Origin: Stutzerimonas stutzeri | Lineage (GTDB): Bacteria; Pseudomonadota; Gammaproteobacteria; Pseudomonadales; Pseudomonadaceae | DNA: 64,000 nucleotides | Direction of reading: 5' to 3' | Assembly: GCF_024448985.1 (NCBI RefSeq) | Contig: NZ_JAMOII010000004.1 | Span: 225,192 to 289,191, forward strand | Part shown: positions 1 through 64,000 of the stretch, one piece after another | Layout: each line of letters begins with the position of its first letter | How positions within the stretch are numbered: position 1 is the stretch's first letter | Position numbers and translations under genes: made by a program | Notes under the pieces: generated by a model | Databases searched by the model: none | The model's input: only the letters and a program-made list of their open reading frames with translations | Told to the model about the DNA's origin: nothing

Positions 1-3000
1 CGTGGCATTTCGATGTCCAGGAGCATGATGTCCGGCTTGCGTTCCTGCAGCTGGGTGATCGCATCGACACCATCCTTGGCAGTCATGACGTTCATGCCGT
101 TGCGCTCGAGCAAGCGGCTGGTGACCTTACGCACGGTAACCGAGTCGTCGACGACCATGACCAGGGTAGGCCGATCAACTTCGGGCTCGACCGGCTCTTC
201 ATTGCCCAGCAACCGAAGCGGTTGTTGCTGCGTGAGCAGATGCGCATGCAACACACGGATGGTCGCGAGCAGGTCGAGAATCACCACCACGCGACCATCA
301 CCCAGAATGGTCGCGCCGGAGATACCCGGAACCGTGGCGAATTGCGGGCCAAGACTCTTCACCACGATCTCGCGGGAGCCGGCGAGGCTATCGACCTGCA
401 CCGCCACGCTGTGCTCGTTCGAGCGCACCAGGATCACCGGGAGAGGCAGGCTCTGGCCAACCAGCTTGGGTCGCTGTCCGTTATTCAGCAGCTCGCCGAG
501 ATAGCGCAGCTCGTATGTCTGACCTGCATACTCGAAGCGCGAGGCGCCCGGCTGGTAGTAGGCTTCCAGCTCGTATGGCGACACCCGCACGATGCCTTCG
601 ATCGTATTCAGCGGAATCGCATAAAGGTCTTCGCCGGAATACACCATCAGCGCCCGGTTGACCGATACGGTAAATGGCAGGCGGATCAGAAAGCGCGTGC
701 CACTGCCGAGCGTCGACTCGATGCTCATGGAGCCGCCGAGCTGTTTGACTTCCGAGTGCACCACGTCCATGCCAACACCGCGGCCGGATATCTGCGTTAC
801 CTGTTCGGCAGTGGAGAACCCTGCCTCGAGGATGAACTGCAGGATCTCATGGTCCGACAGATCATTACCGGGCACCATCAGCCCCCGCTCCAACGCCTTG
901 CGTCGCACGGCTTCTAAATTAATACCCGCGCCATCGTCGCTCAGCGCAAGAACGATGTCGCCGCCTTCGCGCGTCAGATCCAGGCGGATGTTGCCCTGTT
1001 CGGGCTTGCCTGCGGCCACACGCTTAGCCGCGGTTTCGATACCGTGATCCACGGCGTTACGCAGCATGTGCTCCAGCGGCGCGACGATCCGCTCGAGAAC
1101 GCTGCGGTCCATCTCGCCCGTTGCGTTACCGACGTGGAACTCGACCTGCTTGCCCAGCTCACCGGCAACCTGCCGGACGATCCGCCGCAAGCGCGGTACC
1201 AGCCGGTCGAAGGGCACCATGCGCGTGCGCATGAGTCCTTCCTGGAGTTCCGTGTTGACCCGTGCCTGCTGCAGCAGCAAGGTTTCGGCGTCGCGATTAC
1301 GCGCGGCGAGGGTTTCTTTCAGGTCCAGCAAGTCGGAAGCCGACTCGAACAAGGCGCGGGAAAGCTGCTGGAGCTGCGAGTGACGGTCCATTTCCAGCGG
1401 ATCGAAATCGTCGTAGCCCGCGCGCTCTGCCTCGGCCTGATAGCGGCTGAGAATCTGTGCCTGGGTTTCGGTATCCAACCGCCGCAGCTGGTCGCGAACT
1501 CGCTCGATGGTGGCTTCCATTTCGCTCAGCGTGAAACCGACGTCACTGACTTGCTGCTCGACCCGACCGCGGAAAATCGATGTTTCGCCGGCCAGGTTGA
1601 CCAGCCCTTCGAGAAGCTCGGCCGGTACTTTGACCAGTTCCTGCGGCGCACGACGTGATGCGGCATCCAGCGCCGCCTGTTCGGCCTTGCGGACGAACGG
1701 CAGTACCTTGGCTGGTGTATTGGTTGTCGGCGCCTGCACGCTGGCGGCGACGATCGGTGTTTCGAGCACGATAACCGGGGACTGCGGCTGATCTTCAACG
1801 CCTTCCGGCATTTGCTCAGTGAAAACGACTTCAGGCTCGCTCGACAACCGCGAACGCATCGATTCGACTTCCTTGAGCAAGCCGTCATAGCCGGCCTGTA
1901 CATCAAGAAACAAGCTGTCCGTCCAGGACTCGCCCTGCAGCTGAGCCTCACCTAGCCTGTGCTCTAGGTCGTGCGCCATATCACCCAGGCGACCTTGAGC
2001 CGCCAGCCGCGCGCCCCCCTTCAGAGTGTGTAGAACGCGCATCATGTCGGCCAAGGGCGCTACGCCATCACGCGTGGCTTCCCAGCGTCCCAGCGCGGAC
2101 TCCATCTCTTCCAGCAGCTCATCGGCTTCTTCGACGAAGATATCCAGAATCTCGGCTTCGGCGGCGTCCTGAGCCGAGGTCAAGGCGACACTGCTGGGCA
2201 TGCTCAATTGCTCTTCCGGGTTCGCCCGGAAGCGCCGGATCGTTTCGATCAGATCCAACCCGCTCGGCAGTTCGCGATAGGCGCGCACCGCATCGAGCAT
2301 CGCCGCCAACCGGTCGTGGCAGCTCTGCAGCAAAGTGAACAGGGACGGACTTGCCCGGTAACTACCGGCGCACAGCCCCTCGTATAAATACTCCAGCTCA
2401 TGCGCCAGATCACCGATCTCACGGATGTCCGCCATTCGCGCACCACCTTTGAGGGTGTGCAAATCTCGTTGTAGCGCTTCGACCTCGTACGTATTGTCGA
2501 CGTCCTCCATCCAGCGCTGTAGCGATGCTCCGGCGCGTTCGATGATGTCGAAGCCTTCCTCCAGGAAGATCTCCGCCAGCTCAGGGTCACGCTCTTCCCA
2601 ACCCTCTGCTGCTGTCTTGGCGGGCTCCGCCATCTCTGTCGGCACCTTCTCCTCGACAGTCTCGAACTGCTCGGGGTCCAGCTCATTGGCCGCGTGTTGC
2701 AACGCGTCCTCGCTTGCAATTTCGGGTTCGAGAGCGAAGGCTTCGTTCGATGGGACTTCGGTTTCAACCTGACCGATATCGATGCCGGCCGTCGCATCGG
2801 TTGGATCCGCCAGCTCACCGGCCGCAAGCCGGAAGTCGTTCTCGGGGAGTTCCGACAGCTGCGCATCATCACCCGCGACTACCGATTCCTCGCGCGTGAA
2901 AGCACCATTTTCGAACGTCGGCGTAACGCCTTGCCGATAGGCTCGAATACTCTCGATTAGCTCCGCAGCGGTGTCCATCGGCTTGCGTGCTTGCAGTTGT

Positions 3001-6000
3001 TCCAATTGCACTGCCAGATGATCGTGACTGCGCTGCAGCAGCGCGGCAAGGCCGTCCTCATACACGTAGCGACCATCCGAAAGCCCTTCATAAAGGGTTT
3101 CAAGCTCATGGGCCAAGTCGCCGATCGGTCGGATTTCGGCCATCCGCGCGCCACCCTTGAGGGTGTGCAGATCTCGCAATAGAGCAGATAGTGCCAATTG
3201 GTTAGTGGGGGTACCCAGCCAGCGCTCCAGCGCACCACCGGCACTTTCGAGCAGGTCGACCGCCTCATCGAGGAAGATGTCGACCATTTCCTCGTTCAGG
3301 TCGTCCTGAACCAAGGATGTGTCGAGAGGCCAGGCTTCGGCTTCGGCTTCGGAAATATCCTCGGCAGCGTCCTCGATAGCGGAGGCCGAAACAGCGGCTT
3401 CCGTCTGCAGGTCCTCAGCAGGGATTTCGTATGTTTGTGGGTCGATCGCCTCGGCGAGCAATTCTTCGAGACGGGCGACCAGTTCAGGCTGACCGGTAAC
3501 CTGGAGACCGGCGGCAACCTGATCCATCATGCCAACCAGCGCCTCGTGGGCCTGCTCGACGTCATCGAAGAAGCGCCCGCTGATCGCGAGACGACCATCT
3601 TGCACAACGGCATACAGATTCAGCAGCACCTGGCATAACGCATCGATCTGCGGCAAGTCGGCCATTTGCGCACCACGGCCGAGCGTCGTCAGCTCTTCGA
3701 GCAGCGCAGTCAACTCTTGGCGCTCGGCAGGATGCTCGCGCCAGCGATGCAACAGGTCTTCGGCATCCAGCAGGATGTTCATGCCTTCCGAGAGAAAGAG
3801 CGAGATCATGCCCGGATCCCGCGGCTCGCCCTGATCGGTGTCACCACGCTCGCTGGCAGCGTCCAGCCGAGCCTGATGCTGCGCATGGACCCGGATGATG
3901 AATTCACTGGCCCCATCGATGGGCGCCAGCGGGTCGCGCTCGAGGTTCTCCAGTCCATGACGCAACAGCTGCTCCGCAGCGTGCAGCAATTCCGCCTCGG
4001 CCAGATCCATTGGAATCAGGTTGGCCTTGAATTCCTTGACCATTTTTTCCAGTGGAGTGGCGATCTCCGCCACCGGCAGGATCCCAGCCATGTGCGCGCT
4101 ACCCTTGAGGGTATGCAACGCTCGCTGCAAGGCGTCGGTGACCGGCTGAGGCAGGCGTTGCGCACAGTCGGCGAGGAAGTCGACCAGCGTACCGAGATGG
4201 GCTTCAGCCTCGTTACGAAAGATCTCCAGCAACTGCGGATCGAGCATTTCTTTAGCTGCAGATTCCGGAGCCGGTGACTCATCGAGCGCTACGCCACCCT
4301 GCGGACCAGGGTCGATCGGCTGCCCCTTAGCGAGCGCGTGGGCGTCGGCCGCTAACCGATCGACATCGTCACGCTGACGCTGTGCCTTCGCTGCAAATTC
4401 TTCGACCAGCGCCGGCATCAGCGCGACCACGTCGGCCACAAGTTTCTTCACGGGCTCACTGGCGTCGATGCTTCGGTCGAGAACGCGATTGAGCAGATTT
4501 TCCACCGACCAGGCGAGCTCGCCGATGATCAGTGCACGCACCATGCGTCCACTGCCTTTGAGAGTATGGAAGGCTCGCCGCACTTCACCGAGCGCGTCCT
4601 TGTCGGCGGTATCGGCGCACCAGCGTGGCAGGCACTCGCCGATGGTTTCGAGCACTTCGGCCGCCTCCTCGATGAAGACTTCGAGCAGGTCTTCATCGAC
4701 CGGCTCTTCACCCTCAGGCGGTGGCAGCAAGCTTGGCGGAACGTTCTGTGCCGGAGGATTGATCGAGACGACCGGCGCAGCCATGACGTCTTCCATGCTC
4801 AGCGCCGGTTCGACAGTCGTCGGCTGCTCCATCAGCTCAGGCAGGATCACCTCTGGGATGTCGAGCTCTGCCATTTCGGCTTCGCTCCACTCCACCCCAT
4901 AGCCGAGCGAGTCTTCGGTCTGCTCGTCGACCGGAATGTTATCGGCAATGTTTTCCGACGCGGACTCCAGCTCGTAGGGCTCGCCCGTCAGGTCGGCGAA
5001 TTCAGGCTCGGCTAGAGCCTCGGCAGAGGCTGCTCCTTCTTCGCCACTCCAATCGACGGCCGGCCAGGTAACGTCTGACAATTGCCCATCAGTCGATGCC
5101 TGTATCAGGGCATCGCCCTGACCCGACGGTTCATCTGCCAGCACATCCACCGCAGGTTCGGGCATCAGTATTTCGATATCATCCAGAGGATCGGACAAAT
5201 CGAGGTCCGCTTCACGACAGGATTCGTCGCCGGCATCCGGTATTGATTGCTCTCGCAGCGGATAGCCCAGCGTCTGCAGGCTCTCTTCGGCCACGTCGAG
5301 AATGAGATCACCTTGCGAGCCGCGATCCTCGCTAAGGCGCTCAAGGTAATATTCAACGCTGGTTATGGCATCGGCAAGCGTATCCAGACTCTGCCAATCG
5401 GGGATCGCCTGTGGCTCGAGCAATTGCTCCTGAATATAACTATTGCAGGCATCAAGCAAAGCAGCGGCCCGTGCAAGCGGGACCATTGCAAGCCCGCCTC
5501 GTGACTGGGTCAGCAGCTCCGGCACGCGAGCCAGGTGCTGATGATTCCACTGAGACGCGATGAACTCGATGATCGCATCCTTGGCCTGCTCGAGGCCCGT
5601 GCGCGCTTCGCGGATGACCAGTTGGTGGATCTGCGCGACATCCGTTGTCGGCAGATGACTCTCTTCTCGCCGTTCCTCGGGCGTGCCACCGACCATGCCA
5701 GACAGTGTCGCCTCGACGTACAGCAGCGCCCCCGCGACATCCATCAGCGCCGCATCGTCAGGCTGCCGCTGCCCTTGCATCAAGCTTTCGATCACCCCGA
5801 TCTGATCGAGAATGATCCGGCGTGGCTGACCGAACCCCAACACCGCAAGCGTGTCCGCAATCTGCTTGAGCGGCGACTGCAGCGCGCCAAGCTCGGTCAC
5901 GCCCATGCGATCGCTGCGCACGAACAGATCCAGGCTGTCTTTTACCCGCACCAGTTCTTCGCACAGCGCCGCTACAACCGAACGCATGGCGCCGCGATCC

Positions 6001-6935
6001 GGCCCTGACAGCTGTGCACGCTCTTCATCGACGACGGTGCTGTCGGGCAGTGCATCGTCCAGGCTGTACTCGGCTTTCAAGGCATGGATGCGCGGGGACT
6101 GGGTTGGCGCCTTGGCTATATAGAAAAGTAGATTTTTGGTCAGCTCGTCAGGTGCAGCCTGGTTGATACCATCGGCGCCTTGCGCGACAAGCCGCTTGAG
6201 TTCCTTGTCGACTTGGCGCAGCAGGTTCCGGACCGTGGTGCCGTTGGCGACCGCGCCACTGGCCATCCCCTCGACCACACCCGATGCGACCCGCCACAAC
6301 GCGCCTAGCGGTGCATCCTTGCAGAGCATTTCCAGGCGCGCGAACACCCGCGCCATATATCCCAGATTGGTAGGCAGGTCTTGGTTACGGATAACGCCGA
6401 CCAATGCAACTTGCAGCATCTGCCGCAGCTTACGAAGCAGTCCTGGTAGATCAGCGGTTTGCCGCTGGGCCAGAAACTCATCTGCGAGCGCCGGTGCTCG
6501 GACAGTCATATTCGGCGAGAACAGACTGGTCTCCGACAACAACTTCTCGCCGCGTGCGGCACGCAGGTCGTTGAGCAACGGAAGCACGACCATCGGCAAG
6601 TCACGACGGGCGCTCTGAATACGGTCGAGGTACACCGGCATCTGCAGAATGGCCTGCATCAGCACTTCTAGCGCTTCGGTCTGGCTGGCGACACGCTCAT
6701 CCAGCAAGGCACTTGCAAGCTGCTCCATCTCTTCGGCAAGCAGCGCAGCACCGTAGAACTCGACCATTTGCAAGGTGCCGTGCACCTGATGCACATAGGT
6801 CAGGCAGAAGCGCATCCGTGTCGAGTCCTGTGGGTTTTCGACGAACGCTTCCAAGGCCTGCCGCGCCTGTTTCAGCGTTTCGGCAATTTCGCCCTTCACC
6901 CACTCCAGGGCGACATAATCGTGCCGATCACCCAT
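1..6935 (-). CDS. chpA: ChpA, hybrid chemosensory histidine kinase of the type IV pilus system (C-terminus off the window)
   Basis: CheA-like kinase that takes signals from PilJ/PilI and phosphorylates PilG and PilH to control pilus extension, retraction and twitching. About 2,311 residues are visible; the frame is still open at base 1, inside the receiver domain (LLDIEMPR). In order: a FimL-like N-terminal region; phosphotransfer modules with HTLKG motifs near residues 792, 943, 1259, 1495 and 1637; one module near 1088 with Thr in place of His (LTTLGRG); dimerisation and ATPase regions (N box NAVDHGIE about 1962, GRGVGMDV about 2053); a CheW-like domain; and a receiver from about 2260. An ATG at 6950 overlaps the pilK stop, but the one at 6935 has GGAG 5 nt upstream and gives the usual MGDRHDYVALEW start. 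It is the last gene seen of pilGHIJK-chpA; chpB and chpC would lie beyond the edge. Confidence 0.97.
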   Translation of the reverse strand, partial: MGDRHDYVALEWVKGEIAETLKQARQALEAFVENPQDSTRMRFCLTYVHQVHGTLQMVEFYGAALLAEEMEQLASALLDERVASQTEALEVLMQAILQMPVYLDRIQSARRDLPMVVLPLLNDLRAARGEKLLSETSLFSPNMTVRAPALADEFLAQRQTADLPGLLRKLRQMLQVALVGVIRNQDLPTNLGYMARVFARLEMLCKDAPLGALWRVASGVVEGMASGAVANGTTVRNLLRQVDKELKRLVAQGADGINQAAPDELTKNLLFYIAKAPTQSPRIHALKAEYSLDDALPDSTVVDEERAQLSGPDRGAMRSVVAALCEELVRVKDSLDLFVRSDRMGVTELGALQSPLKQIADTLAVLGFGQPRRIILDQIGVIESLMQGQRQPDDAALMDVAGALLYVEATLSGMVGGTPEERREESHLPTTDVAQIHQLVIREARTGLEQAKDAIIEFIASQWNHQHLARVPELLTQSRGGLAMVPLARAAALLDACNSYIQEQLLEPQAIPDWQSLDTLADAITSVEYYLERLSEDRGSQGDLILDVAEESLQTLGYPLREQSIPDAGDESCREADLDLSDPLDDIEILMPEPAVDVLADEPSGQGDALIQASTDGQLSDVTWPAVDWSGEEGAASAEALAEPEFADLTGEPYELESASENIADNIPVDEQTEDSLGYGVEWSEAEMAELDIPEVILPELMEQPTTVEPALSMEDVMAAPVVSINPPAQNVPPSLLPPPEGEEPVDEDLLEVFIEEAAEVLETIGECLPRWCADTADKDALGEVRRAFHTLKGSGRMVRALIIGELAWSVENLLNRVLDRSIDASEPVKKLVADVVALMPALVEEFAAKAQRQRDDVDRLAADAHALAKGQPIDPGPQGGVALDESPAPESAAKEMLDPQLLEIFRNEAEAHLGTLVDFLADCAQRLPQPVTDALQRALHTLKGSAHMAGILPVAEIATPLEKMVKEFKANLIPMDLAEAELLHAAEQLLRHGLENLERDPLAPIDGASEFIIRVHAQHQARLDAASERGDTDQGEPRDPGMISLFLSEGMNILLDAEDLLHRWREHPAERQELTALLEELTTLGRGAQMADLPQIDALCQVLLNLYAVVQDGRLAISGRFFDDVEQAHEALVGMMDQVAAGLQVTGQPELVARLEELLAEAIDPQTYEIPAEDLQTEAAVSASAIEDAAEDISEAEAEAWPLDTSLVQDDLNEEMVDIFLDEAVDLLESAGGALERWLGTPTNQLALSALLRDLHTLKGGARMAEIRPIGDLAHELETLYEGLSDGRYVYEDGLAALLQRSHDHLAVQLEQLQARKPMDTAAELIESIRAYRQGVTPTFENGAFTREESVVAGDDAQLSELPENDFRLAAGELADPTDATAGIDIGQVETEVPSNEAFALEPEIASEDALQHAANELDPEQFETVEEKVPTEMAEPAKTAAEGWEERDPELAEIFLEEGFDIIERAGASLQRWMEDVDNTYEVEALQRDLHTLKGGARMADIREIGDLAHELEYLYEGLCAGSYRASPSLFTLLQSCHDRLAAMLDAVRAYRELPSGLDLIETIRRFRANPEEQLSMPSSVALTSAQDAAEAEILDIFVEEADELLEEMESALGRWEATRDGVAPLADMMRVLHTLKGGARLAAQGRLGDMAHDLEHRLGEAQLQGESWTDSLFLDVQAGYDGLLKEVESMRSRLSSEPEVVFTEQMPEGVEDQPQSPVIVLETPIVAASVQAPTTNTPAKVLPFVRKAEQAALDAASRRAPQELVKVPAELLEGLVNLAGETSIFRGRVEQQVSDVGFTLSEMEATIERVRDQLRRLDTETQAQILSRYQAEAERAGYDDFDPLEMDRHSQLQQLSRALFESASDLLDLKETLAARNRDAETLLLQQARVNTELQEGLMRTRMVPFDRLVPRLRRIVRQVAGELGKQVEFHVGNATGEMDRSVLERIVAPLEHMLRNAVDHGIETAAKRVAAGKPEQGNIRLDLTREGGDIVLALSDDGAGINLEAVRRKALERGLMVPGNDLSDHEILQFILEAGFSTAEQVTQISGRGVGMDVVHSEVKQLGGSMSIESTLGSGTRFLIRLPFTVSVNRALMVYSGEDLYAIPLNTIEGIVRVSPYELEAYYQPGASRFEYAGQTYELRYLGELLNNGQRPKLVGQSLPLPVILVRSNEHSVAVQVDSLAGSREIVVKSLGPQFATVPGISGATILGDGRVVVILDLLATIRVLHAHLLTQQQPLRLLGNEEPVEPEVDRPTLVMVVDDSVTVRKVTSRLLERNGMNVMTAKDGVDAITQLQERKPDIMLLDIEMP

Positions 6936-6946
6936 AGCGACTCCGC

Positions 6947-7813
6947 TCATAAACATTTCCGGGTAAAAGCCAAAACCTGACTATCAGCCACCGGCACCAG
7001 CTCCGGGTGCTGCCAGCCGACTACCTCTCCCGCACCAATGACCAGCAACCCTCCCGGCGCCAGGCGTTCAGCCAGACGATTGAGGATTTCGCGGCGGCGC
7101 CAGCGACGGAAGTAAATCAACAGGTTCTGACAAAAGATGACGTCCATATTGGACATGGGCGCGCCGGCCAGCTCCAGCACGTTAAGCCTGGCGAAGCACA
7201 CACGTGCCGCCAAGCTGGGTAACACTTGAAAACGATCATCCGGCAGCAACTGGAAATAGCGTTCTCGCAGGTCCGAAGCCAGGTGTTCAAGTCGACGATG
7301 ACTGTAGAAGCCATCCCGCGACCGTGCCAAGGCGCTGAGACTGATATCGGTGCCGATCACGCCGTATTGCGCCTCGTCGCCGCTGCGTGTCAGCGCCTCG
7401 GCAGCACAGATCGCCAACGAGTAAGTTTCCTCACCGCTCGCACAACCGACGCTCCATAACGACCAGGGCTGCGCATCGTTGCGCACGTCGCAGCGTTGCT
7501 GCATGTAGCGCGAAAGCAGCGCAAACGAAGGCGGGTGGCGAAAGAAGCGGGTTTCCTGCACCGTCAGGCGGTCCATCAGGGACGACCACTCCACCGCGCC
7601 CCGTGGCCCATCGGTAACCTGACGATAGTAGCTGGCGTAATCAGCCACACCGACTTCGCGCATACGGCTGCTCAGGTTCGCTTGCAGGAAAGCTCGTCGT
7701 TGCTCCGTGACCACCATGCCGGAGCGTTCTTCGAGCAACGCCTGCCAATCATGGAACTCCGCTGACGACATATCGGCCAAGGGTCTCAGTGACCAGTCAA
7801 CGCTTGGCTGCAT
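6947..7813 (-). CDS. pilK: PilK, CheR-type chemoreceptor methyltransferase
   Basis: SAM-dependent methyltransferase of the CheR family, expected to methylate glutamates on the receptor PilJ in the cytoplasm. It has the CheR N-terminal helical region and the SAM-binding signature VGCASGEETYS, followed by the DVIFCQNLLIYF stretch typical of CheR. The chosen ATG at 7813 (MQPSVDWSL) has GAGGGG a few bases upstream. An in-frame ATG at 7831 would add six residues but has no good ribosome site. The stop overlaps an in-frame ATG of chpA (ATGA), so translation of the two may be coupled. It lies between pilJ and chpA, as in P. aeruginosa. Confidence 0.93.
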   Translation of the reverse strand: MQPSVDWSLRPLADMSSAEFHDWQALLEERSGMVVTEQRRAFLQANLSSRMREVGVADYASYYRQVTDGPRGAVEWSSLMDRLTVQETRFFRHPPSFALLSRYMQQRCDVRNDAQPWSLWSVGCASGEETYSLAICAAEALTRSGDEAQYGVIGTDISLSALARSRDGFYSHRRLEHLASDLRERYFQLLPDDRFQVLPSLAARVCFARLNVLELAGAPMSNMDVIFCQNLLIYFRRWRRREILNRLAERLAPGGLLVIGAGEVVGWQHPELVPVADSQVLAFTRKCL

Positions 7814-7872
7814 GCCCTGCCCCTCACTCATGAACGTTCACGGCTGCCGTCATCCGGCTGCCGTGTTCTCAA

Positions 7873-9921
7873 TCAGGCCTGTTCCTGCGTTTCCGGCAAG
7901 GTAAAGCCGGAAACCGAATGCCGCATTTCGTTGGCCATCTTCGCGAGATTACCAATGCTCTTCGCGGTCGCGGTGGTGCCCGACGAGGTTTGCGAGGTGA
8001 TTTCCTGGATGACGTTCATGGTGTTGGAAATATGACCGGCCGAAGACGCCTGCTGGCGAGCGGCATTGGAAATATTCTGGATGAGTGCCGCGAGGCTCCT
8101 CGATACCTTCTCGATCTCCTCGAGCGCGACACCCGCGTCCTGTGCCAGACGAGCGCCTCGTACCACTTCGGAGGTGGTCTGCTCCATGGAGATAACGGCT
8201 TCGTTGGTGTCGGTCTGAATGGTCTTGACCAGCGCTTCGATCTGCTTGGTTGCAGCGGAAGAACGCTCAGCAAGACGCTGTACTTCGTCCGCAACCACCG
8301 CGAAGCCTCGGCCCGCGTCGCCGGCCATGGATGCCTGGATGGCTGCGTTCAGTGCGAGGATGTTGGTCTGGTCGGCAATGTCGTTAATCAGACTTACGAT
8401 GTCACCGATCTCCTGGGAGGACTCACCGAGACGCTTGATCCGCTTGGAGGTGTCCTGAATCTGTTCACGGATGTTATCCATGCCGGTAATGGTGTTGTGA
8501 ACGACCTCGTTACCCTTGTTGGCAATGGCTACCGAGCGTTCCGCTACCGCGGACGACTCGGCGGCGTTAGCAGATACCTGGTCAATCGAGACAGCCATTT
8601 CGTTGATGGCCGCCGAGGCCCCGGCGATCTCCTGAGCCTGGTGCTCGGACGCCTCGGCTAGATGCATCGCGGTCGCCTGCGTCTCCTGCGCCGCACCCGA
8701 TACCTGAACGGCAGTCTGGTTAATTGTCTCGACCAGATCACGCAGCTGGTCGATGGAGTAGTTGATCGAGTCGGCGATGGCGCCGGTAAAGTCTTCGGTA
8801 ACCGTAGCGGCCACTGTAAGGTCACCGTCAGCCAAGTCGCCGATTTCATCGAGCAGACGCAGAATCGCCGTCTGGTTACGCTCGTTCTTTTCCGCTGTCT
8901 CAGTCAGACGACGACGCGTTTCCTGCACCATGACCAGACCGATCAGCAGAATCGACGCAAGGGCCAGCGCACCGAGAACATAACCAGCGAGGGTATTGAC
9001 GTAACGGGCGTCGGCACGCGCCTGTAGGCCCTGGGTCAGCACGGAAGTCTTTTCAAGCAGCGTTTGCGATACCTCGAAAATGCTGTTCGACGATTCGCGC
9101 ACCTGGAACAGTTCAGGTGAGGTTTCGAGGATCTCGTCCACCGAGCCGGAAACGAACTGGAACAGTTCGGAAATCGCGGCCAGACGATCCAGCGCTTCGA
9201 CATCGTTAACGCGGGTGATGCCCATGGCTTCATTGCCTTCGAGCATCGCCGTGAGTACACGACCGAACAGGCTGGCATCACGGCCGAACATGTCGGCGGC
9301 CTGAACCGAGTCCTGGTCACCAGACAGCACCTTGTTCACCGAACCCAGAATACGTTCCGCAAGCAGCGACTGGCGCTGAGCAACCGAAACCTGAGCCGCC
9401 GGCGCACCACTCTCGAGAAGGATATCGACGACCTCTTCGTACTCAACCTGCAGCTGCGGGATGGTTTCGGCGAGGGTCGCGGCGACCTGATGCAGCGACA
9501 GTACGGTTTGTTCGCTGGCGAGGATCGCGTCGGTGTTCTGCCGCAACGTATCCCAGTCCTGCTGTACCGTGGCCACTTCTGCCTGGAGCGACTGCGGAAC
9601 GGCGGGTAGGCCGATACGGTCGTCACCTTCGGACAGATAACCCCAGCGCTGGCTGAAGTCGTTTCGTGCGTCTTTCAGCGAGGCGAACGCGTCCGGCGTA
9701 CCGGCGGCCGCTTCCACCGCGTTCTTCGCGATGCGCTGGGACAGAACTCGCAGCTCACCTGCGTGTCCTATGTATTCGTTGTCATAGTCGGCCTGGGTAT
9801 TGATGTACGCGAAGTTCACGAACAACAGCACCATCGACACGATCAGAAGGATAAACAGCCCGGCGATCAACGTATTGCTACGCACCCCTGCCAGCAATGC
9901 TTTTGCGTTCATTTTTTTCAT
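7873..9921 (-). CDS. pilJ: PilJ, methyl-accepting chemoreceptor for type IV pili
   Basis: Inner-membrane chemoreceptor that senses pilus or surface signals and drives ChpA. The 682 residues equal the P. aeruginosa length as I recall it. There is a first membrane helix at about residues 17-39, a long periplasmic region, a second helix at about 311-333, a HAMP-like linker ([16 protein letters not shown]), and a signalling domain with the highly conserved hairpin tip containing [20 protein letters not shown]. There is no C-terminal pentapeptide for CheR/CheB docking. The start [12 protein letters not shown] is preceded by GGAAAAA; a second ATG three codons in is possible. The pilI stop lies 79 bp upstream. 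Confidence 0.97.
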
Positions 9922-10000
9922 TTTTTCCGGCCCCCGCCTGGACCACCCGTACGTTTCCTTCCAAGAACCAAAAGGCCGGCATCAGCCGACCCCACCTAAA

Positions 10001-10537
10001 TCAATACGCCACGTCCAGAAATGTCTGATGCGCGGCAAGCGCGTGCGGACTGAAGACCAGCCAGGGCTGCTCACGCTGAAAGACACCATGAATGAAGGGC
10101 TGAATCGACGCCTCGACCGGTGGCAACTGCTCGGAGAAGGCATCTACCGGGAAATATTGCATGCCGAACACTTCATCGACCGTAAGTCCCGCAAACACCT
10201 CCCGGTGATCGACCACCAGCACGCGCCGCTGCTTGCGCAGCGCCGACAATTCCAGGCCGAAATAGCCGCACAGATCCATGATCGGCAATAGCCTACCGCG
10301 CACGTTCGCCACGCCTTTGACCCAGGCTTTCACACCGGGTAGCAAGGTATAGCGTGGTTCATGGAGTATTTCGCCGACCTCCCCCATCGGAGCAACGAAC
10401 AGTCGCCCCCCCATCCGAAAACCGATACCAGCCCAAGTCTGAATAGCCTCCTGCTGCGAAGGCAGTCCGGCGGCCATCGTGCGGCAACGAGCATCAATCT
10501 CCAGGAGTCGCTGAAACGGCGTAGGCGTATCCGACAT
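10001..10537 (-). CDS. pilI: PilI, CheW-type adaptor
   Basis: CheW-like scaffold linking the receptor PilJ to the kinase ChpA. It is a single CheW domain of 178 residues with the conserved core GVANVRGRLLPIMDL and the GLTVDEVFGMQ region. The ORF extends ten codons further upstream, but the ATG at 10537 (MSDTPTPFQRLLEI) has AAGGGA about 11 nt upstream and gives the family's usual length and N-terminus. It lies between pilH and pilJ on the same strand. Confidence 0.95.
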   Translation of the reverse strand: MSDTPTPFQRLLEIDARCRTMAAGLPSQQEAIQTWAGIGFRMGGRLFVAPMGEVGEILHEPRYTLLPGVKAWVKGVANVRGRLLPIMDLCGYFGLELSALRKQRRVLVVDHREVFAGLTVDEVFGMQYFPVDAFSEQLPPVEASIQPFIHGVFQREQPWLVFSPHALAAHQTFLDVAY

Positions 10538-10575
10538 TGCTGGCAACATCCCTTGTTCGATTTGCAAGCCGCCGA

Positions 10576-10941
10576 TTAACCGGCGAGTACCGCGTTCAGG
10601 GTCTTCAGCAGTGTCGCTTCATCTACCGGCTTGGTCAGGTAATCCTTGGCGCCTTGACGCTTTCCCCAGACCTTATCGGTTTCCTGATCCTTGGTCGTCA
10701 CAATGATCACCGGAATGTGACTGGTTTCAGCATCTTTGGTCAGTTGGCGAGTAGCCTGAAAGCCATTCAGGCCAGGCATGACGATGTCCATCAGGACCGC
10801 ATCGGGTTTTTCCTGACGCGCGAGTGCTACGCCATCGGCACCGTTTTCGGCTTTCAGAACGACATGACCATGCTTTTCCAGCATGGCCGTCAACTTGTAC
10901 ATCTCGGTCGGCGAGTCATCAACAATCAGAACGCGAGCCAT
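10576..10941 (-). CDS. pilH: PilH, single-domain response regulator
   Basis: CheY-like regulator of 121 residues, thought to act on pilus retraction and as a phosphate sink for the Chp system. The receiver is complete: acidic pair and acceptor site (LIVDDSPTEM and VLMDIVMPGLNG), the switch Thr (IVTTKD) and the Lys in YLTKPVDE. The open frame runs 60 codons further upstream, but the ATG at 10941 has GGAG 5 nt before it (GGAGAAATC) and starts exactly at MARVLIVDD. The pilG stop is about 43 bp upstream, so the two are probably co-transcribed. Confidence 0.96.
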   Translation of the reverse strand: MARVLIVDDSPTEMYKLTAMLEKHGHVVLKAENGADGVALARQEKPDAVLMDIVMPGLNGFQATRQLTKDAETSHIPVIIVTTKDQETDKVWGKRQGAKDYLTKPVDEATLLKTLNAVLAG

Positions 10942-10984
10942 GATTTCTCCACGGAAAGGCTTCAGCGGCACACAGGGCCGAACT

Positions 10985-11392
10985 TCAGGATACTTGCTCT
11001 GTCGGCGCAAAATCAGGCACGTGAGCCTTGATAGCACCGAGCAACTCTTCTTTGCTGAAAGGCTTGGTGAGGTATTGATCCGACCCCACAATCCGCCCTT
11101 TGGCCTTGTCGAACAGGCCATCTTTGGACGACAGCATGATTACCGGCGTGGACTTGAACGAACTGTTGTTCTTGATCAGCGCGCAAGTCTGATAACCATC
11201 AAGCCGAGGCATCATGATATCGACGAAAATGATGCGCGGGCGGCTATCCGCTATCTTGGCGAGCGCATCGAAGCCATCCACCGCCGTGATCACATCACAA
11301 CCAACCTTCTTCAGCAGCGTTTCGGCGGTCCGACGAATCGTTTTCGAATCGTCGATCACCATGACCTTCAAGCCCTCGGAGTGCTGTTCCAT
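10985..11392 (-). CDS. pilG: PilG, single-domain response regulator
   Basis: CheY-like regulator of 135 residues that promotes pilus extension and cAMP production in P. aeruginosa. The receiver has all key residues: VIDDSKTIRR, the acceptor Asp in FVDIMMPRLDGYQT, VIMLSSKD and YLTKPFSKEE. It is the first gene of the pilGHIJK-chpA unit and is divergent from gshB across a 235-bp gap that must hold both promoters. I could not pick out a convincing promoter for either gene. The start MEQHSEGLKVMVIDD is the usual one. Confidence 0.97.
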   Translation of the reverse strand: MEQHSEGLKVMVIDDSKTIRRTAETLLKKVGCDVITAVDGFDALAKIADSRPRIIFVDIMMPRLDGYQTCALIKNNSSFKSTPVIMLSSKDGLFDKAKGRIVGSDQYLTKPFSKEELLGAIKAHVPDFAPTEQVS

Positions 11393-11627
11393 TTCGCCCT
11401 ACCATCGCCTCGGTGAGTCGTAGTTTATCGTTATGTCAGTGCGCTAGAGGACCTGCCATCGATGGGCTGCACCCAATCGCCGGACCTTTTTAGCACACTC
11501 CTCAAATGCAAGCCATCCGCCACCGTAGCAGCGGGATTTTCCTTGACCCAACGCACATCCACCGCCAATCTGCGTCGACATTTCAGCCTCGGCAGCCCTG
11601 CTCTGCCCCCTCGTTGGAGATCATCAC

Positions 11628-12578
11628 ATGACTGTTCGCGTCGGGATCATCATGGACCCAATCGCGCAGATCGCATTCAAGAAGGACAGCTCCCTGGCCA
11701 TGCTGCTGGCAGCCCAGGCTCGCAGCTGGACGATCTACTATATGGAGCAGCGCGACCTGTACCAGCTCGGCGGCGAAGCACGCGCCCGTATGCGCCCGCT
11801 CGAGGTCTTCAACGACCCCCAGCACTGGTACGAAACTGGCGAGGAGCTTGACAGCCCTCTGGCCGAGCTCGACGTCATCCTGATGCGCAAGGACCCGCCT
11901 TTCAACAGCGAATACATATACGCGACCTATTTGCTGGAACTCGCCGAACAAGCCGGCACGCTGGTAGTAAACCGACCGCAGAGCCTGCGCGATTGCAACG
12001 AGAAGTTCTTTGCGACCCAATTTCCGCAGTGCACACCGCCAACGCTTGTCAGCCGACGGTCCGACATTCTGCGGGAGTTCGCCCGCGAGCAGCGTGACAT
12101 CATTCTCAAACCACTGGATGAAATGGGCGGCGCCTCGATTTTCCGCCACCGCGAAGGGGACCCCAACCTTTCAGTGATCCTCGAAGTACTGACTGAACAC
12201 GGCAACCGCCAGATCATGGCACAACGCTACATCCCGGCCATCAAGGATGGCGACAAGCGAATTCTGATGATCGATGGCGAACCGGTGCCCTACTGCCTGG
12301 CGCGCATTCCGGCAGCCGGCGAAACCCGTGGCAACCTTGCCGCTGGCGGGCGCGGCGTCGCACAACCGCTATCCGACCGCGACCGAGAGATCGCAGCCAT
12401 CGTCGGGCCGGAGCTGCGCAAGCGCGGGCTGCTGTTCGTCGGGCTGGACGTGATCGGTGACTTCCTTACTGAAATCAACATCACCAGCCCAACCTGCATT
12501 CGCGAGATCGACAATGCGTTCGACACGCGCATCGGGGAACGTCTGATGGATGCGATCGCCGGAAAGCTGAAGCGCTAA
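11628..12578 (+). CDS. gshB: Glutathione synthetase
   Basis: ATP-grasp ligase that joins gamma-glutamylcysteine and glycine to make glutathione (second step). Its 316 residues match the family length. The N-terminal substrate domain begins VRVGIIMDPIAQIAFKKDS. The ATP-grasp part includes the lysine in DIILKPLDEMGGASIF and the metal-binding end FVGLDVIGDFLTEINIT. The ATG has GGAG about 9 nt upstream (TTGGAGATCATCAC). It is divergent from pilG and followed after a repeat-rich gap by tonB3, the P. aeruginosa order. Confidence 0.97.
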   Translation: MTVRVGIIMDPIAQIAFKKDSSLAMLLAAQARSWTIYYMEQRDLYQLGGEARARMRPLEVFNDPQHWYETGEELDSPLAELDVILMRKDPPFNSEYIYATYLLELAEQAGTLVVNRPQSLRDCNEKFFATQFPQCTPPTLVSRRSDILREFAREQRDIILKPLDEMGGASIFRHREGDPNLSVILEVLTEHGNRQIMAQRYIPAIKDGDKRILMIDGEPVPYCLARIPAAGETRGNLAAGGRGVAQPLSDRDREIAAIVGPELRKRGLLFVGLDVIGDFLTEINITSPTCIREIDNAFDTRIGERLMDAIAGKLKR

Positions 12579-12585
12579 AAGCTAA

Positions 12586-12646
12586 AAGCTGGAAGCTGGA
12601 AGCTGGAAGCTGGAACTGCCAGCTCTTTGTCTCCCAGCTTCAAGCT
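12586..12646. repeat. AAGCTGG tandem repeat with an inverted partner
   Basis: Four perfect head-to-tail copies of the heptamer AAGCTGG occupy 12586-12613, directly after the gshB stop. The reverse-complement motif CCAGCTTCAAGCTT follows at about 12634-12647, so the RNA could fold back. Related sequence occurs at 13709-13756 and 29840-29895. Confidence 0.85.
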
Positions 12647-12677
12647 TCTAATCGCTTTTCTATGACCGAGCTATCAG

Positions 12678-12712
12678 CTTTGAGTTTGAAGCTTGCGGCC
12701 TCAAGCTCAAAG
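12678..12712. terminator. Hairpin between gshB and tonB3
   Basis: CTTTGAGTTTGA pairs with TCAAGCTCAAAG: 12 base pairs including one G-T, around an 11-base loop. No T-run follows, so it may be a Rho-dependent or RNA-stabilising hairpin rather than a classical intrinsic terminator. It belongs to the same repeat-rich spacer as the AAGCTGG array. Confidence 0.5.
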
Positions 12713-12750
12713 TCGGCAGACTGCGCGCACCTCTAGCCGACCGAATTTAG

Positions 12751-13650
12751 ATGAACGCCGCTACACGCCAATCCCTCCCTGCCAACACCGGCGTCCGTCC
12801 GGCGGATCGTCTCGGCTTCACGATATTTCTCGCGGCCGCACTGCACGCGGCCTTGATCCTTGGACTTGGCTTTTCCCTGAGCGAACCGAAGCAGATCAGC
12901 AAGTCGCTGGAAATCACTCTTTCCACCTTCAAAAGCGAAGAAAAGCCCAAGGACGCGGACTTCCTGGCTCAAGATAACCAGCAGGGAAGCGGCACCCTGG
13001 AACACAAGGCATCTCCGAAAACCACCGAGCAGGCACCGTTCCAGGACAACGAGGTGCGCAAGGTCACGCCGGCCGCCTCGCCGCCACCAAGCAACCGGAG
13101 CGAGGCTCCGGAAAAGACCGCCGTAGCAACGCGCGCGCCGCAGAAGGACAAGACCCCGACTAAGCCGCAGAAGGACAAGCCGCAACCGCAGACGCAGCCG
13201 GCTCCGGTCTTCGACAGTTCGCAATTGAGCGCCGAAATCGCCAGCCTCGAGGCAGAGCTCGCCCAGCAGGTGGAGCAATATGCCAAACGGCCTCGTGTCA
13301 GCCGTCAAAACAGCGCGGCCACCATGCGTGACATCAGCGCCTGGTATCGCGATGAATGGCGCAAAAAAGTCGAGCGCATCGGCAATCTCAACTACCCCGA
13401 CGAAGCTCGCCGTCAAAGGATCTACGGCAGTTTGCGCATGCTGGTGGTGATTGACCGCAACGGCACCGTGCAGGAGCTTCGCGTGCTTGAGTCGTCGGGG
13501 CAGGCGGTGCTCGACGAGGCCGCAATGCGCATCGTCAGGCTCGCCGCACCGTTTGCGCCCTTCTCGGGGGAGCTCGCGCAGAAATTCGATCAGGTGGAAA
13601 TCATCAGAACCTGGCGTTTCGAGCGCGGCGACCGCCTCTCGAGCCAATAA
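12751..13650 (+). CDS. tonB3: TonB-family energy transducer (TonB3-like)
   Basis: Periplasm-spanning protein expected to pass proton-motive force from an ExbB/ExbD-type motor to the outer membrane. The 299 residues comprise a short cytoplasmic N-terminus, one membrane anchor at about 22-44, a long Lys/Pro/Glu-rich linker (runs such as KPQKDKPQPQTQP), a short coiled segment (EIASLEAELAQQVEQ) and a C-terminal TonB fold (LNYPDEARRQRIYGSLRM onward). No exbB or exbD is adjacent. In P. aeruginosa the gene at this spot next to pilG/gshB is tonB3, linked to twitching motility and pilus assembly; the symbol rests on synteny and domain content. Confidence 0.88.
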   Translation: MNAATRQSLPANTGVRPADRLGFTIFLAAALHAALILGLGFSLSEPKQISKSLEITLSTFKSEEKPKDADFLAQDNQQGSGTLEHKASPKTTEQAPFQDNEVRKVTPAASPPPSNRSEAPEKTAVATRAPQKDKTPTKPQKDKPQPQTQPAPVFDSSQLSAEIASLEAELAQQVEQYAKRPRVSRQNSAATMRDISAWYRDEWRKKVERIGNLNYPDEARRQRIYGSLRMLVVIDRNGTVQELRVLESSGQAVLDEAAMRIVRLAAPFAPFSGELAQKFDQVEIIRTWRFERGDRLSSQ

Positions 13651-13708
13651 GTCGCAAGCGAACAGCGGTAGCGACTGGTCCCGAACGGCTACCAGACTTC
13701 GCTTTATC

Positions 13709-13756
13709 TGAAGCTCGCCGCTTGAAGCTTATCGCTGCTTTTTGAAGCTTGAAGCC
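13709..13756. repeat. GAAGCTTGAAGC-type repeat
   Basis: The gap between tonB3 and algH contains clustered AAGCTT/GAAGC units (TGAAGCTCGCCGCTTGAAGCTT, then TTGAAGCTTGAAGC). They resemble the AAGCTGG array after gshB and the copy inside hemW, and are probably a degenerate member of the same family. Confidence 0.55.
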
Positions 13757-13784
13757 GCCGCGTCGAAGCCCGAAACTAGCCCGC

Positions 13785-14354
13785 ATGAAAAACGCCACGA
13801 CGTCCTATCTCAAGCATCATTTCCTGATTGCCATGCCGCACATGGTGGACCCCAATTTTGCCCAGACATTGATTTATCTGGTGGAGCACAATCGAGAAGG
13901 CGCGATGGGCCTCATCATCAATCGCCCAAGCGGACTCAACCTGCTCGACATACTGGAACAATTGCGCCCGGATGGCCCCGTCGATCCCGCGAGCCAGCAG
14001 GTAACGATCTTCTCAGGCGGGCCGGTACAAACTGATAGAGGATTCGTGCTGCATCCGGCCGACGCTCAGTTTCAAGCCACGCTCGGCCTCGGTCAGCTAG
14101 GGGTCACCACCTCTCAGGACGTGCTCTTTTCCATCGCCGACGGTCACGGCCCCAAACAGCATTTCATCGCCCTCGGCTACGCGGGTTGGGAGCCAGGCCA
14201 GCTGGAGGCTGAGCTGCTCGACAACGCCTGGCTGAGCTGCCCAGCACAACCTCACATTCTCTTCGACTTGCCTTACGAACAGCGCCTGAATGCAGCCGCC
14301 GCATCGCTGGGCGTCGACCTCGGCCTGCTTAGCACACAGGTGGGCCACGCATGA
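13785..14354 (+). CDS. algH: YqgE/AlgH family protein (UPF0301)
   Basis: Cytoplasmic protein of the UPF0301 family; called AlgH in pseudomonads from an early link to alginate regulation. Its biochemical function is not settled. It has 189 residues, with the family stretches [30 protein letters not shown] and [13 protein letters not shown]. The frame is open 12 codons further upstream, but those codons (MKPPRRSPKLAR) fall in the preceding repeat, so the start is placed at [12 protein letters not shown]. The stop overlaps the ruvX start by ATGA, so the two are translationally linked. Confidence 0.94.
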
Positions 14355-14779
14355 GCACCCTGCGTCTGTTGCTGGGTTTCGATTACGGTACCAAACAGAT
14401 CGGCGTCGCGGTCGGCCAAGCCGTCACTGGCCAAGCGCGCGAACTCTGCGTGCTCAAGGCGCAGAACGGCGTGCCCGACTGGTCGCAGATCGAGGCGTTG
14501 CTGCACGAGTGGCAGCCGGACGCGCTGGTGGTGGGCCTACCGCTGAACATGGATGGCAGCCCCAGCGAAATGAGCCATCGCGCGGAAAAGTTCGCCCGAC
14601 GCCTCAATGGCCGCTTCAATCTGCCAGTGCACACCCACGACGAGCGCCTGACGACTTACGAAGCCAAAGGCGAACGCCTGCGCAACGGACAGCAAGGCGG
14701 CTATCGCGAGCGCCCTGTCGACGCCCTGGCCGCGGCGCTTTTGCTAGAAGGCTGGCTGGCCGCGCAGCAAACCGCCTGA
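14351..14779 (+). CDS. ruvX: RuvX/YqgF family nuclease
   Basis: RNase H-fold protein of the YqgF family, linked to 16S rRNA 5' processing and considered a possible Holliday-junction resolvase. It has 142 residues, starting with the fold's first catalytic strand [16 protein letters not shown] and carrying the second acidic strand region [15 protein letters not shown]. The C-terminal [15 protein letters not shown] supplies the third acidic residue. It overlaps the algH stop by four bases and is followed after 20 bp by pyrR. Confidence 0.94.
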
Positions 14780-14799
14780 GCCGCCATCAAGGAGAACCC

Positions 14800-15312
14800 A
14801 TGACATTGCCGAACCCCGATCAGCTACTGCCCGAAATGGCCGCAGCGCTGGATCGACACCTCACCAGGCACGGCATAACCGAGCCCAATTTCATCGGCAT
14901 CCACACTGGCGGCGTCTGGGTTGCTCAGGCGCTTCTGAACCTGCGCGGCCAGCAGGAAGCGCTCGGCGTGTTGGACGTCTCTTTTTATCGCGACGATTTC
15001 ACACAGAACGGGCTACATCCGCAGGTTCGCCCATCGGCGCTGCCATTCGAGATCGAAGGCCAGCACTTGGTGCTAATCGATGATGTGCTGATGAGCGGCC
15101 GCACCATTCGAGCCGCGCTCAACGAGCTGTTCGACTACGGCCGGCCCGCCAGCGTCAGCCTGGTTTGTCTGCTGGATCTCGACGCCCGCGAATTGCCTAT
15201 CCGGCCAGATGTGGTCGGCGCGACGCTACTCTTGCCGCCCGAGCAACGGATCAAGCTGGTCGGCCCTTCGCCGCTCGCTCTTGAGCTACAGACCCTCGTT
15301 TCCGCCCAATGA
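14800..15312 (+). CDS. pyrR: PyrR, bifunctional pyrimidine regulator / uracil phosphoribosyltransferase
   Basis: Phosphoribosyltransferase-fold protein that in pseudomonads leads the pyrRBC' unit and controls pyrimidine gene expression; many members also make UMP from uracil. It has 170 residues. The PRPP-binding motif [17 protein letters not shown] is intact. The open frame extends about 170 codons upstream, but AAGGAG 5 nt before the ATG at 14800 fixes the start at [10 protein letters not shown]. Its stop is just upstream of pyrB. Confidence 0.95.
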
Positions 15313-15320
15313 GATATTCG

Positions 15321-16337
15321 ATGACGCCTCTCGACGCCAAGCGCCCGCTACAGCTGAACGATAACGGTCAACTGCGCCACTTTTTGTCGCTGGACGGCCT
15401 ACCACGTGAACTGCTGACTGAAATACTCGACACGGCTGATTCCTTCCTCGAAGTCGGCGCCAGGGCAGTCAAGAAGGTTCCGCTGCTGCGTGGCAAGACC
15501 GTCTGCAACGTATTCTTCGAAAACTCCACGCGCACGCGCACCACCTTCGAATTGGCGGCCAAACGCCTGTCCGCGGACGTGATCACGCTGAACGTCTCTA
15601 CCTCGTCGACCAGCAAGGGTGAAACCCTCACCGACACCCTGCGTAATCTCGAAGCCATGGCAGCTGACATGTTTGTTGTGCGCCATGCGGATTCAGGCGC
15701 GGCGCACTTCATTGCCGAGCACGTCTGCCCGGATGTTGCGGTCATCAACGGCGGTGACGGGCGCCACGCGCACCCGACTCAGGGCATGCTCGACATGCTG
15801 ACCATCCGTCGACATAAGGGCGATTTCGGAAAACTCTCCGTGGCGATCGTCGGGGACATCCTGCATTCCCGCGTGGCCCGCTCGAACATGTTGGCATTGA
15901 AGACCCTGGGCTGCCCGGACATCCGCGTCATCGGCCCGAAAACCCTGCTGCCGGTGGGGCTGGAGCAATATGGGGTCAGTGTTCACCACGACATGAACGA
16001 AGGGCTGCGCGACGTCGACGTAGTGATCATGCTGCGCCTACAGCGCGAGCGCATGCAGGGCGGGCTGCTGCCCAGCGAGGGCGAGTTCTACCGGCTCTAC
16101 GGCCTTACCACGCAACGCATGGCGCTGGCCAAACCGGACGCCATCGTCATGCATCCGGGCCCGATCAATCGCGGCGTGGAAATCGAATCGGCGGTAGCCG
16201 ACGGCGCCCAGTCGGTGATTCTCAACCAGGTGACCTACGGCATCGCTATCCGCATGGCGGTGCTGTCCATGGCGATGAGCGGCCAGACCGCGCAACGTCA
16301 GCTCGAAACCGAATACGCTGCCGAGGAGCAGAACTGA
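15321..16337 (+). CDS. pyrB: Aspartate carbamoyltransferase catalytic subunit
   Basis: Condenses carbamoyl phosphate with aspartate, the committed step of pyrimidine synthesis. It has 338 residues with the carbamoyl-phosphate signature [13 protein letters not shown], the loop [11 protein letters not shown] and [10 protein letters not shown]. An ATG at 15309 overlaps the pyrR stop but has no ribosome site. The ATG at 15321 ([12 protein letters not shown]) matches the pseudomonad N-terminus and is preceded by GAG, so it is chosen. The stop overlaps the next gene (TGATG). Pseudomonad enzymes need the adjacent inactive dihydroorotase-like chain for assembly. Confidence 0.95.
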
Positions 16338-17608
16338 TGCCAACCCAGATCCTCGGTGCCCGGCTGATCGATCCTGCCAGCGGCCGCGATGAAATAACCG
16401 ATATTTACTGCGCAGACGGCAAGATCGCCGCTATCGGCCAAGCGCCGACAGGTTTCGAAGCCGCGCACACGATCGATGCCCAGGGACTGGTAGCCGCTCC
16501 CGGGCTCGTCGACCTGTCCGTCGCCCTGCGCGAGCCGGGCTACAGCCGCAAAGGCAGCATTGCCAGCGAGACACTCGCGGCCACTGCCGGCGGCATTACC
16601 AGCCTGTGCTGCCCCCCCGCGACCAAACCGGTCCTGGACACCGCCGCGGTGGCCGAGCTGATCCTCGATCGGGCGCGCGAATCCGGCCACGCCAAGGTCT
16701 TTCCGATTGGCGCCCTGACCCGCAACCTGGCCGGCGAACAGCTGTCGGAGCTGGTCGCACTGCGTGATGCGGGCTGCGTAGCCTTCGGCAACGGACTGAC
16801 CAACTTCACCAGCAATCGCAACCTCAGCCGCGCGCTGGAGTATGCGGCGACCTTCGACCTCACCGTGATCATTCACTCCCAGGACAGCGACCTGGCCGAA
16901 GGCGGATTGGCGCACGAAGGCCCCAGCGCAGCATTCCTCGGTCTCGCTGGCATTCCGGAAACGGCCGAAACCATTGCGCTGGCTCGCAACCTGCTGCTGG
17001 TGGAGCAGTCCGGTGTACGTGCCCACTTCAGCCAACTCACCACCGCCCGCGGCGTACAGATGATCGCCGATGCTCAGGCGCGCGGCCTGCCAGTCACGGC
17101 CGATGTAGCAATGTATCAGCTGATCCTGACCGACGAAGCGCTGCATGGTTTTTCCAGCCTGTACCACGTGCAGCCGCCATTGCGCAGCAGAGCTGACCGT
17201 GACGGCCTGCGCGAAGCGGTCAGGTCCGGCGTGATCTCAGCCATTTCCAGCCATCACCAACCCCATGAGATAGATGCCAAGCAGGCGCCGTTCGGCGAAA
17301 CCGAGCCCGGCATCAGCAGTGCGGACATTCTTCTGCCGCTGGCGCTGACATTGGTGGAAGACGGCCTGCTGGACCTGCCGACTCTGCTTGCCCGCCTGAG
17401 CCACGGGCCGGCTAGCGCTCTGCGGCTACCCGCTGGACGCCTGGCTGCCGGCGAGGCAGCGGACCTAGTGCTGTTCGATCCGCACAGCTCGACCCTCGCG
17501 GGCGAGGCCTGGTATTCGAAAGGCCGCAACTGCCCCTTCATCGGCCATTGCCTGCCGGGGGCGGTGCGGTACACCCTCGTCGATGGCCGGGTCAGCTTTC
17601 AGGTTTGA
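16337..17608 (+). CDS. pyrC': Dihydroorotase-like subunit of aspartate carbamoyltransferase (PyrC', likely inactive)
   Basis: Amidohydrolase-fold protein of 423 residues. In Pseudomonas the gene after pyrB encodes a non-catalytic dihydroorotase homologue that holds the PyrB dodecamer together. The sequence agrees: the metal-binding D-x-H-x-H motif after the first strand is replaced by D59-L-S61-V-A63 ([11 protein letters not shown]), so both histidines are gone. The fold otherwise looks complete through the C-terminal strand ([13 protein letters not shown]). The start overlaps the pyrB stop by two bases (TGATG). An active pyrC would have to be elsewhere. Confidence 0.93.
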
Positions 17609-17617
17609 AGCCCGAAT

Positions 17618-17647
17618 CGGAGGCTCGATTTTTTTGTCGAGCCTCCG
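17618..17647. terminator. Perfect hairpin between convergent pyrC' and the TM2 gene
   Basis: CGGAGGCTCGA and TCGAGCCTCCG form an 11-bp perfect stem around an 8-base loop TTTTTTTG. It lies 10 bp after the pyrC' stop and 7 bp before the end of the opposing gene, so it probably serves both directions. The T-run is in the loop, not after the stem, so it is not a textbook intrinsic terminator. Confidence 0.65.
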
Positions 17648-17653
17648 GCGCGC

Positions 17654-18052
17654 TTATCGATTCTTTTCTACGTTACGCACCGAGACCTGATCATTCAGCG
17701 TCCAGAAATCGTAGAGCACGCCGAGGAAGAACAATCCGCCCGTGCACAGGTAGATGATCCCCGTGATCCATTTGCCCTGATACATCCGGTGCACACCGAA
17801 TATGCCGAGGAAGGTCAGCAGGATCCAGGCAATGGTGTAATCGATCGGTCCTGGCTGGAAGCGCATGTCGGCCTCGCGGTCCATCGATGGGATCAGGAAC
17901 AGGTCGATGATCCAACCGATGAAGAACAGGCCGAGCGTGAAGAACCAGATGGTGCCGGTCACCGGCTTGCCGTAATAGAAGCGGTGGGAACCGAGAAAAC
18001 CGAATATCCACAGGAGATAGCCGATCAGGGTGCTATGAGTGTTCTGCCGCAT
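17654..18052 (-). CDS. TM2-domain membrane protein with two TM2-like repeats
   Basis: Small inner-membrane protein of 132 residues and unknown function. It contains two similar units, each with two predicted helices: the first about residues 9-55 (GFLGSHRFYYGKPVTGT) and the second about 72-118 (GIFGVHRMYQGKWITGI). The G-x-H-R-(F/M)-Y-x-G-K core is the TM2 signature. The link contains a charged stretch (SMDREADMRF). It converges on pyrC' and is divergent from the radical SAM gene; the shared 163-bp upstream gap holds the LexA-type site, about 125 bp from this start. Confidence 0.85.
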   Translation of the reverse strand: MRQNTHSTLIGYLLWIFGFLGSHRFYYGKPVTGTIWFFTLGLFFIGWIIDLFLIPSMDREADMRFQPGPIDYTIAWILLTFLGIFGVHRMYQGKWITGIIYLCTGGLFFLGVLYDFWTLNDQVSVRNVEKNR

Positions 18053-18176
18053 CTGAGCCTCGCTGTCTGTTTAGCAGGCCGTTGAAAGCACCTGCGTTGG
18101 CATTGCATGTCGAGCTTATCCGATTCGCTTCATTCGAACCTTCTGCCGAGCGGAGGTTGCCGGATGAAGCGGCCGT

Positions 18177-18200
18177 GATACTGTATACACGAACAGTATC
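18177..18200. promoter_or_regulatory. LexA-type SOS box
   Basis: GATACTGT-ATACACGA-ACAGTATC is a perfect 8-bp inverted repeat around 8 bases and contains the exact LexA pattern CTGT-N8-ACAG. It ends 15 bp before the radical SAM start codon, where it could block transcription. The site is seen directly; LexA control is inferred from known gammaproteobacterial boxes. Confidence 0.88.
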
Positions 18201-18215
18201 TCGACGCTTCTTACC

Positions 18216-19427
18216 ATGCAATTGATCGACAAACTCAGCGTTCTGGCCGACGCCGCGAAATACGACGTGTCATGCGCCAGCAGCGGCGCGCCAAAGCGCA
18301 GCTCGAAAGGCCGCAGCGGGCTTGGCGCCACTGATGGCATGGGCATCTGCCACAGCTTCACACCCGACGGCCGTTGCGTGGCGTTATTGAAGATCCTTCT
18401 GACCAACTTCTGTCTATACGACTGCCAGTACTGCGTAAATCGGCGTTCCAGTGACGTACCACGTGCGCGTTTCACGCCAGAAGAGGTAGTGACGCTGACG
18501 CTCGATTTCTACCGGCGCAACTGCGTCAGCGGCCTGTTTCTAAGCTCCGGCATCATCCGCTCGGCCGACTACACCATGGAACAGCTCAATCGAGTGGCTA
18601 AGCTGCTACGCGAGGAGCATGAGTTCCGCGGCTATATCCACCTGAAGACCATCCCGGACGCCGACCCGCTGCTCATCGCCGAGGCCGGCCGCTACGCCGA
18701 TCGCCTCAGCGTCAATATCGAATTGCCCACCGAGACCAGCCTGATCCGCCTGGCACCGGAAAAGCAGGTAGTGACGATCAAACAGGCCATGCATTCGATT
18801 CATCAAGGAGAGACCGAAGCCCAGACGGAGAAAGGTTCGCCGCGTTTCGCTCCAGCCGGGCAAAGCACACAGATGATCGTCGGCGCCGACGCAACTGACG
18901 ACAGCACCATTCTGCATACCGCACAGTCGCTATATGGCGACTTTCGCCTGCGTCGCGTCTATTACTCGGCGTTCAGCCCGATTCCGCACAGCCCCAAGAC
19001 CGTGCCGTTCGAAGCGCCGCCACTGTTACGTGAGCATCGGTTGTATCAGGCCGACTTCCTCATGCGCGGTTATGGCTTCCGCGCCGGCGAGCTACTCGCC
19101 GGTCCGGGCAATCTCCCGCTGGATATCGACCCCAAGCTTGCCTGGGCGCTGTCCAACCGCGAGCACTTTCCGGTCGACCTGAACCGTGCCGAGCCGTCGT
19201 TGATCGCACGTATCCCCGGGATCGGAATACTCAGCGCCAAACGCCTGGTCGCCCTGCGACGGCAAAAACGCATCCGGTTCGAAGACCTGACGCGGCTGCG
19301 CTGCTCGCTGGAAAAGGCCAAACCCTTCGTCATAACCCATGACTACCGCCCGCCGCTGGCCTACCGCGAGTCAGCAGCCCTGCGCCAGCAACTCAGCGAA
19401 GGCCCTCAGCAGATGGCGCTGTGGTGA
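18216..19427 (+). CDS. Putative DNA modification/repair radical SAM protein
   Basis: Radical SAM protein of 403 residues, of the family annotated as putative DNA modification/repair; the reaction is unknown. The iron-sulfur motif CLYDCQYC (C-x3-C-x2-C) is near residue 68, inside LLTNFCLYDCQYCVNRR. Conserved features include GMGICHSF before it and LFLSSGI after. The C-terminus carries a helix-hairpin-helix-like segment (ARIPGIGILSAKRLVAL), a common non-specific DNA-binding element. The start is the ATG 15 bp downstream of the LexA-type palindrome, with no strong ribosome site. Its stop overlaps the next gene as TGATG. The SOS box, the HhH element and the partner gene together support a DNA-damage role. 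Confidence 0.88.
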   Translation: MQLIDKLSVLADAAKYDVSCASSGAPKRSSKGRSGLGATDGMGICHSFTPDGRCVALLKILLTNFCLYDCQYCVNRRSSDVPRARFTPEEVVTLTLDFYRRNCVSGLFLSSGIIRSADYTMEQLNRVAKLLREEHEFRGYIHLKTIPDADPLLIAEAGRYADRLSVNIELPTETSLIRLAPEKQVVTIKQAMHSIHQGETEAQTEKGSPRFAPAGQSTQMIVGADATDDSTILHTAQSLYGDFRLRRVYYSAFSPIPHSPKTVPFEAPPLLREHRLYQADFLMRGYGFRAGELLAGPGNLPLDIDPKLAWALSNREHFPVDLNRAEPSLIARIPGIGILSAKRLVALRRQKRIRFEDLTRLRCSLEKAKPFVITHDYRPPLAYRESAALRQQLSEGPQQMALW

Positions 19428-20254
19428 TGCGCCAGGTGCGCTTCGACGGCAGCTTCGATGGTTGGCGCGCCGCTGCCCGCGCCCTGCTTGGTGCGGGCGT
19501 AGCCCCTCATGACGCCGAATGGCTGAGCGGCGACGCTCCAGGCAGTCTGTTCGAATTTTGCGACGCTTCCCCCGAGTCGACCGAGCCGTCACTGCCCATC
19601 CGTATTCCGCGGCAGCTGTTGGACGAGCTGGAAAGCGCAGCCCGATTTCGCAGCGACGACCGCTGGAGCCTCCTGTATCGCATTCTCTGGCGGGTCGCCA
19701 AGGGCGATCAGACAGCCAGGCTCGCCGGCGATATAGATGGCAGCGAACTGCATGCTCGAATCAAGGCGGTACGTCGCGAGGCCCATCATATGCACGCTTT
19801 TCTCCGCTTCAGCCCGCTGAGCAGGGTAAACGCCCCGGACTATGTGGCCTGGTTCGAGCCGGCACACGACATCCTGCTCAGTGCGGCGCCACACTTCGCC
19901 GAGCGCATGGGCCTGCATTCGTGGCTGATCGCGACGCCGGATGATGCGGTGTTATGGGATGGCCGGAACATGCACTACGCCAGCCCCTGTCCGCCCCACT
20001 GGCGGCAGCTGGCGCAAGATGTACAGGATGCCGGCGCCGAGCTGTGGAAGACCTATTACGAAAGCACCTTCAATCCGGCGCGGCTGAATCAGGTGGTGAT
20101 GCAGAGCAATTTGCCGGTGCGCTTCTGGAAGAACCTACCGGAGGGGCCGCTGATTCCGCAATTGATGAGCCGCGCCCGAGCCGGTGCGCAGCGTGACGGT
20201 CAGGCCGAGCGCGTTGCCAGCCAGCCGGGCAAGCGTATCGGCCCGCGAAACTAG
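19427..20254 (+). CDS. DUF4130-family putative DNA repair protein, partner of the radical SAM gene
   Basis: 275-residue protein of the DUF4130 / TIGR03915-like family, normally encoded beside the radical SAM protein. In other bacteria the domain is often fused to a UdgX-type uracil-DNA-binding domain; nothing resembling that is present here, and the protein ends soon after LPVRFWKNLPEGPLIPQL. Recognisable parts are VRREAHHMHAFLRF, DYVAWFEPAHDIL and LWKTYYESTFNPARLNQ. GTG codons at 19421 and 19424 are in frame, but the ATG at 19427, overlapping the upstream stop, is the simplest start. It is probably co-transcribed with the radical SAM gene under the same SOS box. Function unknown. Confidence 0.85.
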   Translation: MRQVRFDGSFDGWRAAARALLGAGVAPHDAEWLSGDAPGSLFEFCDASPESTEPSLPIRIPRQLLDELESAARFRSDDRWSLLYRILWRVAKGDQTARLAGDIDGSELHARIKAVRREAHHMHAFLRFSPLSRVNAPDYVAWFEPAHDILLSAAPHFAERMGLHSWLIATPDDAVLWDGRNMHYASPCPPHWRQLAQDVQDAGAELWKTYYESTFNPARLNQVVMQSNLPVRFWKNLPEGPLIPQLMSRARAGAQRDGQAERVASQPGKRIGPRN

Positions 20255-20390
20255 CTGCGTTCCCAACGCATCGTTAGAAAAGCCTCGGTTGCGAGCCCAG
20301 TCAGACTGCTCGCTTAGAACAACTGAACTCCGCGTCTTCGGCTGCTTCTACCCCGTCTTGCCTGCCTCGCTTACGTTTTCGCAGCGATTT

Positions 20391-21536
20391 CTAGCGAAAG
20401 CTGCGCCCCGGATCGTCGTCGCTGACCTCCAACGTCAATCCATGGGATACGCTGCTCAGGTGTTCACCATCGGTTTCCGAGCCCAGCTTGATCATCAGGC
20501 GCAGGTCGTTGGACGAGTCGGCGTGCAGCAAAGCGTCTTCATAGGTGATCTCGCCTTGCACATAGAGGTTGTAAAGCGCCTGATCGAAGGTCTGCATGCC
20601 CAGATCGGTGGAGCGCTTCATCAGGCCCTTGAGCTCGTGTACCTCGCCCTTGCGGATCAGATCGGCGGCCAGCGGGGTGTTGATCAGCACTTCGATGACC
20701 GCGCGGCGCCCCTTGCCATCGGGCGTCGGGATCAATTGCTGAGCGACGATGGCTTTCAGGTTCAGCGACAGATCCATCCAGACTTGCTGCTGACGGTCGG
20801 CGGGGAAGAAGTTGATGATCCGGTCCAACGCCTGGTTGGCGTTGTTAGCGTGCAGCGTGGCCAGGCAGAGATGTCCGGTTTCGGCGAAGGCGACGGCATA
20901 ATCCATGGTCTCGCGGGTCCGTACCTCACCGATGAGGATCACGTCGGGCGCCTGTCGCAGGGTGTTCTTCAATGCTACACCGAAAGAATCGGTATCGATG
21001 CCGACTTCACGCTGGGTGACGATGCAGCTCTGATGTTGGTGGATGAATTCGATCGGGTCTTCGATGGAAATGATGTGGCCGCTGGAGTTCTTGTTGCGGT
21101 AGCCGATCATCGCCGCCAGCGAAGTGGACTTACCGGTGCCGGTGGCGCCGACGAAGAGCACGAGGCCGCGCTTGGTCATGGCCAGCTTCTTCAATACTTC
21201 CGGCAGCTTCAGATCTTCGAGCGTCGGGATATTCGTCTCGATGCGGCGCAGCACCATCCCCGCCAGGTTGCGCTGATAGAAGGCACTGACGCGGAAACGA
21301 CCGATGCCCCGCGCACTGATGGCGAAATTGCATTCATGATTTTCGGCGAACTCGCGGCGCTGCTGCTCGTTCATGACCGCATGCACGGTTTCGCGAGTCA
21401 TCTCAGGCGACATCGGCGTCTTGTTCACAGGCATGATCTTGCCGTTGACCTTCATCGAAGGCGGCACACCAGCGGTAATGAACAGATCGGAGCCGCCCTT
21501 TTCCACCATCAGGCGCAACAGTTTCTCGAATTCCAT
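20391..21536 (-). CDS. pilU: PilU, type IV pilus retraction ATPase
   Basis: Hexameric secretion-type ATPase that assists PilT in pilus retraction at the inner membrane. It has 381 residues: PAS-like N-domain, Walker A GATGTGKSTS, Asp box IISIEDPIEF, Walker B LRQAPDVILIGEVR and His box GHLCLATLHANN. The C-terminal tail after LIRKGEVHELK is longer than in PilT, as usual for PilU. The frame is open 11 codons upstream; MEFEKLLRLM at 21536 is the family start. It follows pilT by 80 bp on the same strand. Confidence 0.96.
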   Translation of the reverse strand: MEFEKLLRLMVEKGGSDLFITAGVPPSMKVNGKIMPVNKTPMSPEMTRETVHAVMNEQQRREFAENHECNFAISARGIGRFRVSAFYQRNLAGMVLRRIETNIPTLEDLKLPEVLKKLAMTKRGLVLFVGATGTGKSTSLAAMIGYRNKNSSGHIISIEDPIEFIHQHQSCIVTQREVGIDTDSFGVALKNTLRQAPDVILIGEVRTRETMDYAVAFAETGHLCLATLHANNANQALDRIINFFPADRQQQVWMDLSLNLKAIVAQQLIPTPDGKGRRAVIEVLINTPLAADLIRKGEVHELKGLMKRSTDLGMQTFDQALYNLYVQGEITYEDALLHADSSNDLRLMIKLGSETDGEHLSSVSHGLTLEVSDDDPGRSFR

Positions 21537-21616
21537 TGTCGTTCTCGTATTCGTCGGGCGAAACCGCATTGAAGCAATTCGGCGGTCGGCGTTTATGGCC
21601 GAACCGCCTATGAAGA

Positions 21617-22651
21617 TTAGAAGTTTTCCGGCTGCTTGGCCTTTTCCTTGGCGCTGTCACGCGAGATCAGCCCTTTTGCCAGCAGCCCCTTGAGGCAGGA
21701 GTCGAGCGTCTGCATACCCAGCGAACCGCCGGTCTGGATCGAGGAATACATCTGCGCCACCTTGTCCTCACGAATCAGGTTCCGGATCGCCGGCGTGCCG
21801 ATCATGATTTCGTGGGCGGCCACCCGACCGCCACCGACCTTCTTCAGCAGCGTCTGGGAAATCACCGCCTGCAGCGACTCGGAAAGCATCGAGCGGACCA
21901 TCGATTTCTCTTCCGCCGGGAACACGTCAACTACGCGGTCGATGGTCTTGGCCGCCGAGGTGGTGTGCAGGGTACCGAACACCAGATGCCCGGTTTCCGC
22001 GGCGGTCAATGCCAGGCGGATGGTTTCCAGGTCGCGCATTTCACCGACCAGGATGATGTCCGGGTCTTCCCGCAGCGCCGAGCGTAGCGCCTCGGAGAAG
22101 CCGAGCGTGTCGCGATGCACTTCGCGCTGGTTGACCAGACACTTCTTCGATTCGTGAACGAATTCGATCGGGTCTTCGATAGTGAGAATGTGGTGATATT
22201 TGGTGTTATTCAGGTAATCGAGCATCGCCGCCAGAGTGGTCGACTTCCCCGAACCGGTCGGCCCGGTGACCAGCACCAGTCCGCGCGGCACATCGGTAAT
22301 CTTGCGGAAGACCTCGCCCATGCCGAGATCCTCCATGGTCAACACCTTGGAGGGAATGGTCCGAAATACCGCGCCGGCGCCCCGGTTCTGGTTGAAGGCG
22401 TTGACCCGGAAGCGTGCCACGCCTGGCACTTCGAACGAGAAGTCGGTCTCGAGGAATTCCTCGAAATCCTTGCGCTGCTTGTCGTTCATGATGTCGTAGA
22501 TCAGCGCGTGTACCTGCTTGTGGTCCATCGCGGGCAGATTGATGCGGCGCACGTCTCCGTCGACGCGGATCATCGGCGGCAAGCCGGACGAAAGGTGCAA
22601 ATCCGACGCACCCTGCTTGGCACTGAAGGCCAGCAGCTCTGTGATATCCAT
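21617..22651 (-). CDS. pilT: PilT, type IV pilus retraction motor ATPase
   Basis: ATPase that powers pilus depolymerisation for twitching. It has 344 residues: Walker A GPTGSGKSTT, Asp box ILTIEDPIEFVH, Walker B LREDPDIILVGEMRD, His box GHLVFGTLHTTS and the PilT-specific retraction motif AIRNLIREDK. The ATG at 22651 (MDITELLAFS) has GGGGAG 5 nt upstream; the frame opens four codons earlier without a better site. It is divergent from yggS across 66 bp. Confidence 0.97.
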   Translation of the reverse strand: MDITELLAFSAKQGASDLHLSSGLPPMIRVDGDVRRINLPAMDHKQVHALIYDIMNDKQRKDFEEFLETDFSFEVPGVARFRVNAFNQNRGAGAVFRTIPSKVLTMEDLGMGEVFRKITDVPRGLVLVTGPTGSGKSTTLAAMLDYLNNTKYHHILTIEDPIEFVHESKKCLVNQREVHRDTLGFSEALRSALREDPDIILVGEMRDLETIRLALTAAETGHLVFGTLHTTSAAKTIDRVVDVFPAEEKSMVRSMLSESLQAVISQTLLKKVGGGRVAAHEIMIGTPAIRNLIREDKVAQMYSSIQTGGSLGMQTLDSCLKGLLAKGLISRDSAKEKAKQPENF

Positions 22652-22717
22652 GGGACTCCCCAATTACAAGCAAGCAGGTAGAATGCCGCGCAGACCCTAA
22701 GGTGGCAGGCGCAGGTA

Positions 22718-23431
22718 ATGTCCACGATAGCGAACAATATTGCAAAGGTCGCAACGCGCATCCGTGAGGCGGCGCAAGCTGTAGCGCGCGATCCCGACGA
22801 GGTGCGTCTGTTGGCAGTGAGCAAGACGCAATCGGCCGAGGCCATCCGCCAGGCGTGCGACGCCGGGCTGCGCGATTTTGGCGAAAACTACCTGCAGGAA
22901 GCCTTGCAGAAACAGGCCGAGCTAGCCGAGCTTCCTCTCACCTGGCACTTCATTGGTCCGATTCAATCGAACAAGACCAAGCAGATCGCCGAACACTTCG
23001 ACTGGATCCACTCGGTGGATCGGCTGAAAATCGCGCAGCGTCTCTCCGACCAGCGCCCCGAGTCGCTGCCGCCCCTGAACATCTGCCTGCAAGTTAACGT
23101 CAGCGGCGAAGCCAGCAAGTCCGGCTGCGAACCGCAGGCCGTGTCGGAGCTGGCCCACGCCATTGCCGCCCTGCCTCGTCTGCGTTTGCGCGGACTGATG
23201 GCCATCCCCGAGCCGACTGAAGACCCGGCCGAGCAACGCGCCGCTTTCGCCCGCCTGCGTCAGTTGCAGAACGAACTCGACCTCGGTCTCGACACCTTCT
23301 CCATGGGCATGAGCCATGACATGGAGGCTGCCATCGCCGAAGGCGCCACCTGGGTCCGCATCGGCACCGCCCTGTTCGGCGCCCGCGCTTATCCGTCGCA
23401 GACAGCTACGGATGCCCCTCCGCATGAATAA
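22718..23431 (+). CDS. yggS: YggS family PLP-binding protein
   Basis: PLP homeostasis protein with an alanine-racemase-type barrel but no known enzyme activity. It has 237 residues. The PLP lysine is K36 in LLAVSKTQ. Other family motifs are DFGENYLQEA, WHFIGPIQSNKTK, LRLRGLMAIP and FSMGMSHDMEAAI. A TAGAAT hexamer at 22679-22684 is a possible -10 box, but no clear -35 box sits upstream. It forms a tight unit with proC (12-bp gap) and yggT, a widespread arrangement. Confidence 0.95.
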   Translation: MSTIANNIAKVATRIREAAQAVARDPDEVRLLAVSKTQSAEAIRQACDAGLRDFGENYLQEALQKQAELAELPLTWHFIGPIQSNKTKQIAEHFDWIHSVDRLKIAQRLSDQRPESLPPLNICLQVNVSGEASKSGCEPQAVSELAHAIAALPRLRLRGLMAIPEPTEDPAEQRAAFARLRQLQNELDLGLDTFSMGMSHDMEAAIAEGATWVRIGTALFGARAYPSQTATDAPPHE

Positions 23432-23443
23432 AGGAACCCACGC

Positions 23444-24271
23444 ATGAGCACACCCCGTATCGCCTTCATCGGCGCCGGCAACATGGCCGCCAGCCTGATC
23501 GGCGGACTGCGTGCCCAGGGCATTCCAGCCGCATCCATTTGCGCCAGCGACCCCGGCGCCGACAAACGTGACGAGTTGAACGCGACCCACGGCGTCGAGA
23601 CTTTTGCCGATAACGGTCAGGCGCTGGCTGGAGCCGATGTCATCGTGCTCGCCGTCAAGCCGCAGGTGATGCAGGCTGTCTGTCGCGACTTGGCCTCGCA
23701 CCTGCATTCGAACCAGCTAATCGTGTCGATTGCCGCCGGCATCAATTGCGCAAGCCTGCAAACATGGCTCGGCGAGCAAACACCACGGGCCATCGTGCGC
23801 TGCATGCCGAATACGCCGTCGCTGCTGCGTCAGGGCGTTAGCGGCCTTTATGCCAACGCGCAGGTCAACGATGCACAACGGCAACAGGCCGAGCAGTTAT
23901 TGTCGGCGGTGGGTCTGGCACTCTGGCTGGATAAGGAAGAACTGATCGACGCCGTGACCGCGGTTTCCGGCAGCGGCCCGGCCTATTTCTTTTTGCTGAT
24001 CGAAGCCATGACCGCCGCTGGTGAAGAGCTGGGCCTACCTCGCGCCACGGCGGCTCAGCTGACCATGCACACCGCACTCGGCGCCGCGCGGATGGCCTGC
24101 GAAAGCGACGTCGAAGCGGCTGAATTGCGGCGCAGGGTCACTTCACCGAACGGAACCACCGAAGCGGCGATCCAAGCATTTCAGGCGAGCGGCTTCGAGA
24201 CCCTGGTACAACAGGCGATGAACGCAGCCGCACGACGCTCGGCCGAGCTCGCCGAACAACTGGGCAAATAA
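23444..24271 (+). CDS. proC: Pyrroline-5-carboxylate reductase
   Basis: NAD(P)H-dependent enzyme for the last step of proline synthesis. It has 275 residues with the Rossmann start IAFIGAGNMAASLIGGL, VLAVKPQVM, the CMPNTPSLL segment and the ProC signature VSGSGPAYFFLLIEAM. The dimer helix near the C-terminus (VTSPNGTTEAAI) is intact. It lies 12 bp after yggS and 9 bp before yggT. Confidence 0.97.
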   Translation: MSTPRIAFIGAGNMAASLIGGLRAQGIPAASICASDPGADKRDELNATHGVETFADNGQALAGADVIVLAVKPQVMQAVCRDLASHLHSNQLIVSIAAGINCASLQTWLGEQTPRAIVRCMPNTPSLLRQGVSGLYANAQVNDAQRQQAEQLLSAVGLALWLDKEELIDAVTAVSGSGPAYFFLLIEAMTAAGEELGLPRATAAQLTMHTALGAARMACESDVEAAELRRRVTSPNGTTEAAIQAFQASGFETLVQQAMNAAARRSAELAEQLGK

Positions 24272-24280
24272 GGAGCCTTC

Positions 24281-24871
24281 ATGTCGCAACTCTCGCAAGC
24301 CCTGATCCTGATCGTCCAGACGCTCGGCAGCCTTTACCTGCTGATCGTTCTGTTGCGCTTCATTTTGCAGTTGGTCCGAGCTGATTTCTACAATCCACTG
24401 AGCCAGTTCATCGTGCGCGCTACGCACCCGCTGCTGAAGCCTTTACGCCGGGTGATCCCCAGCGTCGGCGGGCTCGACCTATCCTCGCTGGTGCTGGCCA
24501 TCGTGGTTCAAGTTCTGCTGATGGCCGCAGTCCTGATGCTGGCCTACGGCACTATCGGTAACCCGCTGCAGCTGCTGGTTTGGGCGATCATTGGCGTCAC
24601 CGGACTGTTTCTCAACATATTCTTCTACGCCATGATCATCAGCGTGATCCTGTCCTGGGTAGCGCCCGGCAGCCACAACCCCGGCGCGCAACTGGTCAGC
24701 CAGATCGTCGAACCGGCGCTCGCCCCCTTCCGCCGCCTGCTGCCCAACCTCGGCGGCTTGGATATTTCGCCAATTTTCGCGTTTCTCGCGATTAAGCTGA
24801 TCGACATGCTAGTAATCAACAACCTGGCGATGATGACGCATATGCCCAACATTCTCCGCTCGCTGATCTGA
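24281..24871 (+). CDS. yggT: YggT family membrane protein
   Basis: Inner-membrane protein of 196 residues with two YGGT units, each with two predicted helices (about 9-30 and 62-87, then about 93-125 and 160-182). Both carry the family pattern around NPLSQFIVRATHPLLKPLRR and NPGAQLVSQIVEPALAPFRR, followed by P-x-x-GGLD. The exact role is unknown; homologues have been linked to osmotic stress and membrane-protein or division functions. It is the third gene of the yggS-proC-yggT unit. Confidence 0.93.
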   Translation: MSQLSQALILIVQTLGSLYLLIVLLRFILQLVRADFYNPLSQFIVRATHPLLKPLRRVIPSVGGLDLSSLVLAIVVQVLLMAAVLMLAYGTIGNPLQLLVWAIIGVTGLFLNIFFYAMIISVILSWVAPGSHNPGAQLVSQIVEPALAPFRRLLPNLGGLDISPIFAFLAIKLIDMLVINNLAMMTHMPNILRSLI

Positions 24872-24928
24872 GGCGCAACCGCTCAATCGCCTCATACGGC
24901 CTTTGAGCGTCAGTTCACAGCGGCTCGA

Positions 24929-24956
24929 TTGACCTATACCGGCCTGCTGGGATAAT
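24929..24956 (+). promoter_or_regulatory. Sigma-70-type promoter for the dynamin-like gene
   Basis: TTGACC (24929-24934) and GATAAT (24951-24956) are separated by 16 bp, each one mismatch from consensus. The -10 box ends 34 bp before the start codon, giving a short leader. Confidence 0.7.
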
Positions 24957-24990
24957 CGCCAGATCACGACTTTCTGGAAGCACGACGATC

Positions 24991-26952
24991 ATGGAACGAC
25001 TCGACCGACAGGTGGATGCTTACGTCAACTGGAAGCGCGATCTGGTCCGCGAGATCACTCGCTACCGCACTTGGCTCGCTCACAACCGCCTCACCTCGGA
25101 GGCGGTCGACTCCAGATTGGAGCGTGCGCTGAAGCTGCTGCGCACCGACCACATCACCTTGGCCTTCGTCGGCGAGTTCTCTCGCGGCAAGACCGAGCTG
25201 ATCAACAGTCTGTTTTTCTCGGGATACGGCCAGCGCATCCTGCCTTCGCGTGCCGGCCGTACCACCATGTGCCCGACCGAGTTGTTCTTCGATCCACGCG
25301 CGGAGCGGTCCTATATCCGCCTGCTGCCGATCGAGTCGCGCCTGGACGATAACAGCATCGCCCAGCTCAAGCGTACGCCGCGCTTCTGGCAAAGTATTGC
25401 ACTGGATCCGGACGACCCGGACGCCATGGTGGAAGCGTTCAGCCAGGTCGCCTCGACCAAATCGATGCCCGTCGAGCACGCCATTCAGCTCGGCTTCCAT
25501 CCTAACTCACTGGAGGACTCGGAGGTTGCCGGCGAAGTGATGGTGCCGGCCTGGCGGCACGCCATGGTCAACTTCGACCATCCGCTGTTGCGCCAAGGTT
25601 TGCGCATTCTCGATACCCCGGGCCTCAATGCCCTGGGCAGCGAGCCAGAACTCACCCTGTCGATGCTGCCGAATGCGCAGGCCGTGATCTTTCTGCTGTC
25701 GGCCGACGCAGGCGTCACCGCCAGCGATATGGGTATCTGGCAGCAGCACATCAGTCAGCTCGATGACAGCAAGCGCAATCGCCTGTTCGCCGTGCTCAAC
25801 AAAATTGACATCCTCTGGGACGACGTCTCCGGCAACACCTTCGTCGAGGATGCGATTCGGCAGATACAGATCAGCACCGCCCAGCAACTGGGTATCGCTG
25901 TTGAGGACGTGCTACCACTCTCGGCCAAGCAGGCGCTGCTGGCCAAGATCCGCGACGACCAGGCATTGCTGGAGCGCAGCCGGCTAGCGACGCTGGAGCA
26001 CTTACTCTGCGAACGTATCCTCGCGCAAAAGGAGCACCTGCTGGAGCAGCAAGTGGTCCGTCAGGTCCTCGCCCTGCTGCATAACAGCCAGCAGATACTG
26101 ACCCAGCGCCTGGCCAAAGTTCGCGAACAGAGCGAACTGCTCGACAATCATCGTCAGGATAACGGTCAGCTCCTCCTGGAACTCACCGCCCGTACCCGTC
26201 ACGACCATAACCAGCACCACAAACGCCTGCTCCAGCTGAAGACCAACCAGCACTTGCTGCAACGTCAAGGCGACTTGTTACGCGGCACCGTGCGCGCGGA
26301 GCGCCTGGAAGAACACCTGGCACGCCTGCGCCGCAGCCTGACCGGTAGCCTGACGACCCTCGGTATCAATCTCAGCATCCTGCACTTCTTCCGCTCGGTG
26401 GAGCAGGACCTGAGCGCCCTTGAGCAGGAAGCTGCGCTGGCGAACAAAATGGTGACGGCGATCTATCGCCGTCACAACGAGGCAAACCCGCTGCATGGTC
26501 TGGATGCCCCACTGTTCCGCCTGGCCCCTTATCAGCAGGAGCTGAAGGGCTTACAGAACAAGGCCGATCAGTTCCGCCTGCAACTCAAGACGCTGCTCAC
26601 CGAACAGCGCACCCTGACGCGACGCTTCTTTGCCACGCTGGTGCAGGAGGTTATCGGGCTGCACCAACGCCTGCGCCAAGAGGCCGAACACTGGGCTAGC
26701 GAAGCCCTGATGCCGCTGATGCAACACTCGCTGGAACATAAGCAACAGCTCGAAGCCCACATGCTGCGCCTCAAGAGCCTGGCACAGGACGGCCAGCAGG
26801 CCAGCCAGCGTGGTCGACTGCTCGCACGGTACATCCTCGAGCTGGAGCAGCAACTGGCCCAGGCGGCAGAGATGTTGCGATTGCTGCGCCGCCCGGCGCC
26901 GATCAGACGCCAGAGCAAGGTCGTCAGCCTGACCAGCGCCATTCCGGGTTGA
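24991..26952 (+). CDS. Dynamin-family GTPase
   Basis: 653-residue large GTPase. The GTPase elements are the P-loop G61-EFSRGKT, switch motif DTPG from D208 and the guanine-specificity motif NKID from N270. From about residue 330 the protein is almost all helical and rich in Gln, Leu and Arg (RVREQSELL-type heptads), as expected for a dynamin stalk or coiled coil. No membrane helix is clear; the hydrophobic stretch SLTTLGINLSILHFF at about 450 could be a membrane paddle. Bacterial dynamins act in membrane remodelling or stress resistance, but this one's target cannot be told from sequence. It has its own promoter and stands alone between yggT and metX. Confidence 0.85.
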   Translation: MERLDRQVDAYVNWKRDLVREITRYRTWLAHNRLTSEAVDSRLERALKLLRTDHITLAFVGEFSRGKTELINSLFFSGYGQRILPSRAGRTTMCPTELFFDPRAERSYIRLLPIESRLDDNSIAQLKRTPRFWQSIALDPDDPDAMVEAFSQVASTKSMPVEHAIQLGFHPNSLEDSEVAGEVMVPAWRHAMVNFDHPLLRQGLRILDTPGLNALGSEPELTLSMLPNAQAVIFLLSADAGVTASDMGIWQQHISQLDDSKRNRLFAVLNKIDILWDDVSGNTFVEDAIRQIQISTAQQLGIAVEDVLPLSAKQALLAKIRDDQALLERSRLATLEHLLCERILAQKEHLLEQQVVRQVLALLHNSQQILTQRLAKVREQSELLDNHRQDNGQLLLELTARTRHDHNQHHKRLLQLKTNQHLLQRQGDLLRGTVRAERLEEHLARLRRSLTGSLTTLGINLSILHFFRSVEQDLSALEQEAALANKMVTAIYRRHNEANPLHGLDAPLFRLAPYQQELKGLQNKADQFRLQLKTLLTEQRTLTRRFFATLVQEVIGLHQRLRQEAEHWASEALMPLMQHSLEHKQQLEAHMLRLKSLAQDGQQASQRGRLLARYILELEQQLAQAAEMLRLLRRPAPIRRQSKVVSLTSAIPG

Positions 26953-27031
26953 GTGGCGTTGCGATTGAGGATGAATTGAAGCGCGCTTACCTTTAGACTT
27001 TGCCGCCTTCTTTTCGCAAGAGCCAGGCTCG

Positions 27032-28171
27032 ATGCCCACTGACATACCAGCCGATTCCGTTGGTCTGGTGAGCCCGCAGGTCGCGCATTTCGCCGAACCA
27101 CTGGTGCTCGCTTGCGGCCGCACCTTGGCCGATTACCAACTGATCTACGAAACCTACGGTGAACTGAACGCCGCGCGCAGCAATGCCGTACTGATCTGCC
27201 ATGCCCTCTCCGGCCATCACCACGCCGCCGGTTACCACAGCGTGGACGATCGCAAGCCGGGCTGGTGGGATTCATGCATCGGGCCCGGCAAGGCCATCGA
27301 CACCAATCGCTTCTTTGTCGTCAGCCTGAACAACCTCGGCGGTTGCAACGGTTCGACGGGGCCGAGCAGCCCCAATCCGCTGAGCGGCAAGCCCTACGGC
27401 GCCGATTTCCCGGTAGTGACCGTGGAGGACTGGGTCAACAGTCAGGCGCGCCTGGCCGATGTGCTGGGCGTCGAGCAATGGGCCGCGGTGGTCGGCGGCA
27501 GCCTCGGCGGCATGCAGGCGCTGCAGTGGAGCATCAGCTACCCCAAGCGGATTCGTCACTGCGTGGCGATCGCCTCGGCACCCAAGCTGTCCGCACAGAA
27601 CATCGCGTTCAATGAAGTGGCGCGTCAGGCCATCCTCTCCGACCCGGAGTTTCACGGTGGCCATTTTCAGGAACAGAACGTGATTCCCAAGCGTGGGCTG
27701 ATGCTGGCGCGCATGGTCGGCCACATCACTTACCTATCCGATGACGCCATGGGCACCAAGTTCGGGCGCGGGCTCAAGAGCGAAAAGCTCAACTACGACT
27801 TCAACAGTGTGGAATTCCAGGTCGAGAGCTACCTGCGCTACCAAGGCGAGGAATTCTCGGGCCGATTCGATGCCAACACCTACCTGCTGATGACCAAGGC
27901 GCTGGATTACTTCGATCCGGCCGCCGCGCATGATGATGATTTGGCTGCGACGTTGTCAGGCGCCCAGGCCGATTTCTGCGTGATGTCCTTCACCACCGAC
28001 TGGCGCTTCTCGCCGGAACGCTCGCAGGAAATTGTCAACGCCCTGATGGCGGCACGCAAGAACGTCTGTTATCTGGAAATCGACGCACCGCAAGGCCATG
28101 ACGCGTTTCTGATTCCGATCCCACGTTATCTGCAAGCCTTCCGCGGTTACATGAACCGCATCGCCGTATAA
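27032..28171 (+). CDS. metX: Homoserine O-acyltransferase (MetX; succinyl donor likely)
   Basis: Alpha/beta-hydrolase enzyme that activates homoserine for methionine synthesis. It has 379 residues with the oxyanion region [14 protein letters not shown], nucleophile S157 in [12 protein letters not shown], and the catalytic Asp and His near [10 protein letters not shown] and PQGHDAFL. Pseudomonad MetX enzymes of this type use succinyl-CoA, so homoserine O-succinyltransferase is the likelier activity; donor choice cannot be proved by eye. It is followed after 9 bp by metW, a typical metX-metW pair. Confidence 0.95.
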
Positions 28172-28180
28172 GGAACCGAC

Positions 28181-28780
28181 ATGCGCGCCGATCTGGAAAT
28201 CATCCAAGACTGGATTCCCGCCGGAAGCCGGGTGCTTGACCTCGGCTGCGGCAACGGCGACCTGCTGGCCTGGCTGCGCGACCACAAGCAGGTCAGCGGC
28301 TATGGCCTGGAAATCGACCCGGACAACATCGCCGCCTGCGTTGAGAAAGGCGTAAACGTCATCGAACAGGACCTCGACAAAGGCCTGGGCAACTTCGCCA
28401 GCGACAGCTTCGACATGGTGGTGATGACCCAGGCCCTGCAAGCCGTTCATTATCCCGACGTGCTGATGAAGGAAATGCTGCGCGTGGGTCGCGAGTGCAT
28501 CATCACCTTCCCCAACTTCGGCCACTGGCGTTGCCGCTGGTATCTGGCAAGCAAGGGGCGCATGCCGGTCTCGGAGTTCCTGCCGTACACCTGGTACAAC
28601 ACGCCCAACATCCACTTCTGCACCTTCGAGGATTTCGAGCGACTGTGTCAGGAGCGCGGCGCGCGAGTCCTCGAACGACTCGCGGTCGACCGTCACCACA
28701 AGCATGGCTGGGGCAGCCGCCTGTGGCCGAACCTGATCGGCGAAATCGGTATTTACCGTGTCACCGGACCGAACAGATGA
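28181..28780 (+). CDS. metW: MetW, methionine biosynthesis protein
   Basis: SAM-methyltransferase-fold protein of 199 residues, needed with MetX for methionine synthesis in many proteobacteria. It has motif I VLDLGCGNGDLLAWL and the MetW features GYGLEIDPDNIAACVEKGV and FPNFGHWRCRWYL. The ribosome site AAGGAA precedes the ATG. Its stop overlaps an ATG of the next frame, but the DUF4426 gene probably starts 30 bp later. Confidence 0.95.
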   Translation: MRADLEIIQDWIPAGSRVLDLGCGNGDLLAWLRDHKQVSGYGLEIDPDNIAACVEKGVNVIEQDLDKGLGNFASDSFDMVVMTQALQAVHYPDVLMKEMLRVGRECIITFPNFGHWRCRWYLASKGRMPVSEFLPYTWYNTPNIHFCTFEDFERLCQERGARVLERLAVDRHHKHGWGSRLWPNLIGEIGIYRVTGPNR

Positions 28781-28806
28781 CCCGCTTCAATGATGGAGGG
28801 AACACC

Positions 28807-29229
28807 ATGAAACGCAGCCTCATCGGCCTGCTGGCCCTGCTGCTGACGTTACCGGCCTGGGCCGAGCGCAAGCACAGCTTTGGCGAATACGACATTCACC
28901 ACATCGCCTTCAATTCCGGCTTCCTGCAGCCGGACATCGCGGCGGCGGCCGGCCTGGTGCGCAGCAAAACCCAAGGTGTGGTCAATATCTCGGTGCTCAA
29001 GACCGGCAAGCCGACAATGGCGCTGGTCAGCGGCACGGTCAAGAACCTCCTGGGCCAGGACCGGCCACTGACGTTCAAGCAACTCAAAGAAGGTGACGAA
29101 GCCATCTACTACCTGGCCCAGTTCCCATTCGACTCGCGCGAGACGCTGCGCTTCGCCCTGACCGTGCAGCCCATGGGGGCCGACCCGATCAGCTTTACCT
29201 TCAACCAAGAATTCTTCCCTGACGAATGA
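28807..29229 (+). CDS. DUF4426 periplasmic protein
   Basis: 140-residue secreted protein of unknown function. It has a signal peptide ([19 protein letters not shown], cleavage after AWA) and then an all-beta-looking domain beginning [15 protein letters not shown]. The ATG at 28807 has GGAGG 8 nt upstream and begins the signal peptide; an in-frame ATG at 28777 overlaps the metW stop but lacks a site. The stop overlaps rdgB (ATGA). The gene sits between metW and rdgB in other pseudomonads too, as I recall. Confidence 0.88.
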
Positions 29230-29822
29230 TGCCCTTCAAAGAACTGGTGCTGGCCAGCCACAATGCCGGCAAACTCAAAGAACTCCAGGCCATGCTGGGC
29301 GACGCCGTGCGCGTGCATTCGGTGGGCGAATTCAGCGATGTGGAACCGGAAGAAACCGGCCTGTCGTTCATCGAGAACGCCATCCTCAAGGCGCGCAACG
29401 CCGCACGGGTGTCCGGCCTGCCGGCGCTGGCCGACGACTCGGGCCTTGCAGTCGATCATCTCGGCGGCGCACCGGGTATCTACTCGGCGCGCTATGCCGA
29501 CGGTCAGGGCGATGCGGCAAACAATGCCAAATTGCTGGACGCCCTGAAAGAGGTCCCTGACGCCGAGCGCGGCGCACAGTTCGTCTGTGCCTTGGCGCTG
29601 GTCAGGCATGCCGACGACCCGCTGCCAATCATCTGCGAAGGCCTCTGGCATGGCCGCATCCTGCATGAAGCGCGTGGCGAGCAGGGCTTCGGCTACGACC
29701 CGCTGTTCTGGGTGCCCGAACGCCACTGCTCCAGCGCTGAACTGACGCCCCTCGACAAGAACCGGCTCAGCCACCGCGCACGGGCCATGGCGTCGCTCAA
29801 AGCGCGGCTGGGAATTGAATGA
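29226..29822 (+). CDS. rdgB: RdgB/HAM1, non-canonical purine NTP pyrophosphatase
   Basis: House-cleaning enzyme that hydrolyses dITP, ITP and XTP so that deaminated purines do not enter DNA. It has 198 residues, starting [20 protein letters not shown], with [20 protein letters not shown] and GFGYDPLFW as the substrate and metal motifs. It overlaps the DUF4426 stop and the hemW start by four bases on each side, so all three are probably one transcript. Confidence 0.96.
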
Positions 29823-31030
29823 GCGGAGCTGGAAGTTCAAAGCTGGAAGCTGGAAGCCGACGCACGGATAACTCCCAGCTTTCAGCTTCCAGCTTCGAGT
29901 TGCCGCCCTTGGCGGCCTACATCCATATCCCCTGGTGCGTGCGCAAGTGCCCGTACTGCGACTTCAACTCCCACGCTGCCGGGCCGCAGTTGCCCGAGGA
30001 TGAATATGTCGCGGCGCTGCTAGCCGATCTCGAGGAGGATTTCGATCAGGTCCAAGGCCGGCGACTCAGCTCGATCTTCTTCGGCGGAGGCACGCCCAGC
30101 CTGTTTTCCGCCCAGGCGCTGGGCAGGATTCTCGAAGGGCTGGAGCATCGCGTCGGCTTTGCCGAGGACATCGAAATTACCCTGGAAGCTAACCCGGGCA
30201 CCTTCGAGCAGGCCAAGTTTCGCGATTACCGCCGTCTCGGGATCAATCGCCTTTCCATCGGTGTACAGAGCTTCCAGCCCGCCAAGTTGAAGGCCCTGGG
30301 TCGCATCCATGATGGCGACGAAGCCATCCGTGCCGCCGACATGGCGCGCGCCGCCGGTTTCGACAACTTCAACCTGGACCTGATGCATGGCTTGCCCGAG
30401 CAGAGTCTGGAAGATGCCCTGAGCGACCTGCGCACCGCCATTGCCCAACAGCCGACGCACCTGTCCTGGTACCAGCTCACCGTCGAGCCGAACACCGAAT
30501 TCTGGAGCAGACCGCCGCAACTGCCCGAGGACGATACCCTCTGGGACATCCAGGAAGCTGGCCAGGCGCTGCTCGCCGAACAGGGCTACGCCCAATACGA
30601 AACCTCAGCCTACGCCCAACCCGGACGCCAGGCGCGGCACAACCTCAACTACTGGACCTTCGGTGACTTCCTCGGCCTCGGCGCGGGCGCCCACGGTAAG
30701 ATCAGCCGGCCCGACGGGCGCATCCTGCGCAGCTGGAAAACCCGCCTGCCTAAGGACTATCTGGACCCGGCCAAACGCCTTCGTGCTGGTGAAAAGCAGC
30801 TGAAGGCCGAGGAGTTGCCCTTCGAATTCCTGATGAATGTGCTGCGCCTCACTGACGGCGCGCCCGCCCTGTTGTTCACTCAGCGCACCGGTTTACCGCT
30901 GGGGCAGCTCGCCGAAGCCCGCCGCGAAGCCGAAGCCCGCAGCCTGCTGGTCGCTGACTCGCAGCGCCTAGTAGCGACGACCAAAGGCCAGCTGTTTCTC
31001 AACGACCTGCTGCAACTCTTTCTGCCCTAA
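29819..31030 (+). CDS. hemW: HemW, heme chaperone-type radical SAM protein, with a repeat-derived N-terminus
   Basis: HemN-like radical SAM protein, now regarded as a heme chaperone rather than a coproporphyrinogen oxidase. It has 403 residues. The cluster motif is C40-VRKC44-PYC47, followed by FFGGGTPSL, the substrate or SAM part [14 protein letters not shown], and a C-terminal HemW domain. The start overlaps the rdgB stop (ATGA). Residues about 8-26 are encoded by an AAGCTGG-type inverted repeat and are low-complexity Ser/Lys/Leu; the conserved protein begins near [13 protein letters not shown]. In-frame TTG codons at 29900 and 29909 are other possible starts. Confidence 0.93.
29840..29895. 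repeat. Inverted AAGCTGG repeat inside the hemW 5' end
   Basis: An 18-base arm at 29840-29857 (AAGCTGGAAGCTGGAAGC) is matched by its reverse complement at 29878-29895 with one mismatch, around a 20-base loop. It starts 21 bases after the hemW ATG and is open in that frame. It belongs to the same family as the repeat after gshB. Confidence 0.88.
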
Positions 31031-31039
31031 GGACCCTTG

Positions 31040-31363
31040 ATGGATCTTGTACTCGACCTAATCGCCACCCTCTCGCGCTGGAGCCGCGGTCATCTGTTCG
31101 ATATTTCCTTGGCGATCATGGCCACGCTGTTCGTGCTGTTCGGGCCGGCGCTTAACGCCTGGGTGCAGAGGAATATCGGCGGGTTGAATTTCGTTCTGCG
31201 GACGTTGGCTTTCGTGGTGTTCTGTGCTGTGGTTTATGGACTCGGCATCATCTATCTGAGTCCTTGGCTGGCCAAGGGGCTGGCGCAGTTCAACAATTAC
31301 ACGCTGGCGCCGGTGTTGATTCTGGTGCTGTTCATCATTGGGGTGGTGGCTGATCGGAATTAG
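31040..31363 (+). CDS. DUF3392 small membrane protein
   Basis: 107-residue inner-membrane protein with three predicted helices (about 20-38, 50-74 and 86-105) and the stretch GPALNAWVQRNIGGLNF, typical of DUF3392. Function unknown. The ATG at 31040 (MDLVLDLIATLSRWS) has AAGGA 7 nt upstream; a TTG one codon earlier is in frame but unnecessary. It starts 9 bp after hemW and is probably the last gene of that operon. Confidence 0.88.
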   Translation: MDLVLDLIATLSRWSRGHLFDISLAIMATLFVLFGPALNAWVQRNIGGLNFVLRTLAFVVFCAVVYGLGIIYLSPWLAKGLAQFNNYTLAPVLILVLFIIGVVADRN

Positions 31364-31447
31364 GTGTTAGCCGCCACCGGAATTTGCTGAAACACCGTGT
31401 TTTCTCAGGCTTATCAAGTTGCCTGAACGCACGGGTTTCGCCCTGCT

Positions 31448-31912
31448 GGGCGAGTCACTTTTTTTACAGTCGCGGAAAAAGTAACCAAAACCGCTTGCCC
31501 CTTCATCCGGCCCTGGGTGCGCCGGGGTTTCCTCGCTCCATCGCTGCTCCGGGGGCCGGCGTACAAGGGGGCCATCCATACCGATGGCGGCCCCGACCCT
31601 TTACGCCTCTCGCGGCATCCATGCCGCTCGCTCTCCTACACAGCAACACTCGGCCTTCTAAAAGGGGCGTTTCGTGTTGCCTGACAGTCTGTGCTTCTAA
31701 AAGCAAGCCGACCTCAAACCAACCTCCAAACGACTCGGACTCCCTTCCCCTCCAGGAGGCCGAGCGAGGAGTGATGGGCCATGGATGGCCCTTCGCGACG
31801 CCCCCGGAGCAACGCCTGAGCGAGGGAAGTTTTGCGAAGCAAAACCCGGATGCAGGGGTGGCCTTCTTTTTGGTTACTTTTTCTTGGCCACACAAGAAAA
31901 AGTGACGCGCCG
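31448..31912. repeat. Roughly 465-bp non-coding element with about 60-bp terminal inverted repeats
   Basis: The 631 bases between DUF3392 and the DUF1329 gene hold no convincing gene. They contain an element whose left end (GGGCGAGTCACTTTTTTTAC...AAAAAGTAACCAAAA, 31448-31490) is repeated in reverse complement at the right end (TTTTTGGTTACTTTTTCTTG...AAGAAAAAGTGACGCGCC, about 31867-31911). Each arm is itself a near-palindrome (AGTCACTTTTT against AAAAAGTAAC). Inside are short paired stretches such as the GGATG/CATCC edges and Pro/Arg-rich open frames on both strands with no ribosome site. I recall similar sequences scattered in Pseudomonas genomes, usually mis-annotated as hypothetical proteins; copy number here cannot be checked. 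It could be a MITE-like element or a structured RNA. Confidence 0.65.
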
Positions 31913-31994
31913 TACAAGGCGCAACCCATAGCTCAGCCGGGATAAGCGTTGTGGCCCACGAAAACCCAACGCCTTTAAAAAACCCCTCGTTTTA

Positions 31995-33332
31995 TTAATT
32001 CCCCCCTCGCCTCAACGCCGCCGGCGAGAAGTCCCGAGGGCTGAGCCTGACGTCGAAATCGTACATCGGCTCGTTGTTGTCCAATCCGTCTACGAAGTAG
32101 TTACCGTCCTTGAGGTGATACAGCGTCTCCAGCGTGCTGGCGAACATCGGTACTTCGTAATAGCTGATCGGATGACTTTCCTGCAGCCCGATCAACTCAG
32201 CATTCTCGTCGAACAGATCCACCGCCAGAATCTGCCAGCTATCTTCATCGATGTAGAACCGGCGCTTGTCGTACGGATGGCTGAAGCCCTTGCGCAGGGT
32301 CGCTTCGACGATCCATACGCGATGCTGTTCGTAGCGCAGCAGTTCGGGGTTCAGGGTGCGCGCGCCAACGATCGAATCGTAGGGGATGCCTTGTTGGTGA
32401 ACCGCATAGCTGTTGTACGGCACCAGCATCTCGCGCTTGCCAACCAGCTTCCACTCATAGCGATCCGGCGCACCGTTGAAGGAATCGACCACGTCAGCGG
32501 TAGCCAAGCCGCTGGTGTCCGGCTGCAGCGAGTCGTAGGCCAGCGAAGGCAGGCGCCGTACGCGCCGGTCGCTTGGACTGTAACGCCAGGCCTTGCGGAT
32601 CGCCAGCACCTGATCCAACGGGTCCTGCAGGACCAGCGAGGTGCCGGAGAGCTTCGCAGGCGCGGTGACCCGGTATTTGTAATAGAGCAGCGTGTTGTCC
32701 AACTGCGCCTGATCCATACCATCGCGGTTGTAGACGTAGTAAATGTGCCGGTCCCGCTTGATGAGGTTGGCCCTGCCGTTGATCACCACGGCCTGGTTAT
32801 TGACCATGTGGGTCTGCTCACCTTTGTAGTGCAAGACGTGGTTCCAGATCACTTCCATACCGTCCTGCGGTATCGGGAAGGGGATGCCGGACGCGGCGCC
32901 CTTGATTCCGTTGCCGTTGGCGATCAGCTCGGCAGAGACGGCATTGGCACGCGTCTCGTCATAGATACGCTGTGGCGCCGAGGCGCTGCGGCGTGATGGG
33001 AACACGCGTAGATGAAAGTCCGGATACCGCTCGACCAGCGCACGGAGGCCTTCCGGCAGCAGTGCGGCATATTCGGCGACATTGCTGCTGTCGACCCGGT
33101 AAAGCACCGGATCAGCGGCGAAAGGATCAGGATGGTGCATCCCGGCGGAGTAGCTGTCGGGCGCCTGGACTCCACCGGTCCAGGCCGGAATCGTGCCGGC
33201 GGCGTTGGCGGCGCGTTCAGCACCCAGCGGGGTAAGGTCCTGACCCAGTCGGGCGGCCTGGGCCTCGTCCACCTTGGCCTGGGCCTGGCTGGCACAGGCC
33301 GCCAGCAGCAGAATTCCGAATTTTCTGTACAT
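31995..33332 (-). CDS. DUF1329 family secreted protein
   Basis: 445-residue periplasmic or outer-membrane-associated protein; function not established. The signal peptide MYRKFGILLLAACASQAQA follows an ATG at 33332 with GGAG 7 nt upstream; the frame is open 23 codons further but those look non-coding. The mature part begins KVDEAQAARLGQDLTPLGAERAAN, typical of DUF1329, and has a beta-rich LolA/LolB-like C-terminal region (RVWIVEATLRKG, RRFYIDEDSWQILAVDLFD). DUF1329 genes often sit with DUF1302 and RND-type exporter genes; here none is adjacent. The nearest gene is trmB, 156 bp upstream. Confidence 0.87.
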   Translation of the reverse strand: MYRKFGILLLAACASQAQAKVDEAQAARLGQDLTPLGAERAANAAGTIPAWTGGVQAPDSYSAGMHHPDPFAADPVLYRVDSSNVAEYAALLPEGLRALVERYPDFHLRVFPSRRSASAPQRIYDETRANAVSAELIANGNGIKGAASGIPFPIPQDGMEVIWNHVLHYKGEQTHMVNNQAVVINGRANLIKRDRHIYYVYNRDGMDQAQLDNTLLYYKYRVTAPAKLSGTSLVLQDPLDQVLAIRKAWRYSPSDRRVRRLPSLAYDSLQPDTSGLATADVVDSFNGAPDRYEWKLVGKREMLVPYNSYAVHQQGIPYDSIVGARTLNPELLRYEQHRVWIVEATLRKGFSHPYDKRRFYIDEDSWQILAVDLFDENAELIGLQESHPISYYEVPMFASTLETLYHLKDGNYFVDGLDNNEPMYDFDVRLSPRDFSPAALRRGGN

Positions 33333-33488
33333 CGCTTTGCTCCTTGCTGCGCAACGGGTGCGCCGCATGTAACGGCCTCTGCCAGCAGGCAGGGCTCTCA
33401 TGAGGTGTTGGGGGAGATCGAGCCTTCCTGGCGTTGCGTTCTTGTCAGTTCTTCCGTGGGCCGTTTGATACGGCTCTAGTATTGGCGG

Positions 33489-34199
33489 TCAGCCGATGCG
33501 TTCGAACTTGAGATCCCAGACTCCATGGCCCAGGCGCTCACCGCGTCGCTCGAACTTGGTTGTCGGGCGCTCCTGTGGGCGCTCGACGTATTGCCCGTTT
33601 GCCGCCTGGTTGCGATAGCCAGGCGCGACGCTCATGACTTCGAGCATGTGCTCGGCATAGGCTTGCCAATCGGTTGCCATATGCAGGACGCCACCAACCT
33701 TCAGCTTTTGCCGCACCAATTCGGCGAATGCCGGCTGGACGATGCGCCGCTTGTGGTGGCGGCTTTTATGCCAAGGGTCGGGGAAAAACAGCAGTACCCG
33801 GTCCAGGGTCGCGTCGGGCACGCATTCACGCAGGACTTCCAGCGCATCGCAACTGTAGACCCGCACGTTATTCAGGTTTTGTGACAGGAGCCCGTTTAGC
33901 AGAGCGCCGACGCCCGGCGAATGCACCTCGACCCCAATGAAATCCTGCTCAGGCGCAGCTGCCGCCATTTCCAGTGTCGAGTGGCCCATGCCGAAACCGA
34001 TTTCAAAGGTGCGTGGCGCCTGACGACCGAAGACCTGGTCGAAATCGCGCGGACCATCGGCCAACTCCAGGCCGAATCGCGGCCAACCCTGGTCCAGACC
34101 GCGCTGCTGGCCCTCGGTCATACGACCGGCACGCATCACGAAGCTTTTGATGGTGCGCATGCGCCGTTGGCCGTCGGCCGGGGTAGAAGTGTCACTCAT
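33489..34199 (-). CDS. trmB: tRNA (guanine-N7)-methyltransferase
   Basis: Makes m7G46 in tRNA using SAM. It has 236 residues with the SAM motif [15 protein letters not shown], the acidic [11 protein letters not shown] and the TrmB signature [17 protein letters not shown]. The start is [13 protein letters not shown]. It follows thiG on the same strand with a 60-bp gap, so the two may share a transcript. Confidence 0.96.
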
Positions 34200-34259
34200 G
34201 AACGAACCTGCGGAGAGAAGCCGCGCGATCAGGCAAGTGCGCGGCGGAGTACGGGGGGA

Positions 34260-35054
34260 TTAGCGGATCAGACCTTCCAGGGGCGAAGAGGCGCTGGCAT
34301 ACAGCTTCTTCGGCATGCGTCCGGCCAGATAGGCCAGCCGCCCGGCGTCAATCGCGTACTTCATGGCTTCAGCCATCAGCACCGGATTCTGCGCATGGGC
34401 GATGGCGCTGTTCATCAGCACCGCCTCGCAGCCCAGCTCCATGGCGATGGTCGCATCGGACGCCGTACCGACGCCGGCATCGACCAGCACCGGCACCTTG
34501 GCTTCCTCGAGGATGATGCGCAGGTTATAGGGGTTGCAGATGCCAAGGCCAGTGCCGATCAGCCCGGCCAGCGGCATCACCGCAATGCAGCCGATCTCAG
34601 CCAGTTGGCGCGCGATGATCGGATCGTCGCTGGTGTAAACCATCACATCGAAGCCGTCCTTGACCAGCACTTCGGCAGCCTTGAGGGTTTCGATGACGTT
34701 GGGGAACAACGTCTTCTGGTCGGCCAATACTTCCAGCTTGACCAGCTTGTGGCCGTCCAGCAGTTCGCGGGCCAGGCGGCAGGTACGCACGGCCTCGTCG
34801 GCGTCATAGCAACCGGCGGTGTTCGGCAGAATTGTGTAGCGATCCGGCGAGATGACGTCGAGCAGATTGGGCTCGCCCGGGTTCTGGCCGATGTTGGTGC
34901 GGCGCACCGCGACGGTGACGATCTCAGCGCCGGACGCCTCGATGGCGGCGCGTGTCTCGTCGAGATCCTTGTATTTGCCGGTGCCCACCAGCAAGCGCGA
35001 CTGATAGGTGCGGCCTGCGAGCGTAAAGGGTTTGTCGTGCGGAACTGGGCTCAT
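34260..35054 (-). CDS. thiG: Thiazole synthase
   Basis: Forms the thiazole phosphate of thiamine from deoxyxylulose phosphate, dehydroglycine and ThiS thiocarboxylate. It has 264 residues: [12 protein letters not shown], the Schiff-base lysine region [16 protein letters not shown], and the phosphate-binding end [14 protein letters not shown]. The frame opens 16 codons earlier; [15 protein letters not shown] at 35054 is chosen because the family begins here and GGA lies just upstream. thiS lies 80 bp upstream. Confidence 0.96.
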
Positions 35055-35134
35055 GGGACCATCCTGTTCAGACTTAATGAAGCGAGAAATACGCCGCTGC
35101 ACGGGCGACGTCCGGGAATATCAAGGCGGGCTCG

Positions 35135-35335
35135 TCAGCCGCCACCAATGGCATGCACGACTTCGACCTGATCACCTTCGACCAAGACCGTCGCGGCATG
35201 CTGGCTGCGCGGCACGATGTCGCGATTGAGCTCGACCGCCAACCGACGCCCAGTCAGTTCCAGGCGTTGCAGCAGATCGGCCACCGACTGACCGTCAGGG
35301 AGCTCGTAGCGCTCGCCGTTCAACTGAATGTGCAT
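35135..35335 (-). CDS. thiS: ThiS, sulfur carrier protein
   Basis: Ubiquitin-like sulfur carrier of 66 residues that delivers sulfur to ThiG. The C-terminal Gly-Gly needed for adenylation and thiocarboxylation is present (VVHAIGGG, with one extra Gly). The start MHIQLNGERYEL at 35335 matches the family; the open frame runs seven codons more. No TPP riboswitch was recognised upstream. Confidence 0.95.
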   Translation of the reverse strand: MHIQLNGERYELPDGQSVADLLQRLELTGRRLAVELNRDIVPRSQHAATVLVEGDQVEVVHAIGGG

Positions 35336-35437
35336 AGTGATCGCCACCATAGCCAAGGGGCCCGCATTCTAGCCCGATCAACCCGGCGCACCAAGGCGCC
35401 AAGCGCCGCCATTCATCTGCCATCACAAGGCCGTTTT

Positions 35438-35812
35438 TCAGCCGCGAAGATTCCAGGCTGCAAGCATCAAGCAGAGCCATCCCGCTAGAAATGCCGTCCC
35501 GCCGATAGGCGTGATGATGCCCAGCTTGCTCATGCCAGTCAGTGTCAACAGGTAAAGACTGCCGGAGAACAACAGGACACCGAGCGAGAAAAAACCGCCC
35601 GCGGCAGTCAGCAGGCGGCTCGGCGCATGCAGGGCGAGCAGCGCAACCCCGAACAACGCCAGGGCGTGAATCAGCTGGTACTGCACGCCAGTCTGGAATA
35701 CCGCGAGGTAGTCGGCGCCGAGGCGGGATTTCAAGCCATGCGCGGCGAAGGCGCCCAGCGCCACACCGGTCAGTCCAAAAAAGGCGGCAGTCAGGAGATA
35801 GGCGCGAATCAT
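35438..35812 (-). CDS. DUF423 membrane protein
   Basis: 124-residue inner-membrane protein with four predicted helices and the DUF423 features GALGAFAAHGLK-like (VALGAFAAHGLKSRL), FQTGVQYQLIHALAL and ITPIGGTAFLAGW. Role unknown. It is divergent from mtgA; the 71-bp gap carries the mtgA -10 box. The next gene downstream on this strand is thiS, about 100 bp away. Confidence 0.92.
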   Translation of the reverse strand: MIRAYLLTAAFFGLTGVALGAFAAHGLKSRLGADYLAVFQTGVQYQLIHALALFGVALLALHAPSRLLTAAGGFFSLGVLLFSGSLYLLTLTGMSKLGIITPIGGTAFLAGWLCLMLAAWNLRG

Positions 35813-35846
35813 TCGGCAGCTTCCGGTCAGGGTGTATGGCGGTCGC

Positions 35847-35852
35847 TATAAT
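35847..35852 (+). promoter_or_regulatory. -10 box upstream of mtgA
   Basis: A perfect TATAAT lies 31 bp before the mtgA ATG. The hexamer 17 bp upstream (CGGTCA) is a weak -35. The box overlaps an in-frame ATG at 35851, which argues for the later ATG at 35884 as the mtgA start. Confidence 0.6.
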
Positions 35853-35883
35853 GCCCGTTCCCTCTGGTTGCGACTATGTCCAC

Positions 35884-36597
35884 ATGTTCCGAGCCCTGCT
35901 GCGCCGACTCATCAAACTGTTGCTCTGGCTAGCCGCGCTGTCCGTGCTGCTGGTCCTCGTGCTGCGCTGGGTTCCTCCGCCGTTCACCGCGCTCATGTTC
36001 GAGCGCAAGCTGGAATCCTGGCGGGAGGGCGGCCAGAGCATCGACTTGCAGCGCACCTGGCGGCCCTGGACTGCTTTGCCGGACAATCTGAAGATGGCGG
36101 TCATCGCTGCCGAGGACCAGAAATTCGCTGACCATTGGGGGTTCGATGTCGAAGCGATCCGCTCCGCACTTGCGCATAACGAGCGCGGCGGCTCGCTGCG
36201 CGGCGCCAGCACGCTGAGCCAGCAGGTGGCCAAGAATCTGTTTCTCTGGTCCGGGCGAAGCTGGGTGCGCAAGGGCTTCGAGGTCTGGTTCACCGGATGG
36301 ATCGAGCTGCTGTGGTCGAAAGAGCGAATCCTGGAGATCTATCTGAATAGCGTTGAATGGGGCGACGGAATATTCGGCGCCGAAGCGGCTGCGCAGCATC
36401 ATTTCGGGATTGGCGCTGCAAATCTCTCAGCCGCCCAGGCCAGCCAGCTGGCCGCCGTGCTGCCCAACCCGCGCGAGTGGAACGCCGGGCGTCCCGGTCC
36501 GCACGTCCGGCAGCGTGCCGGCTGGATTCGCCAACAGGTTCGCCAGTTAGGCGGCGGTCACTACCTGGACGGACTGCAAGAGCCAGGCGCACGCTGA
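35884..36597 (+). CDS. mtgA: Monofunctional peptidoglycan glycosyltransferase
   Basis: Polymerises lipid II into glycan chains at the inner membrane without transpeptidase activity. It has 237 residues: a membrane anchor at about 9-31 and a GT51 domain with the catalytic Glu motif AVIAAEDQKFADHWGFD, RGASTLSQQVAKNLFLW, and ERILEIYLNSVEWGDG. The long open frame upstream (from 35542) is antisense to DUF423 and not real. The start MFRALLRRLIK follows the TATAAT box by 31 bp. Confidence 0.95.
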   Translation: MFRALLRRLIKLLLWLAALSVLLVLVLRWVPPPFTALMFERKLESWREGGQSIDLQRTWRPWTALPDNLKMAVIAAEDQKFADHWGFDVEAIRSALAHNERGGSLRGASTLSQQVAKNLFLWSGRSWVRKGFEVWFTGWIELLWSKERILEIYLNSVEWGDGIFGAEAAAQHHFGIGAANLSAAQASQLAAVLPNPREWNAGRPGPHVRQRAGWIRQQVRQLGGGHYLDGLQEPGAR

Positions 36598-36776
36598 GAT
36601 CCGCCGTCGTGGAAAAGGGCCGCCGAAGCTGGCTGACGGAGCGTTATGGCATGACGCCATCGCAACGGGTAAGCTGCAGCCGACATGTTGCGAGATGCAG
36701 GGGAAGGCTGTCAGGTAGACGGGCCCATGCAGTAACCTCTCGCTCGATTCGCCTCTGAACGCACGGCAGCGATAGC

Positions 36777-39338
36777 ATGAGCGCAACCGCAACCGGAAAC
36801 AGCGCGCCCCTCACCGGGGTGCGGCAATTCTTCAATTGGCGAAACAGCGCTGCCTGGCTTGTTCTGGTGTTCACGCTGCTCGTGCAGCTGGTCATCCTGC
36901 AACACTTGCGCAGCAATGAAACGCGCGCTGCCATCACCCAATTCGAGTTTCTGGCGGAAAAGACCGCCGAAGCCATCGGCAAGCGGCTGAGCAACCATGA
37001 GCAGATCCTGCTGGGTGCCGCCGCCCTGTTCGACAGCAACGGCGATATTTCACGCGAGCAGTGGCGCCTCTACAACGAACGTCTGCAACTGGCCGAGCGC
37101 TATCCTGGCATCCAGGGCGTAGGCTTCGCCAAGGCGGTGCTGCCCGAGCAGCGCGCGGCCCATATTCAAGGCGTTCGTCAGGAAGGTTTCGCCGAGTATG
37201 AAATTCATCCGCCAGGGGAGCGGCCGCTTTATACGCCCATCGTCTACCTCGAGCCCTTCGCTGACCGCAACCTCGCCGCATTCGGCTATGACATGTCCTC
37301 CGAACCGGTACGCTGGCAGGCCATGTCGACAGCCGCCGAAACGGGACAGACGCGGCTAACCGGAAAGGTCAAGCTGCGGCAGGAAACCCATGGCGAGGTG
37401 CAGGCCGGGGTACTGATGTATGTCCCGGTGTACCGTCAGGGTGTCCTCATCGATTCGCCGGAAAAGCGGATGCAGGCGCTGCGTGGATTTGTCTACAGTC
37501 CCTATCGGATGGACGACCTGATGCGCGGGATTCTCGGCGTGGCCGATCCGAACATCAGTCTGCGCATCTATGCTGGCCCGCAAGAACAGGCCGAGCAGCT
37601 CATTTTTGCCAGCCGCAATCTGCCGCCTGCCGAAGCCTCACGATACAGCCAGACCCTGCGGCTGGACCTGTATGGGCAAACATGGACCCTGAATCTGCAA
37701 AGCCTGCCGGAGTTCGATGCCTTCTTTCATGGCAACGATGCGCTGGTGATCGGGCTCGGCCTTGGCTTCAGCGTGCTGTTGTTCTTCCTGACCTCCTCGC
37801 TATCGCTCAGACGCAGCCGTGCCGAAGCGCTAGCCCGGCAGATGACCGAACATATCCGCGAGAACAAACGCGCCCTTCAGCTCAGCGAAGAGCGCCTGAG
37901 CCTTGCCCTCAAAGGCAGCAACGACGGGCTCTGGGATCTGAATCTGGAGGCCGGCACCTTCTATGCCTCGCCACGCGCCTGGCACATGCTCGGCTATCGT
38001 CCCGGCGAACTGCATTCGGATCTGAAGCTTTGGGAAAGGGCCATGGCACCTGACGACCTGCTTCCGGCAAAAAAACGGCTGGCGCAGACCATGCTCTCGG
38101 CGGTCGATCACTTCACCACCGAACTGCGTTTCCAGCACAAGAACGGCAAGCTGGTTCCGGTCTTGATCCGGGGCTACATCCAACGCGACCGAAACGGTCA
38201 ACCGCTGCGCATCAGCGGCACCACGATGGACCTGACCGAACACAAACGCATCGAGCAGATGAAGGACGAATTCGTCTCGACCGTAAGCCATGAGCTGCGC
38301 ACCCCGCTGACCTCCATCAGCGGCGCCCTAGGCCTGGTGACCGGCGGCGCACTGGGCGACGTTCCACCGGGCATGGTGCAGATGCTGGAGATCGCTCATC
38401 GCAACAGCCTGCGCCTGGGTCATCTGATCAACGATCTGCTGGACATGGAAAAGATCACGGCAGGCAAGATGACCTTCGACATGCGCGAGCACTCGCTGTG
38501 CCGGCTGCTAGAAGAGGCCCTGGCCAGCAATCAGGCCTTTGCCGCTCATTTCGGCGTGAACTGCGTATTACGCGATGCCCCTAAGGTCAACGTCTGGGTC
38601 GATGGATTGCGTCTGCAACAGGTGCTGACCAACTTTCTGTCGAATGCGATCAAATACACCCCGGAAGGAGGCGAAGTAACCCTGCACTGCAATCTGACCG
38701 AAGCCGGCCAGGTTCGCATCAATGTCACGGATCAGGGGCCGGGGATCCCACCGAGCTTCCAGAACCGTGTATTCGAGAAGTTCGCCCAGGCAGACGCTTC
38801 CGACAGTCGCCAGAGAGGCGGTACCGGCCTAGGGCTCACCATTACCAAGGAATTCATCGAGCGCATGGGCGGCCGGGTCGGCTTCGACACCGAGCAAGGT
38901 CAAGGTACAACCTTCTGGTGCGAATTGCCGGTACTCGAATCGGCCACCTCAACAGTGGATCAGGGCCAACCACGGCTGCTGGTAATCGAAGACGAACCGG
39001 ACACCGGTCGACTGCTGCATCTGATGCTGCGCGATGCCGGTTATGCAGTTGATCGCGTGCAAAGTCTGCACACAGCACGAAGCAAACTCGCCGGTGTACG
39101 CTACGAGGCAATGACACTCGACTGGCACCTGCCCGACGGAAGCGGACGCGAGCTGATCGACGAGGTACGCGCCAACCCCAACACGCAGGCCCTGCCGATC
39201 ATCGTGATAACGGCGGCCAGTCGGTTCGAGCAGAGCGATACAGATACCGGCATCACCTGGCTACACAAACCCATCAGCGCGGCACAGCTGCTGATTGCGG
39301 TTACCGACAGCCTGGAGCGCTCGCAACATCGCCCATGA
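36777..39338 (+). CDS. CHASE-PAS hybrid sensor histidine kinase
   Basis: Membrane hybrid kinase of 853 residues. In order: first helix about 26-46, periplasmic CHASE-type sensor about 70-290 (YPGIQGVGFAKAV, YTPIVYLEPF), second helix about 321-343, PAS about 370-490, HisKA with H505 in STVSHELRTPLTS, HATPase (NFLSNAIKYTPEGGEV, DQGPGIP, GGTGLGL) and a C-terminal receiver with the acceptor D782 (TLDWHLPDGSG) and complete switch residues. CHASE domains often sense small ligands such as cytokinins or peptides; the ligand here is unknown. No response regulator is adjacent, so it must signal to a partner elsewhere. The 179-bp gap before it shows no clear promoter. Confidence 0.92.
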   Translation: MSATATGNSAPLTGVRQFFNWRNSAAWLVLVFTLLVQLVILQHLRSNETRAAITQFEFLAEKTAEAIGKRLSNHEQILLGAAALFDSNGDISREQWRLYNERLQLAERYPGIQGVGFAKAVLPEQRAAHIQGVRQEGFAEYEIHPPGERPLYTPIVYLEPFADRNLAAFGYDMSSEPVRWQAMSTAAETGQTRLTGKVKLRQETHGEVQAGVLMYVPVYRQGVLIDSPEKRMQALRGFVYSPYRMDDLMRGILGVADPNISLRIYAGPQEQAEQLIFASRNLPPAEASRYSQTLRLDLYGQTWTLNLQSLPEFDAFFHGNDALVIGLGLGFSVLLFFLTSSLSLRRSRAEALARQMTEHIRENKRALQLSEERLSLALKGSNDGLWDLNLEAGTFYASPRAWHMLGYRPGELHSDLKLWERAMAPDDLLPAKKRLAQTMLSAVDHFTTELRFQHKNGKLVPVLIRGYIQRDRNGQPLRISGTTMDLTEHKRIEQMKDEFVSTVSHELRTPLTSISGALGLVTGGALGDVPPGMVQMLEIAHRNSLRLGHLINDLLDMEKITAGKMTFDMREHSLCRLLEEALASNQAFAAHFGVNCVLRDAPKVNVWVDGLRLQQVLTNFLSNAIKYTPEGGEVTLHCNLTEAGQVRINVTDQGPGIPPSFQNRVFEKFAQADASDSRQRGGTGLGLTITKEFIERMGGRVGFDTEQGQGTTFWCELPVLESATSTVDQGQPRLLVIEDEPDTGRLLHLMLRDAGYAVDRVQSLHTARSKLAGVRYEAMTLDWHLPDGSGRELIDEVRANPNTQALPIIVITAASRFEQSDTDTGITWLHKPISAAQLLIAVTDSLERSQHRP

Positions 39339-39377
39339 GCCGCGTCAAGGACACGCAAGTACCGGTTCGACAGATAT

Positions 39378-39404
39378 AAAAAAGGCGCTGCAGTTGCAGC
39401 GCCT
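39378..39404 (-). terminator. Intrinsic terminator of rpoH
   Basis: On the minus strand AGGCGCTGCA-AC-TGCAGCGCCT forms a 10-bp perfect stem followed by TTTTT and an AT-rich tail, 18 bp after the rpoH stop. It may also stop the converging kinase transcript. Confidence 0.9.
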
Positions 39405-39422
39405 CGGGGCAGCCATGAACGA

Positions 39423-40277
39423 TCAAGCCTGAATGGAACCCTTGAGCTTGTTCATCGCGTTCTTTTCCAGCTGGCGAATGCGCTCGGCTGAAACGCTGTA
39501 CTTGGCCGCCAGATCATGCAGCGTGGCCTTCTCTTCGCTCAGCCAGCGCTGCTGAAGGATATCGCGGCTACGCTCGTCCAGCGTTTCTAACGCCTCGTGC
39601 AGACTGGAATTGGAACTGTCGCTCCAATCGGCATCTTCGAGCTGACGCGCCGGATCGTAACGATGATCCTCAAGATAATGCGCTGGCGACTGATAGGCGC
39701 TGTCGTCATCAGCATCGGCTGACGGATCGAATGCCATATCGTGACCCGTAAGGCGACTCTCCATCTCCCGTACTTCGCGCGCTTCGACACCGAGGCTATC
39801 GGCAACCCGCTCGACTTCCTCGTTGCTCAGCCATGCCAGGCGCTTCTTCTGACTACGCAGATTGAAGAACAGCTTGCGCTGCGCCTTGGTGGTAGCGACT
39901 TTGACGATGCGCCAGTTGCGCAAAATGAATTCGTGAATCTCGGCCTTGATCCAGTGCACGGCAAAGGACACCAGGCGCACACCCATTTCCGGGTTGAAAC
40001 GCTTGACCGCTTTCATCAGGCCAACATTGCCTTCCTGGATCAGGTCGGACTGGGCCAGCCCATAGCCGGAATAGCTACGGGCGATATGGACGACGAATCG
40101 CAGGTGGGCAAGCACCATCTGACGTGCGGCCTCGAGATCCTGATGGTAGAACAGGCGCTCTGCCAGGTCGCGTTCCTGCTCGACCGTAAGCAGCGGGATG
40201 CTGTTGACCGTCTGCACGTAGGCCTCGAGATTGCCTCCCGGGACCAGGGCTTGAACAGGTTGCAGATTAGTAGTCAT
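39423..40277 (-). CDS. rpoH: RNA polymerase sigma-32 (heat shock)
   Basis: Heat-shock sigma factor of 284 residues. Region 2 is clear ([36 protein letters not shown]), followed by the sigma-32-specific RpoH box QRKLFFNLR, and region 4 with the helix-turn-helix [19 protein letters not shown]. The ATG has GGAGG 8-9 nt upstream. It carries its own promoter and terminator. It lies beside ftsX-ftsE-ftsY, the usual proteobacterial neighbourhood. Confidence 0.98.
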
Positions 40278-40305
40278 GCAGATCCTCCAATAATGAAGCT
40301 GCAGC

Positions 40306-40333
40306 AGTTTAGCACTGCCGGGTCAGACTGCAA
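40306..40333 (-). promoter_or_regulatory. Candidate sigma-70 promoter of rpoH
   Basis: Reading the minus strand, TTGCAG and TAAACT are spaced by 16 bp and end 29 bp before the rpoH start. An AT-rich stretch further upstream (around 40360-40388) may hold another promoter, as rpoH usually has several. Confidence 0.5.
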
Positions 40334-40388
40334 GCCTATGGAAAAGTTCCCTTACAGCCCTATAAAACCTCTATAGATCAACAAGTTA

Positions 40389-41395
40389 TCAGCGCGGCGC
40401 CAGTTCGCTCAAATGCCTCGCCACCGCCAGCCAAGCACCGATGTAACCCAGCAGCAAGGCGCCGAGCACCAGCGACAGACCATCTTCGACCGGCACCCCG
40501 GCCAGACCGAAATCGCTACCATACAGGCCGGCCAGTCCTACCACCGCTTCGTTCAGCCAGCCCAGCCCGTAAGCCAGCAGCAGCCAAGCGATCAGCCCGG
40601 CACCCAATCCGTACAGCGCGCCCATGTAAAGGAACGGCCGTCGTACGTAACCGTCGGTTCCGCCGACCAGCTTGACCACTTCGATCTCGGTGCGGCGGTT
40701 TTCGATATGCAGGCGGATGGTGTTGCCTATCACCAGCAGCAGGGTGGCGATGAGCAGCAGCGTTAGGCCGAAGACGAAGCGGTCGCCCAGCTTCAGAATG
40801 GCCGTCAGGCGCTCGACCCAGAGTAAATCCAGCTGCGCCTGCTCCACCCCGGGCAGCTCCGCCAGGCGTTGGCGCAAGGCTTCGAGATTGTCACGGTCGA
40901 CTTCGCTGGGCGTCACCAGAATCACGCCAGGCAGCGGGTTTTCCGGTAGTTCACGTAGCGCCTCGCCAAGGCCCGAAAGCTGCTGAAATTCTTCCAACGC
41001 CTGCTCACGGCTGATCCAGCTGGCTTCCGACACGTCCGGCATGGAAAGGATCTCCTCTCGCAATGCGCTGCCCTGTTGCGCGTCCACGTCTAGCTGCATG
41101 AACAGCGAAATCTGCGCCGCACGCTGCCAGGACCCGCCGAGCCGCTCGACATTGTCCAACAATAGCGCCAGCCCCATTGGCAGGCTCAACGCAACCGCCA
41201 TGACGAGACAGGTAAAAAAACTTCCAATAGGTTGCTTGACCAGCCTGCCGACGCTATCGACCATGCTGGCGCGATGGCTTTCCAGCCAGGCGTGGAACAG
41301 CGTTTTGAAATCCGGCTCACCGTCTCTCGGCTGCTCGGGCTTGTTCCGCACGCCGCCGGCGCGTTCGGCCGGATTCGGATTGTTCTCGGGTGCGC

Positions 41396-41399
<4 letters not shown>
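40389..41399 (-). CDS. ftsX: FtsX, cell-division ABC transporter-like permease
   Basis: Inner-membrane partner of FtsE that activates septal peptidoglycan hydrolases through EnvC-type proteins. It has 336 residues: a cytoplasmic N-terminus, a first helix about 65-90, a periplasmic loop about 92-200 (VDAQQGSALREEILSMPDVSEASW), then three helices in the C-terminal third. The N-terminal tail is longer than in E. coli. The start overlaps the ftsE stop by four bases. Confidence 0.96.
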
Positions 41400-42063
<664 letters not shown>

Positions 42064-42067
<4 letters not shown>

Positions 42068-43377
42068 GACGGGGGATTACCTGCGCTCGTTCCTTTCTCG
42101 GCGAACAGCGCGCTGACGAAGGCGTCGGCCTCGAAGGCGCGCAGGTCGTCGATGCCCTCGCCCACTCCGATGTAGCGGATCGGCGTGCCGAACTGCTTGG
42201 CCAGGGCGAAGATCACCCCGCCCTTTGCGGTGCCGTCGAGCTTGGTCAGCACCAGGCCGGTGAGTTCCACCGCCTGGTTGAACTGCTTGGTCTGGTTGAT
42301 GGCGTTCTGGCCGGTGCCGGCGTCGAGCACCAGCAGCACTTCGTGCGGGGCCGTCTCGTCGAGCTTGCCCATGACCCGGCGGACCTTCTTCAGCTCCTCC
42401 ATCAGGTTGTCCTTGGTGTGCAGGCGGCCGGCGGTGTCGGCGATCAGCACGTCGACGCCACGCGCCTTGGCAGCCTGCACGGCATCGAAGATCACCGAGG
42501 CGGAGTCGGCGCCGGTGTGCTGGGCGATCACCGCGATGTTGTTGCGCTCGCCCCAGACCTGCAGCTGCTCCACGGCGGCGGCGCGGAAGGTATCGCCGGC
42601 GGCGAGCATGACCTTCTTGCCTTCGAGCTGCAGCTTCTTGGCCAGCTTGCCGATGGTGGTGGTCTTGCCGACGCCGTTGACGCCGACCACCAGGATCACG
42701 AACGGCTGCTTGCCGGGCTCGATCCGCAGCGGCTGCTCGACCGGTTTGAGCAGGTCGGCCAACTCCTCCTGCAGCGCCTTGTATAGCGCGCCGCTGTCGG
42801 CCAGTTCCTTGCGCGAGACGCGGCGGGAAAGGTTCTGCATGATTGCAGTGGTAGCTTCGACGCCGACATCGGCGGTCAGCAGGCGGGTTTCCAGCTCGTC
42901 CAGCAGGTCGTCGTCGATGGCCTTCTTGCCGAGGAACAGGCTGGCCATACCTTCGCCGATGCTGGCGCTGGTCTTGGACAGGCCCTGCTTGAGGCGAGCG
43001 AAGAAGCCCAGCTTGGCCGGTACTTCTTCCGCAACGGGAACCGGTGCCGGCTCGACGGCGATTTCAGCGAGAGTCGGGGCTTCCGGCACATCCATGGATT
43101 CGTCGAGTTGCGCTACCGGCTCGGGTTCGGGCTGCGGCACGATTTCCGATTTGATTTCCGGCTCGGCGACGGGCTCGGGCTGCTCGCTCTTGATCTCGAT
43201 CAGCTGCTCTTTGGCCTGCTCATCGGGCTCATCGGCGAACGGCTGGCTGTCTTCCAGCGGCTCGGATGGCGGCGGTTCGGCTGTGGGGGTCTGCGGCTTC
43301 TTGCGCAACCAGCCGAACAGGCCTTTCTTCTCGCCGGCCTCGGCCGGCGCCTTCTTATCGTCGTTGGAACCAAACAT
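42064..43377 (-). CDS. ftsY: FtsY, signal recognition particle receptor
   Basis: SRP-docking GTPase that delivers ribosomes making membrane proteins to the translocon. It has 437 residues: an acidic A region about 1-140 rich in Glu/Pro ([17 protein letters not shown]), the N domain, and the G domain with [28 protein letters not shown] and [10 protein letters not shown]. The frame opens 26 codons earlier; MFGSNDDKK at 43377 gives the normal start, with GAGAA upstream. It is divergent from the M16 gene across 236 bp. Confidence 0.97.
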
Positions 43378-43613
43378 GGAGAAGATTTTCTCAAGAGGGC
43401 GAAACGCCGGCGGCCACGCCACCGGCCAGACGGGGGCTATCCTAGCACCGCGCAACCGACTGCGCTAAGCGTGGCCATCGGACCTGGAACATCGCGACGC
43501 AGTTCGAATCTGCTGACACTTTGCCCCGATCACGGCGCGCCAGTACCATGCCCCGCGTGTTTCCGCCTGCCAACGCCACCCGGCGGGATTCATTCCTGAA
43601 CGAGTCTTTCCCT

Positions 43614-44969
43614 ATGTCTCCGATGCTACGACGCGCCGCCGCTCTGCTACTCGCCGCTCTTTACTTGCCGCTGGTCACCGCAGCCGACGCTCAGCCAACC
43701 CACGAATTCTTTCTGGACAACGGTCTCAAGGTCATCGTCCGCGAGGACCATCGCGCACCTGTGGTTGTATCCCAGCTCTGGTACAAGGTCGGCTCCAGCT
43801 ATGAATCCCCCGGGCAGACCGGCCTTTCCCACGCGCTGGAACACATGATGTTCAAGGGCAGCCGCAAGCTCGGCGCCGGCGAGGCTTCGCGCATCCTGCG
43901 CGAGCTTGGCGCCGAAGAGAACGCCTTCACCAGCGACGACTACACCGCCTATTACCAAGTGCTGGCGCGTGATCGCCTGGCGGTGGCCTTCGAGCTGGAG
44001 GCCGACCGCCTGGCCAGCCTCAAGCTGCCGGCCGACGAATTCGCTCGCGAGATCGAGGTCATCAAGGAAGAACGCCGGCTGCGCACCGACGACAAGCCCA
44101 GCTCGCTCGCCTACGAGCGTTTCAAAGCCATGGCCTACCCCGCCAGCGGCTATCACACCCCGACCATCGGCTGGATGGATGACCTCGAACGCATGACTGT
44201 CGAGGAGCTACGCGCTTGGTACGAGGCCTGGTACGCGCCTAACAATGCCACCCTGGTGGTGGTCGGCGACGTGACGCTTGATGAAGTCAGAACCCTAGCC
44301 GAGCGCTATTTCGGCCCGATCGAAAAGCGCCCGATCCCCAGCGCCAAACGTCCGCTGGAGCTGGACGAACCCGGTGAGCGCCGCCTGACCCTGCACCTCA
44401 ACACCCAGGTGCCGAGCCTGCTGATGGCGTTCAACACGGCCAGCCTGGCCACTGAAACAGACAATCCTCGGCAGATCCATGCGCTGCGCCTGATCACTGC
44501 GTTGCTCGACGGCGGCTACAGCGCCCGCCTGCCCAGGCAACTGGAGCGCGGCGAAGAATTGGTGACCAGCGCCTCGGCCTGGTACAACGCCCATGCCCGC
44601 GGCGACAGCCTGTTCGTCCTCAGCGCCGCGCCCAACATGCAGAAGGGCCGCACGCTGGAAGAAGTGGAGGCGGGTCTTTGGCAGCAGCTCGAACAGCTCA
44701 AGCAGACCGCCCCTACGGCAGAAGAGCTCGAGCGAGTCCGCGCCCAGGTCATCGCCGGCTTGGTCTACGAACGCGATTCCATCACTCAGCAAGCCACCAC
44801 CATTGGCATGCTGGAAACTGTGGGCCTGTCCTGGCACCTGATGGACGGGGAACTCAGCGCCCTGGAGGCGGTGACGCCGGAAGACATCCAGCAGGCCGCC
44901 CGTACCTACTTCACCCGCTCGCGCCTGAGCGTGGCCCATGTTCTGCCCAAGGAGACCCGCGATGAGTGA
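43614..44969 (+). CDS. M16 family zinc protease (active-site type)
   Basis: Secreted pitrilysin-family peptidase of 451 residues. It has a signal peptide ([19 protein letters not shown], cleavage near ADA), then the M16 zinc motif HALEHMMFKG (H-x-x-E-H) and the downstream glutamate helix EIEVIKEERR. The C-terminal inactive half-domain follows. The open frame begins 31 codons earlier, but the signal peptide marks the ATG at 43614. It overlaps the next gene by eight bases; the pair probably works as a complex in the periplasm. Confidence 0.92.
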   Translation: MSPMLRRAAALLLAALYLPLVTAADAQPTHEFFLDNGLKVIVREDHRAPVVVSQLWYKVGSSYESPGQTGLSHALEHMMFKGSRKLGAGEASRILRELGAEENAFTSDDYTAYYQVLARDRLAVAFELEADRLASLKLPADEFAREIEVIKEERRLRTDDKPSSLAYERFKAMAYPASGYHTPTIGWMDDLERMTVEELRAWYEAWYAPNNATLVVVGDVTLDEVRTLAERYFGPIEKRPIPSAKRPLELDEPGERRLTLHLNTQVPSLLMAFNTASLATETDNPRQIHALRLITALLDGGYSARLPRQLERGEELVTSASAWYNAHARGDSLFVLSAAPNMQKGRTLEEVEAGLWQQLEQLKQTAPTAEELERVRAQVIAGLVYERDSITQQATTIGMLETVGLSWHLMDGELSALEAVTPEDIQQAARTYFTRSRLSVAHVLPKETRDE

Positions 44970-46494
44970 TCGCACCCTATTGCGTCGCGGCCTGCTCGGC
45001 CTGATCCTGCTCGGCACCCTGGGCCTGGCCGCCTGCGACAGCGAAACCGGCGATACCGCCGCGGTCATCCCTCCGGCGAAGAACGTCGCGACACCCGCTG
45101 AATCCGGCCAGGCCATCGCCAATGCCGCGCAGGACGAAACCCGCCTGGAGTCGCTTGCCGAACTGGGCGACCAGCCATTACCGCGTCGCGAGCTGGACAT
45201 CCAGAGCTGGCAGACCGAAGGCGGCGCCAAGGTGCTGTTCGTCGAAGCCCGTCAGCTGCCGATGTTTGACCTGCGCCTGACCTTCGCCGCCGGCAGCAGC
45301 CAGGACGGCGCCACGCCCGGCCTGGCGATGCTGACCAACGCCATGCTCAACGAAGGCATCGAGGGCAAGGATGTCACCGCCATTGCCGAAGGCTTCGAAG
45401 ACCTGGGTGCCGACTTCGGCAACGGTTCCTACCGCGACATGGCCATCGCCAGCCTGCGCAGCCTGAGCGCCGCAGACAAACGCCTGCCAGCGCTGGAACT
45501 GTTCAGCCAGGTGGTCGGCCAGCCGACCTTCCCCGAGGATGCGCTGCAACGCATCAAAAACCAGGTCCTGACCGGCTTCGAGTTCCAGAAGCAGAACCCC
45601 GGCAAGCTGGCCAGCCTGGAGCTGTTCGAGCAGCTGTACCAGGACCATCCCTACGCGCATCCCAGCGAAGGCACGCCTGAATCCATTCCCGGCATCGACG
45701 CCGCGCAGCTGCGCGACTTCCACGCCAAGGCCTACACCGCCGGCAATGTGGTGATCGCGCTGGTCGGCGACCTGAGCCGCGAAGAGGCCGAGGCGATCGC
45801 CGCGCAGGTGTCCGCCGCCCTACCCCAAGGCGCCGCGTTGCCGCCACCGCCCGCGCCGCAGCCTCCTGCAGCCACGCACGAGCACATCGACTTTCCGTCA
45901 AACCAGACCCATTTGCTGCTGGCGCAACTCGGTATTCCCCGTGGCCATCCAGACTACGCCGCGCTTTACCTGGGCAACCAGATTCTTGGCGGCGGCGGCT
46001 TCGGGACCCGGCTGATGGAAGAGGTGCGTGAAAAGCGCGGCCTGACCTACGGCGTCTATTCCGGTTTTAGCCCCATGCAGACCAACGGCCCCTTCATGAT
46101 CAACCTGCAGACTCGCGCCGAACTGGCCGATGGCACTCTGCAGCTGGTGCAGCAACTGGTCGCGCAGTTCCTCGAAGACGGCCCGACCCAAGCCGAGCTG
46201 GAGCGCAGCAAGCGCGAGGTCGCCGGCAGCTTCCCGTTGTCCACCGCCAGCAACGCCGACATCGTTGGCCAGCTGGGCAGCATCGGCTTCTACGACCTGC
46301 CGCTGACCTATCTCGTAGACTTCATGCAACAGGTCCAGGCGCTGTCGGTCGAAGACGTCAAGGTGGCGATGAACAAGCATCTCGACCCAGACGGCTTCGT
46401 CATCGTCACGGCGGGTCCGGAGGCCGAGCAGAAACCATTGCCGCCACCGAGCGACAAGCCCCTCGAACAACCCAGCAGCGTTCCGGAGCATTGA
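44962..46494 (+). CDS. M16-like lipoprotein lacking the zinc motif
   Basis: 510-residue partner of the preceding protease. The N-terminus is a lipoprotein signal (LGTLGLAAC lipobox), so it is probably membrane-tethered. At the place of H-x-x-E-H it has LAMLTNAMLNEG, so it cannot bind zinc, but it keeps the R/Y substrate-clamp region (REKRGLTYGVYSGF) of M16 C-domains. This active/inactive split resembles other two-subunit M16 peptidases. The start at 44962 has AAGGAG about 8 nt upstream; the Pro-rich C-terminal tail is low complexity. Confidence 0.9.
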   Translation: MSDRTLLRRGLLGLILLGTLGLAACDSETGDTAAVIPPAKNVATPAESGQAIANAAQDETRLESLAELGDQPLPRRELDIQSWQTEGGAKVLFVEARQLPMFDLRLTFAAGSSQDGATPGLAMLTNAMLNEGIEGKDVTAIAEGFEDLGADFGNGSYRDMAIASLRSLSAADKRLPALELFSQVVGQPTFPEDALQRIKNQVLTGFEFQKQNPGKLASLELFEQLYQDHPYAHPSEGTPESIPGIDAAQLRDFHAKAYTAGNVVIALVGDLSREEAEAIAAQVSAALPQGAALPPPPAPQPPAATHEHIDFPSNQTHLLLAQLGIPRGHPDYAALYLGNQILGGGGFGTRLMEEVREKRGLTYGVYSGFSPMQTNGPFMINLQTRAELADGTLQLVQQLVAQFLEDGPTQAELERSKREVAGSFPLSTASNADIVGQLGSIGFYDLPLTYLVDFMQQVQALSVEDVKVAMNKHLDPDGFVIVTAGPEAEQKPLPPPSDKPLEQPSSVPEH

Positions 46495-47087
46495 TGGCCA
46501 ACCCACCCATTCGCCCTTCCGCCCACGGTGGCCAGGGCCAGCTGCGCATCATCGGCGGCGAGTGGCGCAGCCGGCGCTTCGCCTTCCCTGACGCCGAAGG
46601 CCTGCGCCCAACGCCGGACCGGGTACGCGAAACGCTGTTCAACTGGCTCGCGCCTTATATGTCCGGTGCCCGCGTGCTCGATCCGTTCACCGGCAGCGGC
46701 GCGCTCTATCTCGAAGCCTTGTCGCGCGGCGCCAGCATGGCATTGGCGCTGGACGTGAATGCCAACGCCATCGCCAGCCTGCGCAAGCATCTGGATACGC
46801 TCAAGTGCGGGCAGGGTCAGCTGCTGCAGAGCGATGCCCTGCGCTATCTGGAAACCCAGTCGCCAACGCCCTTCGACCTGGTGTTCCTCGACCCGCCGTT
46901 CAACAAGAACCTGCTGCAACCAGCGTGCGAGCTGCTGGAAAACAAAGGTTGGCTAGCCGACCACGCCTGGGTCTATACCGAAAGCGAAGCCGTGCCATCG
47001 AGCCTCGGCCTGCCCGGCAACTGGCGGCTGCACCGGGAAAAGAAGGCCGGCACGGTGCATTACGCGCTATGGGAGCGCAACGCCTGA
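46494..47087 (+). CDS. rsmD: RsmD, 16S rRNA (guanine-N2) methyltransferase
   Basis: Methylates G966 of 16S rRNA with SAM. It has 197 residues with RIIGGEWRSRRFAFP, RPTPDRVRETLFNWL, SAM motif VLDPFTGSGALYLEALSRGA and the catalytic DPPF in LVFLDPPFNK. The start ATG overlaps the upstream stop by one base (TTGATGG). It is the third gene of the M16-M16-rsmD unit. Confidence 0.95.
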   Translation: MANPPIRPSAHGGQGQLRIIGGEWRSRRFAFPDAEGLRPTPDRVRETLFNWLAPYMSGARVLDPFTGSGALYLEALSRGASMALALDVNANAIASLRKHLDTLKCGQGQLLQSDALRYLETQSPTPFDLVFLDPPFNKNLLQPACELLENKGWLADHAWVYTESEAVPSSLGLPGNWRLHREKKAGTVHYALWERNA

Positions 47088-47124
47088 ACTGGCTGATCGT
47101 TATCTCCATCTGTCGCACCCGAGC

Positions 47125-48141
47125 ATGACCACCACGCACCCGCACACCAGCTGCTGTACCGCCAGCGACGAAACCTTTACGCCGGCCCGATGGCTGCCGG
47201 GCGGCCATCTGCAGACGCTATGGAACCCCTTCTGCCGTCGCGCCACCAAACTATCTCGCCAGCGCGAGCGCCTGTGGCTGGCCGATGGCGACTTCATCGA
47301 CCTCGACTGGCATGGCCCACACGATCCGACGGCGCCTCTGGTGCTGATCCTGCACGGCCTGACCGGCTCGTCCAACTCGCACTATGTGCTGGGCCTACAG
47401 CGGCAACTGGCCGAGCGGAACTGGGCCAGCGTCGCCGTCAACTGGCGCGGCTGTTCCGGCGAGCCGAACCTGCTGCCACGCGCCTATCACTCCGGCGCCA
47501 GCGACGACCTGACCGAAGTCATTGCCCATCTGCAGGCCACGCGGCCAATGGCGCCGCTCCATGCAGTCGGCTATTCATTGGGCGGCAACGTGCTGCTCAA
47601 GTATCTCGGCGAAACCGGAAGCACGACGCCGCTGCACAAAGCCGTGGCGGTTTCTGTGCCGTTCCGGCTGGACCAGTGCGCCGACCGCATCGGCACCGGC
47701 TTTTCGCGCGTGTACCAGGCGCATTTCATGCGTGAGATGGTGGCGTATGTGAAGGATAAACAGCGCCTCTTTACCAGCCTAGGCAACGCCGAACATCTAT
47801 CGACGCTCCAACGCCTCGGTTCGTTGCGAGGCATGCGCACCTTCTGGGATTTCGACGGCCGCTTCACCGCGCCGTTACACGGCTATAGCGATGCCAGCGA
47901 CTACTACCGGCGCGCTTCCAGTCGCTATTTCCTACCAGATATCCGCATCCCAACGCTGCTGATTCAGGCCGAGGACGACCCCTTCGTGTTCCGCCACAGC
48001 GTGCCCGACGCGGCCGAGCTCTCGACAACCACGACATTGGAACTACACCGCAGCGGCGGTCATGTCGGCTTCGTCGAAGGCTCGCCGATCAGGCCGCGCT
48101 ATTACCTGGAGCGGCGGATACCGGGATGGCTGGCCGGCTGA
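47125..48141 (+). CDS. YheT-family alpha/beta hydrolase
   Basis: 338-residue hydrolase of the YheT/ABHD1 type; substrate unknown. It has ARWLPGGHLQTLWN near the start (family signature), LILHGLTGSSNS (oxyanion), the nucleophile Ser in VGYSLGGNVLLKYLG, the acidic AEDDPFVF and the His in RSGGHVGFVEG. It lies 37 bp after rsmD and converges on bcsZ across 31 bp. It marks the left edge of the cellulose block. Confidence 0.92.
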   Translation: MTTTHPHTSCCTASDETFTPARWLPGGHLQTLWNPFCRRATKLSRQRERLWLADGDFIDLDWHGPHDPTAPLVLILHGLTGSSNSHYVLGLQRQLAERNWASVAVNWRGCSGEPNLLPRAYHSGASDDLTEVIAHLQATRPMAPLHAVGYSLGGNVLLKYLGETGSTTPLHKAVAVSVPFRLDQCADRIGTGFSRVYQAHFMREMVAYVKDKQRLFTSLGNAEHLSTLQRLGSLRGMRTFWDFDGRFTAPLHGYSDASDYYRRASSRYFLPDIRIPTLLIQAEDDPFVFRHSVPDAAELSTTTTLELHRSGGHVGFVEGSPIRPRYYLERRIPGWLAG

Positions 48142-48172
48142 TGATCAGCCTGGCAGCTAAGCACCCCGCCCG

Positions 48173-49204
48173 TTAGGGGCCAGCACAGCCACCGCTGGCC
48201 AGTTGCGCAAGCAGATACAAGGACGCCGAATAGTAGTCTTCCGTGCCTACCGGAGATGCAGGTCCGGGCGCGCCTGTCAGATAAGCATGAATGGCCGCCA
48301 CGCCCGTGGATACCGGATACGGCGCGACCGACCCATCGTCGAGGTTTATCCATGCCGGTGGCCGCTGTTTGCCTTCGCTGCGCCAGAAGCGGTCGAACGG
48401 CTTGAGCAGGTCGGGTACCTTCGCATCCGCGCCGCCCCAGCGGTAGTACAGCGGGATTCGCACCGCATCGAAGCCGAAGCGCGCAGGCCAGCCGTTGGCC
48501 GGATAAGGCCGGCCCCGATCTGGCAACAGCATCCAATCCGGCGGCAGGTCGTATTTCCCGAACCGAGCCAACTTGAGCAACCGCGGTGCATCGTTGAGCA
48601 GGTCTTTCCAAGGTCCCCGATGGTCGATGCGGTCGAATTCGACGAACGCTGGTATGACCAGATAGGAGAGGTTGATGATCGTTCCAGCGGGTTGGTCGAA
48701 CCCCTCGATTCCAGCCAGAAGCGTGGTGTAGCCTTGAATACGCCTGACCAATCGCTGGGCAACCGCCTCACGAATTTCAGCCGACCTCAGCAGTAGCTCG
48801 GCATCCCCCCAGCGCTGGCCCGCGCGTAGCAACGCCCAGGCAATCAGCAAATCGCCATCGCTGGCGTCGTTGAGATCCGCGATGGGCGGCGTTCCGTTCG
48901 GATCGTAGCGCCACGCAAAAAGCGCAACATCCTGGCGACGAAGCGTCGAATCGGTCCAGCGCCAGAGGCTGTCGAAGGCTGCCCGGTCATCTGCGGCAAC
49001 GGCAAACAGCATGCCCCAGCCTTGTCCTTCGGAGTGGCTGATATTGCCGTTACCGGTATCTTCGATGCGCCCGTCGGGAGCCATGAAGCGTTGGCGGTAC
49101 TGGTTCCAATCTGCCGGGCAGAGCTTTTCTGGCGCGCCATAAGCCAGGGAGCAACACAGACTGACGCCGAGCAACAGCCCTCTAACCAAGCGGCTAGGCG
49201 CCAT
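48173..49204 (-). CDS. bcsZ: BcsZ, periplasmic cellulase (GH8)
   Basis: Endo-beta-1,4-glucanase that trims cellulose during export. It has 343 residues, a signal peptide (about 1-23, ending AYG) and a GH8 domain. The probable acid/base residue is E59 in SEGQGWGM and the second acidic residue is D116 in LNDASDGD. It is the last gene of the bcs operon; its start overlaps the end of bcsD by 11 bases. Confidence 0.95.
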   Translation of the reverse strand: MAPSRLVRGLLLGVSLCCSLAYGAPEKLCPADWNQYRQRFMAPDGRIEDTGNGNISHSEGQGWGMLFAVAADDRAAFDSLWRWTDSTLRRQDVALFAWRYDPNGTPPIADLNDASDGDLLIAWALLRAGQRWGDAELLLRSAEIREAVAQRLVRRIQGYTTLLAGIEGFDQPAGTIINLSYLVIPAFVEFDRIDHRGPWKDLLNDAPRLLKLARFGKYDLPPDWMLLPDRGRPYPANGWPARFGFDAVRIPLYYRWGGADAKVPDLLKPFDRFWRSEGKQRPPAWINLDDGSVAPYPVSTGVAAIHAYLTGAPGPASPVGTEDYYSASLYLLAQLASGGCAGP

Positions 49205-49664
49205 GGCAGCGGAACACCAATGCCATATCGACCTGTTCCGTACAGCTAACCTTCAACGGCGCACCTTCACCGAGCACCACCAGCCAGGCCTCATACAGGC
49301 CTTCCAGCAACGCCGCCATCGCTGCTTGCCATTGAGCGGAGTCGTCGCCCGCACCGGGATAGGCGCCGTGGGTCAGCGTCAGGCTTCGGTTATCGGTAGT
49401 CAGGGTCACCCAGCCCCAGTCCATGCCGAGCCACTGGTTGTTGATGGCCTCTTCGAGCGCTTCGAGCGTGCTCGCGCTCGGCGGTCCAAGTTCGTTGGCC
49501 ATACGGCGGCCCACATGGCGCATGAACGCACAACCATCGTGCTCGCCCGCCGAATCGAACATTTCTCCCACCAGTGCCTGCAGCATCGGAAGGCCCTGGG
49601 CACTGCCGCGCTGCTTGGCCAGGTACGCCAGGCTGCGCGTTTCGATTGAGTTAGCCGAGGTCAA
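49194..49664 (-). CDS. bcsD: BcsD, cellulose crystallisation/export subunit
   Basis: Periplasmic or cytoplasmic ring protein (AcsD in Komagataeibacter) that organises nascent cellulose chains into ordered fibrils. It has 156 residues without a signal peptide; the features NQWLGMDWGWVTLTTDN and AMAALLEGLYEAWLVVLG fit the family. Its presence defines a type I bcs operon. It overlaps bcsC by four bases and bcsZ by 11. Confidence 0.88.
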   Translation of the reverse strand: MTSANSIETRSLAYLAKQRGSAQGLPMLQALVGEMFDSAGEHDGCAFMRHVGRRMANELGPPSASTLEALEEAINNQWLGMDWGWVTLTTDNRSLTLTHGAYPGAGDDSAQWQAAMAALLEGLYEAWLVVLGEGAPLKVSCTEQVDMALVFRCHGA

Positions 49665-52600
49665 GGCAGTTTCTCCAGGTTGTGTTTGATGTAGATCGAG
49701 CCGGTGGTCTCTTTGTACTCACCGAAACTGTCATAGCCCAGGGCGCCGCCAACCTTGGTCTGATCGCCGAGTTTGTATTCGAGCTTGCCGCGCAGGTTGA
49801 CCGCCATGCCGCTTTCGCTCTGCGCACTGTAGCGGCTCTGTATCGACGTACTCTTATCGGTAACGTATTCATTAAGTACTGACTGAGCCGACTGCAATCC
49901 CTCCAGCGCATCCTGCATTTCTGAGTCGTTCGGAAAATAATCGGCGCTGTCCTGGGTATAAGACTGATAACCCAGCGCGCCGCCGACCTGCATATCCCAG
50001 CGCTTGCCGAACGACTGTGTCCACTGCACCGGCAGCGAAACGCCCACGTAGTTTTCCGGGCTGAAGTAGCCCCCATGGCCCGAGGTGTAGTAGCTGAGGT
50101 TCTTGTCGAAGCTCATCCAGTCGAGGCCGATCCCCACCTGCAGCTGGCGGTCCTGCTCCTGAATCGGCCTCACATAGATACCGCTGTTGAAACCCAGACC
50201 CGTGTTGCCCTCGACATTTTTCCCGACATAACGATCAGCCTTACCGCCAACGTAAAAGCCGGAGCTACCATTATCGTAGCTGTACTGCACGCCGGCGCCG
50301 GTGCGCGTTACGGCCCCCCACTCCTTGCCGGTCAGCGGGTCTTTCGAACCCGCGTAGGACAGCAGGCTGTCGGTGACGGCCCGGCGATGTACGTCGATGT
50401 CCAACCGGCCATTCTGGCCCAGCTTCGGCGATACCTTGATCCCGCCGACGATATTGGTCTGGCTGAAGCCCAGCGGCGTGGTGCCGATGTCCGCACTAAT
50501 CAGATCGCCCTTGTAGGCCAGATTGAGGGCGACGCCGGCCTCGTTCTGCGAGCCGGGCTTGTAGCTGTCGAGCAGCTTGCCTGGGGTATTAGAGATGAGG
50601 TTGTCGCTTACCTTCGCTGCGTCCTCAGCTGACAACCCTTCATCGATCAGCCCTTGTTCAATACCCGCCGCGATCAATTTACGACTGCTCTGAAGGAGGC
50701 TGACACGCTCTAAGGCGTTAGGTGAGCGCTGCTCTTCAACTGCAATCCTCTGTAGCTCGCTTTGGTAATGGGTTTCCACGCCTAAGCGAAACCCATCGGC
50801 CAAGACGTTGACGGCGCCCGCCGGTATAGCGTGACTGCCGAAGCGAGTCGCCGCCGAATCGCTGGCCGTGCCCGCGCTAAGGCTCACCGGAGTCGCCGTC
50901 ACTTCCAGCCGCCCCGATTCCAGCGGCACGGTGGACAGCGTCATCGGAGCCGAAAATTCGGTGAGTTTGCTCAGACCGGCCTCGCCATCGCGGGCGCGCA
51001 GCTGGCCACCGACGGACACGAACGACGCGGTCTGCTCGCTCACTTGTGCAAGGGCGTTGCCGATATCGCGTAGCAGCGGGTCGCCCACCGGCGCTGGCTG
51101 CGCGGCACTGGCGAACGGCTGGCGCTGCAGGTAAGCGGGCGGTGCGCTGTCGGCTGCCGCCACCGAATAGGCTGAAGAATCGCTGGCCTTGCGGAAGGGG
51201 TTGATCTGGACGAATGGCCGTGCGCCGTGAGCCAGTAGCAACGAGCCCTGCCCCGCCAGCCGCTGTTGTTGCTGCCGCTGAGCGTTTTCCAGCAGGATGC
51301 GCGCCTGCTGGTGCTGCCCCTTGGCCTGGGCAACGCGGGCACGCAGGAACAGCCGGCGCGGTTCGTCCATGCCGGTGGCGGACGCCAGCAACGCATGGGC
51401 GCGGTCGGGCTGCTTGTTGCCAAGCGCCGCGTTGACGCCGCCTTCGATGGCCTCCGCGTGGTTCGGCTGGCGCTGCAGAACGTGGTCGTACACACTCGCC
51501 GCCGCTGGGTACATCTTGCCGTCGTTGTACAACCGCCCCATGGCCAGCAGCAGCTCGTCGTTAGCCGGCGAGACATTTATGCGCGCCATCAAGGTGTCGT
51601 AGGCGCCGGCGAAGTCGCCTTGCAGCCGTTGATTATCGGCCTGGGTAATGGCCAGCCCGTCGCGTAGCCGGTCGATGCCGACCTGGTCTTGCGCACTGAG
51701 CTCACCGCGCTGGGCGAGCCTTCTCATCAGCACATCGGCCTCGGCGCTCTGCCCGGTCTTGCCCAGCACGGCGAGATGGCCCAGGTATCCCTGCACCGGC
51801 CCGTCAACGGTATCGGACAGATCGTCACGCACCAGACTCAAGGCCAGCCCCGGCTCGCCGAGATCGGCAAGTGCCTCGGCAATCCGTCCTCGGGCCGCCA
51901 GATCACTTGGCGCATTGTCGTAAAGCTCACGCAGCGCCTGGCGAGCGACGACCGGGTTGCCGGTGCTCGCCTGCTGGCGTGCGGTGGCGATGCGCTCGTT
52001 GATCGCCACGCGTTGCTGCAGCTCGCGCAGTTCCAGGGTCTGCTGCGCGGGCGGAACCTTGGCGAGCAATTCGGACGCCTCGTCCCAACGCGATTGCTCG
52101 CTCGCCAGCAGCGCCGCTGCGTGGCGCGATTCGGCGTCGGGTCGCTGGCCCAGTGGCGCCATCATCCGCTCGGCCTGTTCGGCTTCGCCCTGCGCGTTCA
52201 GCAAACGCGCATAGGCCAGCCGAACCCAGGGGTCGGCGGGCGCCATCGCCAGCGCCTCGGCGTAGAGTTGAGCCGCGCCGTCGATATCGCCGTTTTTTGC
52301 CAGCGCTTCGCCGCGTTCGCGCAGCGCCTGGGCCTCCAGCCGCTCAACCGAAACCAGACTCTGCTTGGCCAGCTCTGGCGTGCTGCGCAGCAGTTGCGCG
52401 GCGCCCTGGATGTTCCGCTGGCCTAGCAGGCTGTTGTACAAGCCGAGCTGGCTCGCGGAGTCGTTCGGCGAAGCCTGCAGAATTTGCCGATAGACCGCCT
52501 CGGCCTCGGCCGGCCGTTCATCGCGCAAGAGCAACTCGCCCAAAAGCAGATTCGCCGTCCTGCGCTGATCCGCAGTGCCTGGGTTCAGCTGTTTGACCTG

Positions 52601-53704
52601 TTTTTCGGCTGCCGCGATGTCGCCTGTATCGCGTGCTTTGCGTGCATCGGCCAGCCGACTGTAGAAATTCGCATCACGCAGGGCAGCGCCCCATTGTTGC
52701 TTTTTCTTGGGCGCCAGCTCGATAGCCTTGTTCAAGCTCGCGGCGGCTTGAGCGTACTGCTGATTGCGCAGCTGCACGACGCCTAACCCGCCCCACGCGT
52801 CGGCGTCCTTGGGGTTCTTGCTGATCGCCGCCCTGAAGTTCGCCAGCGCGGTGCCGGTCTCACCCTTGCGCAACGCAGTGAAGCCCGCGCCCCGCTCCTG
52901 ACCCTGCTTGGCCGTCTGGACCTGGGCCATGGCCGCTTCGTACTGCTGGCCAATTTCCTGATCTTGTGGGTTGGCCGCCATGTACTGATCGTAGCGTGCG
53001 CGGTCCGCTTCGGTCGGCGAAAGCCAGAGCAGCGCCTGACGCCAGGCGCCGCTCGCCGCCGCAGAGGACGGCGCAAGCTCGGCGAGCCGCTCAATGCCTT
53101 GACGGCGAGTCTCCTCACGATAGGTCAGCGCCCGAGCGTAGGCGAGCTGCACGCCGGCATCGGTGGGCTGATCCTCGGCCAAGCGCTTCAGGCCTTCCAC
53201 ACCTTCCTTCCAGGATGCCGCATCGCCGGCGAGGGTCTGGTAGTACTCCGAAGCAAGATCCGGCGACGGCATGCTGTCGTTCAGCAATGCGCGGTATCCC
53301 TTGATCGCTTCCTGCGTACGGCCACGGCTTGCCAATTGGCGCACCGCAGCGAGTGCCCGGTCGTCTATCTGTGCGCGGCGGTCGGCACTTTTCAGACTGG
53401 CCAGATAATGGCTATCGGGATTGGCCGCTCGGAGTCGCTGGATCCATTGTTCCCGCGCCTGTTTGTCTTGCGCGTAGAGCGCCATGCGATAAAGCGCTTC
53501 TTCGGCGTTCGGGCGCACCAGCAGCGCGCGATCTAGCACCTGACGCGCCATTTCCAGTCGATTGCGTTCGTGCCAGAGATCGGCCTGCTGCATCAGCACA
53601 GAAAAGCCATCGCTCGGCGCCGGCGCGGTCTGGGTCCAGCCCAGCGCCGGGAGCAAGCTGCAGAAGATGGCAAGGGACAGCGGACGTGGCCGGAATCGAC
53701 TCAT
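49661..53704 (-). CDS. bcsC: BcsC, cellulose export TPR/outer-membrane protein
   Basis: Outer-membrane exporter of 1,347 residues: a signal peptide about 1-24, then a long series of TPR helices (about 30-800, e.g. AEEALYRMALYAQDKQ and AWGGLGVVQLRNQQYAQA), a low-complexity linker, and a beta-barrel BCSC C-domain from about 960 that ends in KHNLEKLP. The frame is open about 90 codons upstream, but the ATG at 53704 overlaps the bcsA-bcsB stop (ATGA) and begins the signal peptide. Confidence 0.95.
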   Translation of the reverse strand: MSRFRPRPLSLAIFCSLLPALGWTQTAPAPSDGFSVLMQQADLWHERNRLEMARQVLDRALLVRPNAEEALYRMALYAQDKQAREQWIQRLRAANPDSHYLASLKSADRRAQIDDRALAAVRQLASRGRTQEAIKGYRALLNDSMPSPDLASEYYQTLAGDAASWKEGVEGLKRLAEDQPTDAGVQLAYARALTYREETRRQGIERLAELAPSSAAASGAWRQALLWLSPTEADRARYDQYMAANPQDQEIGQQYEAAMAQVQTAKQGQERGAGFTALRKGETGTALANFRAAISKNPKDADAWGGLGVVQLRNQQYAQAAASLNKAIELAPKKKQQWGAALRDANFYSRLADARKARDTGDIAAAEKQVKQLNPGTADQRRTANLLLGELLLRDERPAEAEAVYRQILQASPNDSASQLGLYNSLLGQRNIQGAAQLLRSTPELAKQSLVSVERLEAQALRERGEALAKNGDIDGAAQLYAEALAMAPADPWVRLAYARLLNAQGEAEQAERMMAPLGQRPDAESRHAAALLASEQSRWDEASELLAKVPPAQQTLELRELQQRVAINERIATARQQASTGNPVVARQALRELYDNAPSDLAARGRIAEALADLGEPGLALSLVRDDLSDTVDGPVQGYLGHLAVLGKTGQSAEADVLMRRLAQRGELSAQDQVGIDRLRDGLAITQADNQRLQGDFAGAYDTLMARINVSPANDELLLAMGRLYNDGKMYPAAASVYDHVLQRQPNHAEAIEGGVNAALGNKQPDRAHALLASATGMDEPRRLFLRARVAQAKGQHQQARILLENAQRQQQQRLAGQGSLLLAHGARPFVQINPFRKASDSSAYSVAAADSAPPAYLQRQPFASAAQPAPVGDPLLRDIGNALAQVSEQTASFVSVGGQLRARDGEAGLSKLTEFSAPMTLSTVPLESGRLEVTATPVSLSAGTASDSAATRFGSHAIPAGAVNVLADGFRLGVETHYQSELQRIAVEEQRSPNALERVSLLQSSRKLIAAGIEQGLIDEGLSAEDAAKVSDNLISNTPGKLLDSYKPGSQNEAGVALNLAYKGDLISADIGTTPLGFSQTNIVGGIKVSPKLGQNGRLDIDVHRRAVTDSLLSYAGSKDPLTGKEWGAVTRTGAGVQYSYDNGSSGFYVGGKADRYVGKNVEGNTGLGFNSGIYVRPIQEQDRQLQVGIGLDWMSFDKNLSYYTSGHGGYFSPENYVGVSLPVQWTQSFGKRWDMQVGGALGYQSYTQDSADYFPNDSEMQDALEGLQSAQSVLNEYVTDKSTSIQSRYSAQSESGMAVNLRGKLEYKLGDQTKVGGALGYDSFGEYKETTGSIYIKHNLEKLP

Positions 53705-56700
53705 CGTGATTGCTCCCGGCGGGCCGCACGGGCGCGCAGCAAAGGATAGAGACATGCAGCAGCCACAGCAGCGGCGATCAGTAGCATGAACATCAACAGA
53801 AACGGACGTTCGCTGAACAGCCAGCGCGCGTATTTGTTCAGGGGAAGCGTGCCGTAGGTGAGCTGCTGGCCGACCCGGTAGCTCATCACCCGATTGTTGC
53901 TTTCGAACACGGCGAGATCGCCCCGGATATCCGTGTTCAGCTGGGCATTTTCGAGCCGCTGCACCGCTTCCGGCAGCCACTCCTGACGGCTCGCCAGCAG
54001 CATGACCATGATCCGCGTGTCATCTACCGGCGATGCGGTGCTGAGCAGCCCTTGAAAACTCTGATAACCGGAGAGCGTCCGATCGGCGGCATCGGTTTCC
54101 CGGCCCCAATCGCCCTTGGCCAGGGTGATCGCGCGTTCCAGCGGGTCCTGCGCCCGCACCCGCAAATGCGCGTCTTCGCGACGAAACGACGACTTCGCCA
54201 GCAGCGGGTCGATTTCGAGCCGCGCGCCGATCTGGCCGACCACCAGCAGATCCTTACCCTCCATCGCGTCGCTCAGCTGGCTGCCGAGCTGCACGCGCAT
54301 GCCTCGCGCCGGATAGCCGCTGGCATTGCCAAAGCGGCCGGCCAGCTCCAACAGCGCTTGCAACTCGGAAGCCGCAGGCGATTTCGGCAAGATCGCCAGG
54401 GTCTCGGACAGGTCGGCCATGCGCGTGAACGGAAAACCCGCGCCCACGAAGAAGGAGAGGTTGGGCAGCTGCGCGAAATGGTAGGTCTTGGAAAGATCGA
54501 TCATCGAGTCGCCCTCGATGGCCGAATAGGCGGCGTCCGGCAGGCTGATACCGCACTCCGAGGTGTCGCCGTAATCAAGATTGAAATAGAAATCGAGCCG
54601 GTTCTGCCCATAGATCAGATAGGCGGGAATCGGCACTACGATTTCCTCGAGTCGCGAGGGATAGCCAAGCCGCTGTTTGGCCTTTTCCAACAGCCCGGGT
54701 TTGAGCACCGGCAGCGAGGTCAGGTAGTTGTCGTTCAGGGCGATGTCGAGGCGCGACTTCGAGGCATCGAACCACTCGCCCTCGGGGAAGCGGTAATGCA
54801 GGCGCAACGGGATATTGCCGTTGCGCCAAACAAAGGTGTCGGGCGCCGCGCGGAAGTCGATGGTCATCTGCCCAGGCATCAGGCTGGTGCTGGTCAGCGC
54901 GCCCTCCTCGGTCAGTTGCGCCAGCGGTACCGGCTCGTCCGTGCGCAACCAAGCGGGCGCATCGAACGGCACTCTCGGCGCAACCGGACGCGCCTGCACC
55001 CGTGCGTGATCGCCCTTCAGCCCGTGGCTCTGCAACGTCAGCACGTCGACGGCGGCTTTCAGTTCGTTGGCGTCGCGTCCCAACACCAAAAGCAGCTTGG
55101 AGAGAGGCTGGCTGGGATTGTCGATCACCGCCAGCGTCGGGCCTTCGATCACCGGCAGTTCGAGCCCGTCGGGTAGCGAGTCGGCCGTTGCGATCAGGAT
55201 GGCGTTGGTGGGCGGCAACTCACCGTAATAGACGGGAAAACGCGCGCTGCGGTAGCCAGCTTGCGCACCGAAATACGAAGCGACCGCCGCGGCGCTTTCG
55301 GCCATGGAGGCACTCGGCTCGGCGCCGAAAATGAACGGCAGCGTGACGATGCCCTGGCTAGCAGGGTCGAAGAACGGCTGCGGCAACGTGGCCAGGTCGT
55401 TGACCATCGGCAGAGGTTGCGTGGCCAGCTCGATCGCCGAGCTACGGCTGAGCGTCGCCCAAAGCGCCGGGTTGAACGGGTTCTCGCACTGATCCGAATA
55501 ATGGGCGCGCAGGCGAAAAATCAAACGGTTGTAGGGCAGCATCATCATCGGATCGAGCGGCACTTCGAGGCTCTGACCGGACGCGGTATCCGGCGTGAGC
55601 GCAACGCGCTGGATCAATTCGCCGTTGAGCAGGACTTCCAAATCACTGGTTTCCGGCAGCAGCTGGTCCGAGTGGCTCATGGTGAGCTTCAAGCGCGCGG
55701 CGGTGACCAGATCCTGCTGGCTGACGGAAAACGGAACGTTCAACTCACCGCGCATCCCGCGAATGGAGGGGTCGCTGGCAAAGCCCAGTTTGCCGAACGT
55801 CAGCGTTTCTACCCGCGTCGGTACGCTGAACAGCGATGGCACAGGCTCTTCGACAGCTTCGACCTGCGGCGCGGGAAGATCGGGCAACGGCGCGACTTGC
55901 GCGCGGGTGGTGTTCGGCAGTGCCACCGCTGCCGCCATGCACGCGCCGACCAGCACCATGGCGATATTCACTGCGGGCCGCTCGGGGGTTTTGCTCGAAG
56001 CATATTTCTTGCGGCGTCGGAGCAAGGGCGAAAGCGCGGTTCGCACCACCAGAACCAGCGAGCGCAGCGGTTTATCTCTCGACGGCGAAGCGAGCGGTAG
56101 CCATGCGTCCGCACGGCCCATAATGATACGAACCAGTTCGCGGCGCTGAGCGATTCCAGGCGCCTGGAAGTTGAGGCGCAGGACACCGGGCTCCGCTCCG
56201 GAGACCTTCACCTCGAAGATTTGCGACCGCTCGCCATAGGTGATTTCGGCATATTCGACCACCTCGGTGAGCATCGCGTCGGTCGGCAATGTCAGGCGCA
56301 TGCCGCCCATTGATATATCTTGGGTCGTGGTCTGCAGCGTGCGGCCATTGTCCAGATGCAGCACGACCGGCAAGCGGATGTCGATCCGAATCGTTTCCCG
56401 GACCTGCCGCTTTTCGTGAGCGACCGCTATGGCCGCGCACAACAACACCAGACTGAACAGCGCCCAGGCGATGTTCAGCGCCAGGACGTAGGGGTTCGGC
56501 GCAATGGTGGCGAGCCAGAAGTAGCGTACGCAGCCGAGCACGATCCCGAGCAGCAACACGGCGGCCACGATGATATGAGGCCGCACGATGCGTGCATCGA
56601 AGTAATCCTTGTCCAGCAGATCGCCTTTATCCGTCACGTTGAATTTGCCGCGCTTCGGACTGAATAGCGTGACGAAGGTCGGCAAGGCGATATGGAAGCA

Positions 56701-58074
56701 GAGCACCGTCTCGTAGATCTCGCCCCAGAAGGTGTAGCGATGCTTACCCTGGATCCGAGTATTGGTGATGATCGCGACAGCCAGATGCGGCAAGGCATAG
56801 ACGAAAATGGCGGCGGCCGATGAAAAGATGATGTTCTGGTCCAGCAACAGGTACGCGAGCGGCGCCGTCAAGAAGACGATGCGCGGCAGGGCGAACTGGA
56901 AATGCAGCATGGCGTTCAGGTAGCACAGCCGCTGCGGCAACGACAAGCCGCGCCCCAGCAGCGGGTTGTCCAGGCGCATGATCTGAGTCATGCCGCGCGC
57001 CCAGCGAATGCGTTGTCCTACGTGCAAGACCAGACGCTCGGTCGCCAACCCCGCTGCGAGCGGTATGCCGAGAAATGCGGTATTCCAGCCCTTGCGCTGG
57101 AGTTTGAGCGCCGTATGGGCGTCTTCGGTGACGGTTTCCACCGCGAACCCCTTGGTGTCTTCCAGCGCTTGGCGGCGGATGACGGCACAGGAGCCGCAGA
57201 AGAAGGTGGCGTTCCAGAAGTCGTTGCCCTTTTGCACAGGGCCGTAAAAGAGCTCGCCCTCGTTGGGCACCTTGCGCCCAACCGACAGGTTCCGCTCGAA
57301 CGGGTCCGGGGAATAGAAATGGTGCGGCGTCTGGATCAAGGCCAGCTTCGGATCGTCCAGAAATGCGCCAACGGTGGCCTGCAGGAAAATCTGCGTTGCC
57401 ACGTGATCGCAATCGAAGATGCAGATCAGCTCGCCGCTGGTCTTGGCCATGGCGTGATTCAGGTTGCCCGCCTTCGCATGATTGTTGTCGGAGCGCGCGA
57501 TATAACCGACACCGGCCGCCGCGGCGAAAGCGCCGAATTCTGGGCGCTTGCCGTCGTCGAGAATGTAGATGCTCAGCTTGTCACGCGGGTACGCGAGATT
57601 TTGCGCCGCGAGCACGGTGTCCTGAACGACGCTCAGGCTCTCGTTGTAGGTGGGGATATAGACGTCGACGGTCGGCCAGCGCGAAATGTCCTCCGGCAAC
57701 GGCGCGATGCGGCGTTCCAGCGGCCAGGCGGTCTGGATGTAGCCGAGGATCAGGATGACCAAGGTGTAGATCTCGGCCAGGTAGAGACCGAATCCGAGAA
57801 AGGTTTCGAGCCCGTTGCCGAACACCAGCGTTTCGGTCGTTCGCCAGTACATGTAGCGCAGCGAGACGGTGACAGAAATGACGATCATCACCAAGGTCAT
57901 CAAGCGGCTGCGCATCCTGCTCAGCACGAGCGCGGCACCGATGGTGGTGACCATCAGCAGGGCCTGCATTTCCAACGCCATCGGAACGACGACGACCAGC
58001 CCTAGAGCGGCGAGCGAGCAGCACAGCACCAGGTTGGCCAAGACTTGCCTGGCCAGGCCAACTTTGTTTGACAT
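53701..58074 (-). CDS. bcsA-bcsB: BcsAB, fused cellulose synthase catalytic and periplasmic subunits
   Basis: Single 1,457-residue protein joining BcsA and BcsB. The BcsA part has membrane helices and a family-2 glycosyltransferase with D173-D-G, D221-C-D, T316-E-D and Q354-R-I-R-W, so it should be active on UDP-glucose. A PilZ domain follows (RETIR about 558, DISMGGM about 588), so c-di-GMP activation is expected. Near residue 708 an internal signal-like helix leads into the BcsB part (from about 735), which ends in a membrane anchor (about 1425-1447). Fused BcsA-BcsB is known from Komagataeibacter acsAB; most bacteria keep two genes. No frameshift is seen at the junction. It starts three bases after the bcsQ stop. 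Confidence 0.95.
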   Translation of the reverse strand: MSNKVGLARQVLANLVLCCSLAALGLVVVVPMALEMQALLMVTTIGAALVLSRMRSRLMTLVMIVISVTVSLRYMYWRTTETLVFGNGLETFLGFGLYLAEIYTLVILILGYIQTAWPLERRIAPLPEDISRWPTVDVYIPTYNESLSVVQDTVLAAQNLAYPRDKLSIYILDDGKRPEFGAFAAAAGVGYIARSDNNHAKAGNLNHAMAKTSGELICIFDCDHVATQIFLQATVGAFLDDPKLALIQTPHHFYSPDPFERNLSVGRKVPNEGELFYGPVQKGNDFWNATFFCGSCAVIRRQALEDTKGFAVETVTEDAHTALKLQRKGWNTAFLGIPLAAGLATERLVLHVGQRIRWARGMTQIMRLDNPLLGRGLSLPQRLCYLNAMLHFQFALPRIVFLTAPLAYLLLDQNIIFSSAAAIFVYALPHLAVAIITNTRIQGKHRYTFWGEIYETVLCFHIALPTFVTLFSPKRGKFNVTDKGDLLDKDYFDARIVRPHIIVAAVLLLGIVLGCVRYFWLATIAPNPYVLALNIAWALFSLVLLCAAIAVAHEKRQVRETIRIDIRLPVVLHLDNGRTLQTTTQDISMGGMRLTLPTDAMLTEVVEYAEITYGERSQIFEVKVSGAEPGVLRLNFQAPGIAQRRELVRIIMGRADAWLPLASPSRDKPLRSLVLVVRTALSPLLRRRKKYASSKTPERPAVNIAMVLVGACMAAAVALPNTTRAQVAPLPDLPAPQVEAVEEPVPSLFSVPTRVETLTFGKLGFASDPSIRGMRGELNVPFSVSQQDLVTAARLKLTMSHSDQLLPETSDLEVLLNGELIQRVALTPDTASGQSLEVPLDPMMMLPYNRLIFRLRAHYSDQCENPFNPALWATLSRSSAIELATQPLPMVNDLATLPQPFFDPASQGIVTLPFIFGAEPSASMAESAAAVASYFGAQAGYRSARFPVYYGELPPTNAILIATADSLPDGLELPVIEGPTLAVIDNPSQPLSKLLLVLGRDANELKAAVDVLTLQSHGLKGDHARVQARPVAPRVPFDAPAWLRTDEPVPLAQLTEEGALTSTSLMPGQMTIDFRAAPDTFVWRNGNIPLRLHYRFPEGEWFDASKSRLDIALNDNYLTSLPVLKPGLLEKAKQRLGYPSRLEEIVVPIPAYLIYGQNRLDFYFNLDYGDTSECGISLPDAAYSAIEGDSMIDLSKTYHFAQLPNLSFFVGAGFPFTRMADLSETLAILPKSPAASELQALLELAGRFGNASGYPARGMRVQLGSQLSDAMEGKDLLVVGQIGARLEIDPLLAKSSFRREDAHLRVRAQDPLERAITLAKGDWGRETDAADRTLSGYQSFQGLLSTASPVDDTRIMVMLLASRQEWLPEAVQRLENAQLNTDIRGDLAVFESNNRVMSYRVGQQLTYGTLPLNKYARWLFSERPFLLMFMLLIAAAVAAACLYPLLRARAARREQSR

Positions 58075-58077
58075 GGG

Positions 58078-58863
58078 TTAGTTCCGGTGAGCCTGATGGT
58101 GGGCCTGGCTGTGCTCGAGTCGTTGCGCCAGACGACGAGCTATCTGGTCGATGTCGTGCGCTGACGCCGCTGCCGGCTCGAAGGTAAAGACGGTTTGCTG
58201 CGTCGCGAGGGCTTCGGCGAGCGCCTCGTCACGGTGGACCATGCCCAGCACCTGGCTGCCGAGCCTCGCGCGAAGAAACTCGGTGATGTCCTGATTGAGC
58301 CGTCGGCGCCGGTCCACCTGATTGATGACGTAACCAACCGAGCCCAGGTCGTTGCGCGAATAATGGTAGAAGTCGCCCTGCTCAATCTTCGGCAGCTGAG
58401 AGATCGATCCCGAATCCGCCAGCAATACAGCGATTCGGTAATCGGCGATGCGATCGAGCGCATCGAGCGCAGCGGTCGGCCCCGGAGGCGTATCCGCAAT
58501 CACCATCAAGCCGGGAACCGCCAGAAAATCACGCAGCCCTTCGGCGAGCACATTGGGGTCTTCGCGCAGATGCCGTTCGAACAGCTGCGTGGCGTCCGCC
58601 GAACAATCGCCATAAGGCAGCACGCGAATCCCGCTCTGCGTGGTCAGGCTGAGCCGGCTCCAGTTGGGCTGGTGAGGCGCGTGAGCGACGTAGCCGCGAT
58701 CGTCACTGAGCGGGACGCCCAGGTGCAGGCGAAGCGCGTTCTGCACGTCGAAATCGATGACGACTACCGGATGACCAAGACGCTGCAAGGCAAAGGCGAG
58801 ATTGGCAGCCAGGGTCGTCTTACCGACGCCGCCCTTGGGAGAGGTTATGCAGATCAATGGCAT
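58078..58863 (-). CDS. bcsQ: BcsQ, ParA/MinD-like ATPase of cellulose synthesis
   Basis: 261-residue ATPase that in E. coli helps place or assemble the cellulose synthase at the pole. It has Walker A SPKGGVGKTTLAANLAFAL, the switch VVVIDFDVQNALRLHLG and MVIADTPPG, with a His-rich C-terminus. Its start overlaps the preceding small gene by 10 bases, and bcsAB follows directly. Confidence 0.93.
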   Translation of the reverse strand: MPLICITSPKGGVGKTTLAANLAFALQRLGHPVVVIDFDVQNALRLHLGVPLSDDRGYVAHAPHQPNWSRLSLTTQSGIRVLPYGDCSADATQLFERHLREDPNVLAEGLRDFLAVPGLMVIADTPPGPTAALDALDRIADYRIAVLLADSGSISQLPKIEQGDFYHYSRNDLGSVGYVINQVDRRRRLNQDITEFLRARLGSQVLGMVHRDEALAEALATQQTVFTFEPAAASAHDIDQIARRLAQRLEHSQAHHQAHRN

Positions 58864-59303
58864 CGGCTGATGGCCTTCAATAGCTGTACCAGGTCGGTAC
58901 GCTGTGCTTCCTGTGGTGGATTAATGTTCGTTTTACGGAACAGATGGCCAAAGCTTGGCTTTGCCCTGGTCGCTTCGGCCGTTAGCCGTTGCGCTGTAAC
59001 GGTCGATTTCTCAGCGATTGGCTCCGGGACGATTGGCGCCTCGGAAGCCATGCGCGGCGGCGGCATGCCGATGGACGTCAACATGGACCAATCAGTCTCA
59101 CGCGCAATGGGAGGATTCGGCGAGTGGGCTCCTGGCACGTCCGCGCTGGGAGTGGCTTTGGCTGGATCCACGCTGCGAGAGACGGCGTTCAACAAACTCC
59201 AATCGCTGGCGCCTGCATCCATCGAGGCGCCAAACTCGCGGAATTCGACGTTGCCACCGGTAAGCTCGTTGAGACGTCGAATATCTGTGTCACGTCCGCT
59301 CAT
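58854..59303 (-). CDS. BcsP/BcsO-like small accessory protein, first gene of the bcs operon
   Basis: 149-residue cytoplasmic protein with no membrane segment. Its place before bcsQ and its N-terminal pattern (DIRRLNELTGG, then W-S-L-L) resemble the BcsR/BcsP-type accessory proteins; exact family not certain. A motif is repeated: D34-WSLLNAV and D71-WSMLTSI, joined by a Pro-rich stretch, with a C-terminal FGHLFRK and LVQLLKAI. A ribosome site GGAGAGG lies upstream of the ATG. It overlaps bcsQ by 10 bases. Confidence 0.7.
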   Translation of the reverse strand: MSGRDTDIRRLNELTGGNVEFREFGASMDAGASDWSLLNAVSRSVDPAKATPSADVPGAHSPNPPIARETDWSMLTSIGMPPPRMASEAPIVPEPIAEKSTVTAQRLTAEATRAKPSFGHLFRKTNINPPQEAQRTDLVQLLKAISRCH

Positions 59304-59422
59304 TTACATTCCTCTCCAAACCATAGACAACACACAAACGCGTAGCCGAACGAGGCGACATCTCGCCTTGCGCGGCTGCGGCACTGCTATCAGCCTGAAA
59401 AGAACGTGCCACTATGATAGTT

Positions 59423-59447
59423 TGATGGTGGCGTCATGCCATTATCA
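59423..59447. promoter_or_regulatory. Imperfect palindrome upstream of the bcs operon
   Basis: TGATGGTGGC-GTCAT-GCCATTATCA: 10-base arms matching at 8 of 10 positions with a 5-base centre, about 120 bp before the first bcs gene. It lies in a notably AT-rich gap and could be an operator; the regulator is unknown. Confidence 0.45.
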
Positions 59448-59458
59448 ATGAATTTTTG

Positions 59459-59470
59459 TGATCATGATCA
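59459..59470. promoter_or_regulatory. Perfect 12-bp palindrome
   Basis: TGATCATGATCA reads the same on both strands. It sits 12 bp beyond the first palindrome, between the bcs operon and the truncated oxidoreductase. It is a possible binding site or a junction scar. Confidence 0.35.
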
Positions 59471-59530
59471 AGTCAGCCGACTGACGGCATTCAGACTAGC
59501 GAAGACATCGGTGCGTATAGCTGCCGGTAG

Positions 59531-61490
<1,960 letters not shown>

Positions 61491-61536
61491 AGCGCCTCAG
61501 CGTTTGGGCGACGAGCGATTGGCGACAGAAGGGTGA

Positions 61537-61878
<342 letters not shown>

Positions 61879-61915
61879 TCACCAGCCGCTCGCAACTTTT
61901 ACTGCCCAAACGCAA

Positions 61916-61982
61916 CACGGCTTCGCACGCGGTAACGCGGCGAAGCCGTGGGAAATAGATCGGATCGAGACCTCGATCCGAT
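61916..61982. terminator. Two tandem hairpins between convergent ferredoxin and small membrane protein genes
   Basis: CACGGCTTCG...CGAAGCCGTG (61916-61950) and ATCGGATCGA-GACC-TCGATCCGAT (61959-61982), both with perfect 10-bp stems. Neither has a long T-run. They probably end transcription from both sides. Confidence 0.6.
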
Positions 61983-61992
61983 GGCACCGCGA

Positions 61993-62334
61993 TCAATCCT
62001 GGCGGTTGTAACCAACGCGGGTGCAGCCCAGGCAGCGTGCGAAAGCAGCGGCACCGGGCTCGACCACCAGGGCATGCCCGGTTTCTTTGATGCCGCCGCC
62101 CATGGCCGTAAATGGCAGGCTGACGACGAACAGGCCAGCACCGACGACGGTCGCCGCGATCAATAGAGGCCGCGCAATCAGCAGATCGCCGACGATTGAA
62201 AAGGCTTTGGGCGCTTCAACGGTATACATAGGATCGCCGCTGGCGTTCTGCTGCACCGATTGCGCCTGAGCCGGCATCGTCAACAGACCGGTGGTCAGGG
62301 CCAAAGCAACAGCAGTGGAACGAAACAGATTCAT
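61993..62334 (-). CDS. Small membrane protein with a signal peptide and a CLGC motif
   Basis: 113-residue protein of unknown function. The signal peptide covers about 1-24 (ending AQA) and a Gly-rich hydrophobic stretch spans about 52-78. The C-terminus has [14 protein letters not shown], with C-x-x-C, so a metal site or disulfide is possible. A TATAGT-like hexamer 52 bp before the start (62386-62391) could be a -10 box. It lies after mutM on the same strand and converges on the ferredoxin gene. Confidence 0.75.
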
Positions 62335-62447
62335 GATGTGGTCCTTCAGCTGGGCGAAACGAGGCAGATGATTGTTGTGGCGGTCACTATAGCAGCGGTC
62401 GGCCGTTGTTGATCGTGAACACCGTCAATGCCTGCGCAGTCGCCGCA

Positions 62448-63260
62448 TCACCGCTGACAGCGACCGCAATAGACACTGGCGCGCTGGCCCAGGCGGATCT
62501 CACGCAGTGTCGAACCGCAAGACTTGCAGAAATCTCCGCCTCGACCATAGACGAACAACTCTTGCTGAAAATAGCCCGGCTTACCGTCGCCACCGACGAA
62601 GTCGCGCAATGTCGTGCCGCCGCGCTCGATAGCATAGGCAAGCACCCGCTTGATCTCAGCCGCAAGCTTCATATAACGCGCCCGCGAAACGGCCCCCGCA
62701 GCCCGCCGTGGATCGATGCCGGCTGCAAACAACGCCTCGCTCGCATAGATGTTTCCGACGCCCACCACCACCGCGTTATCCATGATGAACGGCTTGATCG
62801 CCATGCTGCGCCCGCGTGACATCTGGAACAGACGATTGCCATCGAACACATCATCGAGTGGCTCCGGACCGAGATTGGCGAGCAGCGCATGGCTCAGCGG
62901 CTCATCGCTCCAGAGCAGAGCACCGAAACGCCGAGGATCGGTGTAGCGCAGCGCCATACCGGATTCCAGGACGATATCGACGTGCTCGTGCTTGCCAACG
63001 GGTAGATCCGCCGGAACCAGCCGCAGGCTACCAGACATTCCCAGGTGAGCGATCAAGGTCCCCACCTCGGCCTTTATCAGCAGATACTTGGCCCGGCGCT
63101 CGACGGCTTCGATGCGCTGACCGGACAGCCGCACATCGAGATCATCCGGGATCGGCCAGCGCAGCCGCCGCTCGCGCACGGTGACACGGCTGACGCGTTG
63201 ACCTATGAGGTGTGGCGCAATGCCACGGCGGGTGGTTTCGACTTCAGGTAGTTCAGGCAT
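62448..63260 (-). CDS. mutM: Formamidopyrimidine-DNA glycosylase
   Basis: Removes 8-oxoguanine and FapyG from DNA. It has 270 residues. The catalytic N-terminus is exact ([13 protein letters not shown], with P2 and E3), the H2TH region includes [13 protein letters not shown], and the C-terminal zinc finger is present (C-x2-C and C-x2-C around [13 protein letters not shown]). It ends the core block before the PfpI-type gene, from which it is divergent across 177 bp. Confidence 0.97.
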
Positions 63261-63437
63261 GGCTATCGGGCAGAACGAAGACCGCCGAATCCTAGCATGG
63301 CGGTAGAGCGGCGAGCTTCCAGTCGGTGGGCAATCAGCCGGAGATAGCGCAAGGCCATCACCGAATAGTGCGAACTTTGGCTGAGCTCATGGTCGGATTT
63401 CAAGTAGACGAAATCAAACCGACCAGGAGGAAACCAT

Positions 63438-63977
63438 ATGACCGAGTCCCTGAAAGGCAAACGCGTGGCGATTCTGGTGACCGACGGTTTCGAGCAAGTC
63501 GAGCTCACCGGCCCGAAGGAAGCGCTGGAGAACGCCGGCGCGACCGCAGAAATCATTTCGTCATCGAACGGCGGAGTGACGGGCTGGAACCACACCACGC
63601 CAGCAACCAAGTTCCATGTCGATGAGACCTTCGACGCCATCCGCATAGAGGATTACGACGCCGTGCTGTTGCCCGGCGGGGTGGTGAACTCCGACACCAT
63701 TCGCACCGACGAAATGGCCCAGGAACTGGTGCGCGACGCCGCGCGGGCGAACAAGACCATAGCCGTGATCTGCCATGGCGCCTGGCTGCTGGCCTCCGCC
63801 GGCCTAGTCAAGGGCAAACGCATGACCAGTTGGCCTTCGCTCACCGACGACCTGAAAAACGCCGGTGCTGATTGGGTCGATGAGCAGGTGGTGGTCGATG
63901 GCCATCTCATCAGCAGCCGCAAGCCGGACGATATCCCTGCGTTCAGCGAGGCGTTGGTCAAGGCGCTGGGCGGCTGA
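63438..63977 (+). CDS. PfpI/DJ-1 family protein
   Basis: 179-residue type-1 glutamine-amidotransferase-like protein of the PfpI/YhbO group, often linked to stress protection and deglycase activity. The nucleophile Cys lies in VICHGAWLLASAG. It has KGKRVAILVTDGFEQVEL at the start and LLPGGVVNSD in the core. The ATG has a strong AGGAGG 6-7 nt upstream. The last 23 bases of the window hold no further feature. Confidence 0.92.
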   Translation: MTESLKGKRVAILVTDGFEQVELTGPKEALENAGATAEIISSSNGGVTGWNHTTPATKFHVDETFDAIRIEDYDAVLLPGGVVNSDTIRTDEMAQELVRDAARANKTIAVICHGAWLLASAGLVKGKRMTSWPSLTDDLKNAGADWVDEQVVVDGHLISSRKPDDIPAFSEALVKALGG

Positions 63978-64000
63978 TATCGCGTTATGTCTGCGCTCCC

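Follow-up and report, generated by a model that had tools for sequence, protein, structure and literature searches.

Analysis of a 64-kb stretch of the Stutzerimonas stutzeri genome (referred to below as the window) revealed a radical SAM gene and a DUF4130 gene behind a LexA-type SOS box. On balance, the sequence evidence favors the view that this pair is an SOS-induced module that acts on damaged DNA at the beta sliding clamp, alongside the DnaE2 mutasome, and for which UdgX is a dispensable arm. The features of the locus are listed in Table 1.

Table 1. Sequence features of the radical SAM-DUF4130 locus (positions in the window)
Feature	Position	Strand	Details
LexA-type SOS box, GATACTGT-N8-ACAGTATC	18177..18200	.	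Core CTGT-N8-ACAG at 18181-18196
Radical SAM protein, 403 aa, C-terminal helix-hairpin-helix	18216..19427	+	TIGR03916, 534.9 bits (cut-off 343.5)
Extra C20, C45, H46, C54	18273..18377	+	Upstream of the radical SAM motif; invariant
Radical SAM motif CxxxCxxC (C66, C70, C73)	18411..18434	+	Invariant in 53/53 aligned sequences
Helix-hairpin-helix, residues 319-359	19170..19292	+	PF12836, E 9e-6, 26.1 bits, just under the cut-off of 27
Beta-clamp-binding-like peptide QMALW, residues 399-403	19410..19424	+	Extreme C-terminus of the radical SAM protein
DUF4130/TIGR03915 protein, 275 aa, stand-alone, without UdgX domain	19427..20254	+	TIGR03915, 204.2 bits (cut-off 112.25)

A conserved LexA-type box precedes the radical SAM gene

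The box, which reads GATACTGT ATACACGA ACAGTATC in full, ends 15 bases before the ATG at position 18216 of the radical SAM gene. The first-pass annotation of this DNA had described a perfect LexA-type palindrome at this place, and both the sequence and a matrix score bear it out. With a matrix derived from six other SOS promoters of the same genome (the box promoters of lexA, recA, imuA, umuD, topB, and a PA0069-family radical SAM gene), the box scored 25.9, and the runner-up in the 64 kb scored 13.3. The value lies inside the range of the six matrix sites, which was 21.1 to 36.7 in training and 11.5 to 33.3 in the leave-one-out calculation. The pattern ACTGT-N4..16-ACAGT occurred once in the window; in 100 shuffles it occurred 0.20 times on average, and 16 of the shuffles contained it at least once. 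Taken alone, this count is weak support for the box. Consensus scanning of the locus yielded no sigma-70 promoter.

The radical SAM gene was searched for in 58 genomes, including that of S. stutzeri, and was found in 31. These were 31 of the 37 genomes of the genus and, in that draw, none of the 21 others of the order. The gene order pyrC, TM2 gene, radical SAM gene, DUF4130 gene was kept in all 30 genus relatives, and pilU came next in 29 of them; in the exception, L058, a longer DUF4130 gene fills the stretch examined. A box lies ahead of the radical SAM gene in all 31 genus loci, including the window (27 exact, 4 with one mismatch). Considering the relatives only, the palindrome was thus present in each of the 30 close homologues, 26 times with the exact core and 4 times with CCAG in place of ACAG; its absence from them, named at first pass as grounds for refutation, was not observed. 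CTGT was invariant in the 31 sites, each picked as the best upstream match, whereas the majority of bases lying 10 to 20 positions farther left were variable.

To extend the comparison beyond the genus, 398 genomes were drawn from the phylum, 84 of which carried a protein over the TIGR03916 cut-off. Removal of three genus members left a phylum set of 81 loci; a named set comprised the best 80 of 590 confirmed loci. Lineages are shared between the two sets, which are not independent of each other. A box was counted when an exact CTGT-N8-ACAG or GTTC/GAAC-N7 repeat lay no more than 100 bp upstream. Such a box was present in 71 of the 81 phylum loci (0.26 expected from 200 base shuffles each) and in 61 of the 80 named loci (0.31 expected from base shuffles). 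Its form tracks the lineage, with the CTGT type in Pseudomonadales, Burkholderiales, and Salinicola and the GAAC/GTTC type in Alphaproteobacteria; these are the LexA sites of the respective lineages. The suggestion made with the first-pass annotation, that LexA boxes be sought ahead of orthologous pairs, thus yielded lineage-fitting boxes in both sets.

Among the 10 phylum loci that missed, five carry a CTGT box with one mismatch, placed 31 to 33 bases ahead of the start codon; the remaining five are L105, L155, and three loci (L110, L111, and L115) that cluster with Stenotrophomonas in the tree described below. The 19 misses of the named set comprise seven Pseudomonadales/Burkholderiales loci whose CTGT box has a single mismatch (in one case at a distance of 77 bases), L247 with an exact box at -108, and 3 Xanthomonadaceae, 3 Verrucomicrobia, 1 Burkholderiales, and 4 Alphaproteobacteria loci. 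An exact GTTC-N4-GAAC was seen at the Verrucomicrobial locus L208.

A chance palindrome was rejected, since genus conservation, the boxes of the orthologues, and the matrix score argue against it. With CTGT-N8-ACAG close to the start codon and kept in relatives, the box has the features of a LexA-regulon operator. We conclude that the box is real and conserved, and its site and conservation suggest that LexA regulates the operon.

An inverted repeat, GTCTCA-N5-TGAGAC, lies about 60 bp or less before the radical SAM start at L110, L111, L115, L241, L207, and L245, with one mismatch in L110. These loci, three named as Xanthomonadaceae and three grouping with them, are without the usual boxes, and the repeat is possibly another operator or an RNA hairpin. 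The most divergent orthologue of the set, L155 (genome G129, same order, 49% identity), keeps a C-terminal tail, QLALF, and has no recognizable LexA-type box upstream.

Conserved residues of the radical SAM protein

The radical SAM protein belongs to TIGR03916, which we take to be the family designated COG4277. The three cysteines of its CxxxCxxC motif (Table 1) are those expected for an Fe-S cluster. Four additional residues, C20, C45, H46, and C54, were invariant in 53/53 sequences and in 24/24 sequences of an initial set reaching down to 49% identity, and they possibly form an auxiliary metal or Fe-S site or supply a catalytic cysteine. The helix-hairpin-helix-like element named in the first-pass annotation was found again, as the near-cut-off PF12836 match of Table 1 and as an HHH_3 match (E up to 0.5) in 50 of 53 relatives.

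The combination of a radical SAM protein with a DNA-binding domain raises the possibility of direct reversal of a thymine photoproduct, as carried out by spore photoproduct lyase. We consider this quite improbable, because a profile search of solved structures with the radical SAM protein (E up to 1) did not return spore photoproduct lyase and because spore-type DNA would not be expected here. The matches in this search were weak helix-hairpin-helix matches, generic radical SAM matches, and chance matches.

Neither the radical SAM protein nor the DUF4130 protein matched a PADLOC defense model at E up to 0.01, and we therefore rejected a phage-defense pair. The PHROGs search gave a weak generic radical SAM match only, and a phage origin was rejected on this basis.

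The radical SAM protein ends in a clamp-binding-like tail

The C-terminal peptide QMALW follows a variable linker. Comparison of the aligned sequences revealed that Q399 is kept in 51/52 and L402 in 49/52. The mean entropy was 2.01 bits in the linker (residues 373-398) and 1.34 bits over the five tail positions, about that of the helix-hairpin-helix (1.31 bits), with values of 0.14 for Q399 and 0.37 for L402. The pattern QxxL[FWLI] was found in the last 16 residues of 31/31 genus, 71/81 phylum, and 69/80 named proteins, compared to 2.1% of shuffles; tail variants elsewhere include QLSLF and QLELF. Of the 21 proteins that missed the pattern, 19 have close variants (QLGFGF, QLGFAF, QLSLAL, QMSLAL, QMALAL, QLDMF, and QTEMF), the ending QLGFGF occurring in 7 phylum and 3 named proteins, and two from Verrucomicrobia lack a tail of this kind. 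The bacterial clamp-binding consensus is given as QL[S/D]LF or QxxLF (PMC12309361). QMALW matches this consensus in Q and L, with W replacing F. Judged from the motif, the tail looks suited to docking on the beta sliding clamp.

The tail also bears on the question of whether the two proteins jointly modify DNA, placing a base mark upon DNA damage or phage infection. Such a role is compatible with the NCBI family name, and radical SAM enzymes are capable of C-C and C-H changes. SOS control and a clamp tail suit repair better, the immediate neighbors in the genus are pyrC, the TM2 gene, and pilU, and the PADLOC and PHROGs results described above also speak against a base mark, so we regard this explanation as unlikely. 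We favor repair, in which a lesion would be directly reversed or trimmed, over a programmed modification of the DNA.

DUF4130 is a constant partner, and the UdgX domain is not

The DUF4130 gene starts with the ATG inside a TGATG overlap with the radical SAM gene, which had been noticed at first pass and is confirmed in the sequence; a GTG at 19421 is an alternative start. The DUF4130 Pfam match of the protein reached 126.2 bits against a cut-off of 27. Alignment of 54 sequences revealed the invariant residues D102, H120, R127, F128, P145, F157, R160, T170, D201, W207, Y210, and FNPAR (215-219), a set that looks enzyme-like. The AlphaFold2 model is confident (mean pLDDT of 89.2). A single-sequence search at E up to 1 found no solved structure like DUF4130, and at E up to 0.5 no second Pfam family was present in more than 3 of the 54 members.

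DUF4130 was found over its cut-off in all 84 radical SAM genomes and in none of the six genus genomes without the radical SAM gene. Among the control genomes, the species Caulobacter crescentus gave matches to both the radical SAM and the DUF4130 family. The pairing is not strictly mutual, because three genomes keep DUF4130 over the cut-off without radical SAM; a fourth has a weak, stop-bearing DUF4130 remnant. Two of the three keep a DUF4130-UdgX protein and one a 227-residue DUF4130 frame, and each has an exact GAAC/GTTC repeat within about 250 bp of the DUF4130 domain start.

In 60 of the 81 phylum loci, DUF4130 is fused to a downstream UDG domain in the same gene. It stands alone in 19, and in two it lies outside the stretch examined, both genomes having one about 3 kb downstream. 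The "two-gene unit" of the first-pass annotation is therefore an accurate description of the window but represents a stripped form of an arrangement that, in these 60 loci, has the three parts radical SAM/DUF4130-UdgX. The fused domain of one relative matched TIGR03914 ("UdgX family") with 347 bits. It scored 195 bits against Mycobacterium smegmatis UdgX versus 124 bits against the best family-4 UDG, with GEQPG and H109 aligned; the DUF4130 protein of the window has no counterpart of this domain. By pattern, the UdgX histidine loop is present in 111 of 117 fused proteins from all sets, some of them from the same species. The six misses are the decayed domains of L058 and L133, L172, where the loop is out of frame, and three that are perhaps pattern failures. 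Covalent capture by UdgX and the UdgX motifs have been described (PMC10359453), and the UdgX papers examined make no mention of SOS, operon, fusion, or radical.

The UDG domain is absent from 30 of the 31 genus loci. In the exception, L058, and in a relative, L133, the domain is kept without GEQPG and the loop histidine; because it is decayed there, it was probably lost in the genus and not gained. The change between the fused and the stand-alone state was followed in a FastTree phylogeny with 173 rows, made up of the window, 11 genus loci, 81 phylum loci, and 80 named loci. At least 15 changes were counted on this tree, whose loci were chosen for having the radical SAM gene and in which rows of unclear state were not counted. 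A search of the S. stutzeri genome with the TIGR03914 profile at E up to 0.001 gave no match, this profile being the one uracil-DNA glycosylase family that the search covered. A UdgX-dependent function in the genus was rejected in view of the UDG-less loci and this negative search.

Weak and partial TIGR03914 matches under the cut-off were seen in nine of 10 genus genomes searched (L096-L103). Eight of these nine loci were viewed, and six have a similar protein with a UDG-like motif in a readable frame. At L214, DUF4130 and UDG are encoded in two overlapping or adjacent frames and not in one fused gene.

Relation to described operons

SOS control of the COG1573-COG4277 (UDG-radical SAM) operon has been inferred in Bacteroidetes, equal control being cited for Verrucomicrobia and Alphaproteobacteria, and the operon has been proposed to act against ribonucleotide misincorporation (PMC8565304). 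This operon and the window share a radical SAM/helix-hairpin-helix gene and a UDG-family partner under a LexA-type box; they differ in that the partner in the window has DUF4130 only and no UDG or UdgX domain. SOS control of the pair is known in kind, and not new, because control of this related operon is in print. The first-pass claim of an SOS-controlled repair or modification unit of undescribed chemistry is favored by our data; SOS control had already been reported for the wider UDG-bearing operon.

The same proposal forms the basis of another explanation, a base-excision system for uracil or ribonucleotides inserted by SOS polymerases, in which the radical SAM protein would be a helper only. 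The UDG/UdgX fusions in most phylum loci, their histidine loop, and the two genomes with DUF4130-UdgX and no radical SAM gene are points in its favor. We nevertheless consider it an improbable account of the window, since the genus retains the box, the radical SAM gene, and DUF4130 without a UDG domain, the genome itself gave no match in the TIGR03914 search, and the fused state has changed repeatedly among radical SAM-selected loci. The preferred reading remains a radical SAM-DUF4130 module for which UdgX is dispensable.

A 2013 study (PMC3765255) linked DUF4130 to SOS mutagenesis, predicting it to be a mutagenesis-related enzyme, and associated it with UDGs and with radical SAM proteins that are SplB-like. 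The SOS mutagenesis neighborhoods of that work share with the window the DUF4130 domain and a general radical SAM association. The clamp tail and the UDG-less form were not found in the accessible text of PMC3765255, and neither the clamp tail nor the constant DUF4130 pairing nor the dnaE2 linkage was found in that of PMC8565304. Within the literature searched, outside of which most subscription papers lie, there was no report joining a clamp-binding motif, radical SAM, and SOS or joining UdgX and radical SAM, and DUF4130, TIGR03915, TIGR03916, or COG4277 were mentioned in two papers only. Additions of the present analysis, none of which was found in this literature, are the form without a UDG domain, the clamp tail, and the neighborhood with dnaE2.

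The module often co-occurs with dnaE2

One known way in which mutation is induced in bacteria is SOS mutagenesis by DnaE2. DnaE2 was present over its cut-off in 170 of the 398 phylum genomes, namely, in 72 of the 84 radical SAM genomes versus 98 of the 314 others (Fisher p 8e-20, a value that ignores shared ancestry). DnaE2 is not required, because 12 of the 84 radical SAM genomes, five of them from the window's own family, are without it at this cut-off.

The dnaE2 gene adjoins the module in at least 12 of the 84 genomes, a number based on 25 dnaE2 places entered among the matches listed. This neighborhood was seen in two family groups only. In five genomes, all from f64, dnaE2 is on the strand of the radical SAM gene and directly downstream, at a distance of 1.5-1.6 kb from the radical SAM match, which is the room of a DUF4130-UdgX gene; in seven, all from f67, it is divergent and about 2.4-2.6 kb away. 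The neighborhoods read were two of the five same-strand cases, one of the seven divergent cases, and L268. At L267, an imuB-like frame, a box, the radical SAM gene, DUF4130-UdgX, and dnaE2 follow each other on one strand. L266 has the radical SAM gene, DUF4130-UdgX, and dnaE2; the 0.77 kb examined upstream contains no imuB-like frame. The divergent arrangement at L265 includes an imuB-like frame and dnaE2, and L268 has an arrangement without radical SAM. The dnaE2 genes of L265 and L266 are over their cut-off. Frames were called imuB-like because they are 24-28% similar to the gene that occupies the imuB position in the S. stutzeri genome. This gene and the L265 frame gave weak matches to Y-family polymerase models; the L267 frame, which is partial and at the end of its stretch, matched no NCBIfam family.

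The module and the ImuA-ImuB-DnaE2 mutasome appear to have SOS control in common and share, in the genomes just described, a neighborhood. ImuB of the mutasome uses the clamp (PMC11791113). The radical SAM-DUF4130 pair differs from the mutasome in not being a polymerase, and in the window's genome imuA and dnaE2 are found at a separate locus (C3).

Proposed function

In the mechanism that we propose, LexA would repress the operon and DNA damage would derepress it. The radical SAM protein would bind DNA via its helix-hairpin-helix and dock on the beta sliding clamp via QMALW. Together with DUF4130, it would act on a damaged nucleotide, one either stalling translesion synthesis or accompanying it, presumably by 5'-deoxyadenosyl-radical chemistry. 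An apparent SOS switch combined with a clamp-docking-like tag points to a module with a probable role in repairing or processing damaged DNA where replication forks have stalled, and the module would belong functionally with the DnaE2 mutasome. DUF4130 may be the shared hub, because its partners differ: radical SAM alone here, radical SAM together with UdgX in most of the relatives examined, and UdgX without radical SAM in two genomes. Since DUF4130 occurs in all three combinations, UdgX, which excises uracil and cross-links itself to the abasic site, may be an arm separable from the rest, and uracil excision by UdgX would not be needed for the core reaction here.

A more specific version is offered tentatively. 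In this version, a clamp-riding radical SAM enzyme within the SOS mutasome would remove or rewrite the lesion by means of the extra N-terminal Cys3-His site, DUF4130 would be a lesion-holding hub, and UdgX would be an optional second warhead. If true, this would add to radical SAM DNA repair a second kind, one found outside spores and coupled to translesion synthesis. The locus draws attention to an uncharacterized module that often co-occurs with DnaE2 in genomes and shares its neighborhood in some lineages, and the clamp-binding-like tail and the Cys3-His site are open to direct experiment. In the UDG-less genus, the radical SAM reaction is set apart from UdgX, so the function of TIGR03916 can be approached with two purified proteins.

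Other LexA-type boxes in the S. stutzeri genome

CTGT-N8-ACAG occurs at 35 places in the 4.23-Mb genome compared to 14 for a reversed control pattern, and many of the 35 are therefore chance occurrences. Inspection of 28 of them, in stretches of 3 kb or 2 kb, identified beside a box the six genes whose promoters supplied the matrix, each scoring above the NCBIfam cut-off of one or more families that carry its name. The gene divergent from umuD, which we take to be SRAP-like, has its best family match under the cut-off. The PA0069-family radical SAM gene (L021, C12:40440) likewise lies behind a strong LexA-type box, its longest frame beginning 2 bp past the box, but its product belongs to another family (NF033668) and not to TIGR03916. 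On a 7-kb contig, a LexA-type box is positioned 12 bp ahead of an RstR/DicA-repressor-like gene (L023, C34:5982; 73.6 bits, under the cut-off of 80), and the two are perhaps a prophage switch. The box of topB, the DNA topoisomerase III gene, is positioned 58 bp ahead of it (L008, C3:36489).
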